Shown in pieces: positions 1 to 64,000 of a stretch of 64,000 nt of DNA. The first letter of the stretch is position 1. Each line of letters opens with the position of its first letter. The DNA lies in assembly GCA_037042185.1 (NCBI GenBank), contig JAXQJY010000032.1:992001-1056000 (forward strand). Direction: 5' to 3'. Source of the stretch: Sordariomycetes sp. S80-01Y. Taxonomy: Eukaryota; Ascomycota; Sordariomycetes. The notes under the pieces are model-generated. The model was not told where the DNA came from. It was given only the letters and a program-made list of their open reading frames with translations, and ran no database searches. The position numbers and the translations under genes are program-made.

Positions 1-375
1 TCGGAGGACGATCTTGATCTCGGCAATTACAACTGGGCTGTTCCTCAAAGCCATGCTTAGTTCAACTAAAGGCCTAATGTCGCTGTCCGCTGGTCCACAT
101 CATTCACAGGGGAAGGAAGGAAGGCACTGGGGAAGGAGAAGTATCGTTAGCTGGTCATCAATCTACCATCTTCATCAGGGATTGGGAGATAACCCATGGG
201 GTATATGTCGACTTAGTAGCAAAACTTGCCGTTGAGTCAATTTAGCAACGCCGGCATTCTTGCACTTTGCGTTGAGACTGTTAGGGTTAAAAGTATTATG
301 GATTCATGAAGCTGTTCCAATTTTGTTTCCCGTTTTCCATGTTCCAGTATTGAGTCTTGCATTGTTTCGCGTCCC
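1..375. other. left-edge intergenic DNA, no gene seen
   Basis: I see only short open frames with no family resemblance. The right part is the 3' flank of the SDR gene that ends at 376. Confidence 0.5.
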
Positions 376-1164
376 TTATAGCTTATGGATCGGCTCACCC
401 TCGGTAACGGTGATCTTCTCGGCGATAGCCTTATCCACAGCCGACTTCACATCGCTCTCCCCATCGTACATGTCCAGCCAGGCAGTCTCTACCTTGTCCC
501 TGCTCAGAATCTCATCGATGACCTTGGCGACCAACTCGCGGCTGGCGTTGGCGCTCGGCTTGGGCGTCTTCCCCAACAATACACCACCAGCCTTCTCCTC
601 GGTCAACATGCCGGGCCTCAGGCTGATGGTCGAGAGGTGCTTGCTCTTCTTGCCCGTCTCGTACAGCAACTCGTCGGCCGGCACCTTGGCCTTGTAATAG
701 TTGGCCAGGACACCCTCGTTGACCTCCTTCATGTACTTGTCCCACGCACCTTCGGGCCACCAGCTCGCTCCCTGCCTCCTGGATCCAATGTACGAGACCA
801 GCAGGAATTTCTTGACCGTCTCGATATCCGCCGCGGCGTTGATGAAGTGGCTCGCCGCGTCCCTGTCGATCTTGAAAGTCCTTGACGGATCCCCCTTGCC
901 GCCAGCCCCGGCGCTGAAGGCAATGAGATCGGGCTTCACGTCCTTCAAGATCTTGGAGGCGGCGTCCTTGGAGGTCACGTCCTCGATGGAGCTGACGAGC
1001 ACGTTGAGCTTGCCGGGCTTTCCGGCGCCGAGGGCCTCAATGGTGGGAACCTGCTCGGCCGTGCGAATCATGGATGTCACGGTCCAGGAGCGCTGGAGGA
1101 GGAGGGGCGTGAGCAGCTGGGCGATCTTGCCGTGGCCGCCGATGACGAGGACGTGGTGGGACAT
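376..1164 (-). CDS. atypical SDR, NAD(P)-binding Rossmann protein
   Basis: Single-exon gene for 262 residues. The N-terminus begins with a beta strand and a glycine-rich dinucleotide loop (VLVIGGHGKIA, residues 6-16), followed by a helix and further alternating strands, as in atypical or extended short-chain dehydrogenases of the NmrA/NAD(P)H-binding type (resembling yeast YMR090W and bacterial YwnB). A YMKEVNEG segment and the later LRPGMLTEE segment fit the usual SDR active-site and substrate-pocket regions, but a classical YxxxK is not clean, so catalysis is uncertain. No signal peptide or membrane segment is visible, which suggests a soluble cytosolic protein. It is transcribed away from the FMO-like gene starting at 1872 and shares its upstream region. 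The substrate cannot be read from sequence. Confidence 0.85.
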   Translation of the reverse strand: MSHHVLVIGGHGKIAQLLTPLLLQRSWTVTSMIRTAEQVPTIEALGAGKPGKLNVLVSSIEDVTSKDAASKILKDVKPDLIAFSAGAGGKGDPSRTFKIDRDAASHFINAAADIETVKKFLLVSYIGSRRQGASWWPEGAWDKYMKEVNEGVLANYYKAKVPADELLYETGKKSKHLSTISLRPGMLTEEKAGGVLLGKTPKPSANASRELVAKVIDEILSRDKVETAWLDMYDGESDVKSAVDKAIAEKITVTEGEPIHKL

Positions 1165-1871
1165 TTTCTGGATTATGCTTGTTGTTGTTGGTCACAATGA
1201 AGCTGCGCGTTTCTCGGGCGTGCAATTGCTATTATTTGAGACTTTGATGAAGCTCAATTGAGGGAGTCTGGGTCGCTGTGAGGAGCTCTCTGCTTTTAAG
1301 CTTCACCCTCACGAGGCCATGATCGCCCATGACGCAATCCCGCGACTCCGGCTGCCCACGCACCGAACGCGGAGGGGACGGGGTCGGTCGACGCCATTAC
1401 GGACTAAGTGACGTGTAATTGTCGCAATGCGCCCTTGGCTATGTCAGCAAAGCGCGGGATATCATCTCATATAATTATGGGAAATATTATTTTTGTGAGG
1501 GGGCGGAAAAAAAGGGGAAAAGGGGGACGAACTGCCCAGGTCGAGATTAGATAAGCCTTTCTCGGCAGGGTCGCCGGCGCTAGGCTGGATGGGGGCTGGA
1601 CGGTCAACGTCAACAAATCTCACTCATCCACGGCGGGCGCCCGAGACTCAGGCTTCTCATTGAGCGTTGCAAACTTGGTGCTTATGCGGTGACGCGCGTG
1701 AACCACTCACTTGTCAGCATGTCATGAGAGATGTCTAATACCAGGCTCCGACTTAGACTCCGCTCAGTATTTCCTGCCACGCCCTTGTGACTGCCCTCAG
1801 CATCGGCATCCGCAGCCGAGACTACCCACCTAGCCTCGATATCCAGATTCTCCTCTCTACAGTCAAGAGCC
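1165..1871. promoter_or_regulatory. divergent promoter between SDR and FMO genes
   Basis: This 0.7-kb stretch holds no convincing ORF and lies between two gene starts that point away from each other, so it should carry both promoters. An A-rich/G-rich tract near 1500-1530 is the only notable composition feature. Confidence 0.5.
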
Positions 1872-4197
1872 ATGGCGAAGTCGGTCTGTATTGTCGGTAC
1901 GTCTGACACATTCCATGACCAGCTCAGTCTTGACGCGTTCCAGGCGCTGGCCCATCAGGCATTGTCGCAGCAAAGACGTTCCTCCACAACGCCCCTGCTG
2001 GCTCCTTCAAAGTCACCGTCTTCGATGCCCAGAACGACATAGGAGGGCTGTGGCCTACCTCGAAGGAGGACTCCGGGCGACAGGTCCATCCGTTGATGGT
2101 GGCGAATCAGAGCAAGCATACCATGCAATTTAGCGAGCATGCCTGGGACGAGGGCGCGCCGCAGTTTCCGCTGGCCTGGCAGGTCGGACGGTATCTGCAG
2201 GGCTATCTGGATCGATACCTGAAGGGCAGGGACGATTTCGAGCTCAAGACCGAGACGAGGGTTGTCAGCGCGGCACCGAAGAAGCAGGGCCGCGAGGGCT
2301 GGGATGTCACGGTGTCGGGTCAGGGGAAGGACGAAGAGAGGGAATTCGATCTTGTCATTGTGGCATCCGGCTTCTTTGGGAAGCCAATTATACCGAAAGC
2401 CTTGAGTGGAGCTTCGGATGTCCCCGTCGTCCACAGCAGCGCGTACCGTGATCTCAAGGGTTTGTTGGGAAAGGGAAGACCTGGCGGAGGCAAGATATTG
2501 GTTGTTGGCGGCCAGATGTCAGGTGTCGAAATCGCCGGGACTATCGCTTCGCACCTCTCCTCGGTTGCCAACGCACCTGAGGAGTCTGATATTCAGGGCA
2601 TTGAGAAGTACAGCGTTCACCACGTCATTCAGCGACCTATATGGATCTTCCCGCTGTTCACCAGCCCTCAGGTACCTTGAAATCCATCTCAAAAGACCAT
2701 CTCAGTGCTGACCATGTAATACAGCCTGGGGCGGCCGCCGCCCCATTCTTACCGTTCGATTTAGGATCCTACAACCTCAACAATAGGCCACATCCGCTCG
2801 TCAATAGCCAAGGTCACATCACCGAGGACGTCGCCAAGACCGTTCATGGGATCTTCAGGGGTGTCCTTGGGAGCGACCAAGCTGTGTACTCCAGACACTT
2901 GGCTGTCACAGATGAAGAGCAGACCAAACCGCCATACCTCGCCGTTAGCGACTGGTACTGCGAGTTTGTGCGCTCTGGGCTGATCACTCTGTCTAAAGGC
3001 AAGGTTGACTCCTTGGAGGGCACCACAGCAACGCTGTCACCTAACAACGAGAGGGTGGATGATATCGCCGCGGTGGTCCTCGCGACCGGTTTCGACGCCT
3101 CGCCGTGTCTAGACTTTCTTCCTCAAGACATTCGCCAAACACTGAGCTACTCACCAAGCCACGTCGATCAGCCGGTCGCCCTAGCTTTCCACGGCACTCA
3201 CCACGCCGACGTTCCAGGGCTGGGCTTCGTCGGCTTCTACAGGTCCCCGTACTGGGGGGTGATGCAGATGCAAGCTCGTTTCCTGGCGAGGTACTGGTCT
3301 CGGTCCACAGACAATGACTCTTCGAAATTGGCGGAGAAGCTGGAGCAGGATGTGTCGATACGCAGAACGCTTGATCTAAGAGACGACCCACGCTGCTCCC
3401 AGTTCCCGATGGGCGATTACCCCTATCTGGTGCAAGAGATGGCGGAGGCCCTCGGCATCCCCATCACAGAGCCCCTCGTCGAGGGACTGCCAAAGCTGCC
3501 TCACAACGACAAACCGCTGGACGTCCTCACCCCTGCTCGGCATCCCGACCCAACAGACACAGACGCCGCCAAGGCCGATGGGCTCAAGCTCCGCGAAGAC
3601 ACCCACGGCGTCGCCCTCGCCGGTCTGACAAGCCCCCGCTTCGTGGCCCGCGCCGTCTTCCGCTCCCTCCTCGGGAGCTGGCGTCTCGAGCGCGACCTCA
3701 GCTCCAAGCTCCCCTCGCACCCGTCCGGCCACTTCTCCGGCACGGCGCACTTCCACCTCCGCAGGACGACGCGCCACGGGCTGCAATGCGCCGGCGACCC
3801 CGCCTCCGCGTCGCCGGATCCGGATCCGGAGGGGCTGGAGTACCTCTACATCGAGGAGGGCGAGTTCAAGACGGAGTCGGGCTTCGGTTTCAAGGCTACG
3901 CGGCGGTACATCTGGCGCTACGACGAGGCGAGGGACAAGCTGAGCGTCTGGTTCGTGAAGCCCGAGGAGCTGAAGACGGCGGATTACCTGTTCCACGAGG
4001 TCGAGTTCAAGATGCCCAAAGATAGAACGAGCGACGAGGGGTGGAAGGCTGGGGCGGGACACCTGTGCATCGATGACTTCTACGATGTGGAGTATGGGTT
4101 CAAGTTCCAGGCTGTGAATCTGAAGGAGTGGAGCGTTGGTTACAATGTTAGGGGGCCGAAGAAGGACTATACCATCAGGGGCAGGTATACGAGGTAA
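1872..4197 (+). CDS. FAD-dependent monooxygenase (FMO-like) fused to a DUF6314 domain
   Basis: Inferred exons are 1872-1896, 1944-2671 and 2725-4197, giving about 741 residues. The first intron (47 bp) splits the FAD-binding loop: exon 1 ends in CIVG and exon 2 resumes with AGPSG, restoring GAGPSG at residues 9-14. A second glycine-rich loop (VVGGQMSG, about 195-202) fits the NADPH site, and LATGFD near 370-374 is the ATG motif of flavin-dependent monooxygenases. From about residue 565 a separate domain follows with GSWRLERDL, SGHFSGTAHF, YIEEGEF, RYIWRYD, HLCIDDFYDVEY and GPKKDYTIRGRY. These are the marks of the fungal DUF6314 domain, whose role is unknown to me. The fusion suggests an N-oxygenase, S-oxygenase or Baeyer-Villiger-type enzyme with an added lipocalin-like or substrate-handling module; that is inference. 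Confidence 0.88.
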
Positions 4198-4823
4198 TGC
4201 ATTGCGAACCTGCCATACAAGGGTACTCAATCTGCTGTTGGGAGAGTTTGTGTTGCCCTCGAATAGAACACTCCCCTAGCTGGGGCCTTCTGCATCGACT
4301 CACTTGTCGAAGAGCCAAAATGAGGCGCGTGCAGGACACATGAGGATATCTGTGTTAGGATAATATAATGACGCGACACTTCCAAGACTGAAGTCTAGTC
4401 TAGAAGGCGCAGCAGGGGAGAGATCTGCGATGGTGCGTTCAGAGTGTGTTTCACCATCCGAGATAGAAGGGTGTTGTGATTGACAAGTAGCGCCTCTGGA
4501 GAAGCACATCGGTTGACTAATTTGCTCACCGGTATGCACGTCTGTCACATTCCGCTTTGACTTCCCTTCCCGCAGGTGTAGATCGCCTAACACCCAGCGA
4601 GCCCTTCGCCGACTCCTGCTCCGATTTGCTGATCGCTGGCGTGTAGGCATGGTACATAGCCGCCGCACATGTCCAAGATCGGGAGCCAACCGAGGGGGCG
4701 GATGCAGGTCTTCGAATCAGGTAATGGGAGCGGCGTGGCCGTTGTTCCATCAAGATGATTACGAAATTGCAGAGGCTCTAGAATCCTTTGTCGTGCAAGA
4801 TTTTTATGTTGGCTGCTGCTTCT
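4198..4823. other. convergent intergenic spacer
   Basis: The spacer separates the 3' ends of the FMO-like gene and the reductase on the other strand. Short open frames on the minus strand (4300-4753) show no family features, so I call no gene. Confidence 0.5.
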
Positions 4824-5465
4824 TCAGTAGGCTATCGGTGCAGAGCTGGCTGCAGCACCAGGGACTGAGTCAGGGTCCTGTTTGGGTTGCTTTTTCGACA
4901 CAGGGATAACACAACCATCCGGCAGCTCACCGTAGATGACATCGTACTTTGTCATCAGGATCCCGGAATCCAGCTTTGTCACTGACCGCAGGGCAAGCTC
5001 GGAGCTGCCTCCGTCTCTCCTGCTTCTCGTCGAGATAAGCTTGTAGCCCGAGCCGAGCAGCACCGGCATGATTGCAGCCTCCACGGTGTCCAATAAGCCA
5101 GCCGCGAGGCACTCACTCGCCAACCAACCCCCGCCCATAAGCCAGATGCTTTGCCCTGTCTGCTTTTTCAACGCTCGGATGTGGTCAATAACACCATTTG
5201 CAAGTACTGTGATGCCGGGGTGTTCATGTGCCGTAAGCGATCGACTGACCACTACAATGCTCTCTTTCGGACGACCCTTGAATGGTTGGAAGCTCGGATC
5301 TGCAGTGACAGCCTCGTATGTCTTGCGACCCATGACAAAAACATCGAAACTGGCATACAGAGCGACAAAGTCGATGGTCGGATCTTGGATTATCCAATCC
5401 GTGGACTCGTCCTCCGGCGCGATGAAGCCGTCGAGGGAAATAGCGACGTTGTAACGCAGCAGCAT
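4824..5465 (-). CDS. RibD C-terminal/DHFR-fold reductase
   Basis: Single exon, 213 residues. The start MLLRYNVAISLDGFIA, followed by VMGRKTYE near residue 45, WLMGGGWLASECL near 108 and a VLLGSGYKLI segment near 136, is the pattern of the dihydrofolate-reductase-like RibD_C family (bacterial YyaP/YwjB relatives). This family uses NADPH with a pteridine or riboflavin-precursor substrate. The last 40 or so residues are a low-complexity tail not expected in the family. No targeting signal is evident. The small size and lack of a deaminase domain argue against a complete riboflavin-pathway RibD, so the true substrate is open. The ATG at 5465 sits directly before the family's N-terminal strand, which supports this start. 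Confidence 0.85.
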   Translation of the reverse strand: MLLRYNVAISLDGFIAPEDESTDWIIQDPTIDFVALYASFDVFVMGRKTYEAVTADPSFQPFKGRPKESIVVVSRSLTAHEHPGITVLANGVIDHIRALKKQTGQSIWLMGGGWLASECLAAGLLDTVEAAIMPVLLGSGYKLISTRSRRDGGSSELALRSVTKLDSGILMTKYDVIYGELPDGCVIPVSKKQPKQDPDSVPGAAASSAPIAY

Positions 5466-7467
5466 GGTGATGGCGTGCCTGTGACTGCGGCAGGGCCGTG
5501 CATGTTTGGTCTCTCTGGTATAAGAACGAGTTTCACATGAAGGCGACGGACTCGAACTTATAGGAGAAGTTTTTGATTAGCAAAAGTAGTTCAACGGGTA
5601 TTTGTTTCGATTGAGTGGCATCGTATAACTCGGGTTGCTCATCATGAGGTTCATTTGCGTGCACCATTCGGTGGACGTTGCACTCCGTGATTCACGACTG
5701 AGGCTCTCGGTTGTCGCTCGAGTGATACGGCAGGGCCTGGGCGGTGGTTCGTGCGGCAGCGCGGGGGTTTCGACCGGCGTGGGTGGTGGGGGGCGTGCGA
5801 TGACATTCGCGTCGCAGTCGGCCGAGTCTGACGATCCTGAACCCGCCCGTTTGAGCCTATTTTGACTTGTCGATGTGCAAAGTCTGTCGCTGGCAGTTGG
5901 GGGTTGGCCGGATGTGACTGCCGGCCTGACACTTGGGGGCGTCGTCTAGCCGTTCGAGTCCGCACGGGGTAGTGTGAAAGCCAGCTAAGTCATACCTACC
6001 TGAAGTTAGGTAGCCCGAGTCCGAGGCTGGAGAAGCCGTTGGTTGGAAGTAAAGGTTCCGAGGCGGTAAAGTTTGGGTTGGCCGTCGCATCAATGCCGCC
6101 CAGCAATCAGCCGCTGCGACCTTGTATTAGCTGATCCCCCCTCCCCCAGAAAGGCTGTTGGGTGTCTTGTCCCCAGCAAGGCCGAGCGAGTTTGACGCGT
6201 CCAGCTTCTTCGTGGTGCCAAGATGAGGCGGCCTGCAAGCCACCATCCACAGGCGGCCGCTCACAGCCGCTCCTCCAACCACCATCGGCTTAACGTTAGG
6301 AAAGGTGGTAGGGCTCGTAAGGGCTCTCCGGGGCTGCTCGGGGCTCTTGAATCGCCATGCATCGCCATGCAAGGGCAATGCTGGTAGAGCTTTACGGTTG
6401 GAATACTGTTGCCTTGAGGCAGAGGCCGCGAGGGGAAGGTCCCTGGTTCGGCTGCCGTGCGTGGTCGCTTCGAGATTTAGTTCAGGGTGTCGGCGATGCA
6501 TCTGGCAGGGGTTGTAAGCCCAATTGGTGGTCGCGGAAGCCCCGCTGTGACGCCGCGACGGAGGCGATCGACCGAGTTTACTGGTGCTCGCTGAGAGAGA
6601 CAGATGAGAGAGGCAGATGAAGCTTCATGCGAGGTTTGGGAGGGGCGATGTGCATTGACGGGGGACGCGAGGCGATCACCCGGCGCACATTGGGCCGAGG
6701 TTTTATCCAAGTGAGGTACGACGCACGCTGTACTCCCTAAGGTACCTGCTGTACCGACTGTACCATGCTGTACTTGCTCTCGTTCCAGCTGCCAGTCTGG
6801 GGTTACCAAGGATGGCATCTCCAAGTTGAGGCAGGCAAGAAGAAGCTATGACGGGCATTGGAACGAATCCTTGAAACCTCAGGCTGTGAGGTAGGTAAAG
6901 GTACACACCATGGTACAGGAGGTGCTTCCTAGCACCAGCAGAACCTCAGGTATGTCCAAGTTCACTGTTCCCAGACGATTGGCCTGTAAACCCCCGAGCC
7001 CGCTGTCCACTCCATGTCCACTTCAATTCCAGCCGCTCCTTCCAAGCTCCAGGGCTCCTCCGCTGCCTCAAATCGCGCCGCGCCCCTCAACCTGAAGTCC
7101 AGCCGATGCGCTCCTTCGAGTTCCACGTCAGGTTCCTCGCCTCTCCTTCGACCTGTTCTCCTTTGCATCCTCCTCCCAAACTTTCCCTTCAAACAAAATC
7201 TTCGCGAAATCAACATCCTCGACCTCCACCAGCTTTGCGACGCAGGCCTGTCCAGTCTGTACCTACGATCCCCCGCTGCACGCCAGTCCCGATTCCACGG
7301 TCGCGGTTCACAACCCCTCGAGGCTCGAGCTCAACCCTTCCCCACGCATCCCCCCAGCCCTGCTTCGTGGGCGCGAGCCCCGCGACATTCGCGAATTGAC
7401 GGCACTGCGCGACCAATTCAGCTTCACGAAGAGCTGTCAGCTGTCGCATCACAGCTTGGTCCGGAAG
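5466..7467. other. 2-kb intergenic region with short GTACC/TACCT repeats
   Basis: I find no gene. The stretch contains scattered imperfect copies of TACCT/AGGTA and GTACC motifs (for example a near-palindrome at about 5994-6013 and several copies at 6714-6780 and 6889-6915). The right end (about 7020-7467) is pyrimidine-rich and probably is the promoter and 5' leader of the propeller gene. Confidence 0.4.
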
Positions 7468-8565
7468 ATGAGTCCGGTCAATGGCGTCATGACCAATGGC
7501 GTCGGGGGTCCCAAGCAGAACTTCGACCCCCGTCTGCACGACATAGTCCTTGTCGACCAGCTGCCTTCGGACATGTGGAGTGAGGGCGTCGCCGTCCGTC
7601 CCAGTGGCGACGTCCTCACCACGCGACTTGACGACCCGGATCTGTACGTCATCAATTGCGCCTCGGCCGGTCCGCTCGAGAATGAGTTCGACTCGGTTCC
7701 GCCTCAATTAGTACACCGCTTTGCTCCCGAGGCCAATGGTTGCTTCAACATTTGCAGGATGCAGGGCACGGAGCGCGAGGAGTATGCCGTCATCTCGGGG
7801 AACGCCGATCTGGCCAACGGCAAGTTTTCTAGTTGGGCGTGTTGGCGCATAGTGATGCCATCTGAAGACAGCGAGGACGAGCCCGAAATCACCAAGATGT
7901 CCGATTTGAAGGATGCGCACTTTCTGATGGGCATCGTTGCGCTGTCGAATAATACATTGGCTGTCGTCGACTCGAACAAGGGCTGCGTGTGGCGCATCGA
8001 TGTTCCAACCGGCAAGGTCACGATCCTGCTGGAAGAGCCTGAGATGGCGCCACCGCAAGGCGTCGAGACGATATTCGGCATGAACCGTGTACAGTTTACC
8101 GACAAGTTTGGCTGGTTCATCAACACCGGGAACGGCACCTTCTATCGCTTCCCCATCAAGAAGACTGAGGACGGCGATAGCGTTGAGCGATCAGGTCCGG
8201 TCGAGGTTGTCGCCTCTGGTTTCGAAAACGTAGACGGTCTTGTTATGACCAAGGATGGCAGCGCGGGGTACATGTGCAGCTTCTCGTCAGGACACCTCTG
8301 GCGAGTCGATCTAGATGGTCCTGGTGGTTCAGGAAAAGGCACGACCCATGTTGTCCGCAAGGATCTCGTATCGCCGACAGGCATGGACCTGGTCTACCAC
8401 AAGAACGAACCCAAGCCATCGCTGTACGTTATTTGCTGTGGCATGGTTGATCTGGGACTGCTGGACGGTGAGCGCGGGCACTGGCTGGGGCTAGGCAACA
8501 TTGATCGCTCGAAACTACAGATCCACGTCACGGTCACGACTGAAGTTACATACGAGTACATTTAG
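7468..8565 (+). CDS. SMP-30/gluconolactonase-like six-bladed beta-propeller protein
   Basis: Single exon, 365 residues from the first in-frame ATG at 7468. The protein repeats the pattern of a six-bladed propeller: WSEGVAVRPSGDVLTTR (blade 1), GIVALSNNTLAVVDSNKGCVWRID (mid), NVDGLVMTKDGSAGYMCSFSSGHLWRVD and SPTGMDLVYHKNEPKPSLYVI (last blades). The spacing of SEG, NTLAVVDS and LWRVD segments fits SMP-30/LRE or strictosidine-synthase-like folds, in which acidic residues coordinate a divalent metal and the reaction is lactone hydrolysis or similar. There is no clear secretion signal. It stands alone, with long spacers on both sides, so the context gives no substrate. Confidence 0.75.
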   Translation: MSPVNGVMTNGVGGPKQNFDPRLHDIVLVDQLPSDMWSEGVAVRPSGDVLTTRLDDPDLYVINCASAGPLENEFDSVPPQLVHRFAPEANGCFNICRMQGTEREEYAVISGNADLANGKFSSWACWRIVMPSEDSEDEPEITKMSDLKDAHFLMGIVALSNNTLAVVDSNKGCVWRIDVPTGKVTILLEEPEMAPPQGVETIFGMNRVQFTDKFGWFINTGNGTFYRFPIKKTEDGDSVERSGPVEVVASGFENVDGLVMTKDGSAGYMCSFSSGHLWRVDLDGPGGSGKGTTHVVRKDLVSPTGMDLVYHKNEPKPSLYVICCGMVDLGLLDGERGHWLGLGNIDRSKLQIHVTVTTEVTYEYI

Positions 8566-9538
8566 GATTTGAAAAGGGATGTCGAGGCATTTTGGCCTTT
8601 TGGATACATACATGAGGTTCCTTCATTTTTTCCCTATTAGTTCAATCATACCCAGAGAGCGATATAGGCAGTTTTGGCGATATACACGATTTGCCCGTCA
8701 GTCGATGACTTTTGATTTGATTCTTCGCGAAACTAGCTGCCAGCTCGTGATCTGGATCTGAATGTAGTTACGGCTGCCTGGTGACGGTACTTGGAGTTAC
8801 AATTGCCCACGGAATGCATCAGTGCATCTCGTCGAAACAGAGATCTACCTGGCAGCTTGTGGGAATGCATGAGCGCCCGACCTATGAGGCTCTCAAAGAT
8901 GGCATTCTAGAGGGCGCATGGGAAAGTCACTCGAAATCGGATTCGACTTTGCGTACCCCGCAATCGAGGACTGCCGCGATTTCCACCCGAGCCCCGGAAT
9001 CAACGACGCAACCCGTCATCCAACCCTCTCAGCACGTCCTACGAACAGCCACACCCCTCTCTCGGTGGCTAAGCTTCCCGCATTAGGCAATGATATTTAC
9101 CATCTCACACGAGTGGCTGAGGTCTAGCATGTGCTTCGCAAGGCTGGATTCGTGAAGTCTAATGGGCTTACGTGGCAGAAAATGCGTACGTACATGTTAA
9201 AATGCCCTACTCAACAAACCCGGCCAGGCATTGGCGACGTTTTAGATGGAGTTGATAGGTGCGGAAGCTCGAGCTTGGGAGCGGAACAGCGTCCCGGGGT
9301 GAATGGTCCAGATCAGGACTTGCAGGATACAATCCAGTGTAGCAATGTTCAATCATCAACAGGCACTATCGAAGAGGCGTGCATGCACAGTCCATTCGTG
9401 TCATGGCGTGGTGATTGCATCCTCCTCTCGTTGCCGTTGAAGCTCGATCACGCGCGGGGCTGAACAAGATCGGTGATAATCGAGGACGTGGCGACTTCAC
9501 AACGCTGGAGTGAATTCTCAGTGTAGGGCCACTAGTGT
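8566..9538. other. intergenic, no gene seen
   Basis: About 1 kb between the 3' ends of the propeller gene and of the DUF2236 oxygenase gene. No coding signal or repeat stands out. Confidence 0.5.
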
Positions 9539-10926
9539 TTACCCTTGAAGGGTCAATTTACCAATGTAGACAGTAGCGAGAACTGAGCTCAAAATGGCGA
9601 AGAACAACCCAGCAATTCCAACTTCAATCCGTCTTTGCCAGAAGTACACCCTGGGGTGTCTCGTTTTCTGAGCACTCTTCTCCTGCGGGACCTTGGCTAG
9701 GGAAGGCAAATACTGGAAGTGGTAATTTGATGTGCCTCCCAGCCCACTTCGAATCACCTCTGGCAAGACTCTGCGGAACAGCTGCACCGCATGTTAGCTT
9801 CGTGACGCAGAGGCACGTAATACGCGGAGGTGTTGGTACTTACGCTGATAAAGTAGTCATCGATGCGTTTATCGAGTTTTTGTGCCACGGTGACGAGATA
9901 CACAATCGAGCATACCGCTTTGAAGGCAAGATACGCAAAAACTCCCGGCCTGCTGATGCCAAGCTGCTCACAGAGCTCCGGCTTGTTGAAGTGTCTACAG
10001 CCCGCATAGATGAGATCCTTGGAGAGGAAGAAGGGCGGACTGTCTGCCAGGCAGTCTATGAAGGCGTGCGCGATCTTCCGAGACGACTCGGTGGGCTGCT
10101 GCTTGCGGGCCAGCATGGCCATCATTGTATCCCTGGCGCGAGCAGCAGAATCAAAGTACTCCGGAGGTGACCCCAGAAGATAGCTCAAGTACTGATAGAG
10201 AGCAATGAAGTCTTCCGTCTCCGACTCGCCCGGGTTGATGCCCAGCTGCGGCAACTGCACCCAGACCGGATTGCAGCAGAAGAAGGTGACGGTCAGGATG
10301 GAGTCGTACACGTTGATTGGAAGCCCGAGTTTATCTGTGTCGTAGTAGCTCGGCCTCTCACTCGCCAGACGGTTGATCCTCCGACGAACGCTGGCGTGCA
10401 GAAGACGGACCCTGATCGTCGAGGCGTGGCCTCCACCTCCGGGCTGGATGGACGAAAGAGACTCTGTTGCCTCGACGACCCACTGGAACGTCTCGAGGAC
10501 GCGCTTCATAAGATTGCGCTTGGACAGGCCGCCCGTCCGAACCAGAACCTCTGCAGGTCCGAAGGCTGCCACGTTTTCCCCGATGAACCCTTGCAACGCG
10601 AAGCCGAGCATGTTTGCGACGGCGTACCGGTGGAAGAAGCGCTGCCCTCTCTCGATGGAGCCCCAATCTACCCAGTCCGGAACGCATTGCGTCTGTTCCC
10701 ATAGCCTTTGGAGAGCCGGATGGGCGGAATGGTGCTCGCTCAACACTGCAAAGAGGTCGCTTCGAGGGATCGGACAGCCTTTCGTGGAATCTTCGTTGAT
10801 GATCTCGTACAGCTTTTCGACGGCTTCTGAGGCTATGTCATCCTGCTCATATCTCAGGCGCGCCAACGTGTGGTCAGCAAGGAGCTCAGACCGTGGGTCT
10901 TCATACTTTCTGTCGGAACCTTCCAT
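9539..10926 (-). CDS. DUF2236 / ER-bound oxygenase (mpaB, rubber-oxygenase family)
   Basis: Two inferred exons, 10926-9844 and 9781-9539, joined across a 61-bp intron, give about 441 residues. The core has WVDWGSIERGQRFFHRYA near residues 88-105 and RVRLLHASVRRRI near 172-184. The histidine at 177 matches the conserved LxHAxxR signature of the DUF2236/mpaB and Lcp rubber-oxygenase family, a haem-type oxygenase fold. The short second exon adds a C-terminal membrane segment (AGLFFAILSSVLATVYIG), agreeing with membrane attachment. In mycophenolic acid biosynthesis MpaB cleaves a prenyl side chain oxidatively. Here the gene is divergent from a terpene cyclase 523 bp away, so oxidation of its terpene product is a reasonable guess. 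The exon join is supported by both splice sites and the restored frame. Confidence 0.85.
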
Positions 10927-11449
10927 AGCTGAGCAAGATCGCGACTCTGATAGAGGACTGCAGAACGCAATAGGGGGGAGGGGATGTCCGCTTTATGAGA
11001 TGCTACCGCAGGGACTTTTGCGAGTCATGCTGAAGGGCACAGACTCAAAAAGCACAGCAGAGAAGGATCGCATGTCTCAGTTGTACCACCGGCGGTCGCC
11101 GAGCACGTTTCTACGAACGCTTTAGTAGTGAGCTAGATCCCTCTCGTGTAGCGCTAGTAGAGCTAGCATTGCCACTTTCCGGACTAGCACGAAATAAATG
11201 GGGATATGTAGAGGGTCTTCCGGTAGGTCGTTACTCTTACGTGCTAGACCTGCATATGGAAGGATCAAGGCCGAAAGTCAATTAAGCCTCAATAAGGCTA
11301 GTCGTTGGGAGTGCCCCTTTATATATCCACAGTGAAGTCACGGGTCAGCATTGGATATAATGGGCTCGACCCAGCTTCCGCAGGAACGCCGTCTCCTTTG
11401 GCATATCAATTCTTCACGCAACAACACATCAAAATAAACATCAACCGGA
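10927..11449. promoter_or_regulatory. divergent promoter of oxygenase/terpene cyclase pair
   Basis: Shared 523-bp region between the two start codons. It holds a TATA-like TTTATATAT at 11318-11326 facing the cyclase. It also holds six CTAG tetramers (11133, 11154, 11163, 11184, 11244, 11298), five of them as GCTAG. Six in about 170 bp is far more than the roughly 0.7 expected by chance and could mark a regulator site. Confidence 0.55.
11318..11326 (+). promoter_or_regulatory. TATA-like box of terpene cyclase gene
   Basis: TTTATATAT lies about 125 bp upstream of the inferred ATG at 11450 and fits a fungal TATA element position. Confidence 0.45.
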
Positions 11450-12547
11450 ATGGAGTCCAAGTTTGGAAGCAGAGTCGCTGTCCGACTTCCGGACTTGTTC
11501 GTCTCCTTCCTCGCAACGCCTCCCCGCACCAATCCTGGCTACGCGGATGTCCGTCGAGAATCCGAGACAGCTGTCTGCCGGTAATAAAAAGAATCTCTGT
11601 TTCTTCGACGTCTCGAGTTTCGAACGCTGATGATTGGGAACAGCGCATGTGAACTGGATGGATATGTAGCCAAGGCTGTGGGTCTCTGTGACTTTGCCTA
11701 CTTTGCAGCTATCATGGCGCCCGACGCTGACTTAGGGAGGCTTCGAACAATCTGTGACTGGGGAAACTGGATTTTCCCCTTCGATGACATCTTCGACGAT
11801 GGCGAGTGCTCGAGAGACTATGCCAGTGCTCAGGCCATAATAGGGCGGGTGTTGTCTGTCTTCGACGCAGATATCAGCAGAGAGAAGCATTGGTCGGATG
11901 AGACGGCTCCGATCGTGACCTTCCATGATGATATTTGGGTGCGAATTAGAGACGCAGGACCGTCCAGCACGGCTCGACTATACGCACGAGCCATGGTGGA
12001 CTACTGCGCAGGAACTCTAGACCAGGTTCAGTATGCGGCGACGCCACATAATGGATACTGCCTGGAGCAGATGCTAGCCATGCGGCGGAAATCAGTATGC
12101 GTGGCTGCGTTATTTGCTCTCGTCCAATTCGGCCAGCAGATCCTGCTTCCCGACTTCGTGCAAGAACATCCTGTTGTCAAGGAGATTGAGACGATCGGCA
12201 TTGACCTCACCTTGATGCACAATGACATTCTGTCTTACGACAAGGAAGATGCCGAAGGCGTCCCGCACAATTTGGTTGCCGTGTGTCGCATGCAGGGCAT
12301 GTCCGCTCAGGAGGCAGTTGACCGTGTGGCAGAGCTCATAGACGGACGGCATGAGCAGCTCGAGAAGGCCATGAACAGCATCCCAGCATGGGACGAGGCA
12401 ACAAACCTCCAATTGGCGCTATATACGGAGGGCATACGGGACGTGGTCAAAGCCAACTTGTACTGGAGCTTCCGCACTGCCAGATTCTTGACTCAGGAGC
12501 AGAAGGATTCGATTATGACAAGCCGAATCATATATCTCAGAGAATAA
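11450..12547 (+). CDS. class I sesquiterpene cyclase (terpene synthase)
   Basis: Inferred exons 11450-11580 and 11644-12547 give 344 residues. The intron (63 bp) begins GTAATA and ends CAG, and joining restores a continuous frame (TAVCRACELDGY). The aspartate-rich Mg-binding motif DDIFDD is at residues 91-96 within WGNWIFPFDD, and the NSE triad is at about 237-245 (NDILSYDKE: N237, S241, E245). Both metal sites are therefore complete. The C-terminal WSFRTARF takes the place of the usual W...RY pair. Length and motifs fit fungal class I cyclases that ionise farnesyl diphosphate, resembling the trichobrasilenol/brasilane-type group, but the product cannot be predicted. It has no signal peptide and should be cytosolic. 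It is paired with a DUF2236 oxygenase across a shared promoter. Confidence 0.92.
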
Positions 12548-13490
12548 AGTAAATTTAGACTAATCGAGAAAGGCTTTGAAAGTCCGATGACGAGCCTTTT
12601 CTATGGGCAGAGCTGAACGTTGAACCCCCTGACGTGAGCGATGTCGTAGCAAAGTCGAGAATTGTGGCCAGGGACTGAAGTACGCCTTCTCCAAGCCAAT
12701 AGCCACGCAACCATAAACGAACACCCGCCATTCTCCGGAGTCAATCTTTTCGCTATCAAAGCCATCGACTGCAATGGAAGTTTTCATAGGAAACCGCAGC
12801 TGTCATCAGCCAAAAGCACAGGGCGGCCTAAAGTTAGCCACCTGGGTAGCTACACTCAGAAGCTTGAATCGATTTTCAATGCAAAAGGCAACGATGTGCC
12901 TCAAGCTGCCGGGCACCTCTGACCTTCACGTCGCCTTCGTCTGCGACGTTGGGCTGATGGAGCGTGCGTTGGGGAAGATCTATGGTTTCACTCTAGAGCT
13001 ACGGAAGCCATGAAAAGCCACAATCGAGCTTTAGACCGGGACTCTGCACAAATAGTCTACGGAGGATCAGATGGATAGCATAGTGGTTATACCATTAACA
13101 AATCTGTTTCCGCGAAGGCCCAATCTTTCTCAACTAGGAAAATACCCCACTGGGTTATCTCGTGCCTGAACCATCACAAATCTTAGGCGTGAAACTTCCT
13201 AGAGGTTGTAAGCCGAGAACACCACATACATTTGTTTCCCAGCGCAGGGGTCATACACTCGTCTGGTCATATTTGCGATCTCTGGAGGGAAGATACGCGA
13301 GTCACTAGAAGTCTTAGGAGGTCTTTTGTCATGTGAATCCAGCACTTGTGGGAAGGTACAACTACGAGTGCCACTTTGAAAATTAAAAGCACAAAGAATT
13401 CTAGAATGCATATACTTGTTTGTTCAATGACCACGTAAGTGCTTGCCCTCAGTCTCATGGCCAGTCACAGCCCTGACATGCGCGCATGCA
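12548..13490. other. intergenic, no gene seen
   Basis: The spacer lies between the 3' ends of the cyclase gene and the transporter gene. A short open frame at 12774-13013 has no family features. Confidence 0.5.
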
Positions 13491-15274
13491 CTAGGCATCT
13501 TCAACCCTTTGTTCTTCCAGCTCGAATCTCTTCTGCGCAACAGCCTCATCCAGATGGCACACGTAGCTCTTGAACTGGCGAGCAGGGACCTTGTTTTGGA
13601 ACATCTCTTGAAGCTCGGCGTAGTTTCGCCCCTTCATCTCCGGCAGGCAAAAGTACAGATAGACGCACATCGGAACTGAGAAGGCGAAGAAGATGAAGCA
13701 GACTGACCGCGGTTAGCAATGCGACCAGAGGTGCTCTCTGGAACTTACTCTTTCCGCCCAGATTGAGCTCATCGCTGTTGATCAAGTACGGCATGACTTG
13801 CAGGACCAAGCAAGAGACGGCGGTGGCACTCATGATGTTGATGGCGTAGGTCTTCTGGCGGAGCTGAACACTGGGTGTTTCGCCGCCAACTGAGTACGCA
13901 GTAGCGCCTAGAGTCATCTGAAGCACAATTTAGCGGTCATGTCTCGAGTGTGAGGTAGTGCTACACTGACCTGATAAAGGAACCCCCAAAGCACCATGAA
14001 AGCAACTGTTGCCTTGAGTGCAGCTGGGCTATTTTTGGTACTGATGCCTCCAATAATGAGAAGGCCAACGGTGATGATGGTCGTCCCGCCCACGATCATC
14101 GGCCTTCGTCCCAAACGATCGACCAGAGGCCATGAGCACATGTTACCCACAAGCTGGATAGCAAAGGCTGCCTGCGCAACGCCAAGCGGATTGCCAACGC
14201 CGGCAAGGCGAAAGTAGTAGGTCAAATAGCCGGAAACAAAGTTTACGCCGACGAATTGCTGCGCAATATATACCATGCATATGATTAGTGTCCGTCGTCC
14301 ATCAGACCCTTTGAAGCATTGAAGCCAAGATCCGCCTTCAGACTGCATCTGCTGCTCCCGGCGGATGGCTAAGGTGGCAATGGCAACGGCTGTGTCTGCA
14401 TCGAAGTTTGGCCCGTTGAAACGCAGGTACGACTTCTTTGCCTCCTCGGCGCGACCCCGGATCAAAAGCCAGGAAGGGGACTCTGGCAGGATGAGAAGAC
14501 CGGCAAGGAGGAGGCCGGGTGGGATAATCTGGGTGATGATGGGGATGCGCCAGCCAAGGTCGTCGGTGCGGCTGGAGCAGGCGTATATAACGAGTGAGTT
14601 GACCCACTGTCCCAGCACGATCATGGTGTTCTTTTCTAGGTCAGCACACTCCGTTTGGTGTTTGTAGCTTGTTCTCCCTTACCACAAGTACCAGGCAAAT
14701 ACCACGTAATTTGACCGGGGCCATCTCCGCAACGAATACTGGCCCGAGCGAGTGTCCGAGGCCGAAACCGAAGGTAGCGACCAACTTGCTACCAAAGAGA
14801 TGCATGATCGTCCCGCTATAGTATTGACCCAGAACACCAGCGACACAGATCAGGCAGGCAGCGCCGATTGTCCTCTTCCGGCCGATCAAATCGGATATGA
14901 AGCCCGTGGCGAAGGCCGACACGAACAGCCCAATGGTGGTCGCAGCATTGAGCAGCTGTTGGTCACGAGCAGACACCAGGAGCGTTCCGTCGAATTCCTT
15001 GCCGAAGGTACGGAGGAACGGGGTGACAGCGAGAAGGTTACCCACGGTGCTTACCTCGTAGCCAAAGTTAATTGGTAGGAGGAAGATCAGAAAGCCTGGA
15101 ATTGGCGTCAGCCGTGCAGAGGTTCGAAAGGCCGCCTCGCTTACAGAAGCCCAAGACTCTCTTGTTCTCCCAGACATCCTTGAATGTGGCCTTGGAGTCA
15201 TCATCGGTGACAGTCGGGCCAGTGCCTGGGCCTTCCGAGTGATGGATCGCCTTGTCTTTATTGTCTGTGGACAT
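13491..15274 (-). CDS. MFS sugar transporter, alpha-glucoside-permease-like
   Basis: Five inferred exons (15274-15145, 15095-14683, 14630-13971, 13917-13749, 13702-13491) join in frame to about 527 residues. Sugar-porter signatures are in order: DLIGRKR after TM2-3, PESPSWLLIRGR before the central loop, QQFVGVNFVSGY in TM7, DRLGRR in the second half, and PEMKGRNYAELQEMF after TM12. The PESPxWL...GR form and the NKVPARQFKSY tail are typical of maltose/alpha-glucoside:H+ symporters. The N-terminus is hydrophilic and cytosolic. The alternative third-exon acceptor (AAAAG, 14632-14631) was chosen because the nearer CTAG breaks the frame. It lies 0.94 kb from the terpene cyclase, tail to tail. A role in that pathway is possible but not suggested by the family. 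Confidence 0.9.
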
Positions 15275-17387
15275 CGCGCAAGACGTATACAATATGATCC
15301 CTCAAAAGTGCTTCAAAAGTGAACATGGAGCAACAATCAGGTCAACATTCGAGATGGAGTGGAGGAGATCGTGTCCTTTTATTCGCAACGCCTGGGCCAG
15401 GTTCACCTCCACATTCACCTAAGTTGGCCATGGAAAAGGGAGTCAATTCGTACAAGCCCCCGCAGTTTCATCGTGAGGCTATAGGCTCCCATTGGAGCGG
15501 TGGTGGGAAAGGACGCTAGTGGTGGCTATAGTTACCAGATCCGGTCCTACTGATGATCTCGCGTGGGGAAGGCCCCCGTGGGGAGATGCGTTCGTGGGGA
15601 GACACTCTACTTCGCATGATATGGCTCTTGGGTCCGACAGGCTCTCCATGATTTACAATACGGTTATTTTTCCCCAGGTGGTCATTCGGCATGTTGCTTG
15701 ACCGGTCAGAATATTCCCGCAGACGCCAGACACCGTCGAGAACGGTCATGTACGCACACAATGAAATCTTCCAACGTAATGATCTCTTTGACCATATTCA
15801 CAGAGATAACACAATTATCGAATCCTTCGCTTTCCTACTTACAAAGACGCTCCTCCAGTAAGACCTCTATGTACTTGAGGCGTTGGAGAAATGGATGATG
15901 ATGAGCCAGGGGTTCGAGACCGCATGGATATTAACCGAGAAGCCCCAGATGCCCAATTGGGAAAGCAGAGGCACCACCATGAAGCACTCTTGTCCCTTTA
16001 ATGACTAGCTCTGCGGCTCCATCGATAGTCGGAATCGCATATGAGTGCCATGGCGACTTCAGTGTTGTTACTCTTTTAGGTTCTCTTTGCCAGCGAGCGC
16101 GGAGAGACAAGCGTGTTCCCTTCCATTGCTGCCACGCGCTCTTATTTTACCCCTTTCAGTGCCGGAGCGGGATGCTTACTCCATGATGATGATGATGATG
16201 ATGATGTACGGCTGTTCGGAATCATGAATACACAGTATCAACAGTGCCTACTTCTAGTCGGAGAACATTCCGAAAACACTACGTTGTATTCATCGTTGCT
16301 CACTTTGACTGCAGGTATGAGGGAATCGAGCTCTCACCATCAGTGAGCCAAGGGGTCGCATGCCTGCGATTGCGTCCAACCAGTCGCATATCGAATGTGG
16401 TGGCCACCAGATCGTGTCAAGTCACTTTGTAACAGCACTTGGCTGCGATATAGGCGCATGCTGGACTAGGCGCCTGAGGAGCTCTGCGCACGGGTGACAG
16501 CTGCGCCCCACGCTCGCCACGGTTGGCTCAAGATGGAGCTCAATACCTGTTCTGGCAACCTGGAACTTGTTGACCTAAATCGGGCTTAGTCTCATTATTA
16601 CAGAAAGGGGTAGGGTAAAAGGGGGAAAACTGGATCGTTCACGAGAGAGCATCGTCGCGTTCTTGACGCACGTTGCTCTCGCTCAGCGGGTAGTAAACTC
16701 CTGCGCAACAGGATGGAGTACAGCGGTGCACAGTAATTTGAAGCAAACCTACAGCCAGGAATGAAGCTCGCTGGCAGATGTGGCGACTGTGTGTCTGTGA
16801 ATTCGCTCATTATAATGAGCATAGCGCTTGCTCCTGCGATAGCCCCCAGTCAGGAATTGGCATTTGCCGCCATTTCGAACACATTGCCGTCAAAGGCCAG
16901 AAGGACGTAGTTGTCTGGCGGCTTTGAAAATCCAGAAAGCAATTGGAATCAGACTCGTCGCACGTGCATCCACAGGAGCCTCCCAACAGCTCACCAAGAG
17001 GATGTGCGTCATCATTGCCAGCAGCTTACAGCGCCGAGGTGCCGGGGTCCGCTTTCCGTCATGCATTTCGCAAGACTCAGCTCCCTCCATCAGCATCTCG
17101 ACATTCCAATTTCCACCCTCGTCAGCTCCGCCTGTTTCTCAACAAAACCGCGATCGCTGTCGTCGTCAGTTCGCCTCTTCCAAGCTATTCTCGACTCTGC
17201 AAGGCTGAATCATGAAGCGCTAAGCCCGGCAGCCGTGCTGCGCCATCGTCCCTCGCCCCCCCGAACGCGAAACAAAAACTTCCGGGCTCTCCCACCTCCC
17301 GAAACCTCGAATCTGCTCCGTCGCCCCAGCGCACACACGCATTTCTGTCAGCTCTTGTCTGCGGCCCATCGCGGCAATCTAGGCATC
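15275..17387. other. 2.1-kb intergenic region with an ATG microsatellite
   Basis: It contains the upstream regions of two divergently transcribed genes (transporter to the left, mitochondrial protein to the right). I see no further gene. The right 450 bp is pyrimidine-rich and probably leader sequence of the gene starting at 17388. Confidence 0.5.
16183..16206 (+). repeat. (ATG)8 microsatellite
   Basis: Eight perfect tandem copies of ATG in non-coding DNA; a probable length-polymorphic marker. Confidence 0.95.
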
Positions 17388-18256
17388 ATGCGCCTCTATC
17401 TCCTTCCCATATCGACGCGGCGCACCCTGCTTTACGCCCAACGTCTCAACGTCACGACTACGGAGTCGAACAGCGGGTACATTGACAAGGCAACCACCGT
17501 CGCCGCGAAGAAGTGGGCGGAATGGGAGAAGAAGGAGTCTGGCTGGCAGCGCAAGGTCGTTGACTACGGAAACCACGCGCTGAGGAGAATACCATTCGAG
17601 GAATGGGGGCTCAAGAGCGTGCCGCCGCTGAGTGCGAGGAGAAAGGATGATGAGCTCAGAGGCAAGGAGAAGGTGCAGCTGGTGTTTCCTCGAGCGGCAA
17701 TACCGTTGCACAAGGTCGAGAGCGTGATCAGAACTTTAGCAAACGAGAGGGAAGGACTACATAAGAAGCGGTTGATTTGGTGCGTCGTTGGTATGCCGTT
17801 GACGATACCAGTTGGTATCCTGCCAGTGTAAGCACATCATCTGCTGTGGAGGTCATCGTGGCTAACTAATAACGAACTAGCATCCCGAACCTTCCCTTCT
17901 TCTACCTCCTGTACCGCGCATGGTCACATTGGCGAGCAATCTCAGGGGGTCGACACATCCAGTGGCTCATTAAGAACCGTCTCCTACAGGAAACACCCTC
18001 AGAGCAGCTCGACAAGTTATACGAAGATGCCGGTCCTCCCATAGAAGATTCCAAAGACGGCAAGGAGCAAATGCTACTCACGCAAGCCCAGGTCCAGCGC
18101 GTCTCCGATACCCTCGAAATACCAGCCCTCACAGTCGAGCTCGAGCGAGCGATATGGCAGGTTGAGAACAAGCTGAAGAAGGAGGAGGAACAAGCTCAGG
18201 AAGCCGCAAGGTCACGAGTCGAGGAAGTGAAGGACGACGAGAAAAAGGATCAATGA
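17388..18256 (+). CDS. mitochondrial K+/H+ exchange-related protein (Mit_KHE1 family)
   Basis: Exons 17388-17827 and 17881-18256 give about 271 residues; the 53-bp intron ends in GAACTAG and splits a valine codon. The protein starts MRLYLLPIS, a highly conserved opening of the family. It carries an EKVQLVFPRAAIPL segment near 95-110 and a hydrophobic stretch (WCVVGMPLTIPVGILPVIPN, about 129-148) followed by PFFYLLYRAWSHWRA. This arrangement is that of fungal Mit_KHE1 proteins, inner-membrane proteins tied to K+/H+ exchange and mitochondrial volume. The C-terminus (about 225-271) is a charged coiled-coil-like tail rich in E and K. Length and domain order fit the family, so I regard the model as nearly certain. 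Confidence 0.9.
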
Positions 18257-18452
18257 TCAAACGATGAACGGATCATGAGGATGTATGGCGGCTGAAGATG
18301 AAGTCGGTGTAAGATCAACATGGGCAGGCGCCGGTGTGTAGACATGTTTATTGGGATCTGGCGTTACTCTAGATGGCGCGTGTCCCCCTCTCCCTCCTGT
18401 CTATATATACGAAGGACACGTATTGATACCGCACACAATTTCACCTCCAGCC

Positions 18453-18998
18453 TCACCTCCACATTCTCTTCGCTCCTCGTGGCGCAAAGACGCGCCAGAA
18501 TTTCATAAATCGCAAGAGCCGTTTCGTCGTCAGGAATCGGAGTCCAGGGATGGGGATGTATCTGTTCGTCTCGGGCCGGTCCCGGCGGCCAAGGGGAAGA
18601 GATTCTGCCCCGTCCAGACCACACTCAACGGAGTAGGGACCGGAGCACGGATGGGGGTAGGGCTTCCGCCGGGCTACCATCTTATCCCAGTCAGCCTCTG
18701 CTCTACAGCGCGTCTCGGGTTCAGCGCCGGCGACCACCTTTCCATACTCTTGCCCTTCTTCCCCCTCGATCGTCTGGATCGCTCGCTGCTCGTACTCCGC
18801 GACCTGTCGGTATATTATCTCGTGCTTCCAGGCTTCGGCTGCTTTGCGTCGGAGGAGCCTCTCGGACGGGCTCATTGATAGCCGTCCGCGGTGGAACGAG
18901 GGCCGGCGGCGTCTTGGTGGTGCGAAGGGGTTGAGACACGACGGCACCTCCGGTACGTGGTGCTGTGCTGTGAAGAATGACATCCCGTGTAAATGCAT
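18453..18998 (-). CDS. hypothetical basic protein
   Basis: Open frame of 181 residues from ATG 18998; an internal ATG (about 18878, MSPSERLLRRKAAEAW) gives a shorter, more gene-like product. The middle is helix-rich and charged (AWKHEIIYRQVAEYEQRAIQ), and the C-terminus is strongly basic and aromatic (RLLRFMKFWRVF). I recognise no family, signal peptide or membrane segment. It overlaps nothing else and is tail-to-tail with the mitochondrial gene. It could be a lineage-specific gene, the last exon of a longer one, or a chance ORF in GC-rich DNA. Confidence 0.4.
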   Translation of the reverse strand: MHLHGMSFFTAQHHVPEVPSCLNPFAPPRRRRPSFHRGRLSMSPSERLLRRKAAEAWKHEIIYRQVAEYEQRAIQTIEGEEGQEYGKVVAGAEPETRCRAEADWDKMVARRKPYPHPCSGPYSVECGLDGAESLPLGRRDRPETNRYIPIPGLRFLTTKRLLRFMKFWRVFAPRGAKRMWR

Positions 18999-19454
18999 GA
19001 TGACCTTTTTCCTTGAGTGAGATGTACTGTACTGCGGATGAAATGTTGAAGGAAGATATCAGGTTTGGGCACTTTGTTGGCGGTTTGGTAGGGACGCGCT
19101 GGATGGAATGCGGCGTGTCTAAGGGGGTTGGGCACAACAAACACGTTCAGTGCACAAAAGATCAATGCTTACGCATGTTCCTGTCAACCACGACCTTCAA
19201 CGAATCGAATGCGCCATAGATTGTAGGATAGCCCGGCGGTCGTGTGCTTGCACTGCCTTGACCCGACCCAGCCCCTCACAGTCGACGGATCCTGCCATGT
19301 CCCCCGCAGATAGTGCGTAACTTGAACAGTGGTATTTATTATGTTGTAAGTGTCGAAGTGAGTGACCAACCGTGTTCAACGCCAATTATCCAGGTCATTA
19401 GAATACCCAATGCATACAAAGATGATCTCAACGCGAAACCCCTCTCCTCGGGTT
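18999..19454. other. intergenic, no gene seen
   Basis: The stretch between the hypothetical ORF and the Svf1 stop codon carries only the Svf1 3' flank and no recognisable feature. Confidence 0.45.
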
Positions 19455-20735
19455 CTATTCAGAGATGAAGGTTGCCTCGGAGAAGATCTGACCCTCTTCC
19501 TCAATGACCTCGTCGCCAATCTTGAGCTTCAATGTCATCTTAGGGGTGTACTACTCTTGTTAGTATGCGTTGGCCGTGGGTAGTGATGAGTCCATACTTG
19601 GTAAATGTAGGGTTTCGTGCCGGCTACACCAGCGACAATCTGCTTGACGAAGCCAGGGACCTCGTCCATGATATCGACGCGGTCCACTCGCTCGCCAAAC
19701 TGGCCTTCAATGACACCTTCGATGGGCTTGCCATCCTCGCTCTTGCCGTTCCAAACGAAACGAACGCCAGACGGTTCAGGCCACCCGTTGTCAGCATCCT
19801 CTTTGACGGTGGTGTGAGTCGCCTTGTTGGCACAGCCAGCCACAACCACGCCATCGTTCTTGACAATGGCCCCGACGTTGACGACGGTGGAACCGTAAGA
19901 CGGCGGGGTGGTGAACTCCATCATCACAGCCGAGTAGTTGGGGCCCTGGAAGTCAACAAAGTTCCATTTGGAGGCAGCGTGCTGGGGCTTCATGCCCTGC
20001 AGAGCGTAGGAGTATAGCGCCTTCCCCTTGAAGTCGACTGGTCCCTCCTTGGTCGTGATGGTGCCTTCGGCTGTGCATCGCGGCCAGAAAGCGTGGCGCA
20101 GGGATCCCCAAGGGTTCTTGGGGTCGGTTCCGAACAGAGAAGTGCCTGTCTTTCCTCCCTGGACGCCTGGTGCGGCACGGGTAACCTTCAGGTTGACAAT
20201 AGCGCGCTCGTCGTTTGCGCTCTTGATGGTGTAGGTGTTGCCGTCCTCGGAAAGCTCGAGTGCGCAGTCGTCGGCGTAGAATGCCGTCTTGTCCGCGCTG
20301 AAGTCGATGTTGTTCAGGGGGGTGGAGCACCACAGGTGCGGCTTGCCGGCTTCGGTCGAGAAGATTTTGACGTTGAACTGGGCGGTAACACGAATGCCGC
20401 TTTGCGCTTGTATTAGCGGAGGATTGAAAGAGTGCTTTGCAGGCCGTACGCAATGTTGCTATAAATGACCTGTGCCATTCCGATCTTGCCCTCATCCGAG
20501 ACGAAGTAGAAGGTCTGAGTCTCAACGTTGGTGGTGTCCATGACCTTCCATTTGAAGTCATCGCGGGTCGTCTCAGTGTAGGTGTTCTTGTCGGCTTCGT
20601 CGGCGACAGAACGGATGGCTTCGGGGCCGTAGATGGGCTCCTGGGTGCCGGCCACGTTGGCCAGCCTCGAGGATGTTAGTTTTGCTACTTGCATGGCAGG
20701 GAGGATGCTCACTGTTGCTTTGCCCAGTTGAACAT
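19455..20735 (-). CDS. SVF1: Svf1-type survival factor (lipocalin-like)
   Basis: Four inferred exons (20735-20713, 20665-20450, 20399-19598, 19550-19455) give 378 residues. Exon 1 encodes only MFNWAKQQ, joined to [17 protein letters not shown], the standard Svf1 opening. Further family marks are [61 protein letters not shown] and the end [10 protein letters not shown]. Svf1 proteins are two-domain lipocalin-like proteins; in yeast Svf1 protects from oxidative and cold stress and has been tied to ceramide transfer between ER and Golgi. No membrane segment is expected, and the amphipathic N-terminus is the likely membrane contact. The third-exon acceptor (CAAAG, 20401-20400) was chosen because it restores the conserved AGIR. 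It is divergent from the GATA-factor gene. Confidence 0.95.
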
Positions 20736-21632
20736 AGTGGGCGGAGTTGCGAATGGAATCTGAGAAATATGTGCGTGTAAGAAGGACGAAAGAAGAGATG
20801 ATCAAACAGCAGATGGAGGGGAAGTTGATGTTGCAGGAACGAAGATTGACCAGACCAGTGTTGGCAAAACATGCAACGGTTGGGAGCTTCTGCACATCAG
20901 GCATCTCACCGCCGCCAGTGGTGTGGGAACGCCGGCGACGGGAGGTGGAGGGGTTGACTGCATCTGATTGCCCGGTTCATGACGCTACGATGTGGCTGGT
21001 GGTGGGGTAGCTGATTGGAGTGAGTTGGCAATGTGTGGCTGACTCAGGCTTCCAAGCCGCTCACCAGCCATAGCAGCACAGTGAGGTCAGCGTAGTGAGG
21101 TTGGGGGACGACTTGGACTCGGATTTGCAGAGGAACTCAATTCGAATCCATCGACATCTCGTTCGAAGAAAAGCATCTTTGCGATCTGATTAGTTTCTTG
21201 ATTCCTTTTTTAATTTGTGTGAGCCTAGGCAAGCGTTTCCTACTGCACCAACTCTACTTCGACGCGAACAGCTGCCAATCGCTGCCGCCACCAAACCTTG
21301 GGAGGGTTTCCGCACTTACTTGAAAGCGTTGGTAGCCGAACGCATCGCAGTACGGTGCGACTTCGACCTAGCATCCTCCGTTCCCTCTACATTACCAAGG
21401 CGACAACTCAACGAACAACGCGACATCGACGCTCCAAACTCTCACGATCGACGAAGAGCCTATAACGAGTGGGAATTCCGCGACACATCCACGACTTTGC
21501 TCGTTCTCCTACTTCTCGGCGCTTGTTTGCGACATCCTGCGACCGAACAACTTGGAGCGCCGCGCATCATCACCGCAGCCATCTCTACGCACCCTACCCA
21601 CATCGACTCCGCAGCCGGGTATCATTCTTGCG
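20736..21632. promoter_or_regulatory. divergent promoter between SVF1 and the GATA factor
   Basis: Nearly 0.9 kb between two divergent start codons. No other gene is supported. The part from about 21180 is rich in CGAC and pyrimidine runs and looks like the long 5' leader of the GATA-factor mRNA. Confidence 0.5.
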
Positions 21633-23317
21633 ATGGAGGACGGGGAGCAGAGCCTTCCTCAACAGGGTATCGACCCTATCTCGCGACCCAGCTCTACATC
21701 TGCCGCTGAGGCTGCAGTGTCCCAATTGCTGGGAATGACTGGCGGTCTGCCAGAGGGTGCCAACAGCAATGGGGAGTCAGCGCACGATCCCAGGTACGTC
21801 AAGCATGAATGCGAAAGGTTTTGCATGCGAGGACCGGCAGCTGACGCGATTGGTAGTCTCATGAATGCGACACCATCACAGCCAGAGCATCAGCCAGAGC
21901 AACCGCACCAGCAGCCGCACCAGCAACAACAGCAGCCTGTCACTCCTTATAATGGCGCAACTCCAGCAGCGACCGCTGGTGGTAATCATAATGGCATGGT
22001 GAGTGTGTTTTCTATCTTCTGAGATCCATTGTTTTGTTTGCCCCTTTTTTTGATGTCCTTATCGCGAATCGCGACCCCAGTCTCTATCTGATCTTGGGCG
22101 GCCTTGAAAAAAAAGTCTTATCGCTCGGCGCGCCCGTCGCTATCACGTGTCTTATCACCGCCAGCGCGAATCAGCCCCACGCAGGTGCAATCATTCTGCA
22201 TGCCGCTATCTCTTATCAGCGCCCGCCGGATGGGGCGACGCTTTTTTTGTCCTGGCGTTTCTTATCGCATCGCGATTGTATTTATCGATTCCACCCGCTC
22301 GAGATGCGCTTCTGGGTCGCAACAACTGCTCAGATGCACACACTTTCATGATGGCCTCTAACGTTTCCTCACAGCCTACCTGCCAGAATTGCAGTACCTC
22401 GACCACGCCGCTATGGCGTCGAGACGAATACGGCTCGGTCCTGTGCAACGCTTGCGGCCTGTTCCTTAAGCTACATGGGCGCCCTCGGCCTATCTCTCTC
22501 AAGACGGATGTGATCAAGAGCCGGAATCGAGCCAAGGTGATGCGTCCAGATGTACAGGGCAAGAAGAAGGTATGTCAAGTCCATGCCTCAAACCCAGGAC
22601 ACCGGCGCATGTGTCGGCGCATCTGTACACCCTTATCCTGAGATCGCAGCTAACAGATATTGCTAGACACCAGCCTCATCGCAGTCCAACGCTACGCGAA
22701 AGCCGCCCCACGCCGACGGCACGACTGAGTCTCCCATCTCGCGAACCGGCACCCCTTCGATGTACACCCAGCCACTGCCTGACTTCATGATGGACAGCAA
22801 CCCCTACTCGGGACCTAGCTTTTCGAATGGGGACGGATCAAATTCGCCGATGAACGGCGACACACCTCAGACAGCTGAACAACTCATAGCAACCAACTCT
22901 AGTCTCAAGACACGAGTTCGGGAGCTAGAGCTAATCAACGAGCTGTTCCGAGGTCGGCTCTCCCAGCTTGAGCAACAAGAAGCGGCGGCTAGGAGGGGGA
23001 ACGAGGTCGCCGGAGCCGAACAGACACAGCTTCGAGAGCAGCTCAAACAAAGCGAAGAAACCCAAGGGCAGCTAGCTGCGCAGCTCGAGGATAGCCATCA
23101 AAGGGAACGGAGTCTCAAGAAGCGCCTCGATGAACTCGAATTAGAGATCGAGGGGCTCAGAGGCGAGCCCGAGAGGCCAGCTAAGAAGCAGCGCGTTGAG
23201 AGTCCAGTGCCCGAGGGCGAGGAGGGCGTGAGAGGCAACCCAGGAGGTGACGCTCAAGTTTCGGCTGAATCATCGGCTGCCCCCGAGCCCGAGATGGCGG
23301 TGGATACCGAGTCCTAG
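21633..23317 (+). CDS. areB: GATA-type zinc-finger transcription factor with coiled coil (AreB/ASD-4-like)
   Basis: Inferred exons 21633-21793, 21857-21998, 22375-22569 and 22667-23317 give 382 residues. The single GATA finger is C104-X2-C107-X17-C125-X2-C128 ([18 protein letters not shown] then CNACG), followed by the basic [22 protein letters not shown] arm. Residues about 237-331 are a long heptad-rich coiled coil ([15 protein letters not shown] onward), presumably for dimerisation. One finger plus C-terminal zipper is the architecture of Aspergillus AreB and Neurospora ASD-4, negative or modulating regulators in nitrogen metabolism and development. A QP/QH-rich stretch lies before the finger. 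The first intron is 63 bp, so the frame stays open if it is retained. The 376-bp second intron contains a cluster of GATA sites, described separately. Confidence 0.92.
22058..22286 (-). promoter_or_regulatory. cluster of six GATA sites inside the GATA-factor intron
   Basis: CTTATC (GATAAG on the other strand) occurs at 22058, 22117, 22151, 22212 and 22261, and TTATC at 22282. All lie in the 376-bp intron just before the finger-encoding exon. Chance predicts about 0.1 copies of the hexamer per strand in this length. Autoregulation by this or another GATA factor, or an internal promoter for a shorter isoform, is inferred. Confidence 0.7.
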
Positions 23318-24363
23318 AATGCTAGGCCTACTGCTTCTGCGGATTCTGGGCTGAAGATTCCAAATATTTGCGACCGAGGATGATGAAATGAGATTCTTTT
23401 TTCGGAATAGCGAAGCTTGGCTATCGGATGGACTTGCTCTCTCATGTTCTGTAATGCTTTTACTGGTACGCCGGATGGGTTCATGATTAGGGAAAAGCTG
23501 TTTTTGAGGCGCTTTGGAGGGAGTGTTTGGACGCTATGTGTCCTCGGACTGGAGTTGAAGGACTGCTATAGGAGAGCCCCTAGCCGCGGCTACAGATAAA
23601 CATACGTAATTCATTGTCATGATCAAGAGTGCGCAATAGATTCATTGAGTATGTCGCAGGCTGAGGAAGCTGTCACGGTTGTAGTCTGGCAGGGCAATAA
23701 TCTACCAACATTAACCTACTCGTACCTCGCATCGTTTGTGGGAATTAGATGGACCACAACTTTTGCTACTGTATATTCGACACTTAACAAGACAGGTTAC
23801 CTAGTAAGTAGTCGAGGACTTCAGCACCCGCGCGCAGAGTACTGCTGTGTCCATAGTAAATATCCCAGAGACCATAGTGCCTCTACTTGAGCACCTAGAA
23901 GCTGTGCATCTTTGACCCAAGCAAGCCAGCGCGCGGAAACTTAATCTGCGGTCGCGACCAAGCATAATTTATGGGGGCACAGCTCTAAAAGGAGTGTGAA
24001 GCTCCTGGGTGCTAGGCCTAACAGTGAGGCAGTTAAGTAGACGACGTTGCTGTCACGTGGCTAGCCTGATGTTGGTCCCAACATGAACAAATGCACACCA
24101 CTGGTTGCCAAACTTCACCTTACTGTTTTTTCGAAACTTCTCAACTTCGTGACTTGGTATCTTTCGCCACTGATCATTCACGATCAAATCCTGTATTGCC
24201 AAGGACCTATACCGTAGCGACTTCGCAACTCTTGGGCCTGGCCCCTAGGGTAAGCGCCCGCGGCCGACGACGTGCCAGGACAGCCAGGCGCGCAACCATC
24301 GATACCGGACTGTAACCTTTTTCTACTTCCCGTTAACGGGTTATTGAACCGATACCCGCTCAG
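23318..24363. other. intergenic, no gene seen
   Basis: The stretch contains the 3' flank of the GATA-factor gene and the promoter of the histone variant gene. A small open frame at 23645-23890 shows no family features. Confidence 0.5.
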
Positions 24364-25104
24364 ATGCCTGCTATACCACAGCGCGGCGGGCCGTCCAAGT
24401 CCCACACTGTCGTTGCTCTGGATGCTCCCAGCGTCGGCGCTGGCCGTGGTAAGCAAGGCGGCAAAGATGGAGGGCAGCTCAGCGGGAAGCACATCGCGAA
24501 AGCAGCGCGTCATCGGTAAATGATCATCTCTGGATTGTCGAAGAAAGCGGACTAATTCATGGCGTAGCAAGATCGTGAGAGATAGCATTCGAGGCGTGAG
24601 TGAGTCTGACCCACACCCTCTGGCATATATTCATACTAATCATCATTTCCAGCCAAACCAGATATCCGGTCAGTACAACCAGAGGGACTCTGCCGTCTCC
24701 CGATCAGCCGTACTAATATGCGGCAGTCGTCTCGCCCGCCGCGGAGGCGTCAAGCGCATCAGTGCGCTTTGCTACGAAGAAACTCGTGCCGCGCTGAAGC
24801 AGCGTCTCGAAGCCGTACGTGCAGAGCTCCGCACCGACGAGGAGACTACGCTAACGAGACAGATCCTAAGCCGATGTGTCATGTACGTTGAACACGCCAA
24901 TCGAAAGACGGTCACCGCTAGCGATGTACGTGTGGCCTTTTGTGGAGTTGTCAGTATTCTCGGACAAGACGCTGATATCTTGGCTAGGTCATCCATGCTC
25001 TCCGGGGTCTGGGCAATCCGATCTATGGCTTTGATCCCGGCACATTCAAAGACCAGAGGACCAAAGCCCGCGCGGCGTTTCACGACGCCGTCGAACGTCA
25101 CTAA
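24364..25104 (+). CDS. divergent histone H4 variant (H4v-like)
   Basis: Five inferred exons (24364-24515, 24568-24599, 24653-24668, 24727-24925, 24988-25104) give 171 residues; canonical H4 has about 102. An N-terminal extension of about 25 residues precedes a tail aligning with GRGKGGKG...RHRK (GRGK 27-30, GGK 32-34, K42, K46, RHRK 49-52). Then come [22 protein letters not shown] (58-79; canonical [22 protein letters not shown]), YEETRAALK, a roughly 16-residue insertion (about 97-113), [15 protein letters not shown] (120-134) and an IYGFDPG end followed by a 20-residue extension. Exon 3 is only 16 bp; all four introns have GT-AG ends and TACTAAT or similar branch sites lie in introns 2 and 3. 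Histone-fold residues are largely kept, so it looks functional. Neurospora crassa has a divergent H4v gene, and this may be its counterpart. Deposition site and function are unknown. Confidence 0.88.
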
Positions 25105-27014
25105 GGGCTACGGGGAATGAAAGTGAACGGCAAATGGCTGTATTTTTAAGGGCCTGTCCAGGGATGTGGGTGCAGCTGAGCTTTTCTGTCTTGGAGGCTA
25201 TGGTTGAATAGGACCCATGGCAGCTTGGAAAAGGGTGTCTTCTGATGATAATGAGGAATGACTGTTACGATTCACCAGAATTGGTCTCCGCCATGACGAG
25301 TCTTCGGTTGTCGAAAATGCATCGTCTCCAGGAAGGCCCAGACGCTCGATTGAGAGTCTCGACCGTCGTGGCCGTTGGTGGCTTAGCCCCCAAGAGCCTC
25401 ACATGAGCAAACCCCATACCGCCCCGTCAGGTATTGGTGTTGAGCAAGCCAAAACGGAATCGAACCCGTCAACTTCCACATCCACGGTCAGAACCGCCAA
25501 AGGCCCTGGGGCGACGAACCCTGGACCCCGAGTCGTACTGTGAAACCTGGGGAAGAAGTGAAGCAAGACGTCAAGAACCATGTCTCATCGCTCCAGATCG
25601 ATGCTCGGTACCCACCGTCTGTGCCAGAGCCCACCCGAACGCAGACCTGATACGTTTGTCCCGACGCAGGGTGGCATTTCCAACGTCATGATTCGGCGAC
25701 TGGACGAACGCGAACACGGAGGTTGTTGAGAGGGCGTTTCAGAAGCGCTTCAAGCGTAACGGTGACATGTTGCGCTGCAACGTGCAGATCCTGTCCGTCA
25801 TCTGTGGCCAATGATCGTGCAGTGAGGTACGCTGACAGAATGCATTGTGCCGAAAGAAGAAGACGTGAAGAAAAATCTTGAGGCTTGTGTCTGAGCAGCC
25901 GCGAGAGGATGCCGACGCAAGTTCCTGGTGCAAAGTTTGATATCCTGCAGCGCGGGAGGCGTCTGGATTCCGATAGTTGTTGGTGATGGTACAACCGCCT
26001 CTGTTAGGGGGTCCCCCCTGAAACGAGGACCCTGGTTTGACGTCAAATAGTCGCCGGCCACTAACCCAACAGCGCCTAACAGCCGCCGCCGGAGGATTCC
26101 AGGTTGCACTGGCAGGGCAGCCCCTCAACCGTCTCCCGCAAACTTCAACGATCGACGGGGCTTTTGGGGGGCTCGGGGCCACGTCAGTTTCATCGGCGTA
26201 CCAAAGCGCGGCACGACACCTGTCGTCTTCTGCTGCTCCTCCGCTCCTGGGCAATCCATCCCCAAGCCGCCAGTATCTACGGCTGTACGTTGCACGTTAG
26301 GGCCATTGCAGGAGCAGCTCGAATTCTGGTCAGATGCCCTCGGCCAGCGGCACGCGACCACCCACAATCAGTCCGCTCGCGGGGGCGCTACCTTACACGG
26401 AGCGTTATCACGGCCCAGACAGCTGGAATTCTTGGCTACCATTGGGCACGACGCCATCTGCACGGTCGACGCCGTGCAGCACAAGCGACGTCCAAGGTGG
26501 TGTAGACCAAGCATTGCGCGAAGATAACCGCGAAAACTATCACTCGATGGTCCTCTTCTGTGCGTGGGGTGCACAGACGTCCTCTGGACCAACAGCCATC
26601 CATCTGGGCTGTCCCAGGCGAGGGCTGGGGGGCCGATCAATGGAGCTGAAGCGTCTCGAGTTCCAACCCTGAACAACAGAGTTTAAGCGCATCATCCCTC
26701 CTCCCCTTCCTGCATCCCTTCTCCTCCCCTCTCTTTTTTCTTTGCTTGCTCTTGGCTTAGCATAAGAAGTAAGGCTCGAACCGATTCCCTCGCTCGTCGT
26801 GCTCATTTCCGTTTCAGAAAGTGAGCGCAGGCGTCGTCTTGTCCTTTGTTCTCTTCGTATATCGTCGCAGGCCGACTTCTTTTTTTCTCCTATAATCCAA
26901 ACGACCCCATACTTTTTTGGTGCTCGATACGACGTATTGGCACACAGCCAAGCACGACAAGACAAGATACCCAGTGTTACACATCCCCCATATTGCGGAT
27001 ACAATTAGACCATA
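25105..27014. other. 1.9-kb intergenic region
   Basis: No complete gene is supported. At about 25403-25640 there is a coding-like trace: MSKPHTAPSGIGVEQ in one frame, then KPGEEVKQDVKNHVSSLQ in the next frame. The last 300 bp before 27015 is CT-rich (26690-26760) and fits the promoter and leader of the GNAT gene. Confidence 0.4.
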
Positions 27015-28311
27015 ATGTCGACGACTACCACGATGGAGGCTCACCACGTCGGCGTCCGCGAGCTGGATCTCAGCGCCTGCCATGTCAACACGCTGTCCGA
27101 CAAGATCAACGCTGTGCCCGGACTGAGGACCAGCACTGGTAAGTTTGACCAATTTTTTCCCTTTCTGTTCTTTTTGCAGCATGGGGGCTGTCGTCATCCA
27201 CCATCCATCTCAGGGGCCGCCTGTCCACTGAGGATTCGGATGGTGTCACCGTGGGGATCCAGCACCGGCTGCCCCTCCATCGCTGCAGATGCCCCGCCTC
27301 CGACAACTGCCGGCACGACACAGTGTCACACTGAATATGATATGTTCTTGATATTTCCCTCAATCCCGAGCATGAGGCACGTCGTGGAGATAAGGAACAC
27401 ACCATGGCTGACTTGCGATAACAGCCTTCTTCAGCTTCCTGCGGGCTAATCTTGTGCTGTCGCCATCCGCCATGTCCTCCTGCGCCAACACCCCCATCCT
27501 CGATGCTATCCCGTCACATGCATACCAGCACCCTCACGCTCCGGCCTCACCCTCTCCCTTGTCGACGAATCCGCCTCTGACGCCCATCGATGACATCCCC
27601 CCATTGACTCTGGAGCCCCTGCACGAGGATGAGGACAAGCGCGATGGACTGCACCTGGTTGCCGATTCCGTGGCTGAGATGAGGCAGAAGGCCAACAGGA
27701 ACCTCGTCAAGCACCCCATCTGCCTCGCGGGGCTGGCTGCCAGTCTTACCGCCATCTATCAATTCTCAAAGGGTGATCCAGGCCTGGGTATCATGTTAGC
27801 CTGCGGAGCCACCATGGCCTACCTCCTCGCCATAAGATTGGCAACGAATGGCTACATATCCCTCGCCGAGGGCATGTCCTGGTCCTGGCTCCTCAACCAC
27901 GACACCAACGTTCAGGATATCCTCCTGGGGGCGCGCTTCAACGGCGAGCTCGTAGCCACCCTCGTCCTGCGGTTGCAGCCTTCCTATTCCTTCCCCAGCA
28001 CGTCCTCGTCGCGACGCAAGAAGTCCGGCTCTCTGACCCTCAAGGGCGGAAAGGGCATCATCCGCGCTTGGACCACCAAGCTCAAGTACCGAGGACAGGG
28101 TATCGGGATGGACCTGTTGGCTGAGGCTGTTCGCTTCACCAAGGAGAAATGCGGCAAGGACGCCGAGGTGGGCTTCGCAAAGGAGCACGCCAACAGTGTC
28201 ATGGTGCTGCCGGAGACTTTTAATGGGGGGTTCCGGAGGGACGAGGTCAGGGCCGCCAAGGCTTTGGAGACTGCCTTGGCGGACTGGGAAGCCAGTCGGA
28301 AGAAGAGGTAA
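27015..28311 (+). CDS. membrane-anchored GNAT-type acetyltransferase
   Basis: Inferred exons 27015-27138 and 27425-28311, across a 286-bp intron with a GTAAGT donor, give 336 residues; the join restores RTSTAFFSFLRANLVL. A Pro-rich segment leads into a likely hydrophobic hairpin at about 139-183 (PICLAGLAASLTAIYQF and GIMLACGATMAYLLAIRL). The C-terminal half has strands ending in IIRAWTTKLKYRGQGIGMDLLAEAVRF. The R/Q-x-x-G-x-G/A acetyl-CoA loop is RGQGIG at about 264-269, and a helix follows. NAT8-like proteins share the idea of a membrane hairpin before a GNAT fold, but I do not recognise this fungal family by name. Substrate unknown. A less likely reading is that translation starts at the second-exon ATG near 27472. 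Confidence 0.75.
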
Positions 28312-28899
28312 GGGGGGATAGAGAGAATAGAGGAGGGTTACGGACGAACTTTTGTGCTAGGACACGGATCGATCACGAAGAGGGAGAAGTGAGCTTGGCT
28401 CGCCTGGCTTTGGATTTAATTAGCGATGATACCCCCTTTCGCCTAGTCACGAATCTCATACTGTTTACGTCAACCCTCACCTCCGGAAGTGCTCCCGAGA
28501 CGGCATCTTAGCCCTCGGACTCGCACACCCGAGCCATTCACTTTTCGATAGGATAGACCGAGTCCTCTCAGAACCCCTTTCAATTGAAGTCATTGATTAT
28601 CCATTCTATCAATTGATTGTATTCCAAGAAGGCGAATACCGAGCTCTAGCGATGAAGGAAACCAATTCGAAATGCCCCTCTCCCGATTCGCCGTCCTGTG
28701 TCCGCTTCGGCGCGCAGCCGGGGCGCCCTTGTCTTGACTCGGGCGTCGGCCATCCCCACCTTGGGGCGTAAGGGCGCCGTGACGTCGGAAACCCCAGGCC
28801 GAGTTGCTTATTGCTTGGTACGACTCTCGTCTTCTTCCCCGTCTTCTTATCCCTAACACACAGTCACCTGTTTCCCCAACAAACCCACCAACAGCAAGG
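28312..28899. promoter_or_regulatory. intergenic, promoter of MOSC gene
   Basis: This is the 3' flank of the GNAT gene followed by the promoter and leader of the MOSC gene. No other gene was found. Confidence 0.45.
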
Positions 28900-30012
28900 A
28901 TGAAAGTCACAGCGGTAAGTCTGCTTCTGTCGTTTTCAACCGCAGGCTGCCCGCGTTGGAGAAGACGCTGACCGAGGCCATAGCTCTGGGTCTACCCCAT
29001 CAAGGGCCTCCGCGGCATCCCGCTGCCCTCTGCAACCCTCACCGCGCAGGGCATCCAGCACGACCGCACATTCATGCTCTTCAAACGAACGCCCTCGGGC
29101 GAGCTTGAGAAGATCCAACTGGCGCAATACCCGCAGTGCGCGCTCTTCGCGCAGGAAATCAAGGATGGTGTAATCCACGTCAAGTACTTGACGCCCGAGC
29201 AGCCCATCGTGCCGAAGGATGCCTTGCAGGATGAGACGCTGGAGGTGCCGCTGGAGCCCAGAATAGAGGAGCTGGAGCAGGAGGAAGTCAATGTCCACCA
29301 GAGCATGGTCAATGCGTACCGGATGGGCAAGCGGTTCGACGACTGGTTCACGGCGTGCTTTGGGTTTGACACGATATTTGTCTACATCGGCGACGGCAAG
29401 CGGCCGATCCTGGGCACTTTCTCGCCCAAGACTGCAGCTCAGCCTCAGAAGGGCTGGCTGTCGTCAATCACATCCATGGTCACGGGAAGCACGGAAGAGG
29501 AAGACTTCCTTACCTTCTCCGACTGTGCCCCTTACCTCCTCGCCACGGAAGCCTCCCTAGCCAACGTGCACGCGCGCCTCTCCAAGGAGAACGGGATTGA
29601 CATCGTCAAATTCCGCCCCAACATTGTCCTGGACGGCGAGTCCGAGTTTGACGAGGACTTCTGGTCGCACCTGAGTCTCAACGGTTCTCCGACCTTCACC
29701 CTGAGCAAATTGTGCGGGCGCTGCAACTCGGTCAACGTCAGCTACGAGACCGGCAAGGTCGCGGAGGGGGAAGAGGGCACGGTGCTGAAGAAGCTGATGA
29801 GCGACCGACGCGTCGACCCGGGACACAAGTATTCGCCCGTCTTTGGTAGATACGGATTTCTGCACAAGGAAGCGGAGAAGCTTGGGCAAGTTGGCATCAA
29901 GATTGGGGACGAGGTCGGAATTGAGAGCAGGAACGAGGAGAGACCCACCTGGGACTGGCCGATGAAGGATAAGAGCCAGGCGAGGTTCTACGGCCAGACT
30001 GTCAAAGCGTAG
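28900..30012 (+). CDS. MOSC-domain molybdenum-cofactor protein (mARC/YcbX-like)
   Basis: A five-codon first exon (28900-28914, MKVTA) is spliced over 69 bp to 28984-30012, giving 347 residues. The join yields the conserved MOSC N-terminal opening ALWVYPIKGLRGIPL. An HDRTFMLF strand follows, and the C-terminal MOSC core has LCGRCNSVNVSYETGK with Cys249 at the position of the conserved cofactor ligand. The end has GRYGFL and IGDEVGI segments typical of the beta-barrel. Relatives bind molybdenum cofactor and reduce N-hydroxylated or N-oxide compounds with cytochrome b5 partners. No membrane anchor is visible, unlike animal mARC. The branch site CTGAC about 20 bp before the acceptor at 28983 supports the microexon model. 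Confidence 0.9.
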
Positions 30013-32635
30013 CCCAACTTCCAAGGGGTTGTCGGGCTTTTCAACCCGTACCATAAGAAGGACTACTTCGTAGCAGCGGATACTGGGCGAAATGCATGTC
30101 GGAAGAACGCAGAGAGGAAGACAGGATGCGACGGCATGACAATGTCAGGGCAACGTATTCACCCAACGTTGCGTAGCCCTCGTCGCACAGACATCGTCCC
30201 TCAACACAAAACCAGGCACCTCAGTCCCGGGGACAACGTGCCGGGAACGTTACGTGAAACACCACGAGGTTACCCGCGCACAGCCGCGGGCGAGCCTCAG
30301 CTCCAGCCTCGCTTGTCTCGTACGACGGTCGCCAGGGTGGCGGTCCACCCCCCGGTCCGCGGGAGTGCTCAGGCAGGGTTGATGGTTTGCGACGAGCGTC
30401 GCACAAGGGCCCAGGGGTCGGCAGAGCCGCAAAAGAAACTCCGCACGCGAGAACGGGAGAATCCAACCATGTGGCGCCGTGTCGTAAAGAAGGGAGGGGC
30501 CGTGGGGGGGAGGCTAGCTTCAGGTCTCATGATGGGGGGCGTATCTCCACCGCGCCGCGAACTCTCGTGCTACTATGGTAATTGGATCCGTCGGGGAATG
30601 GATGCCCCGGGGCCAGGAGACGACCTCGTCTTTTGCTCTCGTATTGTCGGAATGGGGAGGATTGTCACCTCACTCTGCCCGGGAACTTCCTGCCCGGCTT
30701 GATGATGCCCTCCTCTACGCGCGCTATCCCAGCCAGTACCCGCCGGAAATTCAATCCCTGGCATCGGACGAACTTTCCTAATCTTGCTTGTTGACGGGGC
30801 GTTATTGGTTTTATATGGTGGCTGACTGTGTCGGAGATCAGGTTCCGGAGGGTACCGGCTATTTGCCGTGGCAGGTGGTGTGGTGGGATGTATATAGGCT
30901 GCTGCTGGAGCCGCTGCTGTTGCGCCGGGCGATGCTCATGATTTATGACAGATGACGGACCATACGGAAGAGAAGACGGTGAATCTGGTTGCAGATAAAG
31001 ATGCAATATACAATCGCGCGACTGCGACACTACTACATCATCTGTTACAGCTTGATGAGCGGACATAGTGACCGGCAATAGATCGCGCGTGACGCCAAGG
31101 CTACATCGGTGTGCTGCCTTTGCAAGCGAGGCTGGGGGCCACCGAGAAGTGATGAAGGCCTTGGCAAACTGATTCGATATATGTGATTGTATTGAGGTCC
31201 TGAGAGACACCCGTGGCAAGACCGGCCACTGTGGCCCCCCCCCTTTTCGTTTTTTTTAACCCTGCGCCCCATGTCCCAAGTAAGAAGAGCCTAAAACATG
31301 CGCCCAACTCCAATAGCCTGATCGCGATGATGGGAGGCCGAAACAAGAGAAAAGAGAGATGAGACGACAATCAGCAGCCCAAGCGAGAACATGCTGCGCC
31401 GTCAGCAGCGAAACGTAGAGCACCAGAAACTCCCGAAGTCGCGCTGTGGTATCAGAAGGAGATGCAGAAAAGCAAGAGGCGAAGGAACAAGTCGCTTGCA
31501 TCGCCGCCACAAGTACACCAGGAAAGACGATAGCAAATGCAGCAGACTTCGGTGCACTAACCCACCCACCAAACAATGGGCGGTTCCCTGCTAAGCCGGA
31601 GGGGGGGCTGGTGCTGTTGCTGCTCTCGGAAAATGGGACTCGGTAGGCTAAGGATGCGGGAGAGCCAGAATCGCAGACCGTCCCCACGTGAGTTTATGCA
31701 GCTTTGACAGGAAACAGAAGTGAGGAGTCCGCAGCTGGCCTAGCCGCTGTCCGGCCGGTGGATTTCATGAAACGCTGGCTGACACCATCTCGTTCCTCGG
31801 TCCGTCTTGCTGCTCGCTGACCGGCCGGTTCTGCCCCGTGTCGATTTCTTGGACGTAGAGTTGTTGGCACCCATAGAGTACAAGTCGTCTGGCGCCGGGA
31901 GTTGTCCCGCGTTTTACGCAGATTGTGTGCAGGCCCTGCACAGCTGCAGTTTGCAGTAGGTGCACTCAAAGATGGCCCAGTGAGGACCGGAGCGACACAA
32001 ATGACATATCCACTGCACCAGCGTGTTGTCGGACTTTATCATCCTGAAGGAGTGCGCGCACGAGACAGCCATGACGACGATGCCGCCGCTGAGGGAAGAA
32101 GAGGCGTCTGCGTGGCTAATGCAGGTGTCAATGCGGGTGGCTGTATTTGACGTGGTTGTGGAGGATGATTGGACACCCAGTGGTCTGGCGTTGCATGTCA
32201 GCCTTGTGCCTCTTGTATCCCGAAGAACAGAGAGGGGCGTGCGGGACGTAGCAGCTAACGGATAATGAAGAAGAAAAACTTACTACCTGAGTCGGCTCGG
32301 GAGAGGCAGAGAGGGAGAGTTGTCCGGAGTCTTGTTGCGTGGTTGACGTGTGTCCGACGAGTAGAAGGTTAGGTTACGGGAGAGAGCGAGAGAGAGACAG
32401 AGGGAGAGGTGCCGAGGGTATCGATCTGAGCAGATACGACGGGAGACGAGGACGAGACGCCAGGCCTTTTATGAGGAGGAAGGTGAGGGTCTGTCAGAAT
32501 AGACCGAGCGGATCCTGGCGAGGAGGGAAGCGGATCGTAAGCGGCCAGGCTGCTACGTCTGCTTGTCGTGGTCGTGGTCGTTTGCAGAACCGAGCGTAGA
32601 AAACTCCGATTCACCGTGCGCCGGAAGGGAAAGGG

Positions 32636-32669
32636 CGAGAGAGAGAGGGAGAGAGGGAGAGAGAGAGAC
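32636..32669 (-). repeat. GA-rich tract (CT-rich on minus strand)
   Basis: A nearly pure GAGAGAGGGAGA-type run, with a second one at about 32380-32410. On the minus strand these are pyrimidine tracts such as often occur in fungal core promoters and leaders, which hints at minus-strand transcription here. Confidence 0.6.
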
Positions 32670-33163
32670 GAGACGGTGACGACAGCAAACTGACAAGTGA
32701 CGGGGTCAAATGAACGGGGCTAGTCCCCGGGACAGACCGTAACACCTATTGTAGCCCTCTGTCTGTTTGGATGTTTGGGTGTGAGCCGTGGCGGCGTTGA
32801 CGGCGGCAGAGACAACAGCGACGGGCGTGCTGATGACGGGAGACGGGGGGCTTAGACCAGGAAGATGTGCGATGCGACGGGACCTTGTCGAGGTGAAGTA
32901 ATTCACATGAGCAAAGGTAGCCACGGCGGGGCCAGATGTGAGAGACGAGTTCTGTTCCCGGCAGTCCTCCTCCGTAGCACAACCTGGCCAAGCATGGGGA
33001 TATGTTGATGGGGTTGTGGGCGTAAGAGGCAGCGCGCGCGTATATTGCATCAGGTGATTGAAAGGCGATAAGCCGTCGTGCTACGTCGGGTGGTGTTATG
33101 TCGTGTCTTGGACATAGGCTGTGGAACTAGGTACTAGGGGTTCCGGAGCTCGGAGAGGAGCAT

Positions 33164-33190
33164 CAGCAGCAGCAGCGGCGGCGGCGGCAG
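33164..33190. repeat. CAG/CGG trinucleotide run
   Basis: A short run of CAGCAGCAGCAG followed by CGGCGGCGGCGG, with no supported coding frame around it. Confidence 0.8.
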
Positions 33191-34159
33191 CCTTGTGTCA
33201 GAGGGGGGAGTATGCGAGGAGGCGCGCGCAGGGGGGGACGACAGACAGCTGGCTTGTCAAGCAGCTCCAGCTCCATCCGGGCTCGACGGGCAAGGACAGG
33301 GAAACAGAGTTGTTGACGACGTGAAGGGGAGACCAGACAAGGACAAGGAGGGAAAAGGGGACGGGACGGGTGGTTGTATGATGGCAGCGAGAGGAACAAT
33401 GGATGGACCGCAACAAGGACGCACGTTTCGCGCCCCGAGGCATGGTGTCAAACTCAAAACCAAAGGAAAAAAAAACAGAGATGCCGTGATGCAGATGCGG
33501 CCCAGTGTCAGAACCTTGTTCGCGTTGCTACTTAGCGATCCCTGGGCCACCTCACCTCATGCTGGGACAGGTCCTTGTCCCAGCCGTGCCAGTCAGTCGC
33601 CTCCCCTGGCTCCATACGTTGCCGGCAGACGAGCGGACGGCAGGTCGGCAGCATTGGCTCAACTTGCTCCGTCCGGGACTACTCCGTAGACGTCGCAGGA
33701 TTAGAAGACGTGGGAGCCCCGAACCCGCCAGCCCAAGCACTTCGTACTAAAAGCAAGCCGTCAGGGCCCGAAAGCGCTGCCAGGGCGGGGCGGCGGGCGC
33801 TCGGTGACGTGGAGTTCCTTTCCAGGGGCCAGCTACTGAATACGGTGTGGTGCCAGTGACAAGTTCCAAGCGCTTCGCGCCGTTTGGGAAGCGCTACGAG
33901 AGCTCCGCCAGTCCGTCCGCCCCGGGTCCCCGCTGAGCTGTCCTCCGTAACTTGAATGGGGGACATTGAGAGAGAGGGGGAAAGGGCCATGTCTTGGGGA
34001 AGAGGCTAACAGGGTCTGGAACCAGAAACACGGCACGACGAGGGTCAGCAGCGGGCGGGAGCCGGGGGTGAAGGAGTGAAGCGCGAGTCAACGCGAGGGA
34101 GCGACAAGGCTGCTTCAAGTTTCTCACCCGGGGCCGGAAACCGTCAGGAGGAGAAAATG

Positions 34160-34218
34160 TCAGGTCAGGTCAGGGTCAGGTCAGGTCAGGGTCAGGTCAG
34201 GTCAGGGTCAGGTCAGGG
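34160..34218 (+). repeat. 16-bp tandem repeat, TCAGGTCAGGTCAGGG
   Basis: Three perfect copies (34160-34175, 34176-34191, 34192-34207) and a shortened fourth (34208-34218). Each unit is itself built of TCAGG steps, so it is a nested minisatellite. The third, shorter register of the last copy suggests slippage. Confidence 0.95.
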
Positions 34219-34670
34219 CCAGGACGGCAATGGATAAGGTAGGCGATGTGAGGTAGGTATTCGGACACTTCCAATGGGAAGGAACCGGCAGGGAGGGGGG
34301 GGCGCCCTCCAGCTGTCAGAGGCTGCCTGTGTGAGCGAGGGCCGAGGCAGAGCACCTGAAGCAGCATGTTAAACACTCAGGAGCCCCTGTAATTGGCTCC
34401 TCAAGGCCCTGCAGTGCAGTGGACGGCCGGCGCTGCTCGTCATGACGCCCCTAACCGGTCGGGGTTTAGTGGCCTAGTCCTTCTCTAGACTGACACCTCC
34501 CCTTCTCCTTCGGGAACTTGGAGATCCCCCGATTGAGGGCACTGGCAGCGTCAAGTCCTCAGGTCCCCGAGTCTCAACTTGAAGTTGAGCTCGAAGCGTC
34601 CTCTCCACCGCACCGCACTGGGCTGCAAATGCTCGCCGCGGATCGCGATGCTGCTTTCCAGATCACAGGG

Positions 34671-34698
34671 CATCCGCATCCGCATCCGCATCCGCATC
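34671..34698 (+). repeat. (CATCCG) hexanucleotide repeat
   Basis: Four perfect copies and a partial fifth of CATCCG. The hexamer keeps any reading frame open, but no gene is supported here. Confidence 0.9.
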
Positions 34699-37600
34699 AA
34701 ACTCGACCTCTGGGCTTCCCATTACCAAACGTCGTCTCCGCCGCGCATACACCTCCCAGCGCTCTCCCGCTGCATCAACGCCTCCAGGCCGCGTCTGTGG
34801 CAGCAACGCTGCACCAGCAACCCAATCTGGATGGGCCTGCCAGACCCAGGACGCGGCTCGGGTCAACAATCACTCAATCAATCAATCAGTCGCCCCCAGC
34901 AACTTGCACGTCGTGGTCCCAATGAGCTGGAACGTCTCACGTCCCGCCGCGTTGGCATCGACCAGGCCCTCCTGGTCACGGGCTGGGGCTGCCCAGCAGC
35001 AGCAGCAGCAGCTAGCACTTAGCTTTGGCAAGCTGTCCACGGCGTGCCTCGCACAGCATGATGGGCTCGCCGCATCTCGCCCCCAGGCTATGGCCAGGGC
35101 TAAGGTACGAGCGAACTATGCGGCCGGCACTTCTCAGCTGCCCAGCTGCCATTGCCAGCGCCGGTGCCAGGGCCGTGCCAGTGAATGGGCTTGCATCGGC
35201 CCAACACCTCAGCGCACCCGCGAAGTAAGGCACCATGACGCCTGCCGGGAGTGCGAGGGTGACGCGTCTCCACTCCAAGCCGCGCCGCCGAGTACGTACA
35301 TCCCATCCCAATGGAAAGTTCAAGGTCCAAGGTGAGCCTTCCCGACGTCCCTGGGCGAGCACCGCGCAATTCCACGCCTCATCGGCTCACGGCTCTTGGC
35401 TCCTACAACGTTTGAAGCTCCTTGTGCGCCGTTGCACAGAGTCACAGCGCGGCACATGGTTTGGTTTGACGGCCCTCGGGACGACTCGTGCTGGGCCACG
35501 GGTGCCATCTCGGCAGCTGCAAGCAACGTTCAACTAGCTAGACTGACCACGACTGTTCCAACCACTGGCGGCAGACTGGCCTCGATCGCCTCTCTGCTGC
35601 CATTTGCGAGCTCTGCACCAAACGGAGGCTCGCGCCATGCGCCAGAAGAACTCTATTCTCAACCCACCAAGCCGCAGGGTCTCGCCTTGCTTGGCGTGGC
35701 CGTGATGTTGTCGTCCATGATTTCATCGGACACCCCAAGCTCAGCAAATTCCCGACCCTAGCAACTCGACCAGCAACCAGCCTCGTGGCTGGCCTGCATA
35801 ATCGCGCCCGCCGATCCCAGGCCACGGGTCGACGCAGCGAACGACGTGAGTGCCATGGTACTTCGTCTTCGTACGAGTGCCTCCTTCGGTAAACCCTTAG
35901 CGGCGTCCTGCTCGCCATGTTTTGAAATGACAGCCAGCCCTTTCCTACCAGCATCGCTGCCAGAGCACCAATCGATGTTGCTCAGGTCCAGACGCTAAGT
36001 CAGACGGTCGTCGCACCCGGGTCGTCTCCCCGGATTCAACGTCGCCTGTGGCCCTGTCGTCGTTTCCTCGCACATTGCTTCCAGTATATCTACCCTGTCA
36101 CATGCAACCCCTTTAAGCACCTTGCAGCAAGATGACCAACATTGAAGCCGTTCATCTGGACGCAACCCATGTCATCGTTTGATCCCTTCCGCCGGTCCCT
36201 CGTAGCAATGACCGCCCAAGAAGCACGTGGACAGACGGCCTGCAGCTTCACAGATGTGGCCATGATACTGCCTGAGGTATTGAAGGGGGACGTCAACGGG
36301 CCAAGCCCAGGCACAGCCCGCCCAGCTTACTCCCATACGCTGGTGGTCGGCTGACCGCGACTCCATGCGACGCCGTGGCAGGCATATGGACCGTAGTCCC
36401 TTCTCATCATCGACAAAGTTCGAGACCTCTTCGGTCACTTTGACGAACCTTCCGCGGATAAGGAGCTCTGACAGCCTTGGTGTGGAAGCAGGGGCGGGGC
36501 CAACCTATTCGAGGCCCTCTCCCGCAGACCGGTGAAGAGTTTCGATATGACTTGTCACTGCTCCCCACGGGAGTTGCCTTGTATTTCGTCTTCAACGGCG
36601 ATACGACGGAGGAACGACTCGATTCACGTCAATGCGTGGCAAGACTGCCGCCGGGTGGGTAATTGAAACCTGCGATGCCATTGTTGGCTCGTCTTGACCC
36701 TCGAGACCCCTGCAGCCTGCCAAAACTGCCATTTTTGACGGCCGCCACACCCGTCTGCCTTTGACACTAGTTTGGCAGATGGAGCACGTCCCACAGTCCA
36801 GCCCCGTGGAGCTGGCGCGAGACGCCCTTCAACGCCTAGCCCCTCAGATCGGCAACGACGCAAAAGCGAACACCTCCCGCGATGCCCCATCGGCAGGGAA
36901 CTCGTCCGGCGCCTTACTATGCAGATATTTGCCAGGCGCTTCGCTTGGCTTGATCCGCCGTCAGCCTGCGTAGTTGAGGTTGTTTCGGGCTGAGTAGCAG
37001 CTCATGATCAGCGACCCTTCGCAGATGCGCCCGTCACCCTGCGCCCAGTCCTCAAACTTTTTGAACCTTGGGATCCACGGTAGCTTTAGCGGCGGCGGTC
37101 GACTCGACGCCGCGCCCGTCACAGCATCCTCCCGTTTGAAATAGTTGAAACCGGGAACCCCCCTCTTAAGGCCGAAATGCTTGGCTAGGCAGGCCAAGCC
37201 AATACGAGGTGATGGGCATAAGCAGTAACAGTGACACAAGGGCCCCGCGAATGCAGGCATGGATAGCCGCAGGAGAATCTGAGCTAGTGAATTCAGATCT
37301 CGAGGTAAACTGATGAGGTACTCGGATCGCATATAACCAGGCCAGGCGACACCGAAGGCGGCACCGAGCCGCGCGAGAAAAAGAAGTCGGTCCAGTCAGG
37401 GGTGCTTGCAGGGTGAAACCGCCGGACACGGTGTCACTGCTTATGCCCAATATATTCTCCGTGCCGACTGCTTCCGTCATGTGAGCTGTGTGAGAGGGGG
37501 CCAGCCAGAGTCATTGGGAAACTACTTCGTGCCTAGGCTAGGTAGGCCGCCTTCGCGACCGCACGACCACATGGCTCTCTGCGCGCTAGACAAGGCCCTG

Positions 37601-38568
37601 AATCCACTAGCGTGGGACCCGTCAACGCGTCTTCGCAGGGGAGGAAGACGGGCCCGTTCAGAGACCCGGTCGTCCTCCTTGAGCTGCGGGTCGCGGATGG
37701 GGAGCAAATTCGGATCCGCCGTCGGGAGCTCCTCGACGACGGCGGAATGGATGGATGAGGCACGACGAGATAAATAATTAACCGGGCGAACTGGACCGGC
37801 GCAGGGCCCTGATGAACAGCGCTAGTCCGAAAGACGGAGCGCATGCGAGAAGGGGCCCCGATCCTGGCTCAAAGCCATGCCAGTTTTGCTGACGGGCCTT
37901 GAAACGCGCTCGCCTTGCGGATGATGTCGCCATGCGGAGCCTCGCTCGTAGCCGCGCTGGATTGCCGACCTTCGAGGCTGGGTTGAGGTAGCAGCAGGCC
38001 TGTGTCATGGAGTTGGGTGATGCTGACGAGAGGCTTTGGTAAACATCACAATAGCTCGAACGATTTTCGACAAAGCAGGGTTGCCCCGTTATGTTTCTAT
38101 GTACGGTTTCAAAGTTCAACGCTCGAGCTTCTATACCCGTCCTTCACGCTCGTCGTAGAGAATTTAACTGGTAGTCTTTACGGCCTCGGCTATCACTGGC
38201 TCTGGAGCCCCGCTCTATGTGACGAGGATGTCGAGATGCCAGAGCTCTTCGCAATCGGTCATGCCAAGCCGTTCAAGGCCACCATTCCATGATGCACCCG
38301 CAGTCCGTAGGCGAAGCAACGCAACAGCGGTAGACCCAGCGCACTTAGACAGCGGCCAGGTTTGTTTCGGACGACTCGGGACTCCGAGACGTTGCGAAGA
38401 GGACCGTCCACGGGGACTTCCGTGCACTAAAGGGCCGGCCGTACACCAAAGCCGCGCAACAACATGGCCTGATCCCTGAGCTGGAGTCACCCTGTCCGCA
38501 GGCCATGGATCAGCGAATCCATCGAGTCAGTCCGCAAAAGCGGGCGGCAAATTCGTCAACAGAGAAAC

Positions 38569-41500
38569 CTATTCCGGGTTGACGATCTTGCCGCCCTCAT
38601 CGCCCTCGCCGTTGTGGCCGGCTCCATTGTGGGACGGCTTGGGCGCTGGTGACATGAGAAGGTCCTTGGGCGGTATAGCCTTCATTTCGAGACCTTCGGA
38701 GTCACTGGCCTGCCGTTCCTGTTCTTCAAAGGTGAAGGCCTCGGAGAGATTGACGGCCAAGAAAGTCTTGGGAAGCTTGACTCTGGAGATCATGTTAGTG
38801 CGCTGCCACTCCTCGATCGTGATAAGGGAGGGGGGCTTACTGGTTGAACTTGGCTCGCAGCGTCTTGATGACCTGGAGCCAATCGGCGTGGGACGTCAAG
38901 CTTCGCCTGGGCGCAAACCCGATGGAGTGTCTGCTGTCAAGCTGGACATGCAGAGGATCAAAGACATGGCAGCCGGGGCTGATGGTAATGCGGATGCTGT
39001 ACTCGAACTTGGGCTCAGAGTCAGCGCTCTCTGGCGGCTGCTTCATCTCCGACTCATATAGCTCAAAGCAGATCTGTGAAAGGTAGTCGAGCTCCGGGAT
39101 GGTGCTACGCTTGATCTTGGTTTCGACGCCACCCTCGATGATGCAGTTCAGGAGAGTGTAGATGTGCGACTCCTTGGTGAAGTAGAAGAATGACTTGGCG
39201 TCATTGGATGCTTGCATCTCTTCGAGATCCTGAACAATCTCTTTCAACAACGGCAGCGAGGTGAGGAGACCGATCTCCAGCTTCTCGCTGTCGGAAATAC
39301 CGTACTCCTGCGGGCAGATGAAGTCGAAGAGAACCTTGGATAGCTTGTACAGCTCTTGCAAAGGCTCATGGTGTGGATCGGTCTGCGCAGCTTTGGTCTC
39401 GGTGCCCTTGTACAGCTTGAAGTACGTCTCGTGGGGCGACTCCTCGCCAATGTGTCGAAGGCCGTTGAGGAAGGACCGTCTTCTGAACAACTTCTTAACT
39501 CCCGACCGCTGGGGATCTGAACCATCTTGAGAGCCATTGGGTGGCGAAGGTTGAACTGGTTTCTCCTTGTCGGCTGGCTTGTTCTCGTCGGCTGACTTGG
39601 TCGACTTGTTCTCATCGGGCTCGCGCTGCTTCCCATCCTTCGCATCGTACTCTTCGAGCATGTGGTTGGGCGGCGTGAATACCCATTCCAGGAACTGGCG
39701 GTTGTGCAGGGCGTCGAACTTCATCGTATCGTAAAGCTCGGAGATCTTGCTAGGATCGACCTTCTCCCCGTCACAGAACTCAGAGAAGAGTTTCTCCCAC
39801 CTTTCACGGAATAGCTCGGCATCCTCGCCGGAACACCACCGCGACTGAATGGTTTGGATCGCATTGGCCTGCGAGAGTGACGAAGCAAGCGACGAGCTAG
39901 AGCCCTGACCTGCAATCTTCTCGCTCTCACTGCTTGGGTTGGAGATGTTGTTCAGCGAGGTCGCCGCGCCGCCGCTGAAGAGCTTTTGGTAGTTGTGATG
40001 CATCACACGGCGATGGAACTTCATCAGCTGCACAACTCGCGTCTGGACCTCAGAAGGCTCAGGCATGTTCTCTGGCCAAGCAAACTCCGGAGGCCGCTCA
40101 TTGCCCTCGCGCAGCAAACCCTTGAGCTTCTTCTTCACCTTGTCGGTCTCATCCTTGGCGGCGTTCGAGTCGTCCAGAAGGTCCTTACGGATGGTAATGA
40201 AATCCTCGGGAATGTCTTTCTTACCCAAGAAGGACGCGGCCCAGATCTGAGCGCTGGTGGTAACCCGGCGCTCGGAGCTGCTGAAGACGTGGACTTCGTC
40301 TAGAATATCGCGGTTGAGAAGCATAAGGTCGTTTCGCATGTTCTCGCCTAGCTCTTGGGACTGGTACCGCGCCGAGTGGGTTGGCTCGCCTCCCCATTTG
40401 ACGATGAGCTGAAGCTTGTCGAGCACCAGACGTTCCTCCGCGGCAGTAAACTTGGACATCGTGACACCAGAGAGCGAGTCGTGCCGCTTAGGTGGAATGT
40501 TAGGAGAGTGGTCCTTGTCGTCATTGCCCTCCACCTTTTCGTGGCTTTCCTGAGTCGGAGGCGGTGACGGCTCGTTTTCCTTTAAATCTGGCATCTCTTG
40601 GACGACATCTTCCGTCTTCTTCTTCCTGAACATTGGCTTAATCTGCACCTTGGTGCCGGTCCAGCTGCCCTTCTTGACCAGGACGTTTCGCAGGGCCTTG
40701 AGCTTGCCGCGGTCCTCGACGCCTTCCATGAAGGCCTCGTCAACAGCAGTAATGACACTAGCAAGCGCCGCCTCCCCAACAAGCAGGACCTCCTCCTGAT
40801 GTCCCTTCAGCAGGTTAATGAAGGGACCCGTGTGGAAAGTGAATTTAAACTTCTGCTTGGGCGTTCGGTCGGCATGGCGAATGACAGACACGATACCCTT
40901 GAGTTTCCATGAGTGTTTGGGAAGCGGCGGCGGAGCCTCGCCTTCACCACCCTGCGTCGCTGGCAGAGTGCCAGGAGCAGAAGCTGCCGCATTCTTTACA
41001 GATCCAGGCGCTGAAGCTGATGACGGGGGGATGGCATCTACTGGTGGCGGTAACAGTGACATTGGCGTCGTTGCAGCGCTTGGGCCTGTCGAGGGGAGCA
41101 ATGCATCCGCTCGGGGCGAGGCTGCTACACTGGGTGCTGCCGATGGGGGCTCTGTTATCGGGGCTTCTGAGAGGGACGCAGGCTTTTGAGCTGGTGCTTT
41201 AGCCCCCGACGGATGCAGCGATGCTGAGCTTCGTTCACGGTCCTTCAACGATGGGTTGTTGGAGCGGCTCATCGGGTCGATCTCGGACACAGCCGGCGAC
41301 GGCGCGGGACTGGTAAGGCCGCCACGGCGAAGCCTCTCCTTGACGAAAAGGTCTTTCAGAATGTTGGCACATTGGTCGTAGTACTCGTTGTTGTCCTTGA
41401 CGAAGCTCCAACCATTGACATCGATAACGTAGCTCTTGCCAGACGCTCGCAACAGATCGAACCCACAGACTCGCTGACCGAATGCGACAGCAATACGCTT

Positions 41501-43659
41501 GGCGACCTCCTTCTCATCTGGATCAAGCTCGGTAACGTACCGCAACTCCTTGCCGTGCTGATTCCGGCGGACAACACCGTCGACCACGGGAGACTTGCGC
41601 GTCTCAGCGTGGCAGTAATTCGCGCCGACTGTGTAAGCTTTGACATCCTCTGCATTATCAACTTGCATGAAGCTTTCGTAAATATAGCTGCTCTCTGGTT
41701 CTGTAATAGCCCTTGGGGTGTTGAGGTCGGCCACATAGTCCGAGCTCTTGTTGCCAATCTTGCGGAAGAGCTTTCGCGCACCACCGCCAGCCGAATTAGG
41801 GAAGTAGATGACGATGTTGTGGTCCTCACCACTCATGGGCTTTTCGACAAAGGGCTTTTTGAGCAAGGCCCCATCGACGCTTAGGACATCACCGTCGTCC
41901 AACAGCTCCACCTTGCGTGGCGGCGCGTAGCTCTCGGGGCTGCAAGGCTCCAAGGTCACACCGCCAACATCTTTTGCGTACTTTACCATTTCTGGCGTCA
42001 AGAATTGGGGTCCGCCGTCGCGGCTGACCTCGAGTCTCTTGGGCGTTCGCACCTTGATCTGGTCCAGCACGGCCAAGCACAAACGCCGATCCCAGAGGAG
42101 CTTCTGCAGTGGCACATCATTGACACAGAACGGCTTTCTTGTCTTGACGTATGCAATAGCCTTCTCCAGTGGGAAGCCATCCGAGTAGAAACTAATCAAG
42201 TAATCGCATACCGGCCAATTCTCCACCTCTGACCCGATGTGAGTTTCCGTGTAAGCCAAAACGTGGGGGCATGGGGGTCCCTTAACGTACCTTCGTCTAA
42301 AATGACCTTGTCTCCGAAAACAACCACATCGAATTCCCTGTTTGCGATGACCCTGTTGAGGATATTTCGACTCGGCTTACTTCTCGCCTTAACGTCCAGG
42401 GCGCAGATTCCAATAACGCCCCATGGTGCTGGCTTGACTTCTTCCTTCTCCGGACGTTGGTGAGAGGCTCGGTCGCTACCAGGAGAGTGGCTGCTGTTCG
42501 CCGTGCTTCCACTGAAACGACGCTTGACTCTCGAGCGGGACCTATCGGGTTGAGTGCGCGAGGCGGTCGCCGTAGTTGCTGTTGTGCTTGTAGTCTCGGA
42601 ACGTTGATTCCTTCTCATCAGATCAAGTGGCTGACTATGAGGGTCCCTGGGGGCGAGGGCATGGCTCTGAGACGTCTGTCCGCTGCCGGTTGCTGAGCTG
42701 GTCGTGACAGTAATGTTCGACAGCCCAGCCTCCGGCGGCGTAGACGCCAGACTCTTTCCCGAAGACATCAGGTACGAAGCACTCCGCGTTCTGCCTACAG
42801 GATCAGATGTGGGCGCCGGCGCCGAGGGTGAAGGAACAGGTACACCACGAGCGGAAGCGAGAGAATATACAGAGTTGCCGCTCAGGCGCCTGGACTGTAT
42901 GTCCGATAAGGAGCTCTTGGCCGTGAGAGCAGGCTCAGGCAATGCTGACCACCAGGTGGTTTGCGTGCTCTGCCCTGCTGTAGTTTGCGTGCTCGCTGTT
43001 GCGTCGCTGGGCGCGGGGAGTAATCGAGGGGTATCGTTATCGTCCAGCGCCACGTCACCGCTTGGTGCTCCAGAAGCACTGCCCAAGGAAGCGAGATCTT
43101 CGGAGAGGATGGAGTCCGAGGTGCCGCTGTATGTTCTCTGCGCGGGGACGTGGGACCGCGGACTTCTCAGGGAGCGTAGCGAAGGGGAGTGGGTTGAGAA
43201 GACTGGTGGTTGAGCGTGGACGTCTGTTGTGCCGGGCTCGGCATAGCGGCTCTTGCGGGAGGCAGAGACGGAGGAGGAGGATACGCTGCGGGAGTGGCCT
43301 CGGCGGTGATGCGGCAGACTGCTGGGCTTGAAAGAATGCTCGGTAGAGACAGTGATGCTGCCGGGAATGTCGATTGATGCTCGTGCCGGGGTTGCGTTGT
43401 CGGCGGGGTTGTTGACGTTGTCGAGGGTGGGAGGAGCGTCGGCTGCAAAATTCGAGTCGGCCATGCTGCCGGATTGAGGGTCTCCAGCTTTTTGTCCCTT
43501 TCTGTCTCGTTCAGGGCAGTCGGAGGATAGGCCGGGCTGGCCAGCACCCAAGCCAGTGGAGGTTTGAATTTTTGCTAGCGACCGGGACGGGGGGCGACGG
43601 CGGGTTAAGGTTCTTCTTGGTGGAGGACTTGGAGGGGCTGCCGATTGCGGTGTCGTCAC
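38569..43659 (-). CDS. VIP1: inositol hexakisphosphate kinase/phosphatase (Vip1/Asp1, PPIP5K)
   Basis: Inferred exons 43659-42291, 42228-38841 and 38782-38569 join in frame to 1656 residues, or about 1591 if translation starts at the ATG at 43464. Residues 1 to about 410 are a Ser/Pro/Thr-rich extension. The ATP-grasp kinase domain begins at [16 protein letters not shown], crosses the first junction as [16 protein letters not shown], and has [12 protein letters not shown] and [14 protein letters not shown] second Pro/Ser-rich linker precedes the histidine-phosphatase-like domain, whose RHADRTPK is at about 907-914 and [10 protein letters not shown] near 1477-1486. The enzyme makes 1-diphosphoinositol phosphates and its phosphatase half removes them; in fission yeast Asp1 it controls microtubules, phosphate signalling and polar growth. 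It is longer than yeast Vip1 because of the disordered parts. The 64-bp and 58-bp introns have standard ends. Confidence 0.95.
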
Positions 43660-44580
43660 CGGACTTGGGCTGTCATCGACCCGACTTTTGGCTACCTAGA
43701 TTCTTGCACTACCTCATTCAGATTGGCAGTGGCAGTAGTGACTGCTCTGAGGGAAGCCGACGACGATTGCCCGAGGGCGAAAAGTCGGCTGCAACGTCGT
43801 CATTGTGTCTGTGCCGAGGAGGCGGTCTGCTGAGCACAGGCTGCTGATGACAGGCGAGGCGGTGTCTTGGGGCCAGGGAGCCGGATCTGCGACCGCATGC
43901 GGCTCGATCGAGGCCCGCCATACAGAAGGCCTGGATTGAGTGTCAGCTGCAGCGGACAGCGCTAGTCGTCATCAATCATCGGATGGGGGCGACGATTGGG
44001 CCCTGATCATGCAAGGAGAGAAGCGCATTAGTTCCTTGATAGGTGAGGGATCCCTGGAACGCGCATAGCACATGGCGCACCTTCAACCGTGCACGCTGCG
44101 CGCTGTGCGCTGGTGGGACGAGGAGGCGGACTGCCCAGGGTCAGGGAGGGCTTGGGTAGGCAAGTGGTCGCGTGACCTGTTGCCTAGAAAGGACTTTGAA
44201 AGGCACGGTTGGAGATACTGGTGAAGTTAAGTTCAATCAACGACTTTCCTCGTGCTGAATCTTTGGAACCGCTTCGTGTTGAGGTTGGATTGAACCGGGT
44301 CTCACTCCTGAGCAACATCTGCTTCCGAAATGGCGTGTTGCTGGAACAATCCAGCCACTTCAACTCTGGCACTAGCGACTAAGTAAAAAGGATTCAAAAT
44401 CTCTGGCAGATCTCAGAAGGGGTTGACCTATGCATGTGTACCTTCCCGTTGGGCCTTCACGGGTCGGAACACCTGATGTAGGGTAGTTCATCGACAGAAG
44501 CAAGCCCCTTTTCAGGAGCCTGCCTCTGAAGTTGGACGAACAGAGCATATTGACCCACACAAAAACCAAGAACCCTTCTT
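43660..44580. promoter_or_regulatory. upstream region of the Vip1 gene
   Basis: It should hold the Vip1 promoter and leader on the right side of the gene. No separate gene is supported. Confidence 0.5.
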
Positions 44581-46008
44581 CTAAAAGTAATTGAGCCAGC
44601 CATCAAGAGCTCTTCCATAATCATCAGCCAGGAAAATGGGATCCATATGGTCATTGATCCAATCCACTCCAAAACTGTACACATCCCAGTAGGGATTGTT
44701 CAACTGCCGGTCTGGGAGCCAATGGCCTCCACCAAGACTGTGGCGGTTCTGCGCTGTTACCAAATGACTCTTCGTCAGGAGCGTATATAGGTATATGTGT
44801 GCTTACTGATAGGTGACCAGATATCCCCGCGGAGCCAACGAGCTCGAAGGGAGTGGTGTCCCTGCTTCCTTCGCCATGGAGCATCACGGGTTCTCTTATT
44901 CTAGATGACGAAGTGAAATGTCTCGAACCAGCATCTGGTAGAACAGCACGGTCGTAGATCAGCAAGTCCCACAGAAGTTGCGCGTTGATACTGAAGGATG
45001 GTTCTGAGGTGTCGAAGGTTCGTGTTGCCGTTGATGACGGGGCACTGCTTTGCTGTAGCTTCCTCACGTTTGCTGCCTTTATAGCCTGTCAACCTCATCT
45101 ACTTTTCTTCGAAGCTGTAGGCAGTATACAAAATAGGTAAAACGGAAATCAGGGTGTCACCTACCACGTTAGCAACTACCAGCCAGATCCTCCCCATCCG
45201 TTCAAGAAACCTAGTACAAATTTCCAAGCCAGATCGAGCCCTCTCTTTCAAACTCTGGTCATTGACGAATCTATGCTGTATGTATATCGTCGCAACAACG
45301 ACCGCACAATGCGCGAGGCACGGATATATCGGTTGAAAGTTCTTCCTCTCAGTAGCACTGATGTAGTAGGTGATCCATCCAGCGTGCCTGGTGATATGGT
45401 CGTATGACTCTGCACAAACTACTGTGGTATTATATGTCGAAAATTCCGAAGCCGCATCGACAGCAAGAAGGGGTGGTTGAGAACGCATAGCACGATTGTA
45501 TATGCCACGTTTAGGTATAGGATTCCGCTTAAGTGCGCCCGGCCGCGTTGTAAAGCCTCTGCGTCCTGATTATTGAGATCCGTGCTGGGGCTGAATCGGA
45601 ACTTTGCAGGAACAGCGCAGTCTATTCTCAAGACCAATAAGATTATGCAGCGAATTTTGCTCGGCGAACGCCTGAAAAGGCGACAGCGACGCTTCCCTCT
45701 GATATACCAGGCGAAAGACTCTTAGCTCCTTAAGACATGCCAGCAACGAGAACAGCCCCAGGCTTTGGCACCTTGATGACCTCCATGTGATTCGCCATCA
45801 TGTCAAATTAACCCAGTCTGCATTCGTGGAGGTGCTGTTGAAGTGGGCACGGAGGTAGATCGGCGCCCAAGTCCGTCTTCCATATCTTTAGGGATTCATC
45901 ATCTAAAAGAGACTCTGACCAGCTCTTGTTGAAAGAGAGCAAAATAAGGCAGATGACGGATCTGTTCAACGGAGCTTTGCTTTGGAGTGCTTTCGGACGT
46001 CTTGTCAC
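44581..46008 (-). pseudogene. decayed fungal-specific transcription-factor gene
   Basis: Pieces of a Fungal_trans-type regulator lie in order on the minus strand. 46008-45808 ends in a WKTDLGADLPP segment. 45637-45419 carries NVAYTIVLCVLNHPFLLS. 45488-45099 carries AESYDHITRHAGW and FLERMGRIWLVVANVVGDT, a common C-terminal motif. 45067-44581 carries less conserved tail pieces. The second and third pieces overlap in different frames with no usable GT-AG intron between them, so a frameshift is likely. No Zn2Cys6 cluster is seen upstream. Either the gene is dead and lacks its DNA-binding part, or several introns have escaped me. Its former target is unknown. Confidence 0.45.
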
Positions 46009-46552
46009 GTTGCCATGAGCCCCTGATCAACGGGGATTATGACCTGAACGCTTGAGTGGCACAAGTGTAGTACCGTAGGGAAATCACCGAAAGATATCAG
46101 ATGGGGGCTTTGGCTCCCGGTGGATCAACGAGTTCCTCTGAGCTATTGGAGCCATTAGTGGGGCTATCCTGGTCGAGGGGCACTCTAAACGTCTATGGGC
46201 ACGATGAGGCGCGCAGTTGATGTGAAGCAACAGGAAACAATCTCAGGAGAAACCTCAGGATGTCATTAGCTGTCTTTGAACCGGGTAGAGGCGCTCTTTT
46301 TATATACATATATATTTTTTTATTGAGGTTCATAGACAAGCTTTGGGCTCCGGCGACCGTCGGACTCTTTTGGGCATTTGTTAGCTCCATAGTGATGCTA
46401 TCACCCGTGACACTAACAGCCTGCGACGGGGCGGCAGAAAAAAACACATGTCTGTCACCGCCAAAATTTCTATCGCCGAGCTTCACATCGACAAACCCAC
46501 TTGCTTCAACACCACCGAGCCAATATACAATTGAGCTTGTCGTTGCAGCGCA
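46009..46552. promoter_or_regulatory. upstream region of UTP21
   Basis: A 0.5-kb spacer containing the presumed Utp21 promoter, with an AT-rich TATATACATATATATTTTTTT-like stretch near 46298-46322. No gene is supported. Confidence 0.5.
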
Positions 46553-49500
46553 ATGCCGCATTCAAATAATGATGGTCCGCTAGTCAAGCGCCAGAAGGTC
46601 GCGACCGTGGCCAAGGCGTCCGAGACGTCGTCGAACTCTTCGAGGATCTTTGCGCCTTACAGAGTAGGACCCATGGACCTCCCACCTTGTTGCTCAATCA
46701 CTAACCTGCCAGACCGTCGGTCTAGTGTCTCCCACTGCGGTCCCTTTTACCTCGATTCCCCTCGGAAAGACCAGTTTCCAGATCACCACCTCGGTCGGCC
46801 GATCCCTCCAAACATACGACCTGAAGCGCGGTCTCAACCTCGTCTTCGTCAGCCGGCCGCAGACGCCTGCCGATATCACCGCGACTCTCGCATGGAAACA
46901 ACAAGTATTTGCGGCATGGGGAGGATCAAAGAAGGGCGAGCCTCAGGGTATCTGGGTCACGCAGCGTGGAAAGAAGGTTGATGAGATGCAGCTCCCAGGG
47001 GACATCACTGAGCCAATCAAGCAGATCATGGTGATGGGATCATGGATCATTGCCTGCGGGACGACCCGAATTGAGGTTTTCAAGACTGCGACGCTCGAGC
47101 ACTACACCACGATCCATACCATGGCGGCCGCGAAGGGTGGGAACGAAATCTCGGGCGGCGTAGTCAGTATGCCTACGTTTTTGAACAAGATCTTCGTCGG
47201 GCGCAGAGATGGATGGGTCGAGATCTGGAACGTAAGCACTGGCAAGCTCATTTATACGATTTTGCCACCGAAGCCCGACTGCGGTGCTGTCACATGTCTC
47301 GAGCCTACGACAGCGCTATCACTGATGGCTATCGCCTACGAGAGCGGGACACTGGTAATCTCGAACATCTTGACGGACAAACGAGTCCTTGAAATTGAGG
47401 CCGGTGGACCCGAGAACCCTGTCAACAGCATATCGTTCAGAACCGATGGTATGGGTGCGGGTCAGGATGGCAGGAAGGACGGTGTCATGGCTACTGCGAC
47501 TCTATCGTCCGGTGACATAACTTTCTGGGACCTCAATAATGGTGGACGGGTCATGGGTGTCCTAAGGAGTGCTCATAACCCGCCTTCTCGGGACGGCAAG
47601 ATAGTACGAGGCGGCGTGAGCAGGGTCGAATTTCTCACAGGGCAACCTGTCATCGTCACCAGCGGACGCGACAACTCTTTGAAAACTTGGATCTTTGACG
47701 AGACACCTTTTAACCCCATCCCCAGAATACTACACCAAAGGAGCGGTCACGCAGGGTCTGTCAACTGTCTGGAGTTCCTGCCCACCGACTTCGAGGGCGC
47801 CGACGCGGGCAACAAGTGGCTGCTCAGTGGCGGACAAGACCGCAGCTTGTGGGGTTGGAGTTTGAGACGCGACGGTCAGAGCACTGAGCTCAGCCAGGGT
47901 GCTATTCGGAAGAAGGCCAAGAAGGTGGGTATACTTGCCCACAATGCCCTTGCCCATGGACCGAGCACTACGCTCGAAGATCTCAAGGCCCCTGAAATTA
48001 CGTGCATCGCCTCTTGTCTCAATCGAGATGGTGGAATGGGTGCGTTGCCTGGCAAGCAGGCAATATGGCAAAAGGGGCAGCAAAAGAAGGCAGACGCAGA
48101 AGTCAGCGGCATGACGGGCTGGGAGAGTGTTGTTACGGCGCACAAGAACGATCCCCACGCCAGGACATGGTTCTGGGGTCGCAAGCGAGCTGGTCGGTGG
48201 GCTTTCGCTACTGGCGATGGCATGAACGTGTCTACCGTTACGATCAGTCCCTGCGGTTCGTTTGCGGTTGTTGGTTCGGAGGGCGGCAGCATTGACATGT
48301 ACAACCTCCAGTCTGGCGTACATCGCCAGCGTTTCCCCTCAAGACTGACGCCAGCACAAGCGCGGCAGCTGAAAATGCAACAGCTTCGGCAAGCAGACGA
48401 GGTCGTTCATTTCCAGACGGAGAGCGGCAAATTCCCCGCGGGTACCGGAAAGCATCGCAGCGCTGTTACAGGTCTTGTCGTTGACTCAATGAACAACCAC
48501 GTCGTTTCTTGCAGCGCAGATGGTACCATCAAATTTTGGGACTTCCTGACGGGCAATCTGCTCGAGGAGATTTCATGGGCGCCTATGACGTTCCCCACCG
48601 CTTGCAAGTACCATGCCACGAACAATCTGCTGGCTTTTGCCTGCGACGATCTCTCGATTCGAGTAGTGGACATGGAGACGAAGAAGACTATTCGCGAATT
48701 CTGGGGGCCAACGGATAAGATCAACGACTTCTGCTTTTCTTACGACGGGCGATGGGTTATCGCTGCCTCGCAGGACAAGACAATTCGTGTCTGGGATCTG
48801 CCAACCAGCCACCTGATCGACGCTATCAAACTCGAGAAGCCTTGCAAGGCGATTGCGATGTCCAACACCGGCGAGTATCTAGGTGCTACGCTAGAAGATC
48901 AGCTAGGTGTCACGATTTGGACGAACAAGTCATTGTTCAAGCATGTTGCGACGCGACAAATATCCGAAAAGGAGGCATCCGTCGTTGAAGGGCCGACGGT
49001 GTCGGGCGAGGGCAATGCTGGCATGTTGGATGGGGCTTTCGAGGAGGATGAAGGCGAAGATGAGGACGCCATTGTGGCACCTACCGTTGACCAACTCAGC
49101 TCTGATCTGATGAGCCTAAGTCTCATTCCTAAAGCGAGGTGGCAGACTCTTCTGCATCTAGACTTGATCAAGGAAAGGAACAAAGCTAAGGAGGCCCCTA
49201 AGCTGCCAGAAAAGGCTCCTTTCTTCCTACCGTCGACCACAGGCCAGCCGTCATCAATAGGCAATAACGAGAAGACAGCCGATGAGGAGGAATCCAACAA
49301 GTCTCGCGTCACAAAGCTTGACCAAGCTCGTTTGCAGGAGAAGTTCGCAAGCAAACTTCGAGAGGGTGCTGCATCTGGCAACTGTAAGTCATTGTTGTTA
49401 TTGCTTTCTTGCCCAAGACTAACGCGATCAGATGACGCTTTCATTAACCACCTCAAGTCCCTCTCTCCCTCGAGCGCGGACCTTGAGCTCCGATCTCTGT

Positions 49501-49769
49501 CCTCATCGAGCGACGAGTCCGCCAACGAGCTGCTGCACTTCATCAAGGCGCTCACAGCTCGTTTGCAAGCAAGGCGCGATTACGAGCTGACCCAAGTGTG
49601 GATGACGGTCTTCTTGAGGTTACACTCAGACGAGGTCATGCAAAACCGGGAGCTATTGGACGCACTGAAGGAGTGGAAGGGCTATCAGGAGAAAGAGTGC
49701 GGGAGATTGGATGGACTGGTCGGGTACTGTAGTGGTGTGGTGAGCTTCCTGAGAAGCCCAAGAACATGA
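46553..49769 (+). CDS. UTP21: U3 snoRNA-associated WD40 protein Utp21
   Basis: Inferred exons 46553-46663, 46713-49383 and 49432-49769 give 1039 residues. The 49-bp first intron joins SSRIFAPYR to TVGLVSPTAVPFTSIPLGKTSFQI, the standard Utp21 beginning. Two tandem WD40 propellers follow, with blades such as NSLKTWIFDE, GGQDRSLWGWSL, SADGTIKFWDF and SQDKTIRVWDLP. The C-terminal Utp21 domain starts around DLMSLSLIPKARWQTLLHLDLI and ends with the helical YDAFINHLKSLSPSSADLELRSL region. Utp21 is part of the UTP-B subcomplex of the small-subunit processome in the nucleolus, needed for early 18S rRNA processing. The last intron is 48 bp and in frame, so retention would add 16 residues rather than a stop. 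Confidence 0.96.
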
Positions 49770-50429
49770 AGCTAGCGAAATGAATTTGATGCATAAAACA
49801 ATCAGGTTCTCTGCGAGGTTCTTTTGCAACCTATTCGCTAATCGGGTTGCAGACCGCATTCAGTGGTACAGAGAGAGAACACCTGCAGTCAAACACCCCC
49901 CCTTTTTTTTCCCCACCGCGCGCAACCTCAACACCCCACCGCCCAACGGCCGAGTCCCATCCGGCAATGATCGTCACCACCAACACAGATATCGCGCCCA
50001 CGTGCTGAAGCTCGACGTCCAGGCACGACGACCAGGAGGTCCCAGACCGTGGGGGGTTTCTGCAGCTACGTTTCTAGCACCGTTCGCGAAATTCGACATG
50101 CGAGTGCTGCTTGCCAATTACCGGGCGCTGAGTGGCCAGTTGCTTTGACTGCCGGACAGCTCGGGGGCGCAATGCCCCTGCCGATCGCATCATTACTTTC
50201 ATCGTGGACGACATCATGCATGGACGGTCCTGGTGCAACTTGATCATAGGAAAGATGATGGAGGCGGCCGAGGAAACGTGCCTCTGAGGATGTGTCTCAC
50301 TGGGTCGCCTCGGTACTCGGTGCCGATTAATCGGGCTCTTTATGATGCGTCGGAAACCAATATATATACCAGCGAGTGCACGAGCCTTCTTGTCCAGGTC
50401 GCAGCTGCCTTCGTAACCACAACCTCGCT
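49770..50429. promoter_or_regulatory. intergenic, promoter of phosphatase gene
   Basis: It contains the 3' flank of UTP21 and, at 50361-50368, a TATATATA element 62 bp before the phosphatase ATG. No gene is supported. Confidence 0.5.
50361..50368 (+). promoter_or_regulatory. TATA box of PhoD-type phosphatase gene
   Basis: TATATATA lies about 62 bp upstream of the ATG at 50430, a plausible distance for a fungal TATA element with a short leader. Confidence 0.5.
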
Positions 50430-52304
50430 ATGTACTGGTCCAAAGCCCTCACTGGTGCAGCCCTCTTGGGTTGCGCCACTGCTACTTTCTCTGGCAACCA
50501 CAACTACGCCTCACCCTCCCGGCGTCACGCCCGTCTAGGTATTGACACCTCCCTCGTTGAGCGCCGTTCCTGGAAGCGTGAAAACATCGCTTATGAACCA
50601 TCCGAGTTGAGCTTCACCCACGGCGTGGCCTCTGGTGACCCTTGGCCGGAGAGTGTAGTCCTATGGACGCGTGTTGCGCCCAGCAACAAGTCCGAGGACA
50701 GCACCGCCCCTGTTGACGGGACGGCGCCGCTTTGGAACCATGCGACTGAGGAATACGTGGAGGCTGACCCTAATCCCATCTGCGTTGACTGGAAGGTCTT
50801 CTCAAGGGGAGCCAAGAATGAGACTGGGGCAGTGGTGACGAGCGGTAGAACACACACAACGAGTGATATCGACTACACTGTCAAGGTCATCCCCGAGGGA
50901 CTGCAGCCCCTGACTGAGTACAACTATCAATTCAGCGTGTGTGGATCCAACGTCACGAGCCCCATGGGCCGCACCAAGACTGCCCCTACTGAGGACGACG
51001 ATGTCTCTGAGCTCAGCTTTGCTGTCTTCTCCTGCAGCAACTTCCCCAACGGCTACTTCAACGCTTACGGCAACGCGGCCCGCAAGGATGAGCACGACTG
51101 GGTCTTGCATCTGGGTGACTACATCTACGAGTACGAGGCTGAGGAAGATGCCACGGAGCGTGTCTCCATCCCCTCTAACGAGATCTTTACCCTTTACGAC
51201 TACCGTGCCCGTCACGGCCAGTACCGCTCCGACCCCGATCTGCAGCATCTGGCCAAGGAGCACGCCTGGATCACCACCTGGGATGACCACGAGGTTGCCA
51301 ACAATGTCTACCGCGATGGAACAAGTGGTCTGAACAACACCGAGGATTCTTTCCTGAATGATGGTCCCGAAGTCAGTGTCGATACCCGCAAGATCAACGC
51401 CGTCCGCGCGTACTTTGAGTGGATGCCCATCCGTCAGACAGACCTCGACGACGGCCTACGCATCTGGCGCTCATTCAAGATGGGCAAGCTTCTCGATCTC
51501 ATCATTCTTGACACTCGCGTGTACGACCGCTCCATCACCAGCCTGGGCTGGAACGATGAGTACATTGACCTCATCCGCGATGACCCCAGCCGCAGTCTCA
51601 TGGGCGCCAGCCAGGAGAGTTGGTTCTACAAGTCCCTCTCCGAGTCTTCTGACCGTGGTGCTACCTGGCGCCTCATCGGCAACCAGATCATTATCTCGCG
51701 CGTGTTCGAGGACGACGAGGGTTTTCTGAGTGGCGACAACTGGAACGGTTACATTGCCAACCGCAATCGTACCCTCAAGCATCTCTACGACAATAGCATC
51801 AGCAACAACATCTTCCTCGCTGGCGACAGCCACCAGAACTGGGTCTCGGACCTCGTCTGGCTCGGTGAGAAGGAGTACGACAAGAAGACGGGCGAGGGTG
51901 CCATTGGCGTGGAGTTCGCGGGCACGGCCGTTTCTTCCAGCGGACACCCGGGCCCCATTGAGCCCGATGCCGGTGACTACGCCAAGGGCATGATTGAGAG
52001 AAATGATGAGATGATGTGGCAGGAGGGCTACTACCGCGGGTACTTCCACCTGACCGTGTCTCCCGAGAAGTTGGACGCCAAGTTCTACGGGTCGCCTTCG
52101 GTGGCTACGCGCAATGCCTGGGATATTCCCCTTGCCAACTTCACGGTCGTTGCTAATGACAACCACCTCGAGAGGCCGGTCGGTGGTGGTCAGGTCGAGT
52201 CTGGTGCGTTGAAGTTTGGCGATGTCAAGCACACCAACTTGACGCTGAACACTGAGACGAACAAGTGGGAGGTCATTGGCTTTGATCAGATGTTCATCGA
52301 ATAG
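50430..52304 (+). CDS. secreted PhoD-type alkaline phosphatase/phosphodiesterase
   Basis: Single exon, 624 residues. The start MYWSKALTGAALLGCATA is a good signal peptide; upstream in-frame codons lack an ATG. The N-terminal Fn3-like domain (SFTHGVASGDPWPESVVLWTRV) is followed by the metallophosphatase core: SCSNFPNGYFNAYGN, HLGDYIYEYE, WDDHEVANN and, near the end, FLAGDSHQNWVSDL. The aspartates, histidines and asparagines of these blocks form the metal site in PhoD (Ca/Fe in Bacillus subtilis). Several N-glycosylation sequons (NKSE, NVTS, NNTE, NRTL, NFTV) fit a secreted enzyme. A role in phosphate scavenging from phosphodiesters is likely. It is tail-to-tail with PrpF, with only 70 bp between stop codons. 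Confidence 0.95.
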   Translation: MYWSKALTGAALLGCATATFSGNHNYASPSRRHARLGIDTSLVERRSWKRENIAYEPSELSFTHGVASGDPWPESVVLWTRVAPSNKSEDSTAPVDGTAPLWNHATEEYVEADPNPICVDWKVFSRGAKNETGAVVTSGRTHTTSDIDYTVKVIPEGLQPLTEYNYQFSVCGSNVTSPMGRTKTAPTEDDDVSELSFAVFSCSNFPNGYFNAYGNAARKDEHDWVLHLGDYIYEYEAEEDATERVSIPSNEIFTLYDYRARHGQYRSDPDLQHLAKEHAWITTWDDHEVANNVYRDGTSGLNNTEDSFLNDGPEVSVDTRKINAVRAYFEWMPIRQTDLDDGLRIWRSFKMGKLLDLIILDTRVYDRSITSLGWNDEYIDLIRDDPSRSLMGASQESWFYKSLSESSDRGATWRLIGNQIIISRVFEDDEGFLSGDNWNGYIANRNRTLKHLYDNSISNNIFLAGDSHQNWVSDLVWLGEKEYDKKTGEGAIGVEFAGTAVSSSGHPGPIEPDAGDYAKGMIERNDEMMWQEGYYRGYFHLTVSPEKLDAKFYGSPSVATRNAWDIPLANFTVVANDNHLERPVGGGQVESGALKFGDVKHTNLTLNTETNKWEVIGFDQMFIE

Positions 52305-52374
52305 ATCTATGCGTAGTTAGAGGTGCCAAACAAAGACATCAATTAGTATTTCCACAATGCGCTGGTTGCCCACG

Positions 52375-53580
52375 TCACTCGCAGTTGACCTCCCCTTTCA
52401 TCAACATTCTCGCAGTCCTCATCAGGATGGCGCTCCTAACCTCACCGTTGTCCATCTCAGCCTTCACATCCAAAGTCCCGCTAGCATGCCCAATCGTGAC
52501 CGGCCCAGAGCCTTCGCCTCCTTTGCGCTGCTTTCGCAGACCGTGTGGCACCGTCCCCTCAATCGCGCAAGAAACACCCAGGTTGAGAGCGAGCGTCAGA
52601 GGCACCGCCTTGTGACACTTCTGCATGCTCAGTGCCAAGGTCCGGATGTCGATGTCCTCCTCGCCCGGCTCCGAGAGCAGCAGTATCTTGGGTATGGACT
52701 GCACGTTCGGATCCAGCCCCATCCTCGCAGCCCCGGCCCGCCGAATGTCCTCCAGCTTGGCCATCAGCCCCTTGTTGCTGTTCATCTCATCGCCCGAGCA
52801 GGGGAGCGTCACGCCGACATCGCGCGCGCGGATGAAGACTGCCGGGTTGGAGATGTCGACCAGCGACGCCGAGATTGTGGTCCCGTCTGTGAGCTGAAGC
52901 TCGTCCGAGGCGTTGCCGCTGGGAAGCAATTTGCCGGTTTTGGAGCCGGCAGGATTGAGGAACGAGAGGGCGACTGGCGATGCTGTGCTTGAAACCCCGT
53001 CGATTGAGAAGTCGCCCTTTGCTTCATATCGGATCCCATCTTGGCGTTGAGAAACAGCAATCTTGGAATGTATGACCTTATTCGTGTTCGTGTTGAACAG
53101 CCGAACTGTCGCTAATCGCTGACCTTGCTCCTCGACGATCGTTTCCTGTATCCTCCCAGCCGGGACTAAGCCCTCATCCAACGCGAAGGGTGCCACGGCC
53201 GAAGACATGTTTCCGCAATTCCCAGCCAAGTCTAGATCTTCGTCCTCGATGCCAACCTGCACGAACGTGTAGTCGATGTCAATATCCTGCCTGTTCGATG
53301 GAGAGACGACGACGACCTTGCTCAGCGAAGATATGCCGCCCCCCATGCCATTCAACTGTCTTCCATACGGATCACCCGAGCCCATTGCAGGGCAGAGGAA
53401 TGATCCCCATTCATCTTGACTCTCCGGGAGGTGATGTTTGTGCAGCATGAGGCCATTGGATGTGCCGCCTCGCCAGAAGGAGGCTGGTATCCTCGTGGAC
53501 ATGGCGGCCGAAGTGTGTAGCCGAGAAGTAAACCCAAAGGGACTGAGAACGGGCTTGGCAAGTCTTAAGAGGCGGGCCAT
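52375..53580 (-). CDS. PrpF-family isomerase (methylaconitate-isomerase-like)
   Basis: Single exon, 401 residues from the ATG at 53580. PrpF marks are ASFWRGGTSNGLM near the start, GNCGNMSSAVAPFAL, the Cys/Asp-containing second half, and GHASGTLDV near the C-terminus. PrpF enzymes isomerise 2-methyl-aconitate or related tricarboxylates by proton transfer between cysteines and belong to the diaminopimelate-epimerase fold. The N-terminus (MARLLRLAKPVLSPFGFTSRLHTSAA) is arginine- and serine-rich without acids, like a mitochondrial presequence. A TATATATA run touches the ATG (53583 onward), so transcription may begin further in and use the ATG at 53502, which would drop the presequence. In fungi propionate is handled by the methylcitrate cycle, so the true substrate is uncertain. 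Confidence 0.88.
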   Translation of the reverse strand: MARLLRLAKPVLSPFGFTSRLHTSAAMSTRIPASFWRGGTSNGLMLHKHHLPESQDEWGSFLCPAMGSGDPYGRQLNGMGGGISSLSKVVVVSPSNRQDIDIDYTFVQVGIEDEDLDLAGNCGNMSSAVAPFALDEGLVPAGRIQETIVEEQGQRLATVRLFNTNTNKVIHSKIAVSQRQDGIRYEAKGDFSIDGVSSTASPVALSFLNPAGSKTGKLLPSGNASDELQLTDGTTISASLVDISNPAVFIRARDVGVTLPCSGDEMNSNKGLMAKLEDIRRAGAARMGLDPNVQSIPKILLLSEPGEEDIDIRTLALSMQKCHKAVPLTLALNLGVSCAIEGTVPHGLRKQRKGGEGSGPVTIGHASGTLDVKAEMDNGEVRSAILMRTARMLMKGEVNCE

Positions 53581-53845
53581 GATATATATATCTTCACATA
53601 GCTGCCAGGTGTCGGCTATATTCGTTATTGCGATAGGCTGATGAGTCTGTTCCAGTCGGATTTGGATCGGCTGTCCGACTCTGATCTCGCCCATTTTCGG
53701 ATGCGGAATCTTCCCGCGGCGCCGCGTGGTCGACGGACTTGGTCCGACTCATCCATCCACCAACTTGGACTGCAATTCAATTCCCACGGGAAGAAGAAAT
53801 TTTGGAAATCTTGAGCTTGTTTGCAGAAAGCTACTCTCAGATCTC

Positions 53846-54961
53846 TTACAAATTGGCCTGCTCAAGCCTTTGACCTGTCTCGTCAAAGCGCACCTGTCGT
53901 CCGCTAACAAGAGCCTCCTGCAACGCCTTGCCAATCTCGACCGCCTTGACCGCGTTGCTCAACTTCAGCGGCAGGGGTTTGTTGTCCAGACAAGCCTCCG
54001 CAAACTCGTTGCTTTCCTGCACGAACGCCATCTCGAACCTCCCGTAATAGTGGGCCGGTACCTCCCTAGTGATGCCAGCGGGCGAGTAGTAGTTAACAAA
54101 GTTGGACTGCGGGTTTCCGTTAATTGTCAGCTTGCCCTCCGTGCCAATCACCTCGGTGGTGTCTTCCTGTCCGTGCGCCATCATGCGGGAGCAGTAGTAG
54201 TACGCGATCTGTCCGCTCCAGAACTCGACGATGCCGACGGCGTTGTCATAGTCGTTGTATTTCGCCAACCTTGGTTGCACGGCTCGCACACCGTAGGCCG
54301 ACACGCTCTTTGGTATGATGTTGTCACCAAAGAACCAGAGCGTGAGGTCGATGTCGTGGACGCTCATGTCGACGAAAACACCGCCCGACCAAGCTGCGTA
54401 GTCGACGAAGAACCCAGAAGGGTCGTGCTTATCGCAAGTTTGGCTGCGGATGATGGTCGGTCTGCCGACGGCCCCTTGCTCGGTCTTTTGGAACGCATCC
54501 CGATAGGAGGCGTCAAAGCGACGGGAGAAGCCGCACATGACCTTCAAGTGAGGGTGCTTCTTGGCCTCATCGACAACAGAGCGGCACTACCAGAGCAATC
54601 AGGGACGGCCATCGAAAATAGAACAACCCGCACTCACGATTTCAATGTCAGTTGAAAGCGGCTTCTCACACAACACATGCAACCCCTTTCTCATGGCCTG
54701 GATGGCTTCCTCTGCGTGTACACTAGTAGCAGTGCCGATAACAACAGCCTGTAAGCCCTCTTGCTCAATCATCTTCTCGTAGCTGCTGTATAGAGTAACG
54801 CCGTGTGGCTCGAGGTGTTCCTTGGCCCAAGACATCTCCGTCTCGTCTGGCGTGAAGGCTGCGACGAGCGTTGCGCGAGGTGTGCGCTGGAGGAAGTTAA
54901 TGGCATGCCGCTTGCCCATACGGCCGAGGCCGGCGGCTGCGATTTTCAATGTCTCAGGCAT
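53846..54961 (-). CDS. Gfo/Idh/MocA-family dehydrogenase
   Basis: Inferred exons 54961-54638 and 54586-53846 give 354 residues, with a 51-bp intron. AAAGLGRMGKRHAINFL (residues 8-24) is the Rossmann loop, TATSVHAEEAIQAMRKG and HVLCEKPLS (about 95-103) contain the active-site Lys-Pro of the family, and the C-terminal domain carries FVDMSVHDIDLTLWFFG with the catalytic His-Asp region. This arrangement fits inositol 2-dehydrogenase-like and related sugar or polyol dehydrogenases. The nearby inositol-type transporter makes a myo-inositol or similar cyclitol substrate attractive, but that is inference. It is 265 bp upstream of PrpF on the same strand. Confidence 0.92.
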
Positions 54962-55800
54962 GATGGAGCAATAATTAGGAAGTGATTACTTTGGGAGGAG
55001 GTGTGAGGAAAGCAGGCGTTCCGGTCCAGGACGCTATCGTGTCTCGTCTTTATACCTGTGGAAGGTCCTACAGACCGCTGAGAACTTCTACATCTCGTAA
55101 CCCGTCCTTTGAAGCACACAGAGGAGTTCAATGCACAATCGTGGGGCCTCAGCAGCTCTTATGTCGGACAAGTGACATGTTTCTGGTAATGAGGTAAAAG
55201 CGGTAGAAAGCGTCGCCGGGAGTTGCCAAAAGAGGTAATTTTCCCCACGAAACGGCCTGGACTAGCGCCAACCAACTTGCTTCATCTAGTATCAGCACGT
55301 CAAACTATGATGCACTGGAGACATGATTATGTGAGTACGTGAGATTCACAGAATGTTCAGAACGGAGCCGATGCTACGATGGCCCCCCCCCCCGGGGTCG
55401 GCGACGTAGAACCGGCGACTGAGGATCCTATACCGGTGCACACTGCGCGGAATTGTCAGGGCGCGAAGTTTCGACTTTCGATTTATTCTTTCCGAGCCAT
55501 AAATGGCACCCTATCACTATGTCAGAGCTACATTCAAGGAAGTGTTCATAGTAATAGTTACATAGTAGATTGGACGTAGCCAGTCAAGTCCGGCAGGTCG
55601 GATCTAACAGATATAACGGCCTCGTCTAACCTACTAGGTAGCTACAAACGAGAAAGTAGCTGTTACGTCGTGATATCTGTGGCTTCAACAGGGAGCAGAA
55701 CAAAAGTCGATTTAGAACTATGCGCATTGGCGATCTTTGCGGGATTTGCACTATGTGCCACCAAGGTCCTATGTCCTTGGATCAGGCGAGCTATAATTTC
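54962..55800. other. intergenic, no gene seen
   Basis: The stretch is the upstream region of the dehydrogenase gene plus the 3' flank of the BNR-protein gene. A C-run (10 C then 4 G, about 55383-55396) is the only notable feature. Confidence 0.5.
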
Positions 55801-56940
55801 CTAAGTCGGGATGTCAATAACACCCACGGCTATCTTATTGTCAGTCTCCAGACTCATTTGGCCCCCAACCGATATAAATAGTTTCTTCTTGTCGTTGAGG
55901 TCAACAAACTTGAGCGTCCTGGAGTGACCCGCCCACATCCCAACATCCACAGTCTTCCAGCCGTCCGGTGAAGCATCATCCTCGTTTATGAATATGGATT
56001 CCGAGCCTGAGCCATTCATCAATATCAACCCCGAACCGTCCTCTCGGTCAGGGTGGGGCGTCCAAACAACGTAGGGCGAAGACCCGGGAGATGTATCCGT
56101 GTCATTGCTCCGAATGGGAACACCTTCCACGTTGTCAAACCCATACGGCGAGTCGGCAACCTTGTAGTATGACGGACATCCTGGTGTGCCGCAGAGTTCG
56201 TAGGTGAGAATGAACTGGCCTGTACTTTCAATGTGCGCGACGGTCGTCATGCCAGGTCGCAGGGTGGGATCTCCTTCGGCCACATCGTTCACAGGTTCAG
56301 TCCAGTTCACCAGATCCTCCGTGACGACGTGTACCAATTTTTGCCCATGATTTTCATCGCGTTGGTCTGAGTAATAACATATGAGCTTCCCCTCGTGCTC
56401 CAAGAAGAACGGTTCCCAGACAGCCTTATCACCGTTCGCAGTCGACATCGGCCCTGGGGCGTACGCCACGTGTGTCGCAAAAGACCAAGACTCGGCTTCA
56501 TCTCTGCTGGTGTATATGTCCAGCCAAGCCTCGCTCAGATCTTGTGGAACCGACATCCCGGCTAAAAGGATAGTCCCTGCTGCGTAGTCACCGTAATCAT
56601 TCTCGAGACGGTGGAAATGCGGCTGCCACCGCAGACCCCAGCCATTTACATCGTCGGTGACGTTCTTGAAGTCATACCACGAGGCACCACCGTCGTCTGA
56701 TTTCCAAATAGGGAATGTAATTAATGGGGGCTCAGGGGGATAGTTCTCCCAGGAAACAATAAGTGAGCCGTCGTTGAGTTGCAAACTGCGAGCATAGATG
56801 GCACCCCAGCTTGGTGCATCGTCGGCCGGCTCGAAAACAACGTTGTTGACGAAGTTGCTGAAGGGACGGGGATGATCAGCCACACTGAGACAAGTGGTCA
56901 GGGGAACAACTAATGCGGCAAGTAAGGCAAGTCGAGACAT
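55801..56940 (-). CDS. secreted BNR-repeat protein (sialidase/GH93-like propeller)
   Basis: Single exon, 379 residues. The ATG at 56940 gives a clean signal peptide (MSRLALLAALVVPLTTCLS); an in-frame ATG at 56994 would add 18 basic residues. Asp-box (BNR) turns are SDDGGASWYDF and TSRDEAESWSF, and further blades carry GQFILTYELCG and SPYVVWTPH. This pattern belongs to the sialidase-like propeller superfamily, which includes GH93 exo-arabinanases and fungal sialidases. Several sequons (NVTD, NWTE, NDTD) fit secretion. I cannot tell sialidase, arabinanase or a non-catalytic lectin apart from the sequence alone. Confidence 0.85.
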   Translation of the reverse strand: MSRLALLAALVVPLTTCLSVADHPRPFSNFVNNVVFEPADDAPSWGAIYARSLQLNDGSLIVSWENYPPEPPLITFPIWKSDDGGASWYDFKNVTDDVNGWGLRWQPHFHRLENDYGDYAAGTILLAGMSVPQDLSEAWLDIYTSRDEAESWSFATHVAYAPGPMSTANGDKAVWEPFFLEHEGKLICYYSDQRDENHGQKLVHVVTEDLVNWTEPVNDVAEGDPTLRPGMTTVAHIESTGQFILTYELCGTPGCPSYYKVADSPYGFDNVEGVPIRSNDTDTSPGSSPYVVWTPHPDREDGSGLILMNGSGSESIFINEDDASPDGWKTVDVGMWAGHSRTLKFVDLNDKKKLFISVGGQMSLETDNKIAVGVIDIPT

Positions 56941-57378
56941 TTTGCGTACGATGAAGAACGAGCGCGAGGTCCTCCTGGCTCGGGAGAGCTTCATCTCTTA
57001 TAGACGGCGACATGATACCTCGCTCTCCATTTCTACCTTGATGCATGTAGCCTGCACCCTGAATGGAGCGCTTCCGGTGTATGATAACCATACGGAGTTG
57101 AAGGTTGCCACTCAAATAGCCTCCATTCTTGAGAACGGCCATGCGGGGTTCTCCAGACGATTCAAGGCGGAGAGACCCCAGGTTTTGAACATCGGACGGA
57201 GTATTGGCGAATCATGCAGCCCTTTTTCCGACCCTGGCCGATCCAGTGCCGTAACACCAGGCCGCAAATGGAAATTCCTATGCCCATCCATCTTTTTATA
57301 CGCTGACAATGAGATTCGGTATCCAGCTAAGATCCGAACGTGTTCTTCTCGGGCCTCAGGTGGTTGCTTAAAAAATTA
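56941..57378. promoter_or_regulatory. promoter of BNR-protein gene
   Basis: It lies between the BNR-protein start and the stop codon of the transcription-factor gene on the same strand. No gene is supported. Confidence 0.5.
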
Positions 57379-59013
57379 TTATTGGGGCGCCTGGGTGTCT
57401 TGAGTTGTCTGATCAAAGACTGTGTAACGACCTTGATCCGAAAGCTCCTGCGCTCGGGCGGAGATATCGCGAGACACCGGGGACACATGTGTCGCCATGG
57501 TAAAGAAGTCTTTGTCCTCCAAAGGGAGAGAGTGCTCCATCAGGAACCTGACCATCCAACCATCCAGTCGATGGGTGTGCGACTCGGCTAGCAGACAAAA
57601 GTTCTGAAATGTGACTAGTCGGCTGACCATCAGACTGCAGCTCGGCCAGTACCGTTCAAGCTCGAGAATGGCTTCGAAATTTGAGTTTAGCAAAGTGCGG
57701 GCCCCGTCTAGCTCGTGTTCTTCGCCATACAGTAAGGTATGCAGCAGCACCGATGAGGATACCACGGCCATGTGCGCAACCGTTGCATAAAGAGCGTGGC
57801 AGTTCTGCCGTCGACGGCTTTCTCGAAGTAATTCGCTGTACGCAGCAGCGTAGAACTTGCACTGTTCAACATATCGGCTTGAGCTCCCATTTTCGAGGAA
57901 TTGGAAGTAAAGCAATGCTGAGTAGTGGTAGAACCCCAGATGTAGTGCCACAAATGGGCCCCCTGTGCCTCTGGACTCGTGGAAGTCGAGACTTTCTTTA
58001 GACATATTGAAGTTGCCAGGCAGTGCGTTTTCCCAGGATCTCAGCGAATGGGAGATTCTGTCGACGTGTCGGGACAATTCTTCTGGGCCGAACTCCCCAG
58101 CGGCGCTTCGTTTGTTAAGATCCTGGATCGGGCCAAACAACCGCACCAGCTGGATCATCTGTGCCCATAGTCCTGGTGTCCACGGAGTCCCTGATTCCAT
58201 TTGCAGAGTCTGCAAACTCTGGAAAACAGCTTCATCCATTGGGAGATCTACCGGGCCATCGGCTTCCGCAATTTGCCGTGGTAAACCCAGCCCAAAGGAA
58301 GACCATCGATCGGCCATGACGAGTGTCCACCAAACCCTGCGCCTGACTTCACGTGCTGCAATTGGCAAGCCTGCACTAGGGGCGGCATCAAGCCCAAGAA
58401 TTTGGGCCATCCCATTTGCAATACCTGCAGAGCAAGAACTTAGCCAACTTTCGAAGACGCGGAGTAGGGATTACCGACGGAAATAGAGAGCTTCAGACGT
58501 TGGGTTGAGATGAGCAGCGCAGAGGTTTGCAATAAGCACGCAGCATTGTACGTTTTCAACACAGATATTCTCAAGATCTGCAAGAAGGAGACGCTTGGAC
58601 TCTTCCATTAACTGCCTCTCGAGCTCCCGCGTCTTTTCTTGCTCGGCGAAACGTGAGCCAGTGCCGCAAATGGCGAGCAGAAGTGCATGATTGAGGGTGC
58701 CGCTGTGGACTTCAGCCCTTAGCGTCGGTGCGTGGAAGAGACTGTAGGGTCGATCGTGAATCTTTTCGAGGTATAAGTCGACAAGATCAATCTGGAGATT
58801 CGCGTCGAGGAGACGTTCTACAGAAGGTTGAGGCCCGATTTGGTCGGTGACGGCACGCGGCACCAGCTAGCGATGCGTTGGTGGAGGTTGAGTAGACAGT
58901 AGCGCACACTTCAGCCGACGATGGGCGCAAGGCTCACAAGACTCGCCAATGCCCTGCCGGACGCACTTGCGTTTGCCCTCGCGGCATTGTGCACAGGCGC
59001 GGGGATGGCGCAT
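57379..59013 (-). pseudogene. Zn2Cys6 transcription factor interrupted by an in-frame TAG
   Basis: An ATG at 59013 opens a frame with a perfect zinc cluster (CAQCREGKRKC then CEPCAHRRLKC; C-X2-C-X6-C-X8-C-X2-C-X6-C). At 58869-58867 that frame meets TAG and then continues, still in frame, into a typical Fungal_trans middle region (LVDLYLEKIHDRPYSLFHAPTL, then LYFRIANGMAQILGLD over a junction 58479/58424). The intron there starts GTCGGT and ends GCAG. No GT-AG pair that keeps the frame removes the TAG. Without it the protein would be about 526 residues. Options are a recent nonsense mutation, stop-codon read-through, or translation of two parts. The gene adjoins a BNR hydrolase and a transporter, so it would be a likely local regulator. 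Confidence 0.7.
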
Positions 59014-59655
59014 GTTGGATGAAAAAGGTTGGCTTGTTGGCGGCTCGCTGTCGATTCAAAGTCCGAGGTGAGGGACATGCGCTGACTGACATCAAATGGC
59101 GCTAGAACAGGCCAGTGCCATGCGCGAGCCACTCAAGTGTAAGCAGGTATATTAGAATCGCTAAATTGGTCTTCGAATAAGACTGGCTTCAAATCACTCA
59201 ATGAAGAAGAATTGGATTGGATCCTACAAAACATAATCATATTGAAGGAAGTGGCGATTTGAACTCGCATTGCGGACATCAGCAATTCTACGGAAGAGCA
59301 GATGCTCTCGCCGATGCGTTTTGTCCAGTTGCCACGTGAGATCCAACGGCGAAGATTCTTGATCTGTGCAAGCAATGATTTATACAACCCGAAAAATTAT
59401 AATGGATCGTCTCGCTGTATCATTCGAGCCAACACCGGCTTCTAACCACCCACGCTTGACATCAGGCAGAAAGTCCATTCAAAGCTCTCTCAAATAGCAC
59501 ATCAAAAAGGCTTAGGAACTTGGAGAGTTGGACACATTAATTCTAGTCAATAAAGATCTTCATGGAACAATCTAGAATCCTCGTGCATAAATCAAGGCTA
59601 AACCTAGCGAATGTCCGCTGCTTCCGGACCGGTTGAAGTTTGGGTACGCAACCCT
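59014..59655. other. intergenic with a possible tRNA-like relic
   Basis: On the minus strand at about 59245-59345 a segment reads like parts of a tRNA: GTGGCAACTGGAC resembling a D arm, a CATCGGC/GCTGATG stem holding an intron-like hairpin, and GCGAGTTCAAATCGC resembling a T arm. Acceptor pairing is poor, so I treat it as a doubtful relic. Confidence 0.25.
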
Positions 59656-61472
59656 TCACGCAACATCGGTATTACCACCCTGATTTGACCCAAGCTTTGC
59701 ATCTTTCTGCATCATCCGTGCCTTCTTCACTCCAAATCCATCTTCGAACACCTGTCTGACATCTTCCAAAGGTAATCCCTTGACCTCGGGGTAGAAGCCG
59801 ATGACGAACAACCATCCAAGGAAGCAAATGCCGGCGTAGAATCCGAAGGCACCGGAAGCTGTCATCTTCTTCATCATAGACAAAAAGGTGCTCGCTATGA
59901 TAATGTTGCATCCCCAGCAGGTGACGGTGTTCATCATCGTGCCCAGGGCGCGTACCTCGAGAGGCAGCAATTCTGTACCAACCCACCCGATGGTCGCAAC
60001 ACCGCTGGCGTAGAACGCAACGTAGATGATGATTGTCACAAGAACAAGGATACCAGCCCAATTGACTGATGAGGTATCCTCAAGCTTAAGATCTTCGTTG
60101 ATTGGGATGTAACTGAAGGCAACTGCTGCAACAACAAGACTGGCAGACTATTGAATGTTAGCATTGCGTTACGGATTGCGCACACAGAGTCTTACCATTC
60201 CCGCAACTGTGATGAGAAGGATACGTCGCCTTCCAGCTCTGTCAATGATGAACATGTTAAGCAAAGTGAACAGAAAATTCGTAGCTCCGACGACGATCGA
60301 CACGGCAACGGGCTTATCAAAGCCTACGAGGCCAAACAATGTCGCCGAATAATACATGAGAGTGTTGAAGCCACCAAGTTGGGACACTAAGATGTATCAG
60401 CCGGGTACTTCTAAAGCTTTTTGGATAAACTTACCAGCCATTACAGCGCAGGCACAGATCAGGGCTCGCAAATTTGAAGGCACGCAATGAAGCTGCTTGA
60501 AGCGGTACCACAATGACTTGCCCTTGACAACGGAAGACTCCGCCTCGACTGTCATCTCAATGTGTCGCAGCTTGCTTGTAACCTGATCGACGGTGGCATG
60601 AGGGTAGACGCGCTTGATTACTCGTTCAGCTTCCGCCAGCTTCCCGTGGGATATCAGCTGCCTCGGTGACTCAGGACATTTCGGAAGTAGAATCCCGAGA
60701 ATAATGGGTGGAATGCCTCCTACAGCGACCATGTACCGCCAGCCGTGAGGAAGCTCGGTAAACCCGGCGCCCAAGGCATAGGAAACCAGCTGTCCGAGGG
60801 TTACGCTCATATTATCGAACGCGATCATTTTGCCACGCTGCTTAGCAGGTGCTAACTCTCCGATGTACAGAGGCTGGAGGCAGTCAGTACCTTGCATATA
60901 TTCTAAGCTTCCTGAACTTACAATGATCATGGCAGCTGATCCGACACCGAGCCCTACAATGAAGCGCCCAATAGTCATCTGTGCAACGCTGTACGCCGCA
61001 GCCTGTATCACAGATCCAATGAAGAACAAGATACATCCGACATAGATCCCTAACTTTCGTCCAAATCTGTCGGCAGGGATGCCAGCGATGAGTGCGCCGA
61101 TGAGAGCACCACCAGAAGTGATGGACGTGACAAGTTCTTGCTCCTTTGAAGAGAGAACATGCCCGAGATCATCCTGGAGGCTCACAAGCACAGCGGAAAT
61201 GACGCCTGTATCGTACCCTGGACATTTCATTAGAGGGTATTCCATGATAGTATATCGGTTAGCTACTAACCGAATAGAAAGCCTCCCATAGCAACCGTGA
61301 TGGTGATCAGCCAAACCGCCGTGGAAGGCTTGGTATCCTCAATAGAGTCGTCGAAGACCTCGACTCTAGAAGTTTGCTGAGTGTCAAGCTTCTCGACATG
61401 GTCGAAGCCACCGGCGCCGGTTTCTGTGAGGTCCGATTTGGACTTGTCTTGACTTTCAGGAGTGGATGACAT
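59656..61472 (-). CDS. MFS transporter of the inositol/sugar-porter type (Itr-like)
   Basis: Five inferred exons (61472-61271, 61217-60922, 60873-60435, 60386-60196, 60147-59656) join in frame to 539 residues. TM1 reads GGFLFGYDTGVISAVLV over the first junction, followed by ELVTSITSGGALIGALIAG and [36 protein letters not shown] crosses the second junction, and PESPRQLI marks the central loop. FNTLMYYSATLFGLVGF is TM7, DRAGRR and PEVKGLPLEDV complete the signature set. The YDTGVIS with the ELVTSITSxGAL segment is characteristic of myo-inositol permeases (Itr1/Itr2, HMIT relatives), though other polyols are possible. The hydrophilic N-terminus (about 60 residues) and C-terminus are cytosolic. 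It is divergent from a Fungal_trans_2 regulator 537 bp away. Confidence 0.92.
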
Positions 61473-62009
61473 GTCGAACACAGGGTTTCTCAGGAAGTTC
61501 CAATTCACTGATTATGGACAAAATGGGAGGGAGTGTGACTTGAGGTTGGGTCGTCTGACTGGAGAACGATACGACAAACGTGAAGTCGGCGGCGTGACTT
61601 TATACCGACAGTCAGGTCAGGATATCACCAAGCCGTTGGCCGTGCTTCGATTCCGATGTCAGCTCACCAAGCGCTTCGACAGGGAAGATGAGTCTCGGTG
61701 TGGTCTGGTCTGGGGTTGTGCGATTCATGCGCGGCACTTGGACCAGACCACCAGCTCCCCATGGGGTAAGACCCACCGTGTCGCGGGGAACAATGTCCAA
61801 AGACACGAAATATGGTTGGTCCAGATCAGAACGAGACATGGTCAGCGAGGAGGGGCTCCTGGAGTTGCTGTTTCTGGTCATTTTCACCGTGCAGGTCCCC
61901 ACCACCGGCGCGGACTGAAATGCTGCTTTGGCATATAAAGTAACTTTGTCCTCACCATCATCCAGGCTGCTCATCGTCTTCATCTTATACAGTCCAGAGT
62001 AACTGCAGC
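61473..62009. promoter_or_regulatory. divergent promoter between transporter and regulator
   Basis: It has a TATAAA on the minus strand at 61604-61599, about 130 bp before the transporter ATG, and one on the plus strand at 61934-61939, about 70 bp before the regulator ATG. Confidence 0.55.
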
Positions 62010-63580
62010 ATGAATAGGCTCCCTTCGTTATTTCCCTCTCCGACGTCAGCGTTGTCTCCATACCCGGACGACCCCTCACATCCTTCGCCAGCCACATCGA
62101 CCACGTATGTACATCTGATTGTAGATCAGGCTGGATCCTTGATGCTGAGAATAATACAGCTCGTCCAACCGCCGCCCAACCACCGCGTCGTCGCAACTCA
62201 CGCATCAGCCTGGGCAAACCACCCCAGTTGGTCCATGGGACAATCTTGAAGAGGCTCGTGCCTTTACGTACTACACGCGGACCCTCGCCCCTTGGGTAGG
62301 TTAGCCCGACATTCTTTCGGGGTTCTGCTCACAATAGGCATTGGCAGCTCGACATATGCGATAGAGAAAGGCATTTTGAGATTGAAGTGCCCGAGCGAGC
62401 ATGTCATTCGCCATTACTAGCAGCTTCTATCCTGGCTTTCGCGACTTGCCAATTGACCTTGGTCAAGAAAATTGATGCGAACGTTAACCCTGCCAAGTAC
62501 AACAGCCGGGCGTTGAACTACTTGATACCACTGCTTGATGAGCCGTTGGAGGCTTTGGACGAGAATGTCCTCGCCGCGATCTGCTTATTGAGGCTTGTGG
62601 AGGAAATGGAAGGTAACGCCATTCTCCTATAATGTCGTTTGCAACTCTAAACACTGGCCAGATAATGATCTTGCGGCTCATCTCGCTGGAAGCTCCCGTC
62701 TTGTAAACTCTTCATTAGCAGCCAGAGGTGGTCTCAGCGAAGCTGCCAGCTGGATTGTGCTTCGCCAAGACATGTATATCTGCCTTACGCGTCGTCAACC
62801 GTTGTCCACGAATCTCACAACATTCGAGCTATCTCGGGCATTTGTCGACACTAACCCCGAGTCGCTTGCCAACCGAGCTGTCTATCTTTGCGCCAAAGTT
62901 CTAGAATGGGGAGTAGGTCCCACTACCCCAGGTACAGTCAACAGTAACAGCTGGATTGGGTTGCTGGAGGCTCTGCACGAGTGGATCTCACTTGTGCCCG
63001 CTGACTATGGTGTTCTTTACGCCGATAGGAGATCAACAGAGTCTGACGTACCTGCTTCCAACTTTCCCACGGTGTGGGTGACGCACGCCGCTTTCAGTAG
63101 GTCCCGGCGAGCTTTCCCTCGCAATGTGCAAACGCTGAGCATTCACTTCAGTTGCCGGATATCAGCACGTCTATCTTGCTCGATTGCTGATCTACATGCT
63201 CCACCCATGCCCAGCTGAGCTACCTCAGATCGGTGAAACAGGTCCCAAAGTGAGTCGCCTTGGAACGCTTGACGTGAATTATTGATCTAACCAGCGCCAA
63301 GGCTGCTGCCATTAAGGATATGAGGTTGATCGTCGGCATGGCCGTGAGCAATCCAGACGTGATCAATGGTAGCTTTACAGCGTGTCATGCTCTTCAATTC
63401 GCTGGGGGTTTGCTGGAGTCCGACCTTGACCGACAAGCTGCTGTGAAATTCCTCCAAAGTGTGAACAAATCAACAGGGTGGCGTACAGCGCACGTTATTG
63501 AGGAGCTAAGGTCACAATGGACGGCATTCGGGTCTGCAAACCAGCGGAAGGATGTGTGGCCCCTGGACTATCTTGTGTAA
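62010..63580 (+). CDS. Fungal_trans_2 transcription factor without a zinc cluster
   Basis: Six inferred exons (62010-62104, 62160-62295, 62348-62612, 62662-63096, 63152-63249, 63302-63580) join in frame to 435 residues. The Fungal_trans_2 (PF11951-type) marks are YYTRTLAPWLDICDRERHFEIEVP across the exon 2/3 junction, LLAASILAFATCQL, CLLRLVEEMEDNDLAAHLAG across the next, and AFIAGYQHVYLARLLIYML. All junctions use GT-AG and restore conserved text. The N-terminus is Ser/Pro/Thr-rich with no cysteine cluster upstream, so it either acts through partners or has lost the DNA-binding part, as many members of this family do. It is divergent from the inositol-type transporter and may control it. Confidence 0.85.
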
Positions 63581-64000
63581 GAAGGCATAAAGGCGTAATT
63601 CTAAGTTTCAATATTACAAAGGCCATAGGCGGTTGCTCCAACGTCAATCAATCCAGAGCATCCCGTGTAGATGCATTGGGGAAAGAGGAGAATGATCGAC
63701 GCTAGGACTCCGGTGCTGCGGGGACACATGTAATAAAGGGTCATCTTCCCCGCGCGCTGACCTGCTTCCTCCAACTTCCGCATAAATCCGCTGCCAATCA
63801 ATCGAGTTGTGATGTCCTCCAGGAAAGCACAGGGAAGTCGGAAACGAGGATGTGATGTAAGTTTACGCAAGCTGAAGTATAGTTAAGGGTTGAGGACTGA
63901 CTAGTTCGGAATATCGTAGTCTTGTCGCAAAAGGTAAGGCATCCTGAAGCCCGCTTTCGCCTGCAGTCGCGCTGACGAGCTGCTAAGACATTTGCGATGT
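63581..64000. other. right-edge DNA, no gene seen
   Basis: This is the 3' flank of the Fungal_trans_2 gene. Short open frames on either strand show no family resemblance. Confidence 0.5.

Follow-up and report, generated by a model that had tools for sequence, protein, structure and literature searches.

A putative H4E/H4v-type histone H4 gene with six predicted exons, found beside two canonical H4 genes

A gene on the + strand at 24364-25104 is very probably an orthologue of the histone H4 variant H4E (hheA in Aspergillus, H4v in Neurospora), with six exons and a product of 155 residues. It lies in the window, a 64 kb stretch of contig C15; the genome comprises 30.9 Mb in 16 contigs. The open reading frames of this region encode an H4-like histone, and both conserved core motifs quoted in the initial annotation, of 18 and 11 residues, are present. 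That annotation had described a divergent H4 variant related to Neurospora H4v. The family is correct, and the additions to both tails and the unusual spacing of tail lysines are real; the internal insertion, the exon count and the protein length have to be revised.

Judged by its sequence, the gene is a new member of H4E; the family itself is already known. H4E has been described in most Pezizomycotina (Flipphi et al. 2024, PMC10878826), and this 2024 survey is the main source for such genes across Pezizomycotina in the literature searched on the variant. The same survey reports no stable tree for H4E. The assignment to H4E rests on intron positions and phases, splice motifs, the alignment to H4, the presence of svf1 nearby and the occurrence of a lone variant beside canonical H4 genes, taken together.

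Gene model and the predicted fourth intron

Exon 1 (24364..24515, 152 nt) encodes the N-terminal tail and ends within the Arg19 codon. A start at a more upstream ATG in the unspliced frame is ruled out by an in-frame stop at 24334 with no ATG in between; by eye, a possible 5'UTR intron would run from GTAAGC near 24251 to CAG at 24363, directly before the ATG. Intron 1 (24516..24567, 52 nt; GTAAAT ... ACTAAT ... TAG) is in phase 2, as is the published i1 (PMC10878826). It is followed by exon 2 (24568..24599, 32 nt), intron 2 (24600..24652, 53 nt, phase 1; GTGAGT ... ACTAAT ... CAG), exon 3 (24653..24668, 16 nt) and intron 3 (24669..24726, 58 nt, phase 2; GTCAGT ... ACTAAT ... CAG). Exon 4 (24727..24814, 88 nt) extends from the Arg35 codon to residue 64 in canonical numbering. 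Predicted intron 4 (24815..24862, 48 nt, phase 0; GTACGT ... GCTAAC ... CAG) separates it from exon 5 (24863..24925, 63 nt), which encodes residues 65-85. Intron 5 (24926..24987, 62 nt, phase 0; GTACGT ... GCTGAT ... TAG) precedes exon 6 (24988..25104, 117 nt with the stop codon), which runs from residue 86 to YGF and on through a 23-residue C-terminal extension. All of these features are on the + strand.

The published H4E model has exons of 29-32, 16 and 88 nt, then one of 63 nt outside Eurotiomycetes, and intron phases 2, 1, 2, 0, 0 (PMC10878826). The exons of 32, 16, 88 and 63 nt found here, with the same succession of phases, fit this model if the 48-nt stretch is counted as an intron. 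The 63 nt is the value in the body text, with which exon 5 was compared; the legend of Figure 1 disagrees with it, spacing the last phase-0 introns of the model gene 60, 18 and 21 nt apart. A further 3' phase-0 intron, which the legend model has 21 nt downstream of the one before, is absent, and exon 6 is continuous to YGF. Since the survey reports H4E intron losses in different taxa, this last intron is not taken as required.

In the initial annotation the gene had five exons and 171 residues, with a 16-residue insertion in alpha-2. Redoing these joins yields the same 171-residue protein, and its 199-nt exon 4 equals 88 + 48 + 63 nt. The extra 16 residues most likely come from translating an intron left unspliced, and the claim of a lengthened alpha-2 is therefore dropped. 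Splicing out 24815-24862 gives six exons of 152/32/16/88/63/117 nt, intron phases 2, 1, 2, 0, 0 and 155 residues. The 48 nt are divisible by three and contain no in-frame stop; they start right after nt 88 of the 199-nt exon, which matches the published phase-0 position of intron 4 exactly (PMC10878826). The donor is identical to that of intron 5. The branch-like GCTAAC lies 7 nt from the intron end, compared with 9-12 nt in the other four introns.

An intron scan (length 44-80 nt, donor GTRNGT, branch NCTRAY, acceptor YAG) returned a single match in the 199-nt exon, namely 24815-24862. In nine other ORFs of the window (15,903 nt; seven with Pfam matches, one without and one not submitted to Pfam) there was one match, and no match combined phase 0 with a length divisible by three. 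By inspection, three of the five introns of the H4E gene satisfy the donor rule; the scan is therefore strict rather than lax.

Protein comparisons point the same way. The 155-residue form is recognised by the Pfam families Histone (E 1.7e-4; 22.3 bits, short of the cut-off at 26.4) and TAF (E 7.7e-4; 20 bits, cut-off 21), whereas the 171-residue form has no Pfam match at E<=0.001. Among PDB H4 chains the top score is 114.9 bits for the 155-residue form and 97.9 bits for the 171-residue form. Of the PDB matches of the shorter form, the best 60 of 96 all carry the name histone H4, one of them that of H2A as well. The BLOSUM62 local score against the genome's own canonical H4 is 293 for the spliced form and 268 with the insert. 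The 171-residue model was rejected on its lack of a Pfam match at this threshold and its lower PDB scores, although at E<=0.001 the PDB yields 96 distinct sequences for either form.

It is extremely unlikely that the gene has five exons and normally yields a 171-residue H4 with a longer alpha-2. The open frame across the 48 nt would allow such a product, and 5-16 additional core codons are present in some Eurotiomycete H4Es; these codons, however, are found elsewhere, directly upstream of a fifth intron specific to Eurotiomycetes (PMC10878826). An open frame of 48 nt arises by chance in about 1 of 6 cases (for random codons and lengths), which is hardly uncommon; the GTACGT start, the GCTAAC near the end, the terminal CAG and the exact i4 position all speak against a coding insert, as does the loss of the Pfam matches. 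Regulated retention of intron 4, with both forms made and the 171-residue protein as a minor isoform, is also very unlikely. A retained transcript would run on without an early stop, given the open, in-frame sequence of the intron; against this, the word 'retention' is absent from the main text of PMC10878826. The six-exon model does away with what would have been a remarkable feature, a longer histone-fold helix, and adds one H4E with an intact predicted splice structure to the family.

Divergence from canonical H4

Two canonical H4 genes, on contigs C2 and C9, encode identical proteins; the C2 copy is divergently arranged with an H3 gene. Both have phase-1 introns following nt 10 and nt 148, at positions other than those of H4E. 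H4 matches in two genome searches (at least six and at least eight matches) fall only on C2, on C9 and at the H4E locus on C15. H4E is the single further H4 found beside the two canonical genes, which is a lower bound. A Pfam histone search of the genome gave nine matches with none on C15; H4E was probably missed there because of its short exons and its divergence.

Two other regions with histone-family matches were observed in the genome. Firstly, a 553-residue open frame at C10:1201000-1203500 has a C-terminal histone-family match of 35.7 bits, above the Pfam cut-off; by eye it looks like a kinetochore protein of the CENP-T type. Secondly, the first 4.4 kb of C7 contain an H2B gene (match C7:4191-4352) and a second histone-family match (C7:2154-2399), and each of the two matches includes a stop. 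The stop inside the H2B match looks, by eye, like intron read-through.

The core of the 155-residue form, R17-F100, aligns with canonical H4 of the same genome without gaps; 53 of 84 residues are identical and 31 are substituted. Residues 34-48 carry no substitution, and the density of substitutions is higher beyond residue 63 (19/37) than before it (12/47; Fisher p = 0.022, with the split chosen post hoc). Third-position GC is 0.61 in H4E, compared with 0.72 and 0.76 in the canonical H4 genes.

Both tails are extended, as had been claimed. RHRK is preceded by 48 residues, Met included, in contrast to 16 in canonical H4, or 17 when its Met is counted; YGF is followed by 23 residues instead of 2. 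Lysines of the N-terminal tail are spaced differently, with 5 K and 2 R against 4 K and 1 R in canonical H4. The H4E tail is about 31 residues longer; position 16, in register, is Ala, with a Lys just before it. In many H4Es, K16 is replaced by Arg or a non-polar residue (PMC10878826).

Divergence on this scale, with 31 of 84 core residues changed and third-position GC below that of the canonical genes, could also be expected of a functionless, decaying H4 copy. According to the survey, A. nidulans strains lacking hheA show no detected phenotype, and some lineages have lost the gene (PMC10878826). Decay is nevertheless highly improbable here, because all exons are open, the splice sites of the five introns are at the published positions and the gene's RIP-type indices (0.67, 1.16) are near those of the window (0.62, 1.24). 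Decay by RIP in particular was rejected on these indices. Conservation of residues 34-48 also argues against decay, as does the presence of H4E in most Pezizomycotina species, which implies maintenance (PMC10878826).

Genomic neighbourhood

An svf1 gene (19997-20526, - strand) is located about 4 kb upstream of H4E, with a Pfam Svf1 match in two pieces (C15:1011997-1012398 and 1012422-1012526). In Aspergilli, hheA lies between nudA, which encodes a dynein heavy chain, and svf1; this order is kept in Eurotiomycetes and Dothideomycetes, and the available text of PMC10878826 makes no claim of it for Sordariomycetes. The sole match to the dynein MT-domain in the genome is on contig C11 and is thus unlinked to H4E.

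Upstream of H4E, the nearest gene detected is a GATA factor gene of the ASD-4/AreB type, with a GATA finger and an Asd-4 domain on two ORFs (22147..23317, + strand; this span does not mark the gene ends). Its kinship is presumably to AreB. Factors of the ASD-4/AreB type have roles in nitrogen regulation or ascus development. Because of this neighbour, and because A. nidulans hheA responds to nitrogen starvation, GATA sites upstream of H4E were examined. With expectations from single-base shuffles, there are 0 HGATAR sites against 0.96 expected in 24000-24363, and 2 against 3.0 in 23318-24363. Nitrogen control through GATA sites is unsupported, as HGATAR is not enriched upstream. Downstream, an ORF at 27454..28311 (+ strand) matches GNAT acetyltransferases (E 1.6e-4) and represents part of a gene.

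Other genes were observed further away in the window. A terpene synthase family 2 ORF (11630-12547, + strand) adjoins an MpaB/rubber-oxygenase-type ORF (9754-10926, - strand); the two may form a small terpene cluster. An ORF at 38837-42259 (- strand) with histidine-phosphatase, PPIP5K2 N-terminal and ATP-grasp matches belongs to an inositol pyrophosphate kinase gene of the Vip1/PPIP5K type. For the Utp21 protein at 46725-49769, 5oql chain O, presumably from Chaetomium thermophilum, is by a wide margin the closest PDB chain (1610.9 bits); the next matches, presumably from yeast, start at 488.2 bits. This points to a filamentous ascomycete, probably of the Sordariomycetes, as the source of the DNA.

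Possible function and comparison with known H4 variants

The role of such proteins had been called little known, and this agrees with the literature, though the family has been covered by a survey of fungal genomes and studied experimentally in A. nidulans (PMC10878826). In that species H4E is nuclear, H4E-GFP overlaps H1 in nuclei, and H3 is bound in split-YFP assays with overexpressed fusions. The protein level is low; hheA expression is highest in nitrogen starvation at 37 C. Deletion of hheA or its alcA-driven overexpression gives no phenotype, while growth is mildly affected when the canonical H4.1 promoter drives H4E. Loss of H4.1 is not rescued by H4E.

Aligned with the canonical H4 of its own genome, this one H4E sequence has several changes at or near the H2B-facing side, namely D68R, Y88H and R92G; K91R is conservative. 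Further core changes are V57A, T60Q, F61R and K77N, which may touch H3 or DNA faces too. Y72 is kept, and Y88 is presumably another tyrosine of the tetramer-dimer contact. R35, R36, R39, R45, R78 and K79 are also kept; in H4 these residues contact DNA. One H2B exon of the genome reads DIFERVATEAS and retains the partner glutamates E71 and E76, where the numbering is presumably that of human H2B.

Salt bridges between H4 R92 and H2B E76 and between H4 K91 and H2B E71 are found at the H4-H2B contact, and loss of R92-E76 destabilises nucleosomes (PMC8235166). H4 D68 is among hotspots affecting residues that include those of histone-histone interfaces (PMC10462747), and mutations of H4 Y72 affect the tetramer-dimer contact (PMC2873916).

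From the changes at or near the H4-H2B contact (D68R, Y88H, R92G), it is tentatively proposed that H4E pairs with H3 but may hold H2A-H2B weakly; this mechanism is somewhat doubtful. H3-H4E tetramers would form on DNA and would then bind H2A-H2B poorly, and the resulting particles would be short-lived or partly assembled. Such H4E particles would be present at a low level, under special conditions such as nitrogen starvation. The mild growth phenotype of H4.1-promoter-driven H4E in A. nidulans is of the kind that a particle of altered stability might give.

The same observations could also fit a protein that acts mainly outside nucleosomes, for example as an H3 carrier or sink competing with canonical H4 for chaperones. 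The low protein level, H3 binding and lack of rescue of H4 loss in A. nidulans (PMC10878826) are consistent with such a role, as are the altered residues on the H2B side. It is rather unlikely, however, given that the DNA-contacting arginines and lysine listed above are kept and that H4E-GFP overlaps H1 in nuclei. Weak docking of H2A-H2B is preferred. A bolder and quite speculative extension of weak docking, itself improbable, is that H4E may be a built-in nucleosome destabiliser, by which tetrasome- or hexasome-like particles would be made on purpose, in low amounts and under special conditions. If true, this would explain why H4E binds H3 yet does not replace H4. The H4-H2B contact offers a concrete surface to test in the H4E family.

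H4E can be compared with several known H4 proteins. It shares with the canonical H4 of its genome 53 of the 84 residues between R17 and F100; it differs in its longer tails and in the positions of its introns. Trypanosome H4V, human H4G and the Oikopleura testis H4 are also H4 variants, but belong to distant lineages; compared by description, they are 80-85% identical to their own H4, have lost the C-tail or have three residue changes (PMC10878826).

H4E as described from A. nidulans hheA is similar to the window gene in exon sizes (29-32, 16 and 88 nt, with 63 nt holding outside Eurotiomycetes), intron phases, longer divergent tails, a kept H4 core, a changed residue 16, as in many H4Es, and the presence of svf1 nearby (PMC10878826). 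The two differ in several respects. The Eurotiomycete insertion and fifth intron are absent from the window gene, a distinction made by description only, and it also lacks the last intron of the published model. The tails of A. nidulans H4E exceed those of canonical H4 by 5 (N) and 7 (C) residues; those of the window gene are longer. At the window locus svf1 and H4E are separated by the gene for a GATA factor, and the dynein gene is unlinked.

Neurospora crassa H4v is an H4E orthologue according to PMC10878826. The gene, hH4v, is credited to Hays et al. 2002 in both PMC10878826 and PMC6703697, the latter of which mentions the Neurospora H4 variant as one of unknown function. N. crassa probably belongs to the same class as the source genome.
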